Of a DNA stretch of 40,271 bases, positions 1-40,271 are shown piece by piece. Made by a program: the position numbers and the translations under genes. Every line of letters starts with the position of its first letter. Within the stretch, counting starts at the first letter, position 1. Below the pieces are notes generated by a model. It made no database searches and had not been told where the DNA came from. It saw nothing but the letters and a program-made list of their open reading frames with translations. Source of the stretch: Erysipelotrichaceae bacterium. Lineage in GTDB: Bacteria; Bacillota_I; Bacilli_A; Erysipelotrichales; Erysipelotrichaceae. The DNA lies in assembly GCA_013334325.1 (NCBI GenBank), contig JAAXXT010000022.1:1-40271 (forward strand). The letters run 5' to 3'.

Positions 1-1
1 C

Positions 2-526
2 ACAGCTTTAACTACGATTGAACTCAACAAAGACTTAGTTATAGTTAATCAGATCCCTAAAACATATCTGGATGCCTTGGAGAAAGGTTTATTAAGTTTT
101 ATATTGAAAGTAGAAGACAGTCAGAAGCTAAAAGTAAGGCTAGATGGGAATACCAATGATCTCATTATTGGGACCAGTGCGATCTCCAGTATAAACTTCA
201 ACTTTGTGGAAACACGAACAGTAGAAGTTGAGAATTTTCGATGGATCATCAAACAAGTATATACCTATGGAGAATCCAAGTTAACCTTTAGAAGAACGAT
301 CCAAGATGGGATGAACTCTCTCGACATCGAAGGACCTTCAAGAGACAACAATCTTTTCTTCCTTAAGATGATCCTCAACAATCAACTTAATCAATGGCCA
401 GTTCCAGATGACTTATCACAGAGTATACTTACTCAACTAGAAGAAAGTACTCCTTGGACAATAGAAGGGTTGGTTTCTGTATACTGTATAGAACCAAGTC
501 AACATTATCGAATTACCTGGCAATAA
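2..526 (+). CDS. Hypothetical protein, 5' end outside the window
   Basis: The reading frame is open from base 2 to the TAA at 524-526, so this is the last 174 codons of a longer gene. The TTG at 77 is only an internal codon: the frame runs on upstream with no stop and no start ahead of it that looks better. The visible part is hydrophilic with alternating hydrophobic residues, suggesting a beta-rich soluble or exported domain. I see no membrane segment or catalytic motif. I do not recognise the family. It converges with the VIT-like gene and shares a terminator hairpin with it. Confidence 0.7.
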   Translation, partial: TALTTIELNKDLVIVNQIPKTYLDALEKGLLSFILKVEDSQKLKVRLDGNTNDLIIGTSAISSINFNFVETRTVEVENFRWIIKQVYTYGESKLTFRRTIQDGMNSLDIEGPSRDNNLFFLKMILNNQLNQWPVPDDLSQSILTQLEESTPWTIEGLVSVYCIEPSQHYRITWQ

Positions 527-586
527 AACACTATTTAAGACATATATAAATAACTGTAGATATAAATTTCATAGATCATATAAATA

Positions 587-622
587 AAAAAGCACTGATC
601 CTCATAGAGTTTCAGTGCCTTT
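587..622. terminator. Terminator between convergent genes
   Basis: A 7-bp perfect stem, GCACTGA (592-598) with TCAGTGC (612-618), is flanked by A-rich DNA on the left and TTTT on the right. Read on the minus strand the hairpin is followed by TTTTTTATTT, so it should stop the VIT-like gene efficiently. The plus-strand tail is shorter. Confidence 0.75.
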
Positions 623-632
623 TAATGTATGT

Positions 633-1499
633 TTAAACGCTAATCCCTAAGAACTGTTTGACCACGATCCCAATCAGGAAAGAGACCAAGGCTACAGACA
701 TCGATATGGTGACCATTTCTAAGAAACGCTTCTTGAATGGTAGATCTTTTGCGACAGAGACATAATACGTAAAGACTAAGATGATAAGAACAACGGTAAC
801 CAATAAGATACCTAACGCTAAGACATAATTGCTTAATAAGATATAAGGTAAAGTCATAAGGACAACCGCAACGATATACATGATGCCTGTATAGCCTGCT
901 GATTTGAATGGATGTTCAGCCCCATCTGAGCGAGAAGAGAGATACTCTGAGCTCATCATCGATAAGGTAGCGGATATCCCTGTGATCAAACCACTTAAGG
1001 CGATGATCTTAGAATCTCTTAAGGCAAAGGTTAAACCGGCTAAAGTACCTGTCAATTCAACCAAAGCATCATTAAGACCTAAAACCATAGATCCTACATA
1101 CTGGAGTCGATCTTCATCCAATAAGGCGATCAAGGCATTCTCATGAGCTTCTTCATCTTTGGCGATCTTAAAGGCTTCAGGTGCTTCTTTAGCGATCTCA
1201 TGATAAGAGATGGTGGCTTTATTTTCACCTTTCTCCATAAGCTTTATCGCAAAGGTAAAACCGAAGATCTTATTAAGTAAGGCATACCATCTTACTTTAG
1301 CCATTTTAGGTTTAACAGTAACTCCAGTATAGCTTTCCCAGATCTTCGCATGGGCTTTTTCTTCTAGTCCAATTCTTTTGATGATCTCGGCATTCTTGTC
1401 ATCTTTCATGCCTTTGGCGATGGCGGTATAGATGTAGTATTCAGTCAATTCACCAACCTGCATCTTTAAAATATCTTGTTTACATTTTTCACTGAGCAT
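633..1499 (-). CDS. Ferritin-like domain plus VIT1/CCC1 iron/manganese transporter
   Basis: A 288-residue protein in two parts. Residues 1-130 form a ferritin/rubrerythrin-like helical domain with metal-ligand pairs EEKAH (near 46-50) and EEAHE (near 116-120). Residues 135-288 carry the VIT1/CCC1 membrane domain with the typical GLNDALVELTGTLAGLTFAL segment and about five transmembrane helices. Known members move Fe2+ or Mn2+ out of the cytoplasm, and the ferritin-like part is thought to bind or sense the metal. The start is supported by AGGTGG eight bases upstream and an extended -10 TGCTATAAT. It is a single-gene unit transcribed away from mnmG. The family is clear; the exact metal is inferred. 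Confidence 0.88.
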   Translation of the reverse strand: MLSEKCKQDILKMQVGELTEYYIYTAIAKGMKDDKNAEIIKRIGLEEKAHAKIWESYTGVTVKPKMAKVRWYALLNKIFGFTFAIKLMEKGENKATISYHEIAKEAPEAFKIAKDEEAHENALIALLDEDRLQYVGSMVLGLNDALVELTGTLAGLTFALRDSKIIALSGLITGISATLSMMSSEYLSSRSDGAEHPFKSAGYTGIMYIVAVVLMTLPYILLSNYVLALGILLVTVVLIILVFTYYVSVAKDLPFKKRFLEMVTISMSVALVSFLIGIVVKQFLGISV

Positions 1500-1503
1500 G
1501 TGT

Positions 1504-1528
1504 CCACCTCTTTAATAAAATTATAGCA
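1504..1528 (-). promoter_or_regulatory. Extended -10 promoter and RBS of the VIT-like gene
   Basis: On the minus strand TGCTATAAT is an extended -10 (TATAAT at 1520-1525). It is followed by AGGTGG (1504-1509), a Shine-Dalgarno placed correctly for the ATG at 1499. No good -35 box is visible, as expected for extended -10 promoters. Confidence 0.6.
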
Positions 1529-1561
1529 CAATGCGACTGGTGTTTCGTTTAATGAGCCTTG

Positions 1562-1582
1562 TGGTAAAATAGTTAAGCGAGG
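1562..1582 (+). promoter_or_regulatory. Extended -10 promoter and RBS of mnmG
   Basis: TGGTAAAAT (TAAAAT at 1565-1570) is an extended -10 with no convincing -35. GAGG at 1579-1582 lies seven bases before the ATG at 1590. Confidence 0.5.
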
Positions 1583-1589
1583 TCAAACC

Positions 1590-3458
1590 ATGAGGATCAT
1601 TGTCATAGGTGCAGGTCATGCCGGTGTAGAAGCGGCTCTATCTAGTGCTCGGATGGGAGTAGAAACCATCCTTTTAACCATGGATGAACATCGTATCGCT
1701 ATTATGAATTGTAACCCTTCTGTAGGAGGCCCTGCGAAAGGGGTCGTCGTCAGAGAGATCGATGCCTTAGGTGGTCAAATGGGGATCACTGCTGATCGTA
1801 CTGCCTTACAGTTTAAAATGCTCAATACAAACAAAGGCCCAGGCGTCCAATGCCTTAGGGTCCAATCAGATAAAGTAGCGTATTCTCAGATGATGGATGA
1901 GGTCGTTCATAGTACAGAGAATCTAAGTGTAAAAGAAGGCCTTGTTGAAAAGATCCTCATCGAAGATGGGATCGCAAAAGGAGTCTTGCTTCAAGGTGGA
2001 GAGATCTTAATGGCTGACGCCATTGTCTTAACTTCAGGAACCTATATGTCTTCTAAGATCTTAGTAGGATCTACCGCTACGATCAGTGGTCCTGAAGGAC
2101 AAGCCACCACTAAGGATCTTTCTCAATCACTAAGAGATGCAGGTCTTAAGACCTTTAGATTAAAGACAGGGACACCTCCTAGAATCAAAACGAATTCGAT
2201 CGATTTTACTCAAGGTCTCATTCAACCAGGAGACAGTGCCTTTATTCATTTCTCTTTAGATTTCCCTAAAGAAAACTATCCACAGGATCAAGTCCCGTGT
2301 TATCTCATCTATACTCAACCAGAAACTCATTCCGTCATCAAACTGAATCTAAAACGATCAGCGATGTATTCTGGCTTAGTTGAAGGCGTAGGTCCACGAT
2401 ACTGTCCGTCTATTGAAGATAAGCTTGTTAGATTCGCCGATAAAGATAGACATCAGATCTTCTTAGAACCTGAATCTAGATCATTAGATACGACCTATAT
2501 CCAAGGGTTCTCAACCTCTATGCCTCATGAGGTCCAAGATCAAATGATTAGATCTTTACCTGGTCTAGAACACTGTGTCATCGATAAATATGCCTATGCG
2601 ATCGAATATGATGCGATAGAACCGACTCAGCTTTATCCTAGTCTAGAAGTCAAGACCATCTCAAATCTCTTCTGTGCAGGTCAAATCAATGGGACCAGTG
2701 GTTATGAAGAAGCAGCTGGACAAGGTTTGATGGCTGGGATCAATGCGGCCCTTAAAGTTCAAGGCAAGGAAGCTTTGATTCTAGGACGTGATGAAGCTTA
2801 TATTGGGGTCATGATCGATGACTTGGTCACCAAGGGTACCCAAGAACCTTATCGACTATTGACATCACGTGCTGAACATCGTCTATTGCTTAGACATGAC
2901 AATGCGGAAAATAGGCTCTCTGAAAAAGGATACTCAATAGGATTATTACCTCAACGACGTATCGATATCGTTAGGATACGTGCCTTTCAAACAGAAGCCC
3001 TGATCAAACATCTCAAATCCGTTCGATATACAGTGAAAGATGAGATGAATACCCTTATGAAAGATAAGGGCTATACCGATATGACCGAAGGTCTTAGTGC
3101 TTATGAATGTCTAAAAAGACCTCATATTACTGCTCAAGATCTTATTCCTTTCTTTGATTTCACTCCTTATGAACAAGAAGTCATCGATACGGCTGAAATC
3201 GAGATCAAGTATGAAGGCTATATTGTAAAGGCTTTAAAAGAAGCTAAACGACATGAGACTTTAAACAATCATAAATTAGATCCTGAATTTGATTATGCTC
3301 AAGTGCCTCATCTATCCATCGAAGGTCGTCAAAAGCTTACCAAGATCCGTCCTTTGACTTTAGGTCAAGCCTCACGTATCTCAGGGGTCAATCCTTCAGA
3401 CATCACCGTCTTGGTCAATTTTTTGGCCATCAGGAAAAACAAATCGGACAAAGTGTAA
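1590..3458 (+). CDS. mnmG: tRNA U34 carboxymethylaminomethyl synthase, FAD subunit MnmG (GidA)
   Basis: MnmG works with MnmE to install the 5-carboxymethylaminomethyl group on uridine 34 of certain tRNAs, using FAD, NADH and methylene-THF. At 622 residues it has the usual length. The dinucleotide fold GAGHAG (residues 7-12), the conserved CNPSVGG segment with its cysteine near residue 47, and the C-terminal helical domain ending in the LTLGQASRISGVNPSD block are all present. It opens a run of seven genes (mnmG-rsmG-noc-parA-parB-mnmE-tatD); its partner mnmE is the sixth of them. Nothing suggests truncation. Confidence 0.98.
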   Translation: MRIIVIGAGHAGVEAALSSARMGVETILLTMDEHRIAIMNCNPSVGGPAKGVVVREIDALGGQMGITADRTALQFKMLNTNKGPGVQCLRVQSDKVAYSQMMDEVVHSTENLSVKEGLVEKILIEDGIAKGVLLQGGEILMADAIVLTSGTYMSSKILVGSTATISGPEGQATTKDLSQSLRDAGLKTFRLKTGTPPRIKTNSIDFTQGLIQPGDSAFIHFSLDFPKENYPQDQVPCYLIYTQPETHSVIKLNLKRSAMYSGLVEGVGPRYCPSIEDKLVRFADKDRHQIFLEPESRSLDTTYIQGFSTSMPHEVQDQMIRSLPGLEHCVIDKYAYAIEYDAIEPTQLYPSLEVKTISNLFCAGQINGTSGYEEAAGQGLMAGINAALKVQGKEALILGRDEAYIGVMIDDLVTKGTQEPYRLLTSRAEHRLLLRHDNAENRLSEKGYSIGLLPQRRIDIVRIRAFQTEALIKHLKSVRYTVKDEMNTLMKDKGYTDMTEGLSAYECLKRPHITAQDLIPFFDFTPYEQEVIDTAEIEIKYEGYIVKALKEAKRHETLNNHKLDPEFDYAQVPHLSIEGRQKLTKIRPLTLGQASRISGVNPSDITVLVNFLAIRKNKSDKV

Positions 3459-3475
3459 AAAACCATGAGGGAATT

Positions 3476-3484
3476 TGTTATAAT
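3476..3484 (+). promoter_or_regulatory. Extended -10 immediately before rsmG, possible leaderless start
   Basis: TGTTATAAT (TATAAT at 3479-3484) is followed by only six bases before the rsmG ATG at 3491, so transcription would begin at or next to the start codon. No Shine-Dalgarno lies at normal distance; GAGGG at 3467-3471 is about 20 bases away. Confidence 0.5.
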
Positions 3485-3490
3485 TCTACT

Positions 3491-4186
3491 ATGAATCAGG
3501 AAACCTTCAAACACCAACTCAGCGTGTTCACCACCCGCGATTTAAACGTCGTTATGGCTCAATTTGAGACCTATTTGAATCGCTTGGTCGAAGTCAATAA
3601 GTTCATGAATCTAACCGCCATTACTGAACCTGAAGAAGTCTATGAGAAGCACTTTCTAGACAGTTGTTTGATTTCTCCTCAGCTTAAAGCTCATGATAAA
3701 GTGGCTGATGTGGGATCAGGTGCTGGATTTCCAGGACTCTGTCTCGCCATCATCAGAGATGATATCGAAGTGACTTTGATCGAACCTACCGCTAAACGAT
3801 GTAAGTTTCTAAGTGATCTGATCTTAGAACTTGATCTAAAAAACGTATGGGTCGTCAATTCTAGGATCGAGGACTTGCCTTGTGTTCGTGAAAGCTTCGA
3901 TGTAGTCACTGCACGAGCAGTCGCACAGTTATCTATCTTACTTGAGCTTTGTGTACCTAGTGTAAAAGTCGGTGGTCTTATGATCGCGATGAAAGGGCAG
4001 AAAGCCTTAGAAGAACTTGAAGAAGCTTCTAAAGCGATCAAGTTATTACATCTTAGTTTATTAAGTGCTGAACCTGTAACTTTACCTAACGCAGGACTAC
4101 GTCATAATCTTGTCTTTAAGAAAGATAAGAGTACAGAATCAATGTATCCTAGAGCTTACAATCAAATCAAAAACAAACCCCTATAG
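3491..4186 (+). CDS. rsmG: 16S rRNA (guanine527-N7)-methyltransferase RsmG (GidB)
   Basis: RsmG transfers a methyl group from S-adenosylmethionine to N7 of G527 (E. coli numbering) in 16S rRNA; loss gives low-level streptomycin resistance in known species. The 231-residue product shows the family hallmarks: NLTAI near residue 40, the SAM site VADVGSGAGFPGLCLAI near 74-90, LIEPTAKRCKFL after it, and TARAVAQL near 140. It lies 32 bases after mnmG and 8 before noc. The start lacks a spaced Shine-Dalgarno but has a TATAAT six bases upstream. Confidence 0.97.
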   Translation: MNQETFKHQLSVFTTRDLNVVMAQFETYLNRLVEVNKFMNLTAITEPEEVYEKHFLDSCLISPQLKAHDKVADVGSGAGFPGLCLAIIRDDIEVTLIEPTAKRCKFLSDLILELDLKNVWVVNSRIEDLPCVRESFDVVTARAVAQLSILLELCVPSVKVGGLMIAMKGQKALEELEEASKAIKLLHLSLLSAEPVTLPNAGLRHNLVFKKDKSTESMYPRAYNQIKNKPL

Positions 4187-4194
4187 GAGAAACT

Positions 4195-4953
4195 ATGCAA
4201 GAAACCCGTGAAATCGCCAGTCATTTGATCCAATCCAACCGTTATCAACCTCGTTTAAACTTCGATGACGGAACCTTAAAAGAACTGGCTAACTCCATCA
4301 AAGAGAACGGGTTGATCCAACCGATCTCAGTAAGACCCATTGAGAAAGGTTATGAGATCATCGCAGGAGAACGTCGCTTTAGAGCCATGATGTTGCTTGG
4401 CTTTACTGCCATCCCTTGTATCATCTCTAAAGTAAACGATACCCAATTGGCTGAAATGGCCTTAGTCGAAAACATTCAACGTGAAGATCTATCCGCCATA
4501 GAAGAAGCTAAAGCATTCGTGGTCATGATCGAAAATCAAGCTTTGACTCAAGATAAGATCGCTCAAAAGATGGGCAAATCCCAATCTGCTGTCGCCAATA
4601 AGATCCGCTTGCTTCAGTTGCCTCAAGAGATCCAAGATGCGGTAAGTTCCCATCAGATCACAGAAAGACATGCGAGAGCGTTATTAGCCGCTCCAGTTGA
4701 AGATAGAGTCCCTTTATATAAGAAGGTCATCGGTTCTAGCCTTAACGTTAGACAAACAGAAGCCTTGATTGAACATCACGCAGTAACGCCTAAACATAAG
4801 CCAACCACTAAAGGCGTAACGAGAAATCTCCAGATCGCCATCAATACGATCATCGCTTCGATCAAAATGATCGAAAGAACAGGCATACCTTTAGAGTATA
4901 AACAAACCGACAAAGAGGATGCGATCGAATTCGTGATCCGATTCAAGAAGTAG
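4195..4953 (+). CDS. noc: Nucleoid occlusion factor Noc-like, ParB/CTPase fold
   Basis: A ParB-family DNA-binding CTPase of 252 residues. The N-terminal CTP-binding part contains AGERRFRA and ENIQREDL, the helix-turn-helix lies near residues 117-143 (DKIAQKMGKSQSAVANK), and the C-terminal block RNLQIAINTIIASIKMIERTG matches Noc better than ParB. In Bacillus, Noc spreads from its own sites and tethers DNA to the membrane to block division over the nucleoid. The start follows AGGAGA and the rsmG TAG is only eight bases upstream, so no longer N-terminus is possible. It therefore lacks the amphipathic membrane-targeting leader of Bacillus Noc. Position between rsmG and parA is the canonical noc position. 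Confidence 0.85.
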   Translation: MQETREIASHLIQSNRYQPRLNFDDGTLKELANSIKENGLIQPISVRPIEKGYEIIAGERRFRAMMLLGFTAIPCIISKVNDTQLAEMALVENIQREDLSAIEEAKAFVVMIENQALTQDKIAQKMGKSQSAVANKIRLLQLPQEIQDAVSSHQITERHARALLAAPVEDRVPLYKKVIGSSLNVRQTEALIEHHAVTPKHKPTTKGVTRNLQIAINTIIASIKMIERTGIPLEYKQTDKEDAIEFVIRFKK

Positions 4954-4965
4954 AAAGAGAGATTT

Positions 4966-5742
4966 ATGGGAAAAATCATTGCCGTAGCGAATCAAAAAGG
5001 CGGAGTTGGTAAAACCACAACCGCCATCAATCTTGCCGCTGGCCTGTCTTATTTTAACCAGAAGGTGCTTTTGGTTGACTTTGATCCACAAGGCAATACG
5101 ACCCAAGGCGTAGGGACTCCTCGAGAAAACATCAAGTTTTCTATCTACAATGTCCTTATGGAAAATCATACGATCAACGACGCTAAACTAAAGTTGACTC
5201 ATCCTCCATTGACTCTAGTACCTGCAACCATCGATTTGGCTGGTGCTGATCTAGAAATGGCAGAGTATAAAGTAGGAAGAGAACGTCTCTTAAAGAATAA
5301 ACTAGATGTTATCAAAGCTGAATACGACTACATCATCATCGATTGTCCTCCATCACTAGGTTTACTTAACACCAATGCCTTAACGGCAGCGGACTCTGTT
5401 TTGATTCCTGTTCAATGTGAGTACTACGCCTTAGAAGGTTTGACCCAACTCTTATCGACGATACGCTTGGTTCAACGTCTATTCAACGATAAGCTCATCA
5501 TCGAAGGTATCTTATTGACCATGTTTGATGCGCGTACTAAGCTAAGTCTAGAAGTTCAACAAGAAGTCCGTAAGTATTTCAAAGAACGGGTCTATCGTTC
5601 ATTTATCCCACGTAATGTTAAGTTATCAGAAGCTCCTTCACGAGGTCAAAGCATTTTCGAATATGATGTGCGCTCAGAAGGTGCCAAAGCATATGCGGCA
5701 TTGGCGAAAGAAGTCATGACTGCCAATCCAAAGGAGGTCTAG
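4966..5742 (+). CDS. parA: Chromosome partitioning ATPase ParA (Soj)
   Basis: A 258-residue ParA/MinD-type ATPase. The deviant Walker A KGGVGKTTT (residues 11-19), Walker A' VDFDPQGN (near 40-47) and Walker B DYIIIDCPPSLG (near 122-133) are intact. ParA-ATP binds DNA as a dimer and is released by ParB, helping to segregate the origin and, in Bacillus, to control DnaA. It begins 12 bases after noc and ends one base before parB; the parB ribosome site AAAGGAGG lies within its 3' end. Confidence 0.97.
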   Translation: MGKIIAVANQKGGVGKTTTAINLAAGLSYFNQKVLLVDFDPQGNTTQGVGTPRENIKFSIYNVLMENHTINDAKLKLTHPPLTLVPATIDLAGADLEMAEYKVGRERLLKNKLDVIKAEYDYIIIDCPPSLGLLNTNALTAADSVLIPVQCEYYALEGLTQLLSTIRLVQRLFNDKLIIEGILLTMFDARTKLSLEVQQEVRKYFKERVYRSFIPRNVKLSEAPSRGQSIFEYDVRSEGAKAYAALAKEVMTANPKEV

Positions 5743-5743
5743 T

Positions 5744-6598
5744 ATGGCTGATGATAAACCACGTCTAGGACGAGGATTAGAAGCGATCTTTGGGGAAAAC
5801 GTCAGTTCGGTCTTAGAAGAGATCCAACATTCACACGCCAATAACTCAGAAGAGATCTTACTGGAGCTTATTCATCCCAATCCTTATCAACCTCGGATTC
5901 ATTTCGATGAGACCAAGATCGAAGAATTGGCTCAATCTATCCGTGAACACGGTGTCTTTACACCGATCTTGATTAGAAAAGCAGTGAGTGGATATCAGTT
6001 GATTGCGGGAGAACGACGTTTAAGAGCGGCTAAAGTAGCCCAGCTTAAGAAGATCCCTGCGATCGTTTTAGAATTCACTGAAGCTGAAATGATGGAGATC
6101 TCTTTGATTGAAAATATTCAACGAGAAGACCTCAATGTGATCGAAGAAGCCAAAGCTTACGACAACATCCTGACTCGTTTAAACATTACCCAAGAAGCCT
6201 TAGCGAAAAAGGTAGGTAAAAGCAGAGTCCATATCACCAATACTCTACGCTTGCTTCAACTACCTAAAAGCGTTCAAGATCTCGTGCTTAATAAAGTCCT
6301 AACGATGGGCCAAGTCAAACCTTTGATTACACTAGAAGATCCTTCTAAGATCATCGCCATTGCGGAAAAGATCGTCAAAGAAGGACTAAGTGCCCGAGAT
6401 GTAGAAAAACTCATCAAAGATAAGAAGTCTAATCCAAGACCTCAATCTCCTAGTACAGATTACTCTTATGCGGAACACTTACTCTCTGATAAATTTCAAA
6501 CGAAAATCAAGATCGTTTCTAAAGCACTTACGATTCATTTCCAAGATGATGATGATTTGAATCGTTTATTAGAACTGATGGGCGTCATCGAAGACTAA
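5744..6598 (+). CDS. parB: Chromosome partitioning protein ParB (Spo0J)
   Basis: The 284-residue centromere-binding CTPase. The N-terminal LGRGLEAIFGE (residues 7-17) is the ParA-stimulating peptide typical of chromosomal ParB. AGERRLRAA and ENIQREDLN mark the CTP-binding domain, SRVHITNTLRLLQLP the recognition-helix region, and the C-terminus is a dimerisation domain. It is a diverged paralogue of the noc product three genes upstream. No consensus parS palindrome was seen in the window. AAAGGAGG upstream makes it a strongly translated gene. Confidence 0.96.
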   Translation: MADDKPRLGRGLEAIFGENVSSVLEEIQHSHANNSEEILLELIHPNPYQPRIHFDETKIEELAQSIREHGVFTPILIRKAVSGYQLIAGERRLRAAKVAQLKKIPAIVLEFTEAEMMEISLIENIQREDLNVIEEAKAYDNILTRLNITQEALAKKVGKSRVHITNTLRLLQLPKSVQDLVLNKVLTMGQVKPLITLEDPSKIIAIAEKIVKEGLSARDVEKLIKDKKSNPRPQSPSTDYSYAEHLLSDKFQTKIKIVSKALTIHFQDDDDLNRLLELMGVIED

Positions 6599-6599
6599 A

Positions 6600-7925
6600 A
6601 TGAAACTCGATCCTATCGTGGCTTTGGCGACGTCTTTACAGACGCAAGCCATCTCCATATGTCGTCTCAGTGGCGACGACGCCATTGAGATCGCTGAAAA
6701 GCTGACTCACTTAAATCTAAAAGACCAAGACCATAGGATACTCTATGGTTTTATTCATGACCCTTTAACAGAAGAAACAGTCGATGAGGTCTTAGTCTTA
6801 GTGATGAAAGGACCTCGATCCTATACCAGAGAAGATGTGGTAGAGATCCATTCTCATGGGGGAATCTACGTCACTCAAAAGATCTTATCCTTAATCATAG
6901 GTGCAGGAGCTCGTTTAGCTCGACCAGGTGAATTTACCCAAAGAGCAGTCCTTAATGGACGATTGGATCTGGCTCAAGCTGAAGGTGTCAATGCGTTGAT
7001 CGAAGCAGATTCTGAACAAAGTGCTAAACTCGCCCTTAATCAATTAAAAGGGGCTCTATCAGAATTAAATGAACCTTTAAAAGAAGAACTTTTAGGCATC
7101 ATTGCCCATATCGAAGTCAACATCGATTATCCAGAATACGATCTTGAACAGATCACCAGAACACAACTTAAACCTAGGGTACTTTCGTTTAGAGATAAAC
7201 TTCAACTTATTTTAAAGGAAGCTCAAAGTGGACAACGTATGAGAGAAGGAGTCAAGACAGCCATCATAGGGAAACCTAATGTGGGGAAATCCTCTTTACT
7301 CAATGCCTTACTTAATGAAGATAAGGCCATCGTCACAGAGATCCCAGGAACTACCCGTGATGTGGTAGAAGGCACCATACGTTTAGATAAGGTTACACTT
7401 CATCTAATGGATACTGCAGGATTAAGAGAAAGTGAAGATCGTATCGAAAAGTTAGGCATCGCTAAAACCAAACAGATCATCAAAGATGCGGAATTGATCT
7501 TATTTGTGGTCGATGGATCACAGAATCTAGATGAAGATGAGAAAGCAGTACTTAAGTCACTGGATCCACAAAAGACGATCCTTATCTATAATAAGAAAGA
7601 TTTAGGATCATCTTCAGATCGATTAGAGATCAGTGCTTTAAATAAGGATGTGAAAAGCTTGATCAAGGTCCTTAATGAACGCTATGAAAGCGATCAGTTC
7701 GTCTTTACGAAACCTGTCCTTAATAATGAAAGAACAGTTGGCTTAGTAAGATCAGCCTTAGCCAGTATCGAAAGTGCGTTAAGTGCGATCGAAGATGACA
7801 TCGCTGTCGATCTGATCAATTTAGATCTGACTTCAGCTTATGAAGCTTTGGTAGCCTTGACTGATCCAGAAACCAATGTCTCCATCACCGATGAATTGTT
7901 TGCGCGATTCTGTTTGGGGAAATGA
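6600..7925 (+). CDS. mnmE: tRNA modification GTPase MnmE (TrmE)
   Basis: Partner of MnmG in wobble-uridine modification. The 441-residue protein has the N-terminal tetrahydrofolate-binding domain (HSHGGIYVTQKIL near residue 88), a G domain with GKPNVGKSS (about 224-232), DTAGLRE and NKKD, and the conserved C-terminal FCLGK with the cysteine needed for activity. It starts two bases after the parB stop and its TGA overlaps the tatD start. In Bacillus mnmE precedes mnmG; here it has moved behind parB. Confidence 0.97.
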   Translation: MKLDPIVALATSLQTQAISICRLSGDDAIEIAEKLTHLNLKDQDHRILYGFIHDPLTEETVDEVLVLVMKGPRSYTREDVVEIHSHGGIYVTQKILSLIIGAGARLARPGEFTQRAVLNGRLDLAQAEGVNALIEADSEQSAKLALNQLKGALSELNEPLKEELLGIIAHIEVNIDYPEYDLEQITRTQLKPRVLSFRDKLQLILKEAQSGQRMREGVKTAIIGKPNVGKSSLLNALLNEDKAIVTEIPGTTRDVVEGTIRLDKVTLHLMDTAGLRESEDRIEKLGIAKTKQIIKDAELILFVVDGSQNLDEDEKAVLKSLDPQKTILIYNKKDLGSSSDRLEISALNKDVKSLIKVLNERYESDQFVFTKPVLNNERTVGLVRSALASIESALSAIEDDIAVDLINLDLTSAYEALVALTDPETNVSITDELFARFCLGK

Positions 7926-8701
7926 TGAGCTATACAGATACTCACGCCCATTTGGCGGAAAGTGAATTTGAATTAGACATCGATGAGGTCATCCAACGCG
8001 CAAAAGATAACGACATCAAACGTATCATATTAATAGGATGTCAAATCGAAGGCGCAAAAAGAGCCTTATCATTAGCTAAAAAAGATCCGATCTTTAAAGT
8101 CGCAGTAGGATTTCATCCTGAAGATGTCTTAAGTCTCACTGAGAAAGATTGGGAAGAGATGGAGTCTATGATGAGTGATCCTTTAGTGATCGCCATAGGT
8201 GAGATAGGCTTAGATTTTTATTGGGATAAAGATCCGCTTCATCATGAGATCCAAGAAGAAGTCTTTCTTAGACAGATCGAATTGGCCAATACCTTAAACA
8301 AGCCCATCTTGATCCATTCTAGAGATGCGATCCAAAAGACCTATGATCTTTTAAAAGCAGTGCCTGTATTAAGGAAAGGCGTTATGCATTGTTATTCAAG
8401 TTCACTTGAAATGGCGAAAGAATTCATTAAACTGGGCTATATGATCTCCTTAGCGGGACCTGTGACCTTTAAAAATGCGCATGTTCCGGTGTCTGTAGCG
8501 TGTGGAATAGATCTCAATCATCTCTTGATTGAGACAGATAGTCCTTATTTGACTCCTCATCCTTATCGAGGAAAACGTAATGAGAGTGCTTATGTGAAGC
8601 ATGTAGGAGAAAAAATAGCTGAACTTAGGGGAATTAAAGCTTCACAACTTCAAGAAATCCTAGAAGAAAATTATCTTAGAATCTTCGAAAAGTCATCTTG
8701 A
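7922..8701 (+). CDS. tatD: TatD-family metal-dependent deoxyribonuclease (YabD-like)
   Basis: A 259-residue TIM-barrel hydrolase. Metal ligands are visible as DTHAHL near residue 6, the Glu of IGEIGLDFYWD near residue 92, the His of LIHSRDA near 130, the His of MHCYSS and the Asp of IETDSPYLTPHPYRGKRN near 204. TatD enzymes act as 3'-5' exonucleases on DNA or RNA. The gene overlaps mnmE by ATGA; two consecutive ATGs are available and the first is used here. In Bacillus the homologue is followed by yabE and rnmV, as in this window. Confidence 0.95.
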   Translation: MMSYTDTHAHLAESEFELDIDEVIQRAKDNDIKRIILIGCQIEGAKRALSLAKKDPIFKVAVGFHPEDVLSLTEKDWEEMESMMSDPLVIAIGEIGLDFYWDKDPLHHEIQEEVFLRQIELANTLNKPILIHSRDAIQKTYDLLKAVPVLRKGVMHCYSSSLEMAKEFIKLGYMISLAGPVTFKNAHVPVSVACGIDLNHLLIETDSPYLTPHPYRGKRNESAYVKHVGEKIAELRGIKASQLQEILEENYLRIFEKSS

Positions 8702-8734
8702 AAGCGGTTAACAGAGCTTTTTAGACCTCAAAAT

Positions 8735-8782
8735 TTGACAAACTGAAAAATATATGCAAAAATGCACCCGTTATCAAGGAGG
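8735..8782 (+). promoter_or_regulatory. Possible promoter and strong RBS of the 3D-domain lipoprotein
   Basis: A perfect -35 TTGACA (8735-8740) is followed after 17 bases by a poor -10, AAAAAT (8758-8763). AAGGAGG at 8776-8782 is a very strong ribosome site six bases before TTG at 8789, and this fixes TTG as the start. Confidence 0.4.
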
Positions 8783-8788
8783 AATTGT

Positions 8789-9631
8789 TTGAACCCTTTG
8801 AAAAAATTTCTTGGATTAGGCGTATTGATCATCTTAACTGCATGCTCAACGCAAGAGTCCATGAACATCGTGTTGCAACAGTCGCAAGAAAATGCATTTC
8901 TTAGCAACAGCAATACGATACCTTACAGGATTGTTGAGGTTACTGAATACGAATTCGTAGCCAATCAAACCGTAGTCGAACTGCCTTACGCTTCCAGTAG
9001 GTCAGGTTATACATGGTTAGTTTCGAAAGTGAGCTCAGGTAGCCCAGCGCAACTCGCAGTCACTTATCGAATAACCTATGATCTAGAAGGCAATGTCCTA
9101 TCTAGAGTCAAAATCCCAGGAATGGAAACTTTAATCAAGGCTATTCCTGCGACGTATCAGTATGGATCTAAAGTCGTGAAAGGTTCCTACTTCTATGCTA
9201 GGGCAATCTCCCGTTATGGGTTCGATTGTGTTGGTTGTGAAGCACCTGGAGCCACAACAGCCACCATGGCCAGTATGTTGAAAGTCTCAGCGACTGCTGT
9301 TAGACAAAGCGATGGCACATGGAAAGATGGGATTACTTATGATGGTTACTTTTTGGTGGCAGCTGATAAAGCACTCCCCTTATGTACAGTAATTGAAATC
9401 TCAAATCATCATTTCTCAGGAAGCGGTATTATTGAAGGCAAGCCCTTCAAAGCACTGGTTGCTGATCGAGGTAGTGCGATAACCACTAATCGATTAGACT
9501 TCTTCATTGGGACTGAAAGTTATTTGGATACCGTCATCCACAATGCCAAATCTGCTGGCACTAAGATTACGGTCGTAGCATTCTTGAAGTGGAAGCGAAA
9601 CAGTTTAGGTCAAATGACCTGTGTAAAGTAA
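8789..9631 (+). CDS. G5/3D-domain lipoprotein, YabE-like wall-active protein
   Basis: Reading from TTG at 8789 (AAGGAGG six bases upstream) gives 281 residues beginning with a lipoprotein signal: positive residues, a hydrophobic stretch and the lipobox LTAC. Residues about 40-105 resemble a G5 domain. The C-terminal part resembles the 3D double-psi barrel named for three aspartates: AADKALP, LVADRGSAITTNRLDFFIGT. Such proteins (YabE, stationary-phase survival factors) are thought to cleave peptidoglycan glycan strands. The place between tatD and rnmV is exactly that of Bacillus yabE, which supports orthology. Domain boundaries are estimated by eye. Confidence 0.78.
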   Translation: MNPLKKFLGLGVLIILTACSTQESMNIVLQQSQENAFLSNSNTIPYRIVEVTEYEFVANQTVVELPYASSRSGYTWLVSKVSSGSPAQLAVTYRITYDLEGNVLSRVKIPGMETLIKAIPATYQYGSKVVKGSYFYARAISRYGFDCVGCEAPGATTATMASMLKVSATAVRQSDGTWKDGITYDGYFLVAADKALPLCTVIEISNHHFSGSGIIEGKPFKALVADRGSAITTNRLDFFIGTESYLDTVIHNAKSAGTKITVVAFLKWKRNSLGQMTCVK

Positions 9632-9653
9632 GCGAAAGCTTGCTTTTCTTTTT
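9625..9653 (+). terminator. Terminator of the 3D-domain lipoprotein
   Basis: A 9-bp stem AAAGTAAGC (9625-9633) with GCTTGCTTT (9638-9646), one G-T pair, closed by a GAAA tetraloop and followed by a TC-rich tail with TTTTT. The stop codon of the upstream gene lies inside the left arm. Confidence 0.75.
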
Positions 9654-9675
9654 ATCCTATCGATCTCTTTACTTT

Positions 9676-9697
9676 GTTTACAATAGTGTTTACAATA
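9676..9697 (+). promoter_or_regulatory. Tandem GTTTACAATA repeats upstream of fic
   Basis: GTTTACAATA occurs twice, at 9676-9685 and 9688-9697, a 12-base period, ending 18 bases before the Fic start. Each copy contains a -35-like TTTACA. This may be a promoter with a repeated regulator site. The assignment is tentative. Confidence 0.4.
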
Positions 9698-9715
9698 TTC
9701 CTATCGAGGTGACTA

Positions 9716-10891
9716 ATGATCCAAGATTATGAAGCTTTGGTTAAACTAGGACTATATCCTTCTAAGAAAGAATGGTTCTCTAAATATGGAAAACATGGGA
9801 TCGATTATGTACCCTTGCTTAATCATAAGAAAAATACATTAACTAAGATTCCTCTTAAGACAAAAGAAGGATCTTTGTATTTTAATAAGGCTTATATTTC
9901 ATCTATCCTTAATGACTATTATTCAAGTCAATCCTTAGGTCTAGAATCTGAGCTTCATTTTACTCAAGTCTTTGAAGAGATCCTCATTTTTAGTGAAGTA
10001 GAAGGCACTTTAGAAATCGAAGGTATCAAGACATCCAAGAAGAAGATCGAAGATATCCTAAAGAAAGAAAACTTGACCCCTGATGAACAAGGGGTCTTCA
10101 ATATGAGAAAGGGTTTAGATTATATCTCTACTCATGAGATCACAGAGAAACATCTTCATGAATTGTATGAGATCTTATCCATGAACTGTCTCAGTGATGA
10201 ACAGAAACTAGAGGAAGGATATTATCGAAAGAAAGAAGTTGAAATCCTAGATCGATATGGACAAGTCAGCGATCGAGGCGTAGAAGCACTTTATCTAGAA
10301 CCTTGGATGAAGGAATTTATCGAGTTTATCCAAATCAATATGAGCTCCTTGAATCCATTGACCTATTTGATGCCTCATCTTATCCATTACTATATGATCC
10401 TACTTCATCCTTATTATGACTTTAATGGGAGAATGGGAAGGATCTTGGCTGTATGGTATATCTTGAAGTGTCCTTATATAAAGGATAAGATGCCTATCTT
10501 TTCTGAAGCCATTAACTATAATTCCAAAACGAAAGCTTTGTATTATAAGGCCATCGAGAACAGTAGGGAAGATGAGAATGATCTTACGTTTTTCTTTGAG
10601 ACGATGTTTGTCTTAGGACAGACCTTTATCACGGTCTATCTTAAATTAGATGAGATCGAGACCCAATCACGAAGAAGAGCTAAACCTTTGACTCAAAATG
10701 AGATCAATACTTTAAAATCTATCCTTTTATATATTAAAGACAAGACCTTCTTTACTTGGGAAGATGTATCCTTTGTGGATAAACAACAATTCTCTAAACA
10801 ATACTACTTAAGATTACTGAACTCTATGACAGAGAAAGAAGTGCTTACTAAAACAATGAGTGGAAAAACAGCACAATATCAACTTCATTGA
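9716..10891 (+). CDS. Fic-domain AMP-transferase-like protein with inhibitory motif
   Basis: A 391-residue Fic protein. The catalytic loop HPYYDFNGRMGR (about residues 230-241) matches HxFx(D/E)xNGRxxR, with the active histidine and both arginines kept. TLEIEG near residue 100 fits the inhibitory helix (S/T)xxxE(G/N), placed N-terminal, as in class II Fic enzymes that hold themselves inactive. The C-terminal 70 residues look like a winged helix. Fic enzymes usually transfer AMP to hydroxyl side chains of target proteins; the target here is unknown. The start follows GAGGTG by four bases. It is the first gene of the accessory stretch and stands alone. Confidence 0.9.
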   Translation: MIQDYEALVKLGLYPSKKEWFSKYGKHGIDYVPLLNHKKNTLTKIPLKTKEGSLYFNKAYISSILNDYYSSQSLGLESELHFTQVFEEILIFSEVEGTLEIEGIKTSKKKIEDILKKENLTPDEQGVFNMRKGLDYISTHEITEKHLHELYEILSMNCLSDEQKLEEGYYRKKEVEILDRYGQVSDRGVEALYLEPWMKEFIEFIQINMSSLNPLTYLMPHLIHYYMILLHPYYDFNGRMGRILAVWYILKCPYIKDKMPIFSEAINYNSKTKALYYKAIENSREDENDLTFFFETMFVLGQTFITVYLKLDEIETQSRRRAKPLTQNEINTLKSILLYIKDKTFFTWEDVSFVDKQQFSKQYYLRLLNSMTEKEVLTKTMSGKTAQYQLH

Positions 10892-10917
10892 GTAGTGATC
10901 TTAATTTAGAAATTCTG

Positions 10918-10957
10918 TTGACATACATAGAATACCGAGGTATATTATACCTAGGAG
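10918..10957 (+). promoter_or_regulatory. PadR operon promoter with overlapping dyads
   Basis: TTGACA (10918-10923), a 17-base spacer and TATATT (10941-10946) form a near-ideal promoter. Two dyads overlap it: ATACC-GA-GGTAT (10932-10943) and AGGTATA-T-TATACCT (10938-10952). A more distant ATACAT...ATGTAT pair flanks them (10923-10928 and 10962-10967). AGGAG at 10953-10957 is the ribosome site. Autorepression by the PadR product is the natural reading. Confidence 0.72.
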
Positions 10958-10961
10958 ACCG

Positions 10962-11306
10962 ATGTATATGGACAAAAACTATATTGGAGGAAGTTCTTAC
11001 TTACTAGTTCTGAGTTTAATCAATCGTAAAGATATGTATGGGTATGAAATCATAAAGGAACTTGAACTTCTTTCTGATGATGCTTTTAAATTTAAAGAAG
11101 GGACTTTATATCCGATCCTACATAAATTTGAAAACTCAGGTTGGATAGAATCCTATTCTAAATTTTCGGATAGCGGTAAAGAACGCAAGTACTATCACAT
11201 CACCAAAACTGGCATACAGCAATTGGTGCAAGAACAAGAACAATGGGATCTTTTTAAAGATTCTGTGATGAAAGTACTCAACGGAAACCGCTATGTCCTC
11301 GATTAA
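10962..11306 (+). CDS. PadR-family transcriptional regulator
   Basis: A 114-residue winged-helix repressor of the PadR type. The core LLVLSLINRKDMYGYEIIKEL, EGTLYPILHKFENSGWI and GKERKYYHITKTG blocks are diagnostic. PadR proteins commonly repress their own operon and release DNA on binding a ligand or a partner. Two starts are possible, ATG 10962 and ATG 10968 (MDKNYIGG); the second gives a more typical N-terminus and about 10 bases to AGGAG, the first leaves only four. It overlaps the next gene by 14 bases, so the two are translationally coupled. Confidence 0.93.
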   Translation: MYMDKNYIGGSSYLLVLSLINRKDMYGYEIIKELELLSDDAFKFKEGTLYPILHKFENSGWIESYSKFSDSGKERKYYHITKTGIQQLVQEQEQWDLFKDSVMKVLNGNRYVLD

Positions 11307-12033
11307 GGAAAACTATCTCAAGCAGATATTAAATGAGATCCATTTTCCTTTTGATCGGCCTCTCATTAGAAAAGAACTTGTAGAACATTTGGATGAATCC
11401 ATCGAATACTATACTGGATCAACTGTTTCTCTAGAAGAAGCAGAAAGCTTAGCGATCCATGATTTTGGGGAACCAAAAGAAATCGGCAAACTATTAAATA
11501 AAGTTCATAAACCTTTCTTAGGTTGGATATGGATCTTATCAAAATATGGATTGGTTGTCATTATGATTTTAACAGTCATTGCTTCTACTCCTCGTTTCTT
11601 TGAAGCTTTGGAACAAGCGCAAGAAAGTGCACCTCCAACTGAAGCAACAGAGATTATTTTACAAGCATTGTCATATGGCACCTCGGAGGTAGTCGTTGAT
11701 AAAATTGTAGATCAAAGATTTGAGCTTAAAGATGGAGATCTCGTTTTTGAACGAATGATCATTCTTAAAGAGGGAGTCTTGATTCTAATGGTTCAGCAAG
11801 TTGATCATTTTGATCCATTTGGCATTAAGAAGACCATCTATCCTTTACAAAGACAAGCTTGTCTTCAATTAGGTGGAGTTGATTATCATTTTGAAGCAGA
11901 GCAAACAAGCAACTATAAAGGGTTCATTGTTTTGATCGCAAAAGATATTCCAACAGTTTCAAATGAATACTCCATAGTGTTTAATGGTTATTCTGAGAAT
12001 TTTAAATTAGAAGTGGTAGTTGATCTCCCATGA
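11293..12033 (+). CDS. HAAS (DUF1700)-like membrane-anchored protein
   Basis: A 246-residue protein. Residues about 1-75 are helical with ELVEHLDESIEYY and EEAESLAIHDFGEPKEIGK, the pattern of HAAS/permease-prefix domains that regularly sit beside PadR regulators. One transmembrane helix follows (about 80-100), then about 145 residues predicted outside the cell, rich in beta-forming sequence. The layout suggests a cytoplasmic sensor linked to an external domain. It overlaps padR by 14 bases and the next gene by ATGA. The external domain is not recognised. Confidence 0.7.
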   Translation: MSSIKENYLKQILNEIHFPFDRPLIRKELVEHLDESIEYYTGSTVSLEEAESLAIHDFGEPKEIGKLLNKVHKPFLGWIWILSKYGLVVIMILTVIASTPRFFEALEQAQESAPPTEATEIILQALSYGTSEVVVDKIVDQRFELKDGDLVFERMIILKEGVLILMVQQVDHFDPFGIKKTIYPLQRQACLQLGGVDYHFEAEQTSNYKGFIVLIAKDIPTVSNEYSIVFNGYSENFKLEVVVDLP

Positions 12034-12812
12034 AAAAACGAGTTAGACACATTGTTGCTTATATTGTTGGGATACTCATTTTGATTTCATATTTATTTTA
12101 TTTCAATGGATACAGATTGTCCGCTGAATCACTCAATTCCGATTTAGATAAAAGTCTTCACTATAAACCTTCTATCATTGTTCACCGTGAATCCATAGGA
12201 GGTAGAACCCTTATTGTTTCACAAAGTAATAATTGGTTGATCTGTCGTTCATATAAAAGCACATTATCATTTTTGTGGAAGGATGAAGGTTTAACACTAG
12301 GACCAATCGACTTAGACATGGAACTTAAGGATAAGAAATACAGTGAAGTTATGGATGAACTTGTCCAGTCCTGTAGTTGGTTAGCAGAGGAAACTGTCAT
12401 TATGGATAAAACATATAGAATACTGGATCGTAATAAGACACAGTTTATTGAAGGTGAACAAAGTGTTCAGATGAATCTGACACAAGAAGATAGAAGGACA
12501 GTCGTTAGAGATGGGAGTTTCTTTATCGATCAATCGTTTTCCAACAATGATCTAACCATTCACTTCTTTTATACAAAGACCGGGATCGCTAAGTCAATCG
12601 AGTTTGAGTTTGATGAAAGTGTCTTGGAAGAATCTATCATATCAGCATTTAATTATACAACCAGTAATCAGCTTGATGATTGGACCTTCTCGAGACTAAC
12701 CATCACAAAAGCTTTAGAGAATTACAAATCTAGTGGACTTTGGGATACAAAAGATGGGTCTGTTGTTATATCGTCCACAACAGGAAAGATCAGTATTGAT
12801 TTTATTGAGTAA
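12030..12812 (+). CDS. Membrane-anchored protein of unknown function
   Basis: A 260-residue protein with a basic N-terminus and one hydrophobic helix (about residues 7-26), leaving about 230 residues outside the membrane. There is no lipobox cysteine, so it is anchored by the helix or an uncleaved signal. The ATG overlaps the stop of the HAAS-like gene by four bases, making it the third gene of the PadR operon. I do not recognise the exported part. It does not resemble the lipoproteins that follow. Confidence 0.6.
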   Translation: MKKRVRHIVAYIVGILILISYLFYFNGYRLSAESLNSDLDKSLHYKPSIIVHRESIGGRTLIVSQSNNWLICRSYKSTLSFLWKDEGLTLGPIDLDMELKDKKYSEVMDELVQSCSWLAEETVIMDKTYRILDRNKTQFIEGEQSVQMNLTQEDRRTVVRDGSFFIDQSFSNNDLTIHFFYTKTGIAKSIEFEFDESVLEESIISAFNYTTSNQLDDWTFSRLTITKALENYKSSGLWDTKDGSVVISSTTGKISIDFIE

Positions 12813-12850
12813 TTGAGATCATAAATTGGGTATCTCAGAAAGAAGAAGAT

Positions 12851-13834
12851 ATGAAAAAAACAGTATTAATGATAAGTATACTAATAATGTCAATTATGAC
12901 ACTTGGTGGATGTAGTTCATCTAACATAACCAATCAACGTTTAAAACAAGACATCTTAGACATCAAAGAACTTGCCTTGATTAGTAGTGTTAAAGAGATG
13001 AGCATTATCACTAAAACCGAAAGTGATACATCACTCGAATATAAATTGAGCACTACGCTAGAATCTTATAATTACAGTGCGACAGCGGATATTACTCTTC
13101 ACTATTTGAAAAATGCTGGAGTTTGGGACTTATCTGATCATCAAGTGGATATCGTTAGTATAAGTGCAAAGAACGACCCATCAGTATCAGTAGCTGTTAC
13201 AAAAATTATTGCTAATGTAAGCAATGAACTTCTTAACCATCCTAATTTGCTTGGGGTTAATCAAACATATATCTTACTTTCCTCGACAGGTTCTAAAGAA
13301 TCTGGTCTGATGAGTTTGGTGATAGGGGAAGTATTTGAAGATGACTACATGACAATCGATGTCAAATATATGGTAGATGCAGTGTATGATTTCCAAACAG
13401 GTTGGAACTTTACACTAACAGATTGGGTTTATACGGAAAATGTGAGGTGGTCAGGTACTTACGATCTCACATGGACACGATTTGAACCACAATTTCCTGG
13501 CTTATCAACTAACTTATACTTTTCGGTCGGTGATAAAATTCAAGATATATATATAAGCGGTGAATTGATACGTGTAATACGTATGGATAAAACGGAAATC
13601 ATTAGTAATACACTTCGTGTACAATATCACTTTAAAGGAAAGGATTATGACTTGATTCCAACCGTTGACAATTCACCAACAACTAGTTTGACTATTGTCT
13701 TTGACAACAATCCAAATGAGTCTTTTATGATTTTCAATTATTATACCCGCCCCCGCGACTACACAGATCCTAACTACCGACCTTTTGATTGTTATGCGCC
13801 TCATGAGATGTATGGTACTTTAGTACATCGATAA
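12851..13834 (+). CDS. Lipoprotein of unknown family, tandem copy 1
   Basis: A 327-residue lipoprotein: signal MKKTVLMISILIMSIMTLGGC with lipobox LGGC. The mature part has a first domain with KTESDTSLEYKLSTTLE and ADITLHY, and a second with SGTYDLTWT, VGDKIQDIYISG and a RMDKTEI loop. The next gene shares all of these blocks, so they are paralogues, and the leader TCAGAAAGAAGAAGAT just before ATG is also shared. No catalytic motif is evident. It lies 38 bases after the PadR operon and may be cotranscribed. Base composition is more AT-rich than in the core genes. Confidence 0.7.
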   Translation: MKKTVLMISILIMSIMTLGGCSSSNITNQRLKQDILDIKELALISSVKEMSIITKTESDTSLEYKLSTTLESYNYSATADITLHYLKNAGVWDLSDHQVDIVSISAKNDPSVSVAVTKIIANVSNELLNHPNLLGVNQTYILLSSTGSKESGLMSLVIGEVFEDDYMTIDVKYMVDAVYDFQTGWNFTLTDWVYTENVRWSGTYDLTWTRFEPQFPGLSTNLYFSVGDKIQDIYISGELIRVIRMDKTEIISNTLRVQYHFKGKDYDLIPTVDNSPTTSLTIVFDNNPNESFMIFNYYTRPRDYTDPNYRPFDCYAPHEMYGTLVHR

Positions 13835-13947
13835 TAAAAGGTACATGACTAAAATCCTAGTAGATTATGGTTTTAAAGTAACAACCATCTAACCATCAGA
13901 GAGTTGTGGTTTCGAGATTATTATTAACATCTCAGAAAGAGAAAGAT

Positions 13948-14919
13948 ATGAGGAAAATACTTCTTATTGTAAGTTTAATGATGATTGCTTTGAGTTTAAA
14001 TGCTTGTAAGTCTTCTGCGATTAGTAATCAACAATTAATTACTGATATATTATTAATCCCTAAACTATATCCAATGGATGAAATTAAAGATTTTTCAATC
14101 ATTGAAAAAACTGAAACTGATTCTGAAATTAGTTATAAAATAAGTGCCACGTTAATTTCGGAGCACATGGAAATAACGACTGATATTTCCATGAAATATA
14201 TATTTTTCGAAAATAAGTGGAAAATGAATCATAGTTCGGTAAATATTGTAAATATTCTTGCTTTTGATCTACCAAGCATTGATAAAGCGGTAGAGTCAAT
14301 TCCCGATTATTTTTATTTAGTTTCTCATACGCTAAGTCTCTACTATCTACATGGACCAGTTACTCTAGATTCAATGGAAGATGATTTGGCTCATGGGAAA
14401 GCTATTCTTAACATACGCAGTGGTTTTACAGATGAATATTTTATGAGCCAAATAGAGTTTAGAATTGAAGCGATTTATGATTATGAAGATGGGTGGGAAT
14501 ATCGTCTTGTAGATTATTCTTCAATAGAGACAATGAAATGGGATGGAACATACAAAATTTTGTGGACTGAAAAAGAGCCTTCAGGAATGATTCCTAAAAA
14601 TCCTTATTTTGAGGTAGGAAATGAAATTCAAAACATTATGATTAGTGGGTTTAAGAGTCGACAAACACGGATGGATGGAACTGAAGAGATTACTAATACG
14701 ATTGAAGTGAAAATTGAGATCAATGATACTAAATATAATCTCCAGGGTTATTCATATGAAACTAACTGGCATACCAATGAATTCGTGTTTAAATTTGAAG
14801 AGGGATATGGAGGAGAAATATCATTACGATACAAACCTAAATATGACACTTTACCAACCAGATTTATTGCTTATTCAGATGCAATATTTGGTGAACTGAT
14901 TTCAAAATCAACTCAATGA
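13948..14919 (+). CDS. Lipoprotein of unknown family, tandem copy 2
   Basis: Paralogue of the preceding gene. ATG at 13948 gives a clean lipoprotein signal (MRKILLIVSLMMIALSLNAC), whereas the longer frame from 13906 adds an unlikely hydrophilic extension. The product is 323 residues. Matching blocks include EKTETDSEISYKISATL, the ITTDISMKY strand, WDGTYKILWTE, VGNEIQNIMISG and RMDGTEEITNT. The AAAGAGAAAGAT before the start mirrors copy 1. It is strongly AT-rich with ATT/ATA isoleucine codons, unlike the core genes. The function is unknown; surface exposure is predicted. Confidence 0.68.
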   Translation: MRKILLIVSLMMIALSLNACKSSAISNQQLITDILLIPKLYPMDEIKDFSIIEKTETDSEISYKISATLISEHMEITTDISMKYIFFENKWKMNHSSVNIVNILAFDLPSIDKAVESIPDYFYLVSHTLSLYYLHGPVTLDSMEDDLAHGKAILNIRSGFTDEYFMSQIEFRIEAIYDYEDGWEYRLVDYSSIETMKWDGTYKILWTEKEPSGMIPKNPYFEVGNEIQNIMISGFKSRQTRMDGTEEITNTIEVKIEINDTKYNLQGYSYETNWHTNEFVFKFEEGYGGEISLRYKPKYDTLPTRFIAYSDAIFGELISKSTQ

Positions 14920-15036
14920 TTCGTAAAATAGCTATGTTTTGAATATGAAGTATCTTAATCAACAGTGATAAACTACAAGATATACTTACTCTTTATCAAT
15001 ATAGATAGGATTATAAGTTGTCCAGAAAGAAAATTT

Positions 15037-15336
15037 TTGCGGAAAATTATTATTAATTATATAGGCTTACTACTATTCGTTGTTTTATTGAGTGCTTGTA
15101 GTAGCGGAATCAGTAATAAATGTCTTGAAGAAGATATCTTAACTTTACCTTGCGTTTACATAATCAATGAAGTCATTGATGTAGTGATTATCGAAAAAAC
15201 AGAAAACTCCACTCACATTGACTATAAACTCAATACGACCTTGAATGCCTACGAATGTACGATTACAGCAGATATTACATTGCACTATACCTTATTTGGA
15301 TGGTGTATTGACGAAGTTACCCTAATCAAAAACTAA
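15037..15336 (+). pseudogene. Truncated third lipoprotein paralogue
   Basis: From TTG at 15037 the frame encodes about 99 residues: a signal with lipobox LSAC, then EKTENSTHIDYKLNTTL and ADITLHY, which line up with the N-terminal domain of the two preceding lipoproteins. The whole second domain is missing, and ATG has become TTG in the otherwise conserved leader (CAGAAAGAAAAT). A GTG at 14965 extends the frame, but the added residues are not signal-like. It is most likely a decaying remnant of a third tandem copy, though a short secreted product is possible. Confidence 0.6.
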
Positions 15337-15385
15337 ATTTCATATAAGTATGTTCTGCTTAATTAACGAGAATCATGTTGAAGTA

Positions 15386-15419
15386 AGAAAAGACGACGAA
15401 CTGTTGTCTTTTCTTTTAT
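15386..15419 (+). terminator. Terminator upstream of rnmV
   Basis: A 12-bp stem, AGAAAAGACGAC (15386-15397) with GTTGTCTTTTCT (15403-15414), one G-T pair and a five-base loop, followed by TTTAT. It closes the accessory lipoprotein stretch. The tail runs directly into the -10 element of rnmV. Confidence 0.75.
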
Positions 15420-15422
15420 AAT
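15417..15422 (+). promoter_or_regulatory. -10 element of rnmV, possible leaderless start
   Basis: TATAAT is followed by six bases (AGACCT) and then the ATG at 15429, with no Shine-Dalgarno. The same TAGACCTATG junction occurs on the minus strand before the CoA-binding protein at 36811. Confidence 0.5.
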
Positions 15423-15428
15423 AGACCT

Positions 15429-15968
15429 ATGAAGATAAAAGAACTCATCGTTGTGGAAGGAATCCATGACCTTAATAAACTAAAGACAGTGATCGATGCA
15501 GAGATCATTATCACGCATGGACTTCATCTATCAGATGATGTCTTATTGACTATTAAAGAAAATGTCATGACTAGAGGGGTCATCGTTTTTACTGATCCTG
15601 ATACACCAGGAGATCTTATTCGACAAAAGATCAGTGAAGCTTGTCCAGAAGTAAAGCATGCCCATCTTAAAAGTAAAGACGCTCGACATAAACGAAAAGT
15701 AGGTATTGAGCATGCCTCCTCTGATTCTATCCTACAAGCACTATCCAATTTATATACGCTCAGTGACGCAAAAAGTGATCTTACTTATGGGGATTTGTAT
15801 GAGCTAGGACTAAGCGGTCATCCTCGCTCTCAAGAGCTTAGAAATCAAATTGCGGAAGTCTATCATCTTAGTGATGTGAACACAAAGAAGCTCTATGCGA
15901 GATTATGTGCCTTAGGGATACAAAAAGCTCAACTTACACAAGAAGTTCAACTTAAAAAGATTGACTAA
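15429..15968 (+). CDS. rnmV: Ribonuclease M5
   Basis: RNase M5 finishes maturation of 5S rRNA with help from ribosomal protein L18. The 179-residue product has the Toprim catalytic residues: Glu in VVEGIHD (residues 8-14) and the DxD of FTDPDTPGD (near 57-65), followed by VGIEHAS, a typical M5 segment. The C-terminal third is the helical substrate-binding part. Place between a YabE-like gene and rsmA matches Bacillus. It has its own promoter, and its 3' end contains the -35 box of the riboswitch transcript. Confidence 0.94.
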   Translation: MKIKELIVVEGIHDLNKLKTVIDAEIIITHGLHLSDDVLLTIKENVMTRGVIVFTDPDTPGDLIRQKISEACPEVKHAHLKSKDARHKRKVGIEHASSDSILQALSNLYTLSDAKSDLTYGDLYELGLSGHPRSQELRNQIAEVYHLSDVNTKKLYARLCALGIQKAQLTQEVQLKKID

Positions 15969-15989
15969 ACAGAGCCCTTTAACTATACT
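15961..15989 (+). promoter_or_regulatory. Promoter of the purine permease/riboswitch transcript
   Basis: TTGACT (15961-15966), a 17-base spacer and TATACT (15984-15989). The -35 box overlaps the end of rnmV, including its stop codon. Predicted transcription start is near 15996, just upstream of the riboswitch. Confidence 0.7.
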
Positions 15990-16004
15990 TAAAGCGTATT
16001 CAAA

Positions 16005-16083
16005 TTAACCAACGCATAATCCCTCTAATATGGAGAGGGAGTCTCTACAGGGTTACCGTAAACGACCCTACTACTATGGTTAG
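16005..16083 (+). ncRNA. Guanine-class purine riboswitch aptamer
   Basis: The core follows the purine aptamer: P2 CCCTCT/AGAGGG (16021-16026, 16034-16039) with loop AATATGG, the joining strand with TCTCTAC (16042-16048), P3 AGGGTT/GACCCT (16049-16054, 16064-16069) with loop containing CCGTAAA, then ACT (16070-16072). C71 of that ACT is the position that pairs with the ligand, so guanine or hypoxanthine is expected. P1 is unusual: a 6-bp outer helix TTAACC/GGTTAG (16005-16010, 16078-16083) is separated from the junction by a symmetric 6x6 region where only about half the bases pair. Position before a purine permease fits. Confidence 0.85.
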
Positions 16084-16099
16084 AAAAGCGATCAAGGCT

Positions 16100-16149
16100 G
16101 ACATTCTCTTTATGAATGTCGATTGAGTCGGTTTCTCCCGACTTTTTTT
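16100..16149 (+). terminator. Riboswitch expression platform terminator
   Basis: A hairpin GACATTC/GAATGTC (16100-16106, 16114-16120) is followed by an intrinsic terminator AGTCGG/CCGACT (16126-16131, 16138-16143) and seven Ts (16143-16149). Ligand binding should favour termination, as in other guanine riboswitches. I could not identify the antiterminator partner by eye. Confidence 0.72.
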
Positions 16150-16192
16150 ATTTGCGGGGTTAGTTCTATACAGAAAGAAAAAGGAGAAAGAA

Positions 16193-17572
16193 ATGGAAAA
16201 GTTTTTCAAGCTTAAGTTTTACGGTACAAATGTTCGCACCGAAGTCGTAGCTGGTTTTACAACCTTCTTCACAATGGCTTACATTCTTATCGTCAACCCG
16301 AACATCTTAGGAAATACGGGATTGGATAAAGGAGCCTTATTCTTGGCTACTGTCTTCGCATCAGCGATCGGGACCTTGGTTATGGGCTTATTCGCCAATG
16401 TACCTTATGCCTTGGCGCCGGGGATGGGCCTCAATGCCTTCTTTACATTCGTTGTCGTATTTGGTTTAGGTTTTACCCCTTATGAAGCATTAGGAATGGT
16501 CTTCATCTGTGGTATCATCAATATCTTGATTACAGTTACTCGTATTCGTAAACACATCGTTAAGTCTATTCCTTTATCACTACAACACGCTATTGGTGGT
16601 GGTATTGGTTTATTCATCGCTTTCATTGGTTTGAATGATGCCAGAATGTTGTTATTGGCTCCGTTCAATGAATACGGAACAGGTTATACTGAACTCTTAG
16701 CGTTCAAAACTGCACCTCAAGTATTATTCATCATCGGTTTGGTTCTATGTGTTGTCTTAATGGCTAAAAAAGTAAAAGGCGCGATGTTGATCGCCATCAT
16801 CTTGACCACGCTTATTGGGATCCCTATGGGCGTTGTCAATATCAGTGGAGCCAGTGTCAATCCTACAGCCATCGGCGATGCTTTCGCTGCTTTAGGAAAT
16901 GTCTTTGGGAAAGCTGTTACTGATGGTTTACCTTCACTATTCTCAAATGCTTCTCGTTTACCAGTCGTATTAACGACCATCTTTGCTTTCTCACTGTCTG
17001 ATACCTTTGATACCATCGGGACCTTTATTGGAACTGGTCGTCGTTCAGGCATCTTCAGTAAGGAAGATGAATACGCTTTAGAAAACGGTAAAGGATTCTC
17101 TAGCCGTATGGACAAAGCTTTGTTTGCGGATTCTATCGCAACTTCAGTTGGGGCCATCTTAGGGACTTCCAATACAACGACTTATATTGAATCTGCTGCT
17201 GGGATCGAAGAAGGCGGACGTACAGGCTTAACAGCTGTTGTCGTTGCGGTCTTATTCTTAGTCTCTATTGTTGCTGCTCCGTTTGTAGGTATGGTTCCTG
17301 CTCAAGCAACTGGACCGATCTTGGTCATCGTTGGTATCTTGATGGCTTCATCTTTCGCAGACATCAACTGGTCTGATTTCTCAGAAGCAGTTCCTGCCTT
17401 CTTTGCGGCAAGTATGATGGCTTTCTCTTACAACATCACGGTTGGGATCGCCTGGGCCTTTATCTCTTATACCTTGATTAAGATCGTTACTGGTAAGTTT
17501 AAAGAAGTTCATCCAATCCTATTGGTTGCGACCATCTTATTCTTAGCGAACTTCGTCTTGGCTGCCATCTAA
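16193..17572 (+). CDS. Purine permease of the AzgA/PbuG type (NCS2)
   Basis: A 459-residue membrane protein with about 12-14 helices. It carries TEVVAGFTTFFTMAYILIVNP at the N-terminus, APGMGLNAFF near residue 80 and, later, FSLSDTFDTIGTFIGTG and TTTYIESAAGIEEGGRTGLT, all diagnostic of AzgA-like hypoxanthine/guanine/adenine transporters. A guanine riboswitch precedes it, so guanine or hypoxanthine import shut off by excess purine is the likely role. AGGAGA lies upstream of ATG at 16193. It stands between rnmV and rsmA, a place without a permease in Bacillus, and ends in its own terminator. Confidence 0.93.
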   Translation: MEKFFKLKFYGTNVRTEVVAGFTTFFTMAYILIVNPNILGNTGLDKGALFLATVFASAIGTLVMGLFANVPYALAPGMGLNAFFTFVVVFGLGFTPYEALGMVFICGIINILITVTRIRKHIVKSIPLSLQHAIGGGIGLFIAFIGLNDARMLLLAPFNEYGTGYTELLAFKTAPQVLFIIGLVLCVVLMAKKVKGAMLIAIILTTLIGIPMGVVNISGASVNPTAIGDAFAALGNVFGKAVTDGLPSLFSNASRLPVVLTTIFAFSLSDTFDTIGTFIGTGRRSGIFSKEDEYALENGKGFSSRMDKALFADSIATSVGAILGTSNTTTYIESAAGIEEGGRTGLTAVVVAVLFLVSIVAAPFVGMVPAQATGPILVIVGILMASSFADINWSDFSEAVPAFFAASMMAFSYNITVGIAWAFISYTLIKIVTGKFKEVHPILLVATILFLANFVLAAI

Positions 17573-17591
17573 GTTCACTTAATCTTCATCT

Positions 17592-17620
17592 AAACGGTAA
17601 CTCTGCTTACCGTTTTTTTA
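17592..17620 (+). terminator. Terminator of the purine permease
   Basis: A 9-bp stem AAACGGTAA (17592-17600) with TTACCGTTT (17607-17615), a six-base loop and a run of seven Ts ending at 17619. Confidence 0.85.
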
Positions 17621-17629
17621 TGGCTTAGA

Positions 17630-17638
17630 TGGTATAAT
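17630..17638 (+). promoter_or_regulatory. Extended -10 promoter of rsmA
   Basis: TGGTATAAT (TATAAT at 17633-17638) lies ten bases before the ATG at 17649, leaving a leader of only a few bases and no Shine-Dalgarno. Confidence 0.55.
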
Positions 17639-17648
17639 AAATGTGCTT

Positions 17649-18464
17649 ATGACCAAAAACATCAGTACACACAAAGAGACGTCTCGTCTACTTCAAGAAA
17701 ATAAGCTTCACGCCAAGAAGAAATACGGCCAGAATTTTATCATAGATAGCTCAGTGGTTGAAAAGATCGCTCGTTTAAGCAACTCAAAAGATGAGATCGT
17801 AATAGAAGTAGGCCCAGGATTAGGGGCCTTGACCCAGCAATTGGCTCTGGTAGCGCGTAAGGTAGTTGCCTATGAGATAGATAGCGATTGTGTTAAAGTG
17901 CTCTGTGAGAGCTTTAAAGAGACCAATGTTGAGATCATTCAACAGGATTTCTTAACTGTAGATTCAGATATGATCATAAAAACAGGGGCGAAGGTTCTAG
18001 TAGGCAACTTACCTTACTACATCACTACGCCCATTCTTTTTCATGTTTTAGAAGATCTTCCTTCGATAAGATCCATTACGATCATGGTTCAAAAGGAGGT
18101 CGCTGATCGATTCAGTGCCTTGCCTTCCACCAAAGACTACAATGCCTTATCGGTCATCATTCAAACCTTATGTGAAGTAAAGACCATCATGAAGGTTAAA
18201 CCTCATGTCTTCTTTCCTCAACCTACGATAGATTCTTCTGTAGTTCAGTTGATTAGAAAAGATCTCACTCAAGATATGGCTCCTTTCTTTGAATTTGTGA
18301 AGCTTGCGTTTACTCAACGTCGTAAGACCTTGACCAATAATCTTAAATCGATCCCTAATATCCAAGAACATCTACTGGCCTGTGGTCATAGGATCGACAT
18401 CAGGGCTGAAGCCATCAGTCCTCAAGCGTGGTATACGCTCTATACGAGGATCTATGAAAATTAA
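17649..18464 (+). CDS. rsmA: 16S rRNA dimethyladenosine transferase RsmA (KsgA)
   Basis: Dimethylates two adjacent adenosines near the 3' end of 16S rRNA using S-adenosylmethionine. Motifs: KKYGQNFIID near residue 25, SAM site VIEVGPGLGALTQQL near 52, and the catalytic NLPYYITTPI near 119. The 271-residue length is usual. ATG 17649 is preferred to GTG 17643, which would begin before the expected transcript start. The last 11 bases overlap ispE. The gene follows rnmV and the permease, keeping the Bacillus rnmV-ksgA-ispE order. Confidence 0.97.
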   Translation: MTKNISTHKETSRLLQENKLHAKKKYGQNFIIDSSVVEKIARLSNSKDEIVIEVGPGLGALTQQLALVARKVVAYEIDSDCVKVLCESFKETNVEIIQQDFLTVDSDMIIKTGAKVLVGNLPYYITTPILFHVLEDLPSIRSITIMVQKEVADRFSALPSTKDYNALSVIIQTLCEVKTIMKVKPHVFFPQPTIDSSVVQLIRKDLTQDMAPFFEFVKLAFTQRRKTLTNNLKSIPNIQEHLLACGHRIDIRAEAISPQAWYTLYTRIYEN

Positions 18465-19293
18465 AGCATACGCAAAAATAAATGTGGGACTCGATGTGGT
18501 CTCAAAACGAGATGATGGCTATCATGAGCTTAGTATGGTGATGCTTCCGATAGAGCTCTATGACCTCATCGATATTGAGCCTGCCTTAGAGGCAAGCTTT
18601 AGATGTACACCGCCTTATCGTATTCGTCCTGAAAAGAATACCTTACTTAAGGCGATTGAAGTATGTCGAGAAGCCCATCCTTTTGAGACTCAGTTCAGGA
18701 TCCATCTTCATAAGACGATCCCTTCTCAAGCAGGTCTAGGAGGTGGGAGTTCAGATGCGGCTGCCATCATCAATTATCTCGATGATTACTTTAAATGGAA
18801 CTTATGCGATGAAGAAAAAATAAGCTTGGCCGTAAAAGTAGGCGCAGATGTCCCGTTTTGTCTGTTTAATAAGCCTGCCATCGTGAGTGGGATAGGCGAG
18901 AAGCTACACTTCTTTACGATGAAGAAGCCTTTGAATCTAGTGTTGATCCAGCCTCATAAAGGGGTCTCTACGAAGCTTGCGTTTAAAGATTTAGATATTC
19001 CCAACTTGGTTCATCCTAAGATAAGTGATATCGCACTGGCCTTAAAAGAAGGCAATGAGTTAGCTTTGTATGAAAGTATGGGCAATAGTTTAGAAGATAA
19101 GGCCATCAGTTTAGTTCCTGAGATAGAATTGATCAAAAAAGAACTCTTAGATTATGGTTTAGAATTTTCGATGATGACAGGAAGTGGATCAGTGGTCATG
19201 GGCTTTAGTCAAGATGAAGGACTGCTTCATAGAGCCACAAAAGACTTAAAATCTCATTATCGTTTCGTTAGATTAACGAAAGTTCTAGATTAA
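18454..19293 (+). CDS. ispE: 4-diphosphocytidyl-2-C-methyl-D-erythritol kinase IspE
   Basis: A GHMP kinase of the MEP isoprenoid pathway that phosphorylates CDP-methylerythritol at the 2-hydroxyl. ATG 18454, preceded by GAGGA, gives 280 residues beginning MKIKAYAKINVGLDV, the classical IspE start; the frame extends upstream inside rsmA but without family similarity. PSQAGLGGGSSDAAA near residue 92 is the ATP-binding loop and MTGSGSVVMG near 252 the C-terminal glycine motif. Overlap with rsmA suggests coupled translation. It shows that the host makes isoprenoids by the MEP route. Confidence 0.96.
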   Translation: MKIKAYAKINVGLDVVSKRDDGYHELSMVMLPIELYDLIDIEPALEASFRCTPPYRIRPEKNTLLKAIEVCREAHPFETQFRIHLHKTIPSQAGLGGGSSDAAAIINYLDDYFKWNLCDEEKISLAVKVGADVPFCLFNKPAIVSGIGEKLHFFTMKKPLNLVLIQPHKGVSTKLAFKDLDIPNLVHPKISDIALALKEGNELALYESMGNSLEDKAISLVPEIELIKKELLDYGLEFSMMTGSGSVVMGFSQDEGLLHRATKDLKSHYRFVRLTKVLD

Positions 19294-19341
19294 CTTTATT
19301 AAAGCCTAGATTTTGAGTAAAATAGAGTAAAGGGGTCAAAC

Positions 19342-20700
19342 ATGAGAAATGCGATCGTATTAGCAGCCGGTAAAGGCACCCGAATGAAATCATCTCTTCC
19401 TAAGGTCATGCATAAGATCTTAGGGCAACCGATGATTGGGCATGTCATAACCCATTTAAACGAAGTCCATACGGATAAAAACATCATGGTTGTAGGTCAT
19501 GGGGCAGAAATGATCCAAGACTATCTAAAAGATCAAGTTTCTTTTGCCTTACAACTTGAACAAAAAGGCACAGGTCATGCGGTCTTGCAAGCTATTGATC
19601 AATTGGATCCTACTGGGGATACGATTCTTTTGTATGGAGATTGTCCTTGTGTTCAAAGTGAAACCATCGAATGGTTGTTTGAATCCAATCAAGATTATGA
19701 TCTTACTGTACTTACTGCTTTCTTCTTTGATCCTGCTAAATATGGCAGAATCGTAAGAGATAAGAAACAAAGGGTCAAAAAGATCGTAGAGTATAAGGAT
19801 TGTTCAAAAAACGAGCTCAACATCAAAGAAGTCAATACAGGGATCTATTGTTTCAAAAACGAGATGTTGATCAAACACATCAAAGAGATCACCAACAATA
19901 ACGCTCAAAACGAATACTATATTACGGATCTTGTTGAGATATTCATCAACAATGGCTTAAAAGTTCAAGCCATCTCCGTAAAAGACAATGATGAAGTCAT
20001 GGGAGTCAATGATCGACTCGATCTATTAAACGCTCAACGTTGGATCCAAAAAAAGATCAATAATGCGTGGCTTGATAAAGGTGTGACTTTCATTAATCCC
20101 TTAGGGACCTATATCTCGCTTCAAACGACTTTCGATGAAGATGTCGTCTTATATCCTAATATTTATCTAGAAGGTAAAAACCATATCGGAAGAGGAACCA
20201 CCATCTTACCTGGATCCTTCCTCATCAATTCTAAGATCGGCGAAGATGTAACTGTCGATGCCTCAAGGATCACAGACAGTGTGGTAGGTAATAAGGTCAA
20301 TATAGGACCTTACGCTCACTTAAGAGGTCATACTGAGATATCTGATGGGAATCGTATAGGGAACTTCGTTGAGATGAAGAATGCGAAACTAGGAAAGAAT
20401 ACAAGATGTGCTCATTTGACTTATCTAGGAGACACAGAAGTAGGTGAAGACGTCAACTTCGGTTGTGGCGTAGTTACGGTCAACTATGATGGGAAACATA
20501 AATTTAAGACTAAGATTGGTGATCATGCCTTCATTGGATCCAATGTGAATCTGATCGCACCGATAGAAGTCGGTAAGAATGCGGTCATTGCGGCTGGATC
20601 TACCGTTGATAAGGATGTGCCTGAGAATGATTTGGCCATTGCCCGTCAACGTCAAGAGAATAAACCCGGTTTAGGGTTGAAATACATTCAAAAGAAATAA
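19342..20700 (+). CDS. glmU: Bifunctional N-acetylglucosamine-1-phosphate uridyltransferase/acetyltransferase GlmU
   Basis: Makes UDP-GlcNAc, the entry sugar for peptidoglycan and other wall polymers. The N-terminal pyrophosphorylase domain shows LAAGKGTRMKSSLPKVMHKI (residues 7-26), QKGTGHAV and YGDCP. From about residue 250 the left-handed beta-helix hexapeptide repeats begin, with RGHTEI, NFVEMKNA, HLTYLGDTEVG and FGCGVVTVNYDG, completing the acetyltransferase. At 452 residues it is full length. GGGG seven bases before ATG is the ribosome site. The Bacillus spoVG and purR genes that normally sit between ispE and glmU are absent. Confidence 0.97.
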   Translation: MRNAIVLAAGKGTRMKSSLPKVMHKILGQPMIGHVITHLNEVHTDKNIMVVGHGAEMIQDYLKDQVSFALQLEQKGTGHAVLQAIDQLDPTGDTILLYGDCPCVQSETIEWLFESNQDYDLTVLTAFFFDPAKYGRIVRDKKQRVKKIVEYKDCSKNELNIKEVNTGIYCFKNEMLIKHIKEITNNNAQNEYYITDLVEIFINNGLKVQAISVKDNDEVMGVNDRLDLLNAQRWIQKKINNAWLDKGVTFINPLGTYISLQTTFDEDVVLYPNIYLEGKNHIGRGTTILPGSFLINSKIGEDVTVDASRITDSVVGNKVNIGPYAHLRGHTEISDGNRIGNFVEMKNAKLGKNTRCAHLTYLGDTEVGEDVNFGCGVVTVNYDGKHKFKTKIGDHAFIGSNVNLIAPIEVGKNAVIAAGSTVDKDVPENDLAIARQRQENKPGLGLKYIQKK

Positions 20701-20710
20701 GGGGAACACC

Positions 20711-21670
20711 ATGAACGACACCATTGTATTCGCATTATCTTCCAGTGTAGAGCTCGCCGATGAGATCTGCGTCCATTTAGGCATTAAACGAGGCAAGTGT
20801 TCAGTGAAGCACTTCGCGGATGGGGAAATCATCGTTGAACCCGATGAGACCGTTCGTGGACGACATGTCTTCTTGATCCAATCGACTTGTGCTCCTGTCT
20901 CAGAAACCTTGATGGAAGTCTTGGTTGCCTTAGATGCCTTAAAAAGAGCTTCAGCTGAATACATTACAGTAGTCATGCCTTATTATGGCTACGCTAGACA
21001 AGATCGTAAGGCAAGACCACGTCAGCCTATTACCGCAAAATTAGTAGCTGATCTTCTACAGGTCGCAGGGGCTGATCGTATCATCACCTTAGATCTTCAT
21101 GCGCCTCAGATCCAAGGCTTCTTCAATGTCCCTATCGATGATCTGACATGTGTCGCCATGATCGGACAGTATTTTAGAGCCAAAAAATTCAAAGAAGAAG
21201 TCGTTATCGTATCTCCTGATCATGGGGGAGCGACCAGAGCTCGTAACTTAGCTGAATACATCGACAACAGCACCATCGCCATCATCGATAAACGTCGTAC
21301 TCAACCTAATGTCGCAGAAGCCCTCAATCTTATTGGGGACGTCAATGGGAAGATCGCCATCATCATCGATGACATCGTCGATACAGGTGGATCCTTAATG
21401 GGTGGTGTCGATATGTTGTATAAGAATGGCGCTAAAGAAGTATATTGTGCCTGTAGTCATGGGATCTTATCCGGTAATGCAGTCCAAAGAATCCACGATT
21501 CTAAGATCAAAGAATTGGTTATTACCAATTCCATCCCTATGAATGACGCAAAACGAGCTGAACCTAAGATCAAACAGATCTCTATCGCCTATATGTTGGC
21601 GAAAACCATCCAAGCCATTCAACACCATACCTCTGTTTCAGAGATCTATAATCTCTTTAACGATAAATAA
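20711..21670 (+). CDS. prs: Ribose-phosphate pyrophosphokinase
   Basis: Makes PRPP from ribose-5-phosphate and ATP for purine, pyrimidine, histidine and NAD synthesis. The 319-residue product has YYGYARQDRKARPRQPITAK near residue 95, the metal-binding DLHAPQIQGFF near 130, the flexible-loop VSPDHGGATRAR and the PRPP loop IIDDIVDTGGS near 219. It starts ten bases after glmU, the same order as in Bacillus, and is followed after a single base by a SemiSWEET gene. Confidence 0.96.
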   Translation: MNDTIVFALSSSVELADEICVHLGIKRGKCSVKHFADGEIIVEPDETVRGRHVFLIQSTCAPVSETLMEVLVALDALKRASAEYITVVMPYYGYARQDRKARPRQPITAKLVADLLQVAGADRIITLDLHAPQIQGFFNVPIDDLTCVAMIGQYFRAKKFKEEVVIVSPDHGGATRARNLAEYIDNSTIAIIDKRRTQPNVAEALNLIGDVNGKIAIIIDDIVDTGGSLMGGVDMLYKNGAKEVYCACSHGILSGNAVQRIHDSKIKELVITNSIPMNDAKRAEPKIKQISIAYMLAKTIQAIQHHTSVSEIYNLFNDK

Positions 21671-21671
21671 G

Positions 21672-21920
21672 ATGACACAATACATCGGGATGGTCGCAGC
21701 GGTATTGACCAGTGCTTCTTTTATCCCACAAGCAATTCAAGTCATCAAAACGAAGGATACTTCAGGCATATCCTTAAGTATGTATTCTATGTTTGTCTTA
21801 GGGGTTGCCTTATGGACAGTCCATGGGTTCATCATCAATGACCTCGCGGTCATCTTCGCCAACATAGTCACATTTTTCTTTGCCTCCATCGTCTTAGGCT
21901 ATAAAATCAAATACAAGTAA
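21672..21920 (+). CDS. SemiSWEET-family sugar transporter
   Basis: An 83-residue three-helix protein of the PQ-loop family. SFIPQAIQVIKTKDTSGIS contains the Pro-Gln hinge, and SMYSMFVLGVALWTVHG and NIVTFFFASIVLGYKIK are the second and third helices. SemiSWEETs dimerise and pass sugars or similar small solutes down their gradient. The ATG lies one base after the prs stop and has no clear Shine-Dalgarno, so it probably depends on ribosomes finishing prs. A longer frame from 21543 lies inside prs and is not plausible. Confidence 0.88.
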   Translation: MTQYIGMVAAVLTSASFIPQAIQVIKTKDTSGISLSMYSMFVLGVALWTVHGFIINDLAVIFANIVTFFFASIVLGYKIKYK

Positions 21921-21942
21921 AAGAGCGAAAGCTCTTTTTTAT
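21920..21942 (+). terminator. Terminator after the SemiSWEET gene
   Basis: AAGAGC (21921-21926), tetraloop GAAA, GCTCTT (21931-21936) and a T run. It begins right at the stop codon and closes the glmU-prs-SemiSWEET unit. Confidence 0.85.
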
Positions 21943-21997
21943 ATCCAAAAGATTGGACAGATCTTAAATGGGCTTAGGTGATTCTAGTTTATTCCGT

Positions 21998-22014
21998 TAT
22001 AATGAGACTAGGTG
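21998..22014 (+). promoter_or_regulatory. -10 element and RBS of addB
   Basis: TATAAT (21998-22003) is followed by AGGTG (22010-22014) and ATG at 22020. The predicted transcript would start close to the ribosome site. This placement rules out the GTG at 21978, which lies upstream of the promoter. Confidence 0.55.
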
Positions 22015-22019
22015 AACCT

Positions 22020-24725
22020 ATGACCCAAAACCATAAGACAGTTATACTAGAAAAACAAGCTCGTCAAAGCATCTTGATGGGGCTTTTAAAAGATCGATCT
22101 ACGATCACGGAAACCAACTTTGTCTCGCTTAATGTTTTTCTCAATACGCTTATAAAAGATGAGAAAAACGAAGACTGGTTTAAATGTGTCGCACTTTTAG
22201 AGAAAGAAGCGAATAAGTTTGGAGTATTAAAAACCATCCTAAGTTTTCCTATTACCTCTGAATCTTTATTAGAATTCATTCAGTTGATGGCGGATGAAGG
22301 CTGGACCCTTGATCAATTACCAACTCGTAATAAGAAAGAAGAAGAACTTAAAAAAGTACTCAGCTTGATTCTTTCTCAAGAAGGATTCGATCGTCGATTT
22401 AGACAATGGGAAAATGCCTCAAAATTAGATATGAGTCAAATGGAACTCACGGATAATTTCTATACCTATCCGATCTACAAAAGAATCAAGTCTTGGGAAA
22501 AACAAGATCTAAAGATCAATACCTTCTCAAATAAGAAAGCACAAGTAAAAGCTTACTATGCGAATAATCCACGATCTGAAGCTCAAGCCTGTGTCCAAAT
22601 GATCCTAGAAGATGAGATGGCTTATGAGGATCAGGTCATTGTATGTATGGATACAAATCAACAAAGCCAAGTAGAAAGTTTCTTACTGAAGTATAAAGTC
22701 CCTTATTTTAGAGTCAATGAACATAAAACGAATGCGTCGTTTAGATTGATCCAAGATCTCATCATCCTTAGACAAGATCCTTCCAATAAGAATTTAATCA
22801 ATTTGATTCAAAATGATTTGGTGGATACACAAGATCGATTAAGTTTGATGGATTATTTGAGAACCTTTAAGTTCGAAGTCTCTGAAGTTTTGAATCCACT
22901 TAATCATGTAGAACAGGCTTTTAAGAATTCAAACGTGAAAGAACTTTTAGGTGGGGAGAAGAGCACTGGAAAGTTTGAGCGTCTAGAGAAAAAAGCTGAA
23001 CGTGGTCTAAGTACAATCAGAAAACAATTGATCCAATTGATGAGCTTAGAACCTAAGCACTATGAAACCTTCATCTCAGGTCTCTTTGATTTGTTTATTG
23101 GATTCTTTAAAAACTTTAGTGATGAAGAAGTAGAAAGCATCAATAAGATCAAACAAACCTTAGAAGCTGCTCATCCTAGTTTTAAGTCGATGAAGGATCC
23201 TTATCCTCATCTCTTGTTTGCCTTATCTAAATTGACTTTATCGAATATACAATCTGGTGGAGTCATATTGAGCGATCTCAAACATGCCTTCATTCCCAAT
23301 AAAAAACGAGTGTTTATTTTAGGATGTACCCAAGAATTCTATCCTCAAAACCCAGTCAATGTGGGCCTCTTTGATGATGACTATCGATTAAGCATCATCA
23401 ACGATTCAAAAGAACGCTATGATTATCATAATAATAGTTTGATCAAACTCAGAGACTCCTTTGAGGAGGTCATTTACTCCTATGCTTTAGGAAGTTTAGA
23501 TGGGAAGAAAAAAGAAGTCCCCAATGAATTAAATACTTACTTCAATCAAGATACAGGCATCGCTCAACGATGGAAACTCATCGAGAAAGATAAGCTTGAG
23601 ACAGAAAAAGCCATTCGTTTATCAAAACCAAGTTCCGAAGCGATTTTCTTTAGTAAACAAGAACTCTATGGCAGTGTAAGCTCCCTTGAGAAATTCTTTC
23701 ATTGTCCTTATCAGTATTTCTTGACCACTGGTATAGGGTTACGGAGTGCTGAACGTTATACGATTGATTCTGCCGTATTAGGAACGCTTTATCACTATGC
23801 CTTGGAAAAAGGTATAGAGAAAGATCAAAAGGATTACGCTAAGAATATGTTTCTTAATGAAGCCGTTATCGTTGATCCTTTGTTTGAAGATCTAAAGGCA
23901 CTTTACCCTAAACAAAGCCATGAGATCGATCTTATGAGAAATAGAGCGATAAATCTCATTCGTTTAAGTTTGGAATTCTTAAAAGACAGAGAAGAGAACT
24001 CAGTCTTTACTCCACATGAAGTCGAAAAGAATTTTAATCAGATCATCGAAACAGGTAGAGACATCAAGCTTCATCTTAATGGCTTTATCGATCGTATCGA
24101 TACGACCAATGATGGCTTTATGATCATCGACTATAAGAGCTCCACGAAGAAGATGAGCGAAGCCAATGTGATGATTGGGCTTCAACTTCAATTGGCGACA
24201 TATATGTGGATGTGTGATCAATATCTTCAACTAGGATTACCATATGGGGCGTATTATTTTAGTTTTGGTCAAGAAAACATCAAGATGACGGCCTTAGGCT
24301 ATGATTTAAGAGCCAAAGAGATCTTGGATAAGGTTGATATGGAATCTGCTTGGTTTAAAGGACGTCGTTTATGCGGATGGACCACAGCTCCGATCACTAA
24401 GATCCCTGGTGAAAAGAAAGCTAAAGTGGATTCCAGCGATTATCAAAAAATAGATGCTTCTGCGAATCATATCGTAGGATGGTCACCCAAAGCCAATGGA
24501 GATTATTCCATAAAGGATTACTATGATCCATCCAAGATCTACGAACACCTAGAAGATCTCTATGGGTCCATGATCGATGATTTATCTCAAGCGAAAATAG
24601 AAAAACGTAATCTAGGTTCCTCTTGTCAGTACTGTGACTATAAACATTTCTGTCAGTTTAAAGGAAAGATACAAAAAGCACCGAAAGTGACCAAAGAGAA
24701 TGCGGTCTTGAGGATGGAAAAATGA
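22020..24725 (+). CDS. addB: AddB-like subunit of the AddAB helicase-nuclease, without Walker A
   Basis: AddB pairs with AddA to resect double-strand breaks. The 901-residue product has the C-terminal RecB-type nuclease, MIIDYKSSTKK near residue 700 with the catalytic Asp and Lys, and the four-cysteine iron-sulphur pattern: FHCPYQYF near 560 and CQYCDYKHFC near 868-878. The N-terminal half should be a helicase-like scaffold, but the first residues (MTQNHKTVILEKQARQS) show no GxxxxGK(S/T) loop. It is much shorter than the roughly 1160-residue Bacillus protein. It overlaps addA by ATGA. The start follows AGGTG. Confidence 0.87.
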   Translation: MTQNHKTVILEKQARQSILMGLLKDRSTITETNFVSLNVFLNTLIKDEKNEDWFKCVALLEKEANKFGVLKTILSFPITSESLLEFIQLMADEGWTLDQLPTRNKKEEELKKVLSLILSQEGFDRRFRQWENASKLDMSQMELTDNFYTYPIYKRIKSWEKQDLKINTFSNKKAQVKAYYANNPRSEAQACVQMILEDEMAYEDQVIVCMDTNQQSQVESFLLKYKVPYFRVNEHKTNASFRLIQDLIILRQDPSNKNLINLIQNDLVDTQDRLSLMDYLRTFKFEVSEVLNPLNHVEQAFKNSNVKELLGGEKSTGKFERLEKKAERGLSTIRKQLIQLMSLEPKHYETFISGLFDLFIGFFKNFSDEEVESINKIKQTLEAAHPSFKSMKDPYPHLLFALSKLTLSNIQSGGVILSDLKHAFIPNKKRVFILGCTQEFYPQNPVNVGLFDDDYRLSIINDSKERYDYHNNSLIKLRDSFEEVIYSYALGSLDGKKKEVPNELNTYFNQDTGIAQRWKLIEKDKLETEKAIRLSKPSSEAIFFSKQELYGSVSSLEKFFHCPYQYFLTTGIGLRSAERYTIDSAVLGTLYHYALEKGIEKDQKDYAKNMFLNEAVIVDPLFEDLKALYPKQSHEIDLMRNRAINLIRLSLEFLKDREENSVFTPHEVEKNFNQIIETGRDIKLHLNGFIDRIDTTNDGFMIIDYKSSTKKMSEANVMIGLQLQLATYMWMCDQYLQLGLPYGAYYFSFGQENIKMTALGYDLRAKEILDKVDMESAWFKGRRLCGWTTAPITKIPGEKKAKVDSSDYQKIDASANHIVGWSPKANGDYSIKDYYDPSKIYEHLEDLYGSMIDDLSQAKIEKRNLGSSCQYCDYKHFCQFKGKIQKAPKVTKENAVLRMEK

Positions 24726-27700
24726 CAAACATCGAAAAAATGAATCCATACCTTAAGGCTCAAGCCATAAGAAATCACAATGTATTGGTGAGTGCTTCAG
24801 CTGGGGCAGGCAAAACCACCAATCTTATCGAAAGATTATTATTAAGGATCCAAAACGATAGGATCCCTGTGACCCAGATCATTGCGGTCACTTTTGCGAA
24901 AGATGCGGCAGCTGAACTCAAAGAAAAACTAGAAAAGAGATTAAGTGATCTTTATCATAAGACAAAAGATGAATTCATTTATGAACAGTTAAGTCTATTG
25001 CCTCAGGCACAGATCACTACGATCCATTCCTTCTGTTTGGATATGGTTCGTAGTTATTCCTATGTCTTGGGATTAGATCCAGCGTGTGCTGAAAACATCC
25101 TAGATGAAACCATGAAATCGGAGATGATGGAGCTAGCGTTTGGGGAAGCACTAGCTCATTATCCACAGACCCATACAAAAGGTCTAGAAGAACTGTTGGC
25201 TCATTTCTCTTCAAGACCTGAATCTACAGAGAGTTTAAAAACAAGTGTTTACAGCCTTTCTGATAAATTGAAAACACTCAATGATCCAAAAGCCTGGATC
25301 GATAAATCACTTCAAGCGCTCAAGACAAAAAAGAGCGATGAGTTGAGTGCAGAGTTGAAGTCGTGGTTACATGTGTATTATCGATGGGCTATCGATGATC
25401 TTCTTTTCCTATGTGAAAGCAATCTTTTAAGGATGTCTGAAGAGAAAGCTTACTACGCTCTATGTGAAGAAGCAGATCAAATGTTGGTCGATGGGATACA
25501 ATTTGGATTAACAGATTTAATAGAGGCATTAAAAGTTCTTTTACTTGAGATGAATGATTTCAACTATACCAAGTTTAGAAACAGTGTTCTTCAGCTCCCT
25601 AAGAATGGGTTTAGTTCTTTACCTAAAGCACAAAACCATCCAGAATACGATAAGTCCATGAAGAAAATGGTGGGAGCTTATCGAGAAATATTGAGTACTT
25701 TGTTTGAAGAAGAAGATTGGTTCAAGGATCATGAAGAGCTGTATCTAAGATCAGAAAGCTTGGCTAAACTTACTTTAGACTTTATGGATGCTTATCAAAA
25801 ACTAAAAGAAAAAGAGAAAGTCATCGATTTTGATGACATGGAACACTTTGCCTTGGATATCTTAAGAAACAAAAACTTTGAAGTTGCTTTAGATTATCAA
25901 AAGAAATACATCGATATCCTAGTCGATGAATATCAAGATACCAACGCCATACAAGATTCGATCATTTCATTGATCGCAAGAGAAGACAATGTGTTTAGAG
26001 TTGGGGATGTGAAACAATCCATCTATCGTTTTAGAAACGCTCAACCTGAACTTATGGCAGGAAGAAAGAAAGTCCAAGATGATCAAAATGAAGTCTTGTT
26101 TTATGACAAGAACTTTAGATCATCTTTACCTATCGTAGAATTCAACAACCTCTTGTTTAAACGCTTGATGAATCAAGATCATCTTAAGGCATCTTATGAT
26201 GATTTGGATTGGGTAAGCATAGGCAGAAAAGAACAAGAACCCAAAGTGGGTGATGGGGTAGAGTTTCATTTATTAATTGATAATGAACCTGAAGTCTTAG
26301 AGATCAAAGAAGATGAGAATGTCTCATTGAATTCTAGTGAAGAAGTATCTGAAGATAATACCTCTGATGATGAGGTCGATAATGGGCTAGATGAGAAAAT
26401 AATCGAGCTTCATCCAGAAGATCTCAATGGGGCTCAATCTAAAGCCATCTACATCGCAAATCTAATTCAAGATTTAAGAAAGAATTCTGATTTTAAGAAG
26501 TACTCTGATTATACGATCTTAGTAAGAACCAATGGGATAAAAGCTATTCTTAAAGAGATCTTCGATCAAGCCAATATTCCAAACAGTATCAGTGTAAAGA
26601 CGGGCTTCTTTAGTTCAGATGCGGTCCAAGATGTCTTGTTGGTGATAAAGTTCATCATCGATCCTCATGATTCGATCAACTTCATTGGTTTATGTTTATC
26701 CGATTTCGTACAGATGACAGAGGAACATGTCGCTAATCTAAAGCTGCACAAAGATAGAATCACTAATTTCTATGAGGCTTTAGAAACAGCTTTCCCAAGT
26801 AAATATGCTCTTTTAAAGAAGTTTAGAGAGGATGTATCTGGAAAGAACCTTGTGGAGATCTTTAGAGCGATCTATGGGTTCAATCACTATTATGATGAAC
26901 ATTGTACAAAACAACAAAGAGCGAATCTAGATCTTTTGTTTGAGAAAGCTCAAGTGTTCGCGAAAGATAATCTTGCCTTGGCTGAATTCTTGACCTTGAT
27001 CAAAAACATCAAAGATGAAGAAAGCAGTGAAGCTATCCCTTATACAAAGAAGGATGATGTGGTCAAAGTGATGACCATCCATCAATCTAAAGGTCTACAG
27101 TTTCCTGTGGTCATCTATTGGTCTGCAGACAAAGCCAAAACAAAAGATAAAGACAATGAAGTATTGTTGGATTCAGACTTAGGCTTCGCTTTAAAAACGG
27201 TCAAGCTTCCTAAACGTTATACTCGTAAGAGTCCATACAGGATCGCAATGGAAATGAAAGCGATCCAAGATGATGTGGAAGAACAAGTACGTTTACTATA
27301 TGTCGCTTTGACACGTGCAGAGAGTCGTTTGATCATCGTAGATAAGAAATCTACAGCTCATTATCCAGCCTTAAACTACACCAGTATCTTAAATGCCTTA
27401 GGTCCGACCAATTGGATCCTTTTAGCGCTCAAAGAAAATGAAGGTTATAAACACATCGAAGTGCCTTCTCCTACGACTTTGACTCAAATCAATCCTGAAA
27501 TCGTAGAACCTCAGACCTTGGTGATTACCGAAAAAGCAGGATCAACTATCGAATTCAAGACCCCATCTTCAACCCACACGAAGTTTACTCATTTCAAGTT
27601 GAACTTCAATACCAACATCGGCTCTAATCATGGGACCTTGATCCATGAGCTCTTTGAGAAATTACCTCATCAAGGGGTTACTGAATTTATGGTCAAAGAG

Positions 27701-28048
27701 CTTCAATCCGATATTTCGGATTCTGATCTCTCGGCGGTCATGCATTTCTATGAGAATGAGATCTATACTAAGCTATCTCAAGGTGAGATCCATCATGAAT
27801 ATCCTTTCTATGCCTTGATCGATAACGAAGTGCTTCATGGATATATGGATATGGTTTCCTTTACCGATGAAGCTACTTATCTCGTCGACTATAAAACAGA
27901 TCGAGTAGATTCTTCAGAGACCCTATTAGAACTATATTCTGATCAACTCTTGGCTTACACAAAAGTCCTTCAACAGCTGCGTCCTGATAAAGCTGTCAAA
28001 ACTTATCTATATTCTTTGGCTTTAAAATCCTTTATTCCAGTTATCTAA
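24722..28048 (+). CDS. addA: ATP-dependent helicase/nuclease subunit AddA
   Basis: The UvrD-type 3'-5' helicase and nuclease subunit. Walker A SASAGAGKTTNL (residues 24-35), Walker B VDEYQDT near 401, VGDVKQSIYRFRNA near 425, TIHQSKGLQFPVV near 785, LYVALTRAESRL near 862 and the nuclease motif VDYKTD near 1055 are all intact. At 1108 residues it is somewhat shorter than Bacillus AddA. A very acidic stretch lies at about 518-566, rich in Glu, Asp and Ser, probably a surface loop. It forms an operon with addB through a four-base overlap and should supply all of the ATPase activity of the pair. Confidence 0.95.
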   Translation: MTNIEKMNPYLKAQAIRNHNVLVSASAGAGKTTNLIERLLLRIQNDRIPVTQIIAVTFAKDAAAELKEKLEKRLSDLYHKTKDEFIYEQLSLLPQAQITTIHSFCLDMVRSYSYVLGLDPACAENILDETMKSEMMELAFGEALAHYPQTHTKGLEELLAHFSSRPESTESLKTSVYSLSDKLKTLNDPKAWIDKSLQALKTKKSDELSAELKSWLHVYYRWAIDDLLFLCESNLLRMSEEKAYYALCEEADQMLVDGIQFGLTDLIEALKVLLLEMNDFNYTKFRNSVLQLPKNGFSSLPKAQNHPEYDKSMKKMVGAYREILSTLFEEEDWFKDHEELYLRSESLAKLTLDFMDAYQKLKEKEKVIDFDDMEHFALDILRNKNFEVALDYQKKYIDILVDEYQDTNAIQDSIISLIAREDNVFRVGDVKQSIYRFRNAQPELMAGRKKVQDDQNEVLFYDKNFRSSLPIVEFNNLLFKRLMNQDHLKASYDDLDWVSIGRKEQEPKVGDGVEFHLLIDNEPEVLEIKEDENVSLNSSEEVSEDNTSDDEVDNGLDEKIIELHPEDLNGAQSKAIYIANLIQDLRKNSDFKKYSDYTILVRTNGIKAILKEIFDQANIPNSISVKTGFFSSDAVQDVLLVIKFIIDPHDSINFIGLCLSDFVQMTEEHVANLKLHKDRITNFYEALETAFPSKYALLKKFREDVSGKNLVEIFRAIYGFNHYYDEHCTKQQRANLDLLFEKAQVFAKDNLALAEFLTLIKNIKDEESSEAIPYTKKDDVVKVMTIHQSKGLQFPVVIYWSADKAKTKDKDNEVLLDSDLGFALKTVKLPKRYTRKSPYRIAMEMKAIQDDVEEQVRLLYVALTRAESRLIIVDKKSTAHYPALNYTSILNALGPTNWILLALKENEGYKHIEVPSPTTLTQINPEIVEPQTLVITEKAGSTIEFKTPSSTHTKFTHFKLNFNTNIGSNHGTLIHELFEKLPHQGVTEFMVKELQSDISDSDLSAVMHFYENEIYTKLSQGEIHHEYPFYALIDNEVLHGYMDMVSFTDEATYLVDYKTDRVDSSETLLELYSDQLLAYTKVLQQLRPDKAVKTYLYSLALKSFIPVI

Positions 28049-28086
28049 AACAAGTAAGCGCTTTAAGATGATGTTTAGGCCTGAGC

Positions 28087-28117
28087 ACTTGAGAAGTGGG
28101 GTCTTCTCAAGTATAAT
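28087..28117 (+). promoter_or_regulatory. Promoter overlapped by a 10-bp inverted repeat
   Basis: A perfect dyad, ACTTGAGAAG (28087-28096) and CTTCTCAAGT (28103-28112) with six bases between, spans the -35 TTGAGA (28089-28094) and the first base of the -10 TATAAT (28112-28117; spacer 17). The fit to the promoter and the lack of a following T run make it an operator rather than a terminator. Confidence 0.65.
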
Positions 28118-28127
28118 GAGAACAATT

Positions 28128-29009
28128 ATGCCCCTAAAGTCAAAAACAAACACAGGCAAAATAGCTTTACTGACATCCTCCCTTTTATGGGGGATTTCTT
28201 TTGTGGCGGTCCAAGAAGCGCTTAATCGAGGATGGACCCCATTTATTTTGATGGGTTTTAGAGGACTGTTGGCGTCGATCGCATTAGGATTCATTGCGTT
28301 TAGACGACCATTCTGGAGAAACAAAGGTTTATTAGGATATAGCTTTATTGCGGGGATCATCTTGTTTATTGGCTTTATCTTTCAAACCTATGGACAGATC
28401 TTCTCGACCGTATCCAATGCGTCGTTTATTACCGTTCAATATGTCGTGTTTATACCTTTACTGATGTGGAGAAGACGAAAGATCACGACCTCAGTTATCT
28501 TCGGTGTTGGATTAGCGATGATAGGGACAGGGTTTTTAACTCTATCTGAAAGCTTTGCCTTTCATATCGGAGATGTCTTATTGATTTCTTGTGCACTTGT
28601 CTTTGCGTTACATATCATGGTCATTGAGAAAGTAGCCAAGTATAACGATGTGATGGCTGCGACCTTCATCCAAGTCTTTACGATCAGTGTCCTTGGTTTC
28701 TTAGTTTCTTTATTTACTCAACCTGTGATCCCAAGCGATGGGTGGATCTATGTGATCTATGCGGGTATAGTCTCCAGCGGGATTGCCTTTCTTTTTCAAG
28801 TCTATGGGCAGAAACATGTGGATTCTACCTTATCTGGGATCATCTTATCTTTTGAAGCACTCTTTGGAGCCTTAGGTGCCATCTTTATTCTTCATGAGCC
28901 TTTTACTCAAAATACTCTGATTGGGGGCTTTTTAATGATGAGTGCTGTTTTTATGGTTGAACTTGGTCCTAAGTTAGGAGTAAGATTAAAAAGAGGTAAC
29001 TATGACTGA
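28128..29009 (+). CDS. EamA/DMT-family transporter
   Basis: A membrane protein of about 293 residues with ten predicted helices in two EamA repeats: LLTSSLLWGISFVAVQEAL at the start and a second repeat after about residue 150 (ISCALVFALHIMVIE). The motif GIVSSGIAFLFQVYGQKHVD near 225 and the end ILSFEALFGALGAIFILHEP are typical of this export family. The substrate cannot be told. ATG 28128 is chosen because the frame upstream crosses the promoter; it lies ten bases after TATAAT without a Shine-Dalgarno. The last eight bases overlap the next gene. Confidence 0.85.
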   Translation: MPLKSKTNTGKIALLTSSLLWGISFVAVQEALNRGWTPFILMGFRGLLASIALGFIAFRRPFWRNKGLLGYSFIAGIILFIGFIFQTYGQIFSTVSNASFITVQYVVFIPLLMWRRRKITTSVIFGVGLAMIGTGFLTLSESFAFHIGDVLLISCALVFALHIMVIEKVAKYNDVMAATFIQVFTISVLGFLVSLFTQPVIPSDGWIYVIYAGIVSSGIAFLFQVYGQKHVDSTLSGIILSFEALFGALGAIFILHEPFTQNTLIGGFLMMSAVFMVELGPKLGVRLKRGNYD

Positions 29010-29805
29010 ACTGACTTTTTTAACTGAGATTAACGATGAAAGAAAAGGCAATCATTTGTGTGCTTTCAACGGCTTTCTCGAAGACTATCTAGAAACCATC
29101 GAAGGGAGTCCTCTAAGAGAGACTTTAAAAAGCTTAGAAGCTTTGAATCCTGACTTTAGGATCATGGTTGGATATCGTTTTAATATCCAAACCGAAGCGG
29201 TTTCTAATCAGATCATTCGTTATAAAGACATCACTAAACTTCCTTCTCATCCTTTTGTCTTACCTATGTTGATCTATGGGAAAGATTCAAATGAAGAAGT
29301 CGTAGGATTTATCTTAGCTCAAGAAGAAGAAAGCTTTACAGTCTTAAAAGGGCTCTATTATGCGATCACAGAAAACAAAGCTCTACTTGAACCTTTACGA
29401 AACAACATCATCGTCGCTCATCTCAACGAAGATACCATAAAGATCATTACCCAATTATCTAAAGCTGAAATCAAGTGTGGAGCTGCCCAACGTATGATCG
29501 ATGGGAAGTATTATGCGGATCTCAACGAACTAAAAACCATCGTTAAAGCAGAAGCAGAAGCGCTTCAAGCTCAAATCAAAGAAGACTTCAAGGAACATAA
29601 ACATCGTGCTCCTTTGATCTATAAAGCAGTGACCTCTTGGTTCTTGATGAAGAAGGTACTCTACGTTCAAACGATGATGAATCGTCATCTATTGGATCGT
29701 GAATGCGGAGGTGACGTTAAGAAACAACGCCATCAAGCGAAACTCAATGCGGACTCTGTAACCTTCATCGCTTACAGTGAACTGTGGAGAACGACTACAA
29801 ACTAA
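29002..29805 (+). CDS. Cytoplasmic protein of unknown function
   Basis: A 267-residue soluble protein with no signal or membrane helix. It mixes alpha and beta sequence in the first half (FRIMVGYRFNIQTEAVSN, FVLPMLIYGKDSNEEVVGFI) and has a long helical, charged second half (LKTIVKAEAEALQAQIKEDF). No catalytic motif is recognised. GAGGTAACT precedes the ATG, which overlaps the end of the DMT gene by eight bases, so the two are cotranscribed. A strong terminator follows at once. Confidence 0.65.
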   Translation: MTELTFLTEINDERKGNHLCAFNGFLEDYLETIEGSPLRETLKSLEALNPDFRIMVGYRFNIQTEAVSNQIIRYKDITKLPSHPFVLPMLIYGKDSNEEVVGFILAQEEESFTVLKGLYYAITENKALLEPLRNNIIVAHLNEDTIKIITQLSKAEIKCGAAQRMIDGKYYADLNELKTIVKAEAEALQAQIKEDFKEHKHRAPLIYKAVTSWFLMKKVLYVQTMMNRHLLDRECGGDVKKQRHQAKLNADSVTFIAYSELWRTTTN

Positions 29806-29826
29806 AGGCTCTTACGAGCCTTTTTT
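29804..29826 (+). terminator. Terminator after the DMT operon
   Basis: An 8-bp stem AAAGGCTC (29804-29811) and GAGCCTTT (29816-29823) with loop TTAC, then Ts to 29826. The left arm uses bases of the stop codon. On the minus strand the tail is short, so it mainly serves the plus strand, although it also abuts the end of the aldehyde dehydrogenase. Confidence 0.85.
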
Positions 29827-31180
29827 ATTTCATGATTTTTCTTACGAGTTTAAGCGTGCTTTTTGAATAAGGAGGATAAACAAGATCTAAATCAAAAAGA
29901 GAGCTCTTTTTAACTACGCTTTTTAAATGAGAGAAGGTTTTAAAGGAGAAGTGACCATGATAAGAACCCATCCCAGAAGAACCAACACCTCCAAAAGGTA
30001 AGTCTCGATTACTGATCTGCATGATGGTGTCGTTGATGGCACCAGATCCAAAGGATATCTTAGAGAAGACTTCTTTCTCAACGTTCTGATTTTTCGTAAA
30101 GAGATAAAGCGCTAAAGGTTTTTCTTTTCGTCTAAGCATCTCTACTACTTCGTCGATTGAATCAAAGCTTAAGATCGGAAGTAAAGGCCCAAAGATCTCT
30201 TCGCCCATGATGGGATCATCCCATAAGACGCGATCGATCAAGGTAGGACTTAAGTAGAGATGTTTCTTATCAGAGATATTCCCATAGATGACTTTTTCAG
30301 GATCGATCAATTTTTTGAGTCGATCGAAATGACGCTCATGAATGATCTTACCGAAACTAATTTGATTGAGTTTCATCTCTGTGATGACTTTTTTAAGCTC
30401 TTCGTTAAACGCATCTTTTATAGAGGCTTGAACTAAGACATAATCAGGAGCGATACAGGTTTGACCCGCATTGATGAATTTCCCAAAGGCGATACGACGA
30501 GCCGCAAATCTTAGATCAGCACTTTCCTCGACGATCGTAGGACTTTTACCCCCTAATTCTAAGGTGACTGGCACTAAGTTTTCACTGGCCGCTTGATAAA
30601 CGATCTTACCTACTTTTGTGGAACCTGTGAAGAAGATATGATCGAAAGGAAGATGAATCAAGGCATTGGTGACTTTTTCATCTCCAGTGAAGATATCGAC
30701 GAGTTCAGGTTTAAAGGTGTTTTTGATGAGATCCACTAAGACATCTTGCGTATGAACTGCGTGTTCACTTGGTTTGATCATGACGGTATTACCAGCCGCA
30801 AGCGCCCCAATCAAAGGTTCGATCACCAATTGAAAAGGATAGTTATAAGGTCCTATGATCAGGATGGTTCCTAAAGGTTCTGCTTTTACCCATGACTTTG
30901 AATAGAAATTAAACAAAGGTGTAGGAACTCTATGAGGTTTAGCCCACTTATCGAGTCTTTTTAAAGTATCATCGATGGACGCTAAACAGAATCCTACTTC
31001 TGTCGTAAAAGCTTCAAACTCTGATTTATTGAGATCTCGTTTAAGGGCTTCATTGATGAGGCTTTCTTTTTCTAGAATGGCTTTCTTTAGATTTCTTAAT
31101 TGGGTCTTACGATAATCGATATCCTTAGTGATGTCTTGATGAAAGAAATCGTGTTGAGCTTGAAGTTGTTGGGTAAACAT
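29825..31180 (-). CDS. Aldehyde dehydrogenase, class 3-like
   Basis: NAD(P)-dependent oxidation of aldehydes to acids. The 451-residue product matches the short class 3 family: IGPYNYPFQLVIEPLIGALAAGN near residue 110, FFTGSTKVG near 185, the general base Glu in LELGGKSP near 208, the catalytic Cys242 in NAGQTCIAPDY, and EEIFGPLLPI near 330. The hydrophobic C-terminal anchor of some eukaryotic members is not seen. It lies eight bases downstream of the alcohol dehydrogenase on the same strand, so the two form an operon that would take an alcohol to an acid or detoxify aldehydes. The substrate is not predictable. Confidence 0.93.
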   Translation of the reverse strand: MFTQQLQAQHDFFHQDITKDIDYRKTQLRNLKKAILEKESLINEALKRDLNKSEFEAFTTEVGFCLASIDDTLKRLDKWAKPHRVPTPLFNFYSKSWVKAEPLGTILIIGPYNYPFQLVIEPLIGALAAGNTVMIKPSEHAVHTQDVLVDLIKNTFKPELVDIFTGDEKVTNALIHLPFDHIFFTGSTKVGKIVYQAASENLVPVTLELGGKSPTIVEESADLRFAARRIAFGKFINAGQTCIAPDYVLVQASIKDAFNEELKKVITEMKLNQISFGKIIHERHFDRLKKLIDPEKVIYGNISDKKHLYLSPTLIDRVLWDDPIMGEEIFGPLLPILSFDSIDEVVEMLRRKEKPLALYLFTKNQNVEKEVFSKISFGSGAINDTIMQISNRDLPFGGVGSSGMGSYHGHFSFKTFSHLKSVVKKSSLFDLDLVYPPYSKSTLKLVRKIMK

Positions 31181-31188
31181 AAGGCCTC

Positions 31189-32397
31189 CTAGACAGTTTG
31201 TCTAATACTTAATGGTAAGATTTCGAAATCCTTATGGGTAAAGATCTTAGGGACAGGATAGAAAGGATTGGCTTCAGAATAGGCATTCTTCGCCATCTTA
31301 GGAATATCAGTATCTAGGATACCTTTAAGATCACTAGGTATATTCATACGAGTATTCATGGATTCGATATGAGATATGAAGGCTTCAGCTTTATCAGTAG
31401 ATGAAGCAGATTTATCTGTAAGCTTAGTAAGATCTGATAACTCAGCGAGTTTTAGTGTAACGCTAGATTCATAATAACGCAATACTCGAGGTAGTAAGAT
31501 CGCATTCGCCAATCCATGAGGAGTATTATAGAAACCACCTAAAGTATGAGCTAACGCATGAACATTACCGACATAAGCCATCGTAAATGCTTTACCTGCC
31601 TTAAATGCGGCTTTCTGCATGTTTAATCGAGTATTCATATTCTCAGGATGATCATAAGCTTCAACCAAGTTCTCAAAAATCAATTGGATGGCTTCGATCT
31701 CTAAACTCTTGGTTTCTTTCGTATTGGCTTGACCGATATAGGCTTCTATCGCATGAGTCAACGCATCCATCCCTGTGGTAGAAGTGATATGAGGAGGAAG
31801 ATTCTTGGTTAGGAAAGGATCCAAGATCGCATAGGTAGGAAATAGATTTGGATCCGTAATGGCGTATTTCTCATGAGTATGAGGATTGGTGACGACACAA
31901 GCCAAGGTGGTTTCACTGCCTGTCCCTGAAGTCGTTGGGATCGCAATGACAAGAGGAGTTCTTCTTAAAACTCCTAAGACACCTTTCATTTGACGTAAGG
32001 ATTTATTTGGACGAGCGACGCGTGCTGCGACACCTTTTGCGCAATCAATCGGAGATCCACCCCCAAACGCAATGATGGCTTGACAATCATTCTCGTGATA
32101 AGCAACCAAAGCTTCTTCGATATTATCTACCGTTGGATTGGCTTTGGTTTGATCGTAGAGGGCTACTTTGATGCCTTTAGCGTTTAAATCATCCAATAAA
32201 GGTTTGGCGAGATTGATTTTAGAGAGCTGAGGATCAGTGACGAAAAGAACGCTGGCTATTTTAAGTTCATCGTTTAATAGGGGAGCGATCTCATAGATCG
32301 CATTTTCTTTTGAGATGACTTTTGGGAAATGAAAAGGAATCACTGCGACAATGATTTTGAATACCTGTTGATAAAGTCGATAGTAGAGATTAAGCAT
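31189..32397 (-). CDS. Iron-containing alcohol dehydrogenase
   Basis: A 402-residue group III alcohol dehydrogenase. The coenzyme motif GGGSPIDCAKGVAA near residue 105, TTSGTGSETT near 155, and the metal-binding DALTHAIEAYI and HALAHTLGGFYNTPHG segments near 210 and 280 contain the expected Asp and His ligands. Such enzymes interconvert alcohols and aldehydes with NAD(P). The promoter lies on the minus strand at 32437-32465, and a small palindrome sits in the leader. The short partner gene downstream is an aldehyde dehydrogenase. Confidence 0.93.
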   Translation of the reverse strand: MLNLYYRLYQQVFKIIVAVIPFHFPKVISKENAIYEIAPLLNDELKIASVLFVTDPQLSKINLAKPLLDDLNAKGIKVALYDQTKANPTVDNIEEALVAYHENDCQAIIAFGGGSPIDCAKGVAARVARPNKSLRQMKGVLGVLRRTPLVIAIPTTSGTGSETTLACVVTNPHTHEKYAITDPNLFPTYAILDPFLTKNLPPHITSTTGMDALTHAIEAYIGQANTKETKSLEIEAIQLIFENLVEAYDHPENMNTRLNMQKAAFKAGKAFTMAYVGNVHALAHTLGGFYNTPHGLANAILLPRVLRYYESSVTLKLAELSDLTKLTDKSASSTDKAEAFISHIESMNTRMNIPSDLKGILDTDIPKMAKNAYSEANPFYPVPKIFTHKDFEILPLSIRQTV

Positions 32398-32412
32398 AGG
32401 GTTTAGCCTTTC

Positions 32413-32465
32413 GTTTTCAATGAAAACATTGGCTTAATTATACAGTGCTTAAGTGTTTGTGTAAG
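32413..32465 (-). promoter_or_regulatory. Promoter and leader palindrome of the alcohol/aldehyde dehydrogenase operon
   Basis: On the minus strand CTTACA (32460-32465), 17 bases and TATAAT (32437-32442). Downstream, in the predicted leader, GTTTTC-AAT-GAAAAC (32413-32427) is a perfect 6-bp dyad that could be an operator or a short leader hairpin. Confidence 0.58.
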
Positions 32466-32483
32466 ATGAAACTTATTTCACAA

Positions 32484-32502
32484 TAAAAGCAAGTTTCCTT
32501 GC
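32484..32502 (-). terminator. Terminator of the YigZ-like gene
   Basis: On the minus strand GCAAG-GAAA-CTTGC followed by TTTTATT (stem arms 32489-32493 and 32498-32502). It directly follows the stop codon. The stem is short but has a stable GNRA loop. Confidence 0.65.
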
Positions 32503-33111
32503 CTATAATACTTCTATTTCTTCTAAGATGAGTCTTTGTTCAAGACACTGTGCTTGACCTAAACTTTGATTACTCAATGCGTTCATAAGGTTCTTATCTT
32601 TACTCACAAAACGCATGAGCGCAAAGAAACCATCATCTAGGAAGGTGGTTTCTCTTAAACTTTCTTTATTGAAGCGTCTTATCGTATCGATCTTCTCGAT
32701 GGGGACCTTCACCATAACCTCTTCCATCTCCACCAATTGGGTCAATTTCGTGGTCTTTAGAGCTTGGATCACAGAATCCATATACGCATGAACCAAACCA
32801 TTGATCCCTAGATTGGTTCCGCCATAGTATCTGATCACTACCGCTAAAATGTCGGTGATGTCTTGTTCCTTCAGGACCTTGAGCTCTGTTTTTCCTGCTG
32901 TGCCTGGGACTTCCCCATCATCTGAACTTCGTTCAACGTTATTGGATCTAAAGGCATAGGTGATATGGGTAGCTTCAGGATGTTCAGATTTAAGTCGATT
33001 TAAAATGACTTTGGCTTCTTCGAATGAAAAAACACGCTCAAGATGGGTGATAAATTCAGAGTGCTTTAGTGTTAAGATAGTGCGTGTGTTAAAATGAATA
33101 CGGTACGACAT
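32503..33111 (-). CDS. YigZ/IMPACT (UPF0029) family protein
   Basis: A protein of 203 residues reading from the minus-strand ATG at 33111. The UPF0029 signature VVIRYYGGTNLGINGLVHAY near residue 90 and DDGEVPGTAGK before it identify the family. Bacterial YigZ has two ferredoxin-like domains and is linked to translation or nucleic-acid binding, with no settled biochemical role. The longer frame from 33195 would run back over the purB start and adds residues unlike the family. An extended -10, TGGTATACT, lies seven bases before ATG. Confidence 0.88.
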   Translation of the reverse strand: MSYRIHFNTRTILTLKHSEFITHLERVFSFEEAKVILNRLKSEHPEATHITYAFRSNNVERSSDDGEVPGTAGKTELKVLKEQDITDILAVVIRYYGGTNLGINGLVHAYMDSVIQALKTTKLTQLVEMEEVMVKVPIEKIDTIRRFNKESLRETTFLDDGFFALMRFVSKDKNLMNALSNQSLGQAQCLEQRLILEEIEVL

Positions 33112-33118
33112 TAATGAA

Positions 33119-33127
33119 AGTATACCA
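33119..33127 (-). promoter_or_regulatory. Extended -10 promoter of the YigZ-like gene
   Basis: On the minus strand TGGTATACT (TATACT at 33119-33124) with seven bases to the ATG at 33111. It lies in the 28-base gap shared with the divergent purB gene. No Shine-Dalgarno is visible. Confidence 0.5.
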
Positions 33128-33139
33128 TAGGGGGTACTG

Positions 33140-34432
33140 ATGAACCAACGATATTCTAGAAAGCAAATGAGTGTCCTTTGGAGCGAAGAAGCCAAGTATT
33201 CTGCATGGCTAAAAGTAGAACTTGCGGTATGCGAGGTTTATGCATCTGAAGGTAAGATCACTCAAGATGAACTCAAAGCCCTTTCTAAGGCTTCTTTCTC
33301 AGTTGATCGAATCAATGAGCTCGAGAAAGAAACCAAACATGATGTGGTGGCTTTTACACGAAGCGTATCTGAAAGTTTAGGCGAAGAAAAACGTTGGATC
33401 CATTATGGCTTGACCAGTACAGATGTGGTCGATACAGCGATGGGTCTCATCATGAAAGATGTGGATGCCTTATTAAAAGAAGACCTCTTGGCTTTAAGAG
33501 CTGTTTTAGTTAAGAAAGCCAATCAATATAGAAAGACCCCTTGTATGGGAAGAACTCATGGGATACATGCGGAAATCACCAGCTTTGGGTTGAAGTTTGC
33601 CTTATGGATCGCAGAGATCGATCGACAGATCGTTCGTTTCGATCAAGTCTCACAAGACATCGAATGTGGAAAGATCTCAGGCGCTGTGGGGAATTGTTTA
33701 TACACAGGAATAGATCTTCAAGATGAAGTCTGTGCTCGTTTAGGTCTACAAAGTGCTTTGATTTCTACCCAAACCCTTCAACGTGATCGTCACGCAGCAT
33801 ATATGAGTGTCTTGGCTTTGATTGGGAGCACTTTAGAAAAGATCTCGGTTGAATTTAGACATCTACAAAGAACTGAAGTGAGAGAAGTCGAAGAAGGCTT
33901 CAGTAGTGGTCAAAAAGGATCTTCTGCGATGCCTCATAAACGTAATCCTATTTCCTTTGAGAACATCAGTGGTTTATCAAGAGTCTTAAGAGGCTATATG
34001 ATGACCTCTTATGAAGATATTCCTTTGTGGCATGAACGTGATATTTCTCATTCTTCGGTAGAACGGATCATCTTTCCAGATGCGACAGTATTACTGGATT
34101 ATATGTTGAATCGAATGATCGGCTTACTTGAAAATCTTCAAGTCTTTGAAGATCGTATGCTTCTTAATATTGAATTGACTCAAGGGGTCATCTTCGCCCA
34201 ACGAGTGATGAATAAGCTTATCGATGAGAAATCTTATGCGAGAGAAAAAGCATATGATCTTATTCAACCTTTGGCGATGATCGCTTGGACCCAACATAAA
34301 GATTTTAAGAGTATCTTGAAAAGCGAAGCCCAAATCAAGAAGATCTTATCTGATGATGAGATCGAATCTTGTTTTAGCTTAGATTTTTATCTTAAACATG
34401 TGGATGCCCTCTATCAAAGAGTTGGCCTATAA
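33140..34432 (+). CDS. purB: Adenylosuccinate lyase
   Basis: Catalyses two fumarate-releasing steps, SAICAR to AICAR and adenylosuccinate to AMP. The 430-residue product has HYGLTSTDVVDTA near residue 86, the catalytic His in GRTHGIHAEITSFG near 141, and the superfamily signature SSAMPHKRNPISFEN near 262-276. GGGGGT seven bases before ATG is a strong ribosome site. It is not grouped with other purine biosynthesis genes; instead murQ follows after nine bases. The start region is shared with the divergent YigZ-like gene. Confidence 0.97.
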   Translation: MNQRYSRKQMSVLWSEEAKYSAWLKVELAVCEVYASEGKITQDELKALSKASFSVDRINELEKETKHDVVAFTRSVSESLGEEKRWIHYGLTSTDVVDTAMGLIMKDVDALLKEDLLALRAVLVKKANQYRKTPCMGRTHGIHAEITSFGLKFALWIAEIDRQIVRFDQVSQDIECGKISGAVGNCLYTGIDLQDEVCARLGLQSALISTQTLQRDRHAAYMSVLALIGSTLEKISVEFRHLQRTEVREVEEGFSSGQKGSSAMPHKRNPISFENISGLSRVLRGYMMTSYEDIPLWHERDISHSSVERIIFPDATVLLDYMLNRMIGLLENLQVFEDRMLLNIELTQGVIFAQRVMNKLIDEKSYAREKAYDLIQPLAMIAWTQHKDFKSILKSEAQIKKILSDDEIESCFSLDFYLKHVDALYQRVGL

Positions 34433-34441
34433 AGGAGTCCT

Positions 34442-35335
34442 ATGACTGAAAAGCTGAATACCCTAAGTACAGAAGGTCGTAATCCTAGAAGTATGGATCT
34501 CGATAAGATGAGTCCTTTAGAGATCGTCAGTTTAATGAACGACGAAGATAATCGTGTCATCGAAGGTGTCAAAGCTCAACTTCCTAATATCTCAAAAGGG
34601 GTTGAACTGATGACCCAAACCATTAAAAACGGAGGTCGTGTCTTGTATTTTGGGGCAGGAACTTCAGGACGACTAGGTGTCTTAGATGCCTCTGAATGTA
34701 TGCCTACTTTTGGGACTAAAGATGAAGTCCAAGGCATTATGGCTGGAGGAGACTACGCGCTTAGAAATGCCGTGGAAGGGATCGAAGATTCTGAAACGGC
34801 GATCATAGAAGACTTAAAGAAACTCAATGCGAATTCTAAAGACTGTTTCGTTGCGATCGCAGCTTCAGGAAGAACTCCGTATTGTATCTCAGGCTTAAAA
34901 TACGCCAAAGAACTCGGTGCGAAAAGCATCGCCATCTCTGCGAATCCTAACTCTAAGATGTCTGCTTTTGCGGATGTCTCAATTGATGTCTTTATTGGAC
35001 AAGAAGTTCTCACTGGATCTACACGTTTAAAATCAGGTACCGCTCAGAAGATGGTGCTCAATATGTTGTCGACTGCGACCATGGTAGGTCTAGGCAAAGT
35101 TTATTCTAACCTGATGGTGGATGTTATCCCTGTCAACATCAAGCTCTTTGATCGTGCTAAACGTATCGTTATGAATGCGACAGAGTGTACACTTGAAGTC
35201 GCAGAAAAAGCACTAGAAGAAACCAATATGAGACCTAAACCTGCGATCGTTATGATAAAGACAGGGTGTTCAAAAGAAGAAGCGTTTAAACGTTTAGAAA
35301 AAGCTGAAGGGTTTATTAGAAAAGCAATCTTATAA
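34442..35335 (+). CDS. murQ: N-acetylmuramic acid 6-phosphate etherase
   Basis: Cleaves the lactyl ether of MurNAc-6-phosphate to GlcNAc-6-phosphate and lactate, a step in peptidoglycan recycling. The 297-residue product shows LSTEGRNPRSMDLD at the N-terminus, the SIS fold GAGTSGRLGVLDASECMPTFG near residue 73, GRTPYCISGLKYAKELGA near 143 and GSTRLKSGTAQK near 193. AAAGGAG precedes ATG. No murP transporter, anmK or nagZ is next to it. The stop overlaps the end of the convergent chrA gene by six bases. Confidence 0.96.
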   Translation: MTEKLNTLSTEGRNPRSMDLDKMSPLEIVSLMNDEDNRVIEGVKAQLPNISKGVELMTQTIKNGGRVLYFGAGTSGRLGVLDASECMPTFGTKDEVQGIMAGGDYALRNAVEGIEDSETAIIEDLKKLNANSKDCFVAIAASGRTPYCISGLKYAKELGAKSIAISANPNSKMSAFADVSIDVFIGQEVLTGSTRLKSGTAQKMVLNMLSTATMVGLGKVYSNLMVDVIPVNIKLFDRAKRIVMNATECTLEVAEKALEETNMRPKPAIVMIKTGCSKEEAFKRLEKAEGFIRKAIL

Positions 35336-36388
35336 AAGACTAACGATATAGCCACAACCTACCCCACCTAGAATCAAATAAGTGGGGTTTATTTTTGTCT
35401 TGATTAAAAGGAATAAGGTAATAGGCGCTAAAATCAAAAACAAATTGTCTTTTGAAGCTAAGGTCACATCCCAAGCGACTTTGACCATAAGTGCTACAGA
35501 AGCTAGTTTTAATCCTTCTAAGAAAGATTTTAAAGACAAGTTCTGGCTTAGTTTCTTAAACAAAGGATGAAGGAAATAAACCAAGAGGAAGGCTGGTAAA
35601 AAGATCGCTATCGTAGCGACTATGCCACCGACCCATCCATGAAGCAAATATCCAATGGCTGTGGCGGTGGTGAAAACAGGACCTGGGGTAAGTTGACCTA
35701 TGGTCAAGGCATCCATGAGTTGATTGAGTGTTAGGACTTGTCTTAGATCCATGAATTCACTTTTCAAGAAAGCCAATAAAACATAACCGCTCCCATATAA
35801 AAGGGATCCTATTTTAAGAAAGATCCAAAACAGTGTCATTAAACTAATGGGTTCTAAAACGTAGGTTCGTCTTTTACTTAAAGCTAAACTGATAAGTCCA
35901 GCTCCTAGTAAAACAACCAGTTCATTGAAATAGAAGCTAGAAATGACTATGAAACTAAGAAAGAACCACGAAGAGAGATCCTTTAGAAGTGGTTTTGAGA
36001 ATTTTACGATAACACTTAAAATAAGTCCCAACATAATCGGAGGAACAGCTAAAAGAGTCTTATATATGGTGGGAATGGATCCATAAGTGACCCATAAGTA
36101 AGACAAACCTAAAACCATAAGGGTTGCGGGCAAGATAAAACAGATCCCCGCCACCAGCATGCCTTTTCCTTTCGCTCTTAAATAACCGATATGAAGTGCC
36201 ATTTCAGTAGAGTTAGGTCCAGGGATAAGGTTCGTGAACCCCATCAAGGTTAAGAATTCGTCTTGAGAGAGCCATTGTCTTTTCTCAACGAATTCATTCT
36301 CCATCATGGATATATGAGCTGCAGGTCCTCCAAAGGCAAAAGTTCCAAGTTTAAGGAAGATGATGGCCAATTCTTTAAGTGTGGTCAT
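35330..36388 (-). CDS. ChrA-family chromate/anion transporter
   Basis: A 352-residue two-domain CHR transporter. The first half has FGGPAAHISMMENEFVEKRQ (residues 18-37) and NLIPGPNSTEMALHIGY near 53-69. The second half repeats the pattern: SGYVLLAFLKSEFM near 195-210 and IGQLTPGPVFTTATAIGYLL near 227-246. About ten helices are predicted. Known members expel chromate, but many housekeeping relatives have unknown substrates. It is the second gene after the CoA-binding protein, 36 bases away, with AAAGGAT before ATG. The first 60 bases or so of the opposite strand of its 3' end serve as the murQ terminator. Confidence 0.88.
   Translation of the reverse strand: MTTLKELAIIFLKLGTFAFGGPAAHISMMENEFVEKRQWLSQDEFLTLMGFTNLIPGPNSTEMALHIGYLRAKGKGMLVAGICFILPATLMVLGLSYLWVTYGSIPTIYKTLLAVPPIMLGLILSVIVKFSKPLLKDLSSWFFLSFIVISSFYFNELVVLLGAGLISLALSKRRTYVLEPISLMTLFWIFLKIGSLLYGSGYVLLAFLKSEFMDLRQVLTLNQLMDALTIGQLTPGPVFTTATAIGYLLHGWVGGIVATIAIFLPAFLLVYFLHPLFKKLSQNLSLKSFLEGLKLASVALMVKVAWDVTLASKDNLFLILAPITLFLLIKTKINPTYLILGGVGCGYIVSLL
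35361..35398 (+). terminator. Terminator of purB-murQ inside chrA
   Basis: ACCCCAC (35361-35367) pairs with GTGGGGT (35382-35388), 14-base loop, followed by TTTATTTTTGT. It lies 25 bases after the murQ stop but inside the coding sequence for the last residues of the convergent chrA gene. Confidence 0.6.
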
Positions 36389-36424
36389 AAAGGATCCTTT
36401 CTATGAATAAGAACCTATGTAAAT

Positions 36425-36811
36425 CTATAGATACTGACTGACTACCAATACACAAGCTTCTACCACATCGATCTCAAGTTCTTTAGCTTTAAGTAATAGC
36501 TCATCACTGATGGTTCCTGGTTGAAGCCATATGGCTTTTACGCCTAGATCTTTGACGGATTGAAGATAATGGATCCCGATGTGGGGATTAACTACGAAGA
36601 CAACGACCTCACATGAGCTAGGAGTATCTTCTAAACGAGGATAAACTGTCTCATTGAATAGATGTGGATACTTAGGATTAACAGGATATGCAGTCTTACC
36701 TTTATCTCTTAGTTTCTTTAAAATAAGATTCGCATAAGATTCAGAATCTTGATTAACGCCCAAAACGGCGAAGGTTTTACTTTCTCTTAAAAGGGTCTCT
36801 GGATTGATCAT
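36425..36811 (-). CDS. CoA-binding domain protein (YccU-like)
   Basis: A 128-residue single-domain Rossmann protein of the CoA_binding_2 family. FAVLGVNQDSESYANLILKKL at the N-terminus is the nucleotide loop; YPVNPKYPHLF, VVFVVNPHIGIHYL and AIWLQPGTISDELLLKAKE complete the fold. Homologues bind coenzyme A, with no defined cellular role. It heads a minus-strand pair with ChrA and faces proC across a 68-base divergent region. Extended -10 TGTTAAAAT ends six bases before ATG, with no Shine-Dalgarno. Confidence 0.87.
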   Translation of the reverse strand: MINPETLLRESKTFAVLGVNQDSESYANLILKKLRDKGKTAYPVNPKYPHLFNETVYPRLEDTPSSCEVVVFVVNPHIGIHYLQSVKDLGVKAIWLQPGTISDELLLKAKELEIDVVEACVLVVSQYL

Positions 36812-36817
36812 AGGTCT

Positions 36818-36862
36818 ATTTTAACAAATACTTGACAACTTTAAAGCAGGATACATTAAAAT
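36818..36862. promoter_or_regulatory. Divergent promoters of the CoA-binding gene and proC
   Basis: Minus strand: TGTTAAAAT, with TAAAAT at 36818-36823. Plus strand: TTGACA (36832-36837), a 19-base spacer and TAAAAT (36857-36862), then GAGGTG before the proC ATG. The two lie so close that polymerases would interfere. Confidence 0.5.
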
Positions 36863-36879
36863 AGAAGAGAGGTGAGAAA

Positions 36880-37698
36880 ATGAAACCCTTTAAACTTGGA
36901 TTATTAGGCTATGGGAAAATGGGCAAAGCATTGATCGATGGATTGATTCGTCAAGGTTTTTTAGATGAGACCAATCTATTTATCTATACCCCTAATTCAT
37001 CGCCAAAAGCCAAAGAAGATCATCCTGGATTAAACATCTGTGTGGATGCCCATGAGATGTGTGATAAATGCAACATCATCTTATTGGCGGTCAAACCTCA
37101 AGTCTTACCTTCTGAACTTATAGAGTTAAGAGATCATCTCAAAAACAAGGCCATCATTTCGATAGCGGCTGGGATATCGACTGAAAGCCTTATCGGACTT
37201 GTAGACCCAAGTACTCAAGTCATACGGGTCATGCCTAATCTAGCGGTTGAAGTTCTACAAGGGGTCATCCTTCTTAGTAAATCGCATACCTTAGATCCTG
37301 AGAATCTAAACATCTGTGCGGTAATGTTTTCTAAACTAGGCTTGGTTCAATTGATCGATGAGGCTAAGATGGATATAGGATCAGTACTTATCGGGAGTGG
37401 TCCTGCCTATATTGCCTACTTTATGAACGCGATGAAACTAGGAGCGGCAGGTCAATTTAGTGAAGATGAATGTTTCAAGATGATCTATCAGACCTTTATC
37501 GGGACAGCAACTTATCTTCAAGAAAACGGAGTCCATCCTAATGAATTAATCGAACGAGTCTGTTCACCTAATGGATCAACCATAGAAGGCATCAAAGCTT
37601 TAAAAGAACATGGGGTAGAAGATCAGATCGTCCATGCGGTACATCAATCTGAAGCCAGAGCCAAAGCTTTAGGTAAGATTGGACTTGTTAAAAAATAG
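36880..37698 (+). CDS. proC: Pyrroline-5-carboxylate reductase
   Basis: Last step of proline synthesis, reduction of pyrroline-5-carboxylate with NADPH. The 272-residue product has the N-terminal dinucleotide loop GLLGYGKMGKALIDGLI (residues 6-22), AVKPQVLP near 70, VRVMPN near 115, and the helical C-terminal domain with GSGPAYIAYFMNAM near 173 and VCSPNGSTIEGIKAL near 228. GAGAGGTGAGA precedes the ATG. It has its own promoter and is followed by a separate promoter for the DegV gene, so it appears monocistronic. Confidence 0.95.
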   Translation: MKPFKLGLLGYGKMGKALIDGLIRQGFLDETNLFIYTPNSSPKAKEDHPGLNICVDAHEMCDKCNIILLAVKPQVLPSELIELRDHLKNKAIISIAAGISTESLIGLVDPSTQVIRVMPNLAVEVLQGVILLSKSHTLDPENLNICAVMFSKLGLVQLIDEAKMDIGSVLIGSGPAYIAYFMNAMKLGAAGQFSEDECFKMIYQTFIGTATYLQENGVHPNELIERVCSPNGSTIEGIKALKEHGVEDQIVHAVHQSEARAKALGKIGLVKK

Positions 37699-37704
37699 TA
37701 TTAA

Positions 37705-37752
37705 TTGACATTTAGACTTCCTTTATCTATGATATGAACACTAAACAAGGAG
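37705..37752 (+). promoter_or_regulatory. Consensus promoter and RBS of the DegV gene
   Basis: TTGACA (37705-37710), a 17-base spacer and TATGAT (37728-37733), with AAGGAG (37747-37752) before ATG 37758. The ATG at 37734 would lie before the transcript start and is not used. Confidence 0.8.
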
Positions 37753-37757
37753 AACCC

Positions 37758-38612
37758 ATGAGTAAAATTGCCATAGTTACAGATTCCAATTCTACGATTT
37801 CCCCATCCTTAGCGAAAGAATTAGGCGTATTTGTCGCCCCAATCCAAGTCAATCTAGAAGGTAAAGAATACAGAGATATGATCGATATTCAACCTGCGGA
37901 TGTAGTGGATGCCTTAAAAACACATAAGAGCATTAAAACATCACAACCAAATATCGGTTTCGTAGAAGAATTGTTTACTCAACTTAAATCAGAAGGTTAT
38001 GATCATATCATCGCCATCTCTTTATCCTCAGTCCTATCAGGTACCTATCAGACTTTCTGTTTAGGCGCTGCGAATGCGGAAGTAGAAAACATGATCACCA
38101 TTATCGATACGATGACGACCTGTGGTCCATGTAAACAAGCAGTCCTCGTCGCCAAGAAAATGGTCGATGAAGGCAAGAGTGTTGAAGAGATCGTCAACAT
38201 CGTCACCATTATAGCCAAAGATTCTAAGACCTATATCCTTCCAGATAACCTTGAACAATTGATTCATGGGGGACGTGTAAAAGGGGCTACTGCCTTATTA
38301 GGAACCCTATTGAAAATCAAATTGCTCTTAGCTTTGGATTATGCGGTTCCTTCGATCGAAAAGATGGATACATCTAGAACTGACGTCAAGTTGTTTCAAG
38401 CTGTCGTTGATGATATGAAGGCGAGAGGAAATTCTCCTAAGACCCATAAAGTCTTTGTCCCTTCTTGTGAGTCCTTTGATAGAGTAGAGGCATTTAAAAA
38501 TTACTTGAATGAAAAAGCCCCAGGATATGAGATCGAACAGATCGTATTACCTGCAGGGATCGCTGGTCATACTGGATTCGCCTTTGGAGTCCAACCTGTT
38601 TTAAAAGGTTAA
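37758..38612 (+). CDS. DegV-family fatty-acid-binding protein
   Basis: A protein of 284 residues from ATG 37758 (AAGGAG upstream). The DegV/FakB fold is shown by KIAIVTDSNSTISPSLAKEL at the N-terminus, KTSQPNIGFV near 70, ISLSSVLSGTYQ near 90 and IIDTMTTCGPCKQAVL near 118, the family's lipid-binding region. FakB proteins present a fatty acid to the FakA kinase; no fakA is present here, so the lipid role is by family only. The gene has a near-consensus promoter and its own terminator and is probably well expressed. Confidence 0.88.
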   Translation: MSKIAIVTDSNSTISPSLAKELGVFVAPIQVNLEGKEYRDMIDIQPADVVDALKTHKSIKTSQPNIGFVEELFTQLKSEGYDHIIAISLSSVLSGTYQTFCLGAANAEVENMITIIDTMTTCGPCKQAVLVAKKMVDEGKSVEEIVNIVTIIAKDSKTYILPDNLEQLIHGGRVKGATALLGTLLKIKLLLALDYAVPSIEKMDTSRTDVKLFQAVVDDMKARGNSPKTHKVFVPSCESFDRVEAFKNYLNEKAPGYEIEQIVLPAGIAGHTGFAFGVQPVLKG

Positions 38613-38620
38613 TTAAAACT

Positions 38621-38641
38621 AAACCGCTTCGGCGGTTTTTT
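38621..38641 (+). terminator. Terminator of the DegV gene
   Basis: AAACCGC (38621-38627), a very stable UUCG tetraloop, GCGGTTT (38632-38638) and a T run. It ends before the operator cluster of the next gene. Confidence 0.9.
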
Positions 38642-38667
38642 ATTGGATTTATTACTAAAATATTTTA

Positions 38668-38731
38668 TATTAAAGACAATAATAGGTATTGACTTTAATA
38701 ATATTAAAGTATATACTCAATATTATTAAAG
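38668..38731 (+). promoter_or_regulatory. Promoter with clustered TATTAAAG operator sites
   Basis: TTGACT (38689-38694), a 17-base spacer and TATACT (38712-38717). TATTAAAG occurs at 38668, 38702 and 38724, and inverted as CTTTAATA at 38693. The last two form a perfect 17-bp palindrome (38693-38709) within the spacer. A larger 13-bp inverted repeat, CTTTAATAATATT (38693-38705) and AATATTATTAAAG (38719-38731), encloses the -10. Binding here would block polymerase. Confidence 0.75.
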
Positions 38732-38743
38732 AAAGAGGTCATT

Positions 38744-39046
38744 ATGGCACTACAAGTCATTCCTGAATGGATGATCAACCTCGATGATGAGGATGTCTCC
38801 TTTACCAAGCGCTTCTTATTGGCTTCTGGTTCACTAAAAGAATTGGCGACTCAATACGGAGTAACTTATCCTACAGTTCGATTAAAACTCGATCGATTGA
38901 TCCAAAAGATACAGATCAGTGAAGAATCCGGCAATGAACCTTATATAGCTTTGATCAAACGGTTAGCTGTCAATGAGAAACTCGACATCGAAACCGCAAA
39001 GATCCTTATCAGTGAATATAAGAAATCTAAAAAGGAGAACATTTAA
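38744..39046 (+). CDS. DUF2089-like helix-turn-helix regulator
   Basis: A 100-residue protein. FLLASGSLKELATQYGVTYPTVRLKLDRLI (in two parts, residues about 25-54) is a helix-turn-helix resembling the C-terminal half of DUF2089 proteins; the zinc-ribbon half seen in longer relatives is absent. The last 45 residues are helical and charged. Dense inverted repeats over its promoter suggest autoregulation. AAAGAGG lies six bases before ATG. The next gene, a small membrane protein, starts two bases after its stop and is likely its functional partner. The DNA-binding role is inferred. Confidence 0.75.
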   Translation: MALQVIPEWMINLDDEDVSFTKRFLLASGSLKELATQYGVTYPTVRLKLDRLIQKIQISEESGNEPYIALIKRLAVNEKLDIETAKILISEYKKSKKENI

Positions 39047-39047
39047 T

Positions 39048-39380
39048 ATGGCTGTCGCATTCATTCCACTTCTACTCGTTGTAATCCTATTCTTAATTGT
39101 TCCTGTTGTAGGTTTGATCGTACTCCAAGTTTACTTATCGAAAATGGAGAAAGATTGGCCAGGATTGATTCTACCGATATTATCATTAGTATGGGCAATC
39201 TTTACATCGATATTTCTGTTCTTGCTTGCAGTTAGAGGATCAGTCATCATAACGATGATTATCTATATTATATTGTCCTTTACTCCTGCTATTGTTTTCT
39301 TCCTTATCTATAAGAATGTCCATAAGAAACAATCACCTAATAAAGAATTAGATAAGATGACGATACAGGATCTTTCCTAA
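39048..39380 (+). CDS. Small membrane protein
   Basis: A protein of 110 residues from ATG 39048, ten bases after AAGGAG (39032-39037). Three hydrophobic helices are visible: residues about 2-24 (AFIPLLLVVILFLIVPVVGL), 37-58 (LILPILSLVWAIFTSIFLFL) and 62-88. The C-terminal 22 residues are charged and cytoplasmic or external. No family recognised. It forms an operon with the regulator before it, the layout of envelope-stress pairs. The frame from 38973 overlaps the regulator gene and is not plausible. Confidence 0.72.
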   Translation: MAVAFIPLLLVVILFLIVPVVGLIVLQVYLSKMEKDWPGLILPILSLVWAIFTSIFLFLLAVRGSVIITMIIYIILSFTPAIVFFLIYKNVHKKQSPNKELDKMTIQDLS

Positions 39381-39387
39381 TAGACGT

Positions 39388-39413
39388 AAAAAAACCGATA
39401 TTAATCGGTTTTT
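39388..39413. terminator. Bidirectional terminator between convergent genes
   Basis: A 10-bp stem AAAAACCGAT (39390-39399) with ATCGGTTTTT (39404-39413), loop ATTA. Both strands end in T runs. The stop and last codons of the helicase gene lie in this hairpin. Confidence 0.88.
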
Positions 39414-40271
39414 CCATGTCTTGTTTTAAAGCTGTGCTTATTAGGATAAGAACCATGGCTATCGTTTTGATAACGACGTTTAGGTTCAGCGGAAGGATTC
39501 TTGAGTTCAAAGGCTTTGATCTTATAGCCCTTGATGGTGCCTTCATTCATGATACGCAATACATCTTCGAGGAATTCCAGAGGAACTTCGACGGTTGTGT
39601 TGTGTTCAGAGATGCGGATCTTACCGATATCAGCCCCAGAGATGCCGGTAGCTTCTGCGATGGCAGAAACGATATGAGCAGGAGCGACATTGTGTTTACG
39701 ACCGACATCCATTTGAACTGTAGCGGTAGCGACACGTTTAGCGCGTTTGACTGTGTTGAGTGGTTCTTTGATTTCAGTGAAGATATCTTTCCCAACCATC
39801 TTAAACAAGAGGGCTTGAGCCAATTCGATCGGGGATAGTCCACTGTCGACCAATTTCTCAGTCAAAGCTTTGATTTCCACAGGTATGTCATTTTTCTGTA
39901 GGGAATTCATTACGTCTTGAGTTAGGTGGGTAAATCTTACAGCTTGGATTTCAGCCAAAGTCGGTAAATTCTTTTTCGCGATGGAAGCTTTTGTGAGTCT
40001 TTCCAATACGGTTAGAATATTACGTTGACGTGGTGTGATCAAGGTGATCGATAGACCTTCTTTACCAGCACGGCCTGTACGACCAATACGGTGGACATAG
40101 TATTCGATTTCTTGAGGTACATCGTAATTGAAGACGATGTCTAGATCATCGATATCGATACCGCGGGCAGCGACATCGGTACATACTAAGATGTTTAATT
40201 TCTTTTGTTTAAAGCGGTCCATAACGATCGTACGCATTTCTTGCTTAAGATCGCCGTGGATGGCAGCACTG
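39401..40271 (-). CDS. DEAD-box RNA helicase, C-terminal part, 5' end outside the window
   Basis: The frame is open to the window edge; 290 codons are visible. The segment begins in helicase domain 2 with AAIHGDLKQEMR, followed by VCTDVAARGIDIDDLD and the motif VI arginines in YVHRIGRTGRAGKEG. After about 70 helical residues there is a DbpA/CsdA-type RNA-binding domain (VGRKHNVAPAHIVSAIAE, then GKIRISEHNTTVEVP) and a basic tail. This is the layout of CshA/DeaD helicases, which unwind RNA in ribosome assembly, decay and cold adaptation. The N-terminal ATPase domain is not in the window. Confidence 0.95.
   Translation of the reverse strand, partial: SAAIHGDLKQEMRTIVMDRFKQKKLNILVCTDVAARGIDIDDLDIVFNYDVPQEIEYYVHRIGRTGRAGKEGLSITLITPRQRNILTVLERLTKASIAKKNLPTLAEIQAVRFTHLTQDVMNSLQKNDIPVEIKALTEKLVDSGLSPIELAQALLFKMVGKDIFTEIKEPLNTVKRAKRVATATVQMDVGRKHNVAPAHIVSAIAEATGISGADIGKIRISEHNTTVEVPLEFLEDVLRIMNEGTIKGYKIKAFELKNPSAEPKRRYQNDSHGSYPNKHSFKTRHGKTD

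Follow-up and report, generated by a model that had tools for sequence, protein, structure and literature searches.

Pairs of a PadR repressor and a HAAS membrane protein have been proposed as an alternative to two-component systems (mSystems 2024, PMC11237479), and the published model has HAAS relay to PadR a signal from the membrane or from inside the cell (PMC11237479). The proposal was built on domain and gene-neighbourhood analysis, and a tractable test case has so far been missing. In Listeria, the lltR-lmo0600-lmo0601 operon is strongly auto-repressed (PMC6624303); in Clostridioides difficile, the PadR protein cdPadR1 binds two inverted-repeat sites of its own promoter in vitro (PMC5050560); and in Bacillus cereus, PadR binds the shared promoter region of BC4206-BC4207, which a membrane-active bacteriocin induces (PMC3506622).

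The locus described here lies in a 40,271-nucleotide stretch of DNA from an Erysipelotrichaceae bacterium (contig JAAXXT010000022.1; hereafter the window), where three genes at positions 10968-12812 form an operon: one for a PadR regulator, one for a HAAS protein and one for a second external protein, likewise anchored. The original prediction, made from the sequence alone, had described this gene set, its overlaps of 14 and 4 bases and a near-consensus promoter, all of which are borne out: the overlaps are exact (14 bases between padR and the HAAS gene, 4 bases between the HAAS gene and the second gene), and the sigma-70-type promoter TTGACA-17-TATATT (10918-10946, forward strand) agrees with 11 of 12 consensus positions and is the best of 26 in an 8-kb stretch. 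The analysis supports the view that the three genes form one unit and that the dyads noted in their promoter are real regulatory-looking sites. The description of the module as undescribed has to be withdrawn, as the PadR-HAAS dyad was published in 2024 (PMC11237479) and the PadR/HAAS/external layout of Listeria in 2019 (PMC6624303). Immediately upstream of the operon promoter the window encodes a Fic/DOC-type protein (9716-10891; PF02661 3.9e-5, barely above the cut-off), and at 8762-9631 a lipoprotein-like protein with a sub-threshold match to a 3D domain (0.00046).

On its sequence, the 112-aa regulator (10968-11306, forward strand) certainly belongs to the PadR family: this PadR-s2-type repressor matches the winged-helix PadR model PF03551 above the cut-off (E 3.2e-24), and its sequence also matches solved PadR structures. 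Judged from the sequence, its start codon is more likely at 10968 (MDKNYIGG) than at 10962, the start in the list of open reading frames, because relatives open with MDKN and an AGGAG lies 10 nt upstream. The same genome holds eight PadR genes. The central Trp of the PadR C-terminal helix, which is drug-binding in LmrR, is retained in most members, and PadR itself may therefore be the sensor. Direct sensing is the main rival to the signalling mechanism proposed below; here PadR would itself detect a cytoplasmic compound, as a one-component sensor, with the HAAS protein and its partner acting only as effectors that protect the membrane, in the manner of multidrug PadR systems. LmrR and other relatives of the PadR-s2 type do bind drugs directly via this Trp, the HAAS-type Lmo0600 is the gene with a phenotype in Listeria (PMC6624303), and B. 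cereus BC4206-BC4207 likewise joins a PadR to a membrane protein under bacteriocin induction. However, one member (in genome G007) has Phe replacing the Trp, and the HAAS domain has been reported as invariably accompanied by a PadR gene (PMC11237479), which is hard to square with an effector-only role; we regard this explanation as unlikely, if still a serious contender.

The second gene (11293-12033, forward strand) encodes a protein of 246 aa that scores under the cut-off of the Pfam HAAS model (0.0066) and matches NCBIfam perm_prefix_1 at 9.9e-7, a model that is matched by all 23 aligned HAAS members (best 3.9e-14). Its AlphaFold model (mean pLDDT 91.6) begins with a set of helices, continues with a single long helix in the membrane and ends in a beta-sandwich on the outside. 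Four predicted cytoplasmic helices (residues 4-15, 19-41, 47-58 and 61-72) fall within approximately aa 1-73 (11293-11511), the region that carries the conserved GxP motif (G59-E-P61) and an LN..H.P motif in the alignment; G59 is invariant in 23/23 aligned members and P61 is present in most. N-terminal cytoplasmic helices with a GxP motif place the protein in the HAAS superfamily. In the model, a long helix at aa 74-109 (11512-11619) holds the single transmembrane segment, and the external domain follows at aa 112-246 (11626-12030, strands within 133-242). Comparison of this external part with solved structures gave Z scores of 10.3 for 4eae (rmsd 2.8, 123 residues aligned), 9.9 for 3fbq (2.5, 106), 8.2 for 4les (3.4, 105) and 7.6 for YcdA 4r4g (3.0, 98), all of them Bacillota proteins of unknown role. 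From the model we predict an immunoglobulin-like beta-sandwich, a likeness that is one of fold only, without a sequence match, and that says nothing on the ligand.

The third gene (12030-12812, forward strand) encodes the second anchored external protein, of 260 aa, which is described here from its predicted structure and its homologues and has no match in Pfam or NCBIfam. Its model (mean pLDDT 80.1) is weaker than that of the HAAS protein and comprises an N-terminal membrane helix, an alpha plus four-strand domain at aa 29-120 and, after a linker that is poorly predicted at 123-141, an alpha+beta part at aa 151-260. The first domain resembles cystatin/PepSY-like folds at a best Z of 5.9, with all scores below 8 and the likeness hence weak (CD1622 4exr 5.6, YpeB 5boi 5.3, YpmB 2gu3 4.4); matches at Z 4-6 were taken as under the level of trust. 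The DUF4097 Toastrack domain that marks the lltR type gave no match to the third protein or to any of 22 aligned members. Neither external part could be assigned to a credible family by sequence searches of Pfam, NCBIfam and the PDB, and Foldseek alone returned no match for either model at E <= 0.001. Scattered weak single-member matches of the external parts to Imm9, DUF5643 and BSAP-5i were judged to be noise. The original prediction had called these domains unrecognised, and neither of them matches a named sequence family; structure prediction adds the beta-sandwich of the HAAS part and a partner that is only weakly cystatin/PepSY-like.

When the 273 genomes of the family were searched with a profile of the HAAS protein, 18 of them, distributed over 7 of 60 genera, proved to hold relatives. 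Neither an order-wide search nor an even sample of the phylum, which comprised only 392 genomes, yielded further loci, and the phylum sample contained no additional full-length relatives. Several assemblies are incomplete, and absence from a genome is therefore weak evidence. The expectation that the genes stay together was confirmed: the second anchored gene directly follows the HAAS gene in all 22 loci with downstream sequence available, and its start lies no more than about 40 bases from the HAAS stop codon. This count leaves out the G000:C27 copy, which is cut by a contig end. The partners have in common a membrane helix at the N-terminus as well as a short signature, and their identity to the protein of the window is only 12-28%, so that adjacency is conserved far better than sequence. 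The pair lies within a padR operon in the window and in 19 of the other 21 readable loci, one of these (G252) in second position; the HAAS gene thus adjoins a stand-alone PadR gene, as in the published dyads.

Several loci vary this plan. At G252:C14 (L061 4730-7467) a single padR heads an apparent operon with two HAAS/partner pairs in succession, and at G218:C48 (L051 2054-5053) the partner is of about 1000 aa, with the anchored N-terminal domain preceding DUF5050 beta-propeller-type repeats (E 3.5e-82). The HAAS paralogue at G000:C39 (L018 6476-7709) is more distant and has an external part unlike the others; it comes with padR and the full tandem operator described below, without a partner gene. 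A possible second, 5'-truncated partner-type ORF lies downstream of the partner gene at G250:C28 (L052 465-821).

The distribution of the loci also bears on a further explanation, in which the anchored pair would shield the cell from a membrane-active peptide of a neighbour or of its own, with PadR as a simple dose control. The patchy presence (18/273 genomes), the fast change of the proteins (12-31% identity to those of the window) and the precedent of AS-48 are consistent with such an immunity device, but no bacteriocin genes were recognised by eye beside the loci read and no immunity family was matched above chance, and we consider it improbable.

The promoter had been predicted to carry two overlapping dyads. 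Both AGGTATATTATACCT and ATACCGAGGTAT are present, but they are actually the inner halves of two tandem copies of a 21-bp operator, ATACNTAG-N5-CTANGTAT. Predicted operator 1 (ATACATAG-AATAC-CGAGGTAT, 10923-10943, 1 mismatch) overlaps the -35 and -10 boxes; predicted operator 2 (ATACCTAG-GAGAC-CGATGTAT, 10947-10967, 1 mismatch), whose start lies 24 bp from that of the first, covers the ribosome-binding site and ends at the start codon. Both copies occur in every one of the 21 promoters where padR precedes HAAS-external genes, those of the C39 and C27 paralogues included, with starts 24-26 bp apart. The second site has at most 3 mismatches in 19 of the 21; at G196:C11 and G197:C9 its left half alone is intact and the right half is shifted by one base. 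Positions 4, 6, 8 and 14 are invariant in the 37 collected sites.

At the 14 fixed positions, the best site of each promoter has 0.8 mismatches on average, compared with 5.4 after shuffling. When 22 promoters (the 21 tandem-site promoters and the single-site C25 locus) were each subjected to 100 dinucleotide shuffles, no shuffle matched as well as the real sequence, a significance that is overstated because the operator was derived from the same promoters and then scanned. Independent sequence support for the predicted operator comes from padR-less copies of the pair, from the C25 locus and from a family-wide scan with the exact pattern, which occurs 12 times in 273 genomes, 11 of them at the PadR-HAAS loci studied here. 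The remaining exact site lies in G216, where the 3 kb read contained no PadR, and was taken as chance. The DNA of the loci, 235 kb in all, holds 20 sites with at most 1 mismatch, which equals the number recorded for their promoters.

In the genome of the window, C39, C40 and C25 are the only places where a site has at most 1 mismatch, and C27 carries two with 2 mismatches apiece; each of the four is a PadR-HAAS locus. Of the nine sites with at most 2 mismatches, these loci account for seven, and the other two (C22) have no such linkage; a reversed control pattern gave 32 matches per strand at 2 mismatches. The two C22 sites therefore mean nothing, and we claim no wider regulon. The PadR-HAAS loci C24 and C38 are without the site, and the operator therefore belongs to a subgroup of such loci. 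The locus at C25 (L128 1456-3218) has the lltR layout of PadR, a HAAS/DUF1129-like membrane protein and a DUF4097 Toastrack protein, with a single operator copy (1 mismatch) 56 bases upstream of padR.

The padR-less copies are the HAAS/partner pairs at G196:C29 and G197:C41, upstream of which no padR was found; each genome also holds a complete triad. The latter copy is near a contig end, with 276 bases read upstream, and so the absence of padR is displayed, over several kilobases, only by the G196 copy. Around a near-consensus promoter both pairs keep a weaker double site (2 and 3 mismatches, 24-bp spacing), which suggests that they could be controlled in trans by PadR.

The lipoprotein paralogues reported to follow the operon are indeed present at 12851-15336, but they do not belong to the conserved system. 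In favour of their being the output of the system, they lie on the same strand and start 38 bp past the third gene, with no strong terminator or promoter between, so that co-transcription is possible in this genome and read-through from the operon may occur. Elsewhere, however, the arrays are found in G001 and G002, and the family also occurs in G014, all without the operon; G003, G004 and G007, of the same genus, have the operon without such lipoproteins; and the family otherwise follows a VWA-type gene. We therefore rejected them as members of the module, a separate family outside the conserved set, and hold their role as its output to be very improbable. The family forms tandem arrays (window 12851-15336; L019 6119-8580; L112, L115), adjoined elsewhere by a VWA-type protein with 'VFILDRSGSMGG', and the third copy in the window (14965-15336) is short and looks truncated.

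We propose, as the reading that is on balance probable, that the operon regulates itself and serves transmembrane signalling of the PadR-HAAS kind. The tandem 21-bp operators would be occupied by two PadR dimers, which would thus cover the promoter between the -35 box and the start codon and keep the operon low. The HAAS protein would cross the membrane once, and its outer beta-sandwich, presumably paired with the second anchored protein, would sense or contact something at the surface. The signal would then reach the cytoplasmic HAAS helices, which would bind PadR and loosen it from the DNA, such that more of the same surface pair is produced. The regulon would be local, with extra HAAS/partner pairs elsewhere put under the same PadR through the operator they carry. 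Ligand or stress sensing is plausible for this operon, and our best guess for the signal would be a membrane-active peptide or envelope damage. The constant core of PadR, HAAS helices and operator, the variable outer domains and the constant pairing of outer proteins fit the published HAAS-PadR model (PMC11237479). More tentatively, and with rather less than even confidence, we suggest that the HAAS protein and its anchored partner may constitute a two-protein surface receptor whose signal passes through a PadR repressor, where other systems use a kinase and a response regulator, and that a stereotyped double operator may recruit extra pairs in trans.

The operon supplies the test case that the HAAS-PadR proposal has needed, as it is compact, has an operator sharply defined by comparison and sets variable outer domains on a constant inner core. 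Its natural padR-less copies predict control in trans, and it allows a direct test of whether HAAS relays membrane signals to PadR.

Comparison with the described systems places the locus among them. It shares with the published HAAS-PadR dyad (PMC11237479) a PadR gene followed by that of a membrane protein with N-terminal HAAS helices and a GxP motif; there, HAAS is fused to multi-TM, PspC, Toastrack, FtsX, FtsW/RodA or pentapeptide parts, whereas the HAAS protein here has one transmembrane segment and a predicted Ig-like outer domain, and is accompanied by a second anchored protein of its own and by a tandem operator that is conserved. The Listeria lltR-lmo0600-lmo0601 operon (PMC6624303) has the same order of PadR, HAAS/DUF1700 membrane protein and external protein and is mainly self-regulated, as we infer for the operon here; in contrast, its third gene encodes a DUF4097 Toastrack protein and Lmo0600 spans the membrane several times. 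The cdPadR1 promoter resembles the present one in its two inverted-repeat sites, one over the -35/-10 region and one near the start, but its sites are loosely spaced TACT-N11-12-AGTA motifs rather than 21-bp operators at a 24-26 bp spacing. BC4206-BC4207 also combines a PadR with a membrane protein; it comprises two genes only, and nothing here indicates that the membrane protein is the same. The PadR-HAAS principle was thus already known, while this gene set with its doubled site, across seven genera, is new.
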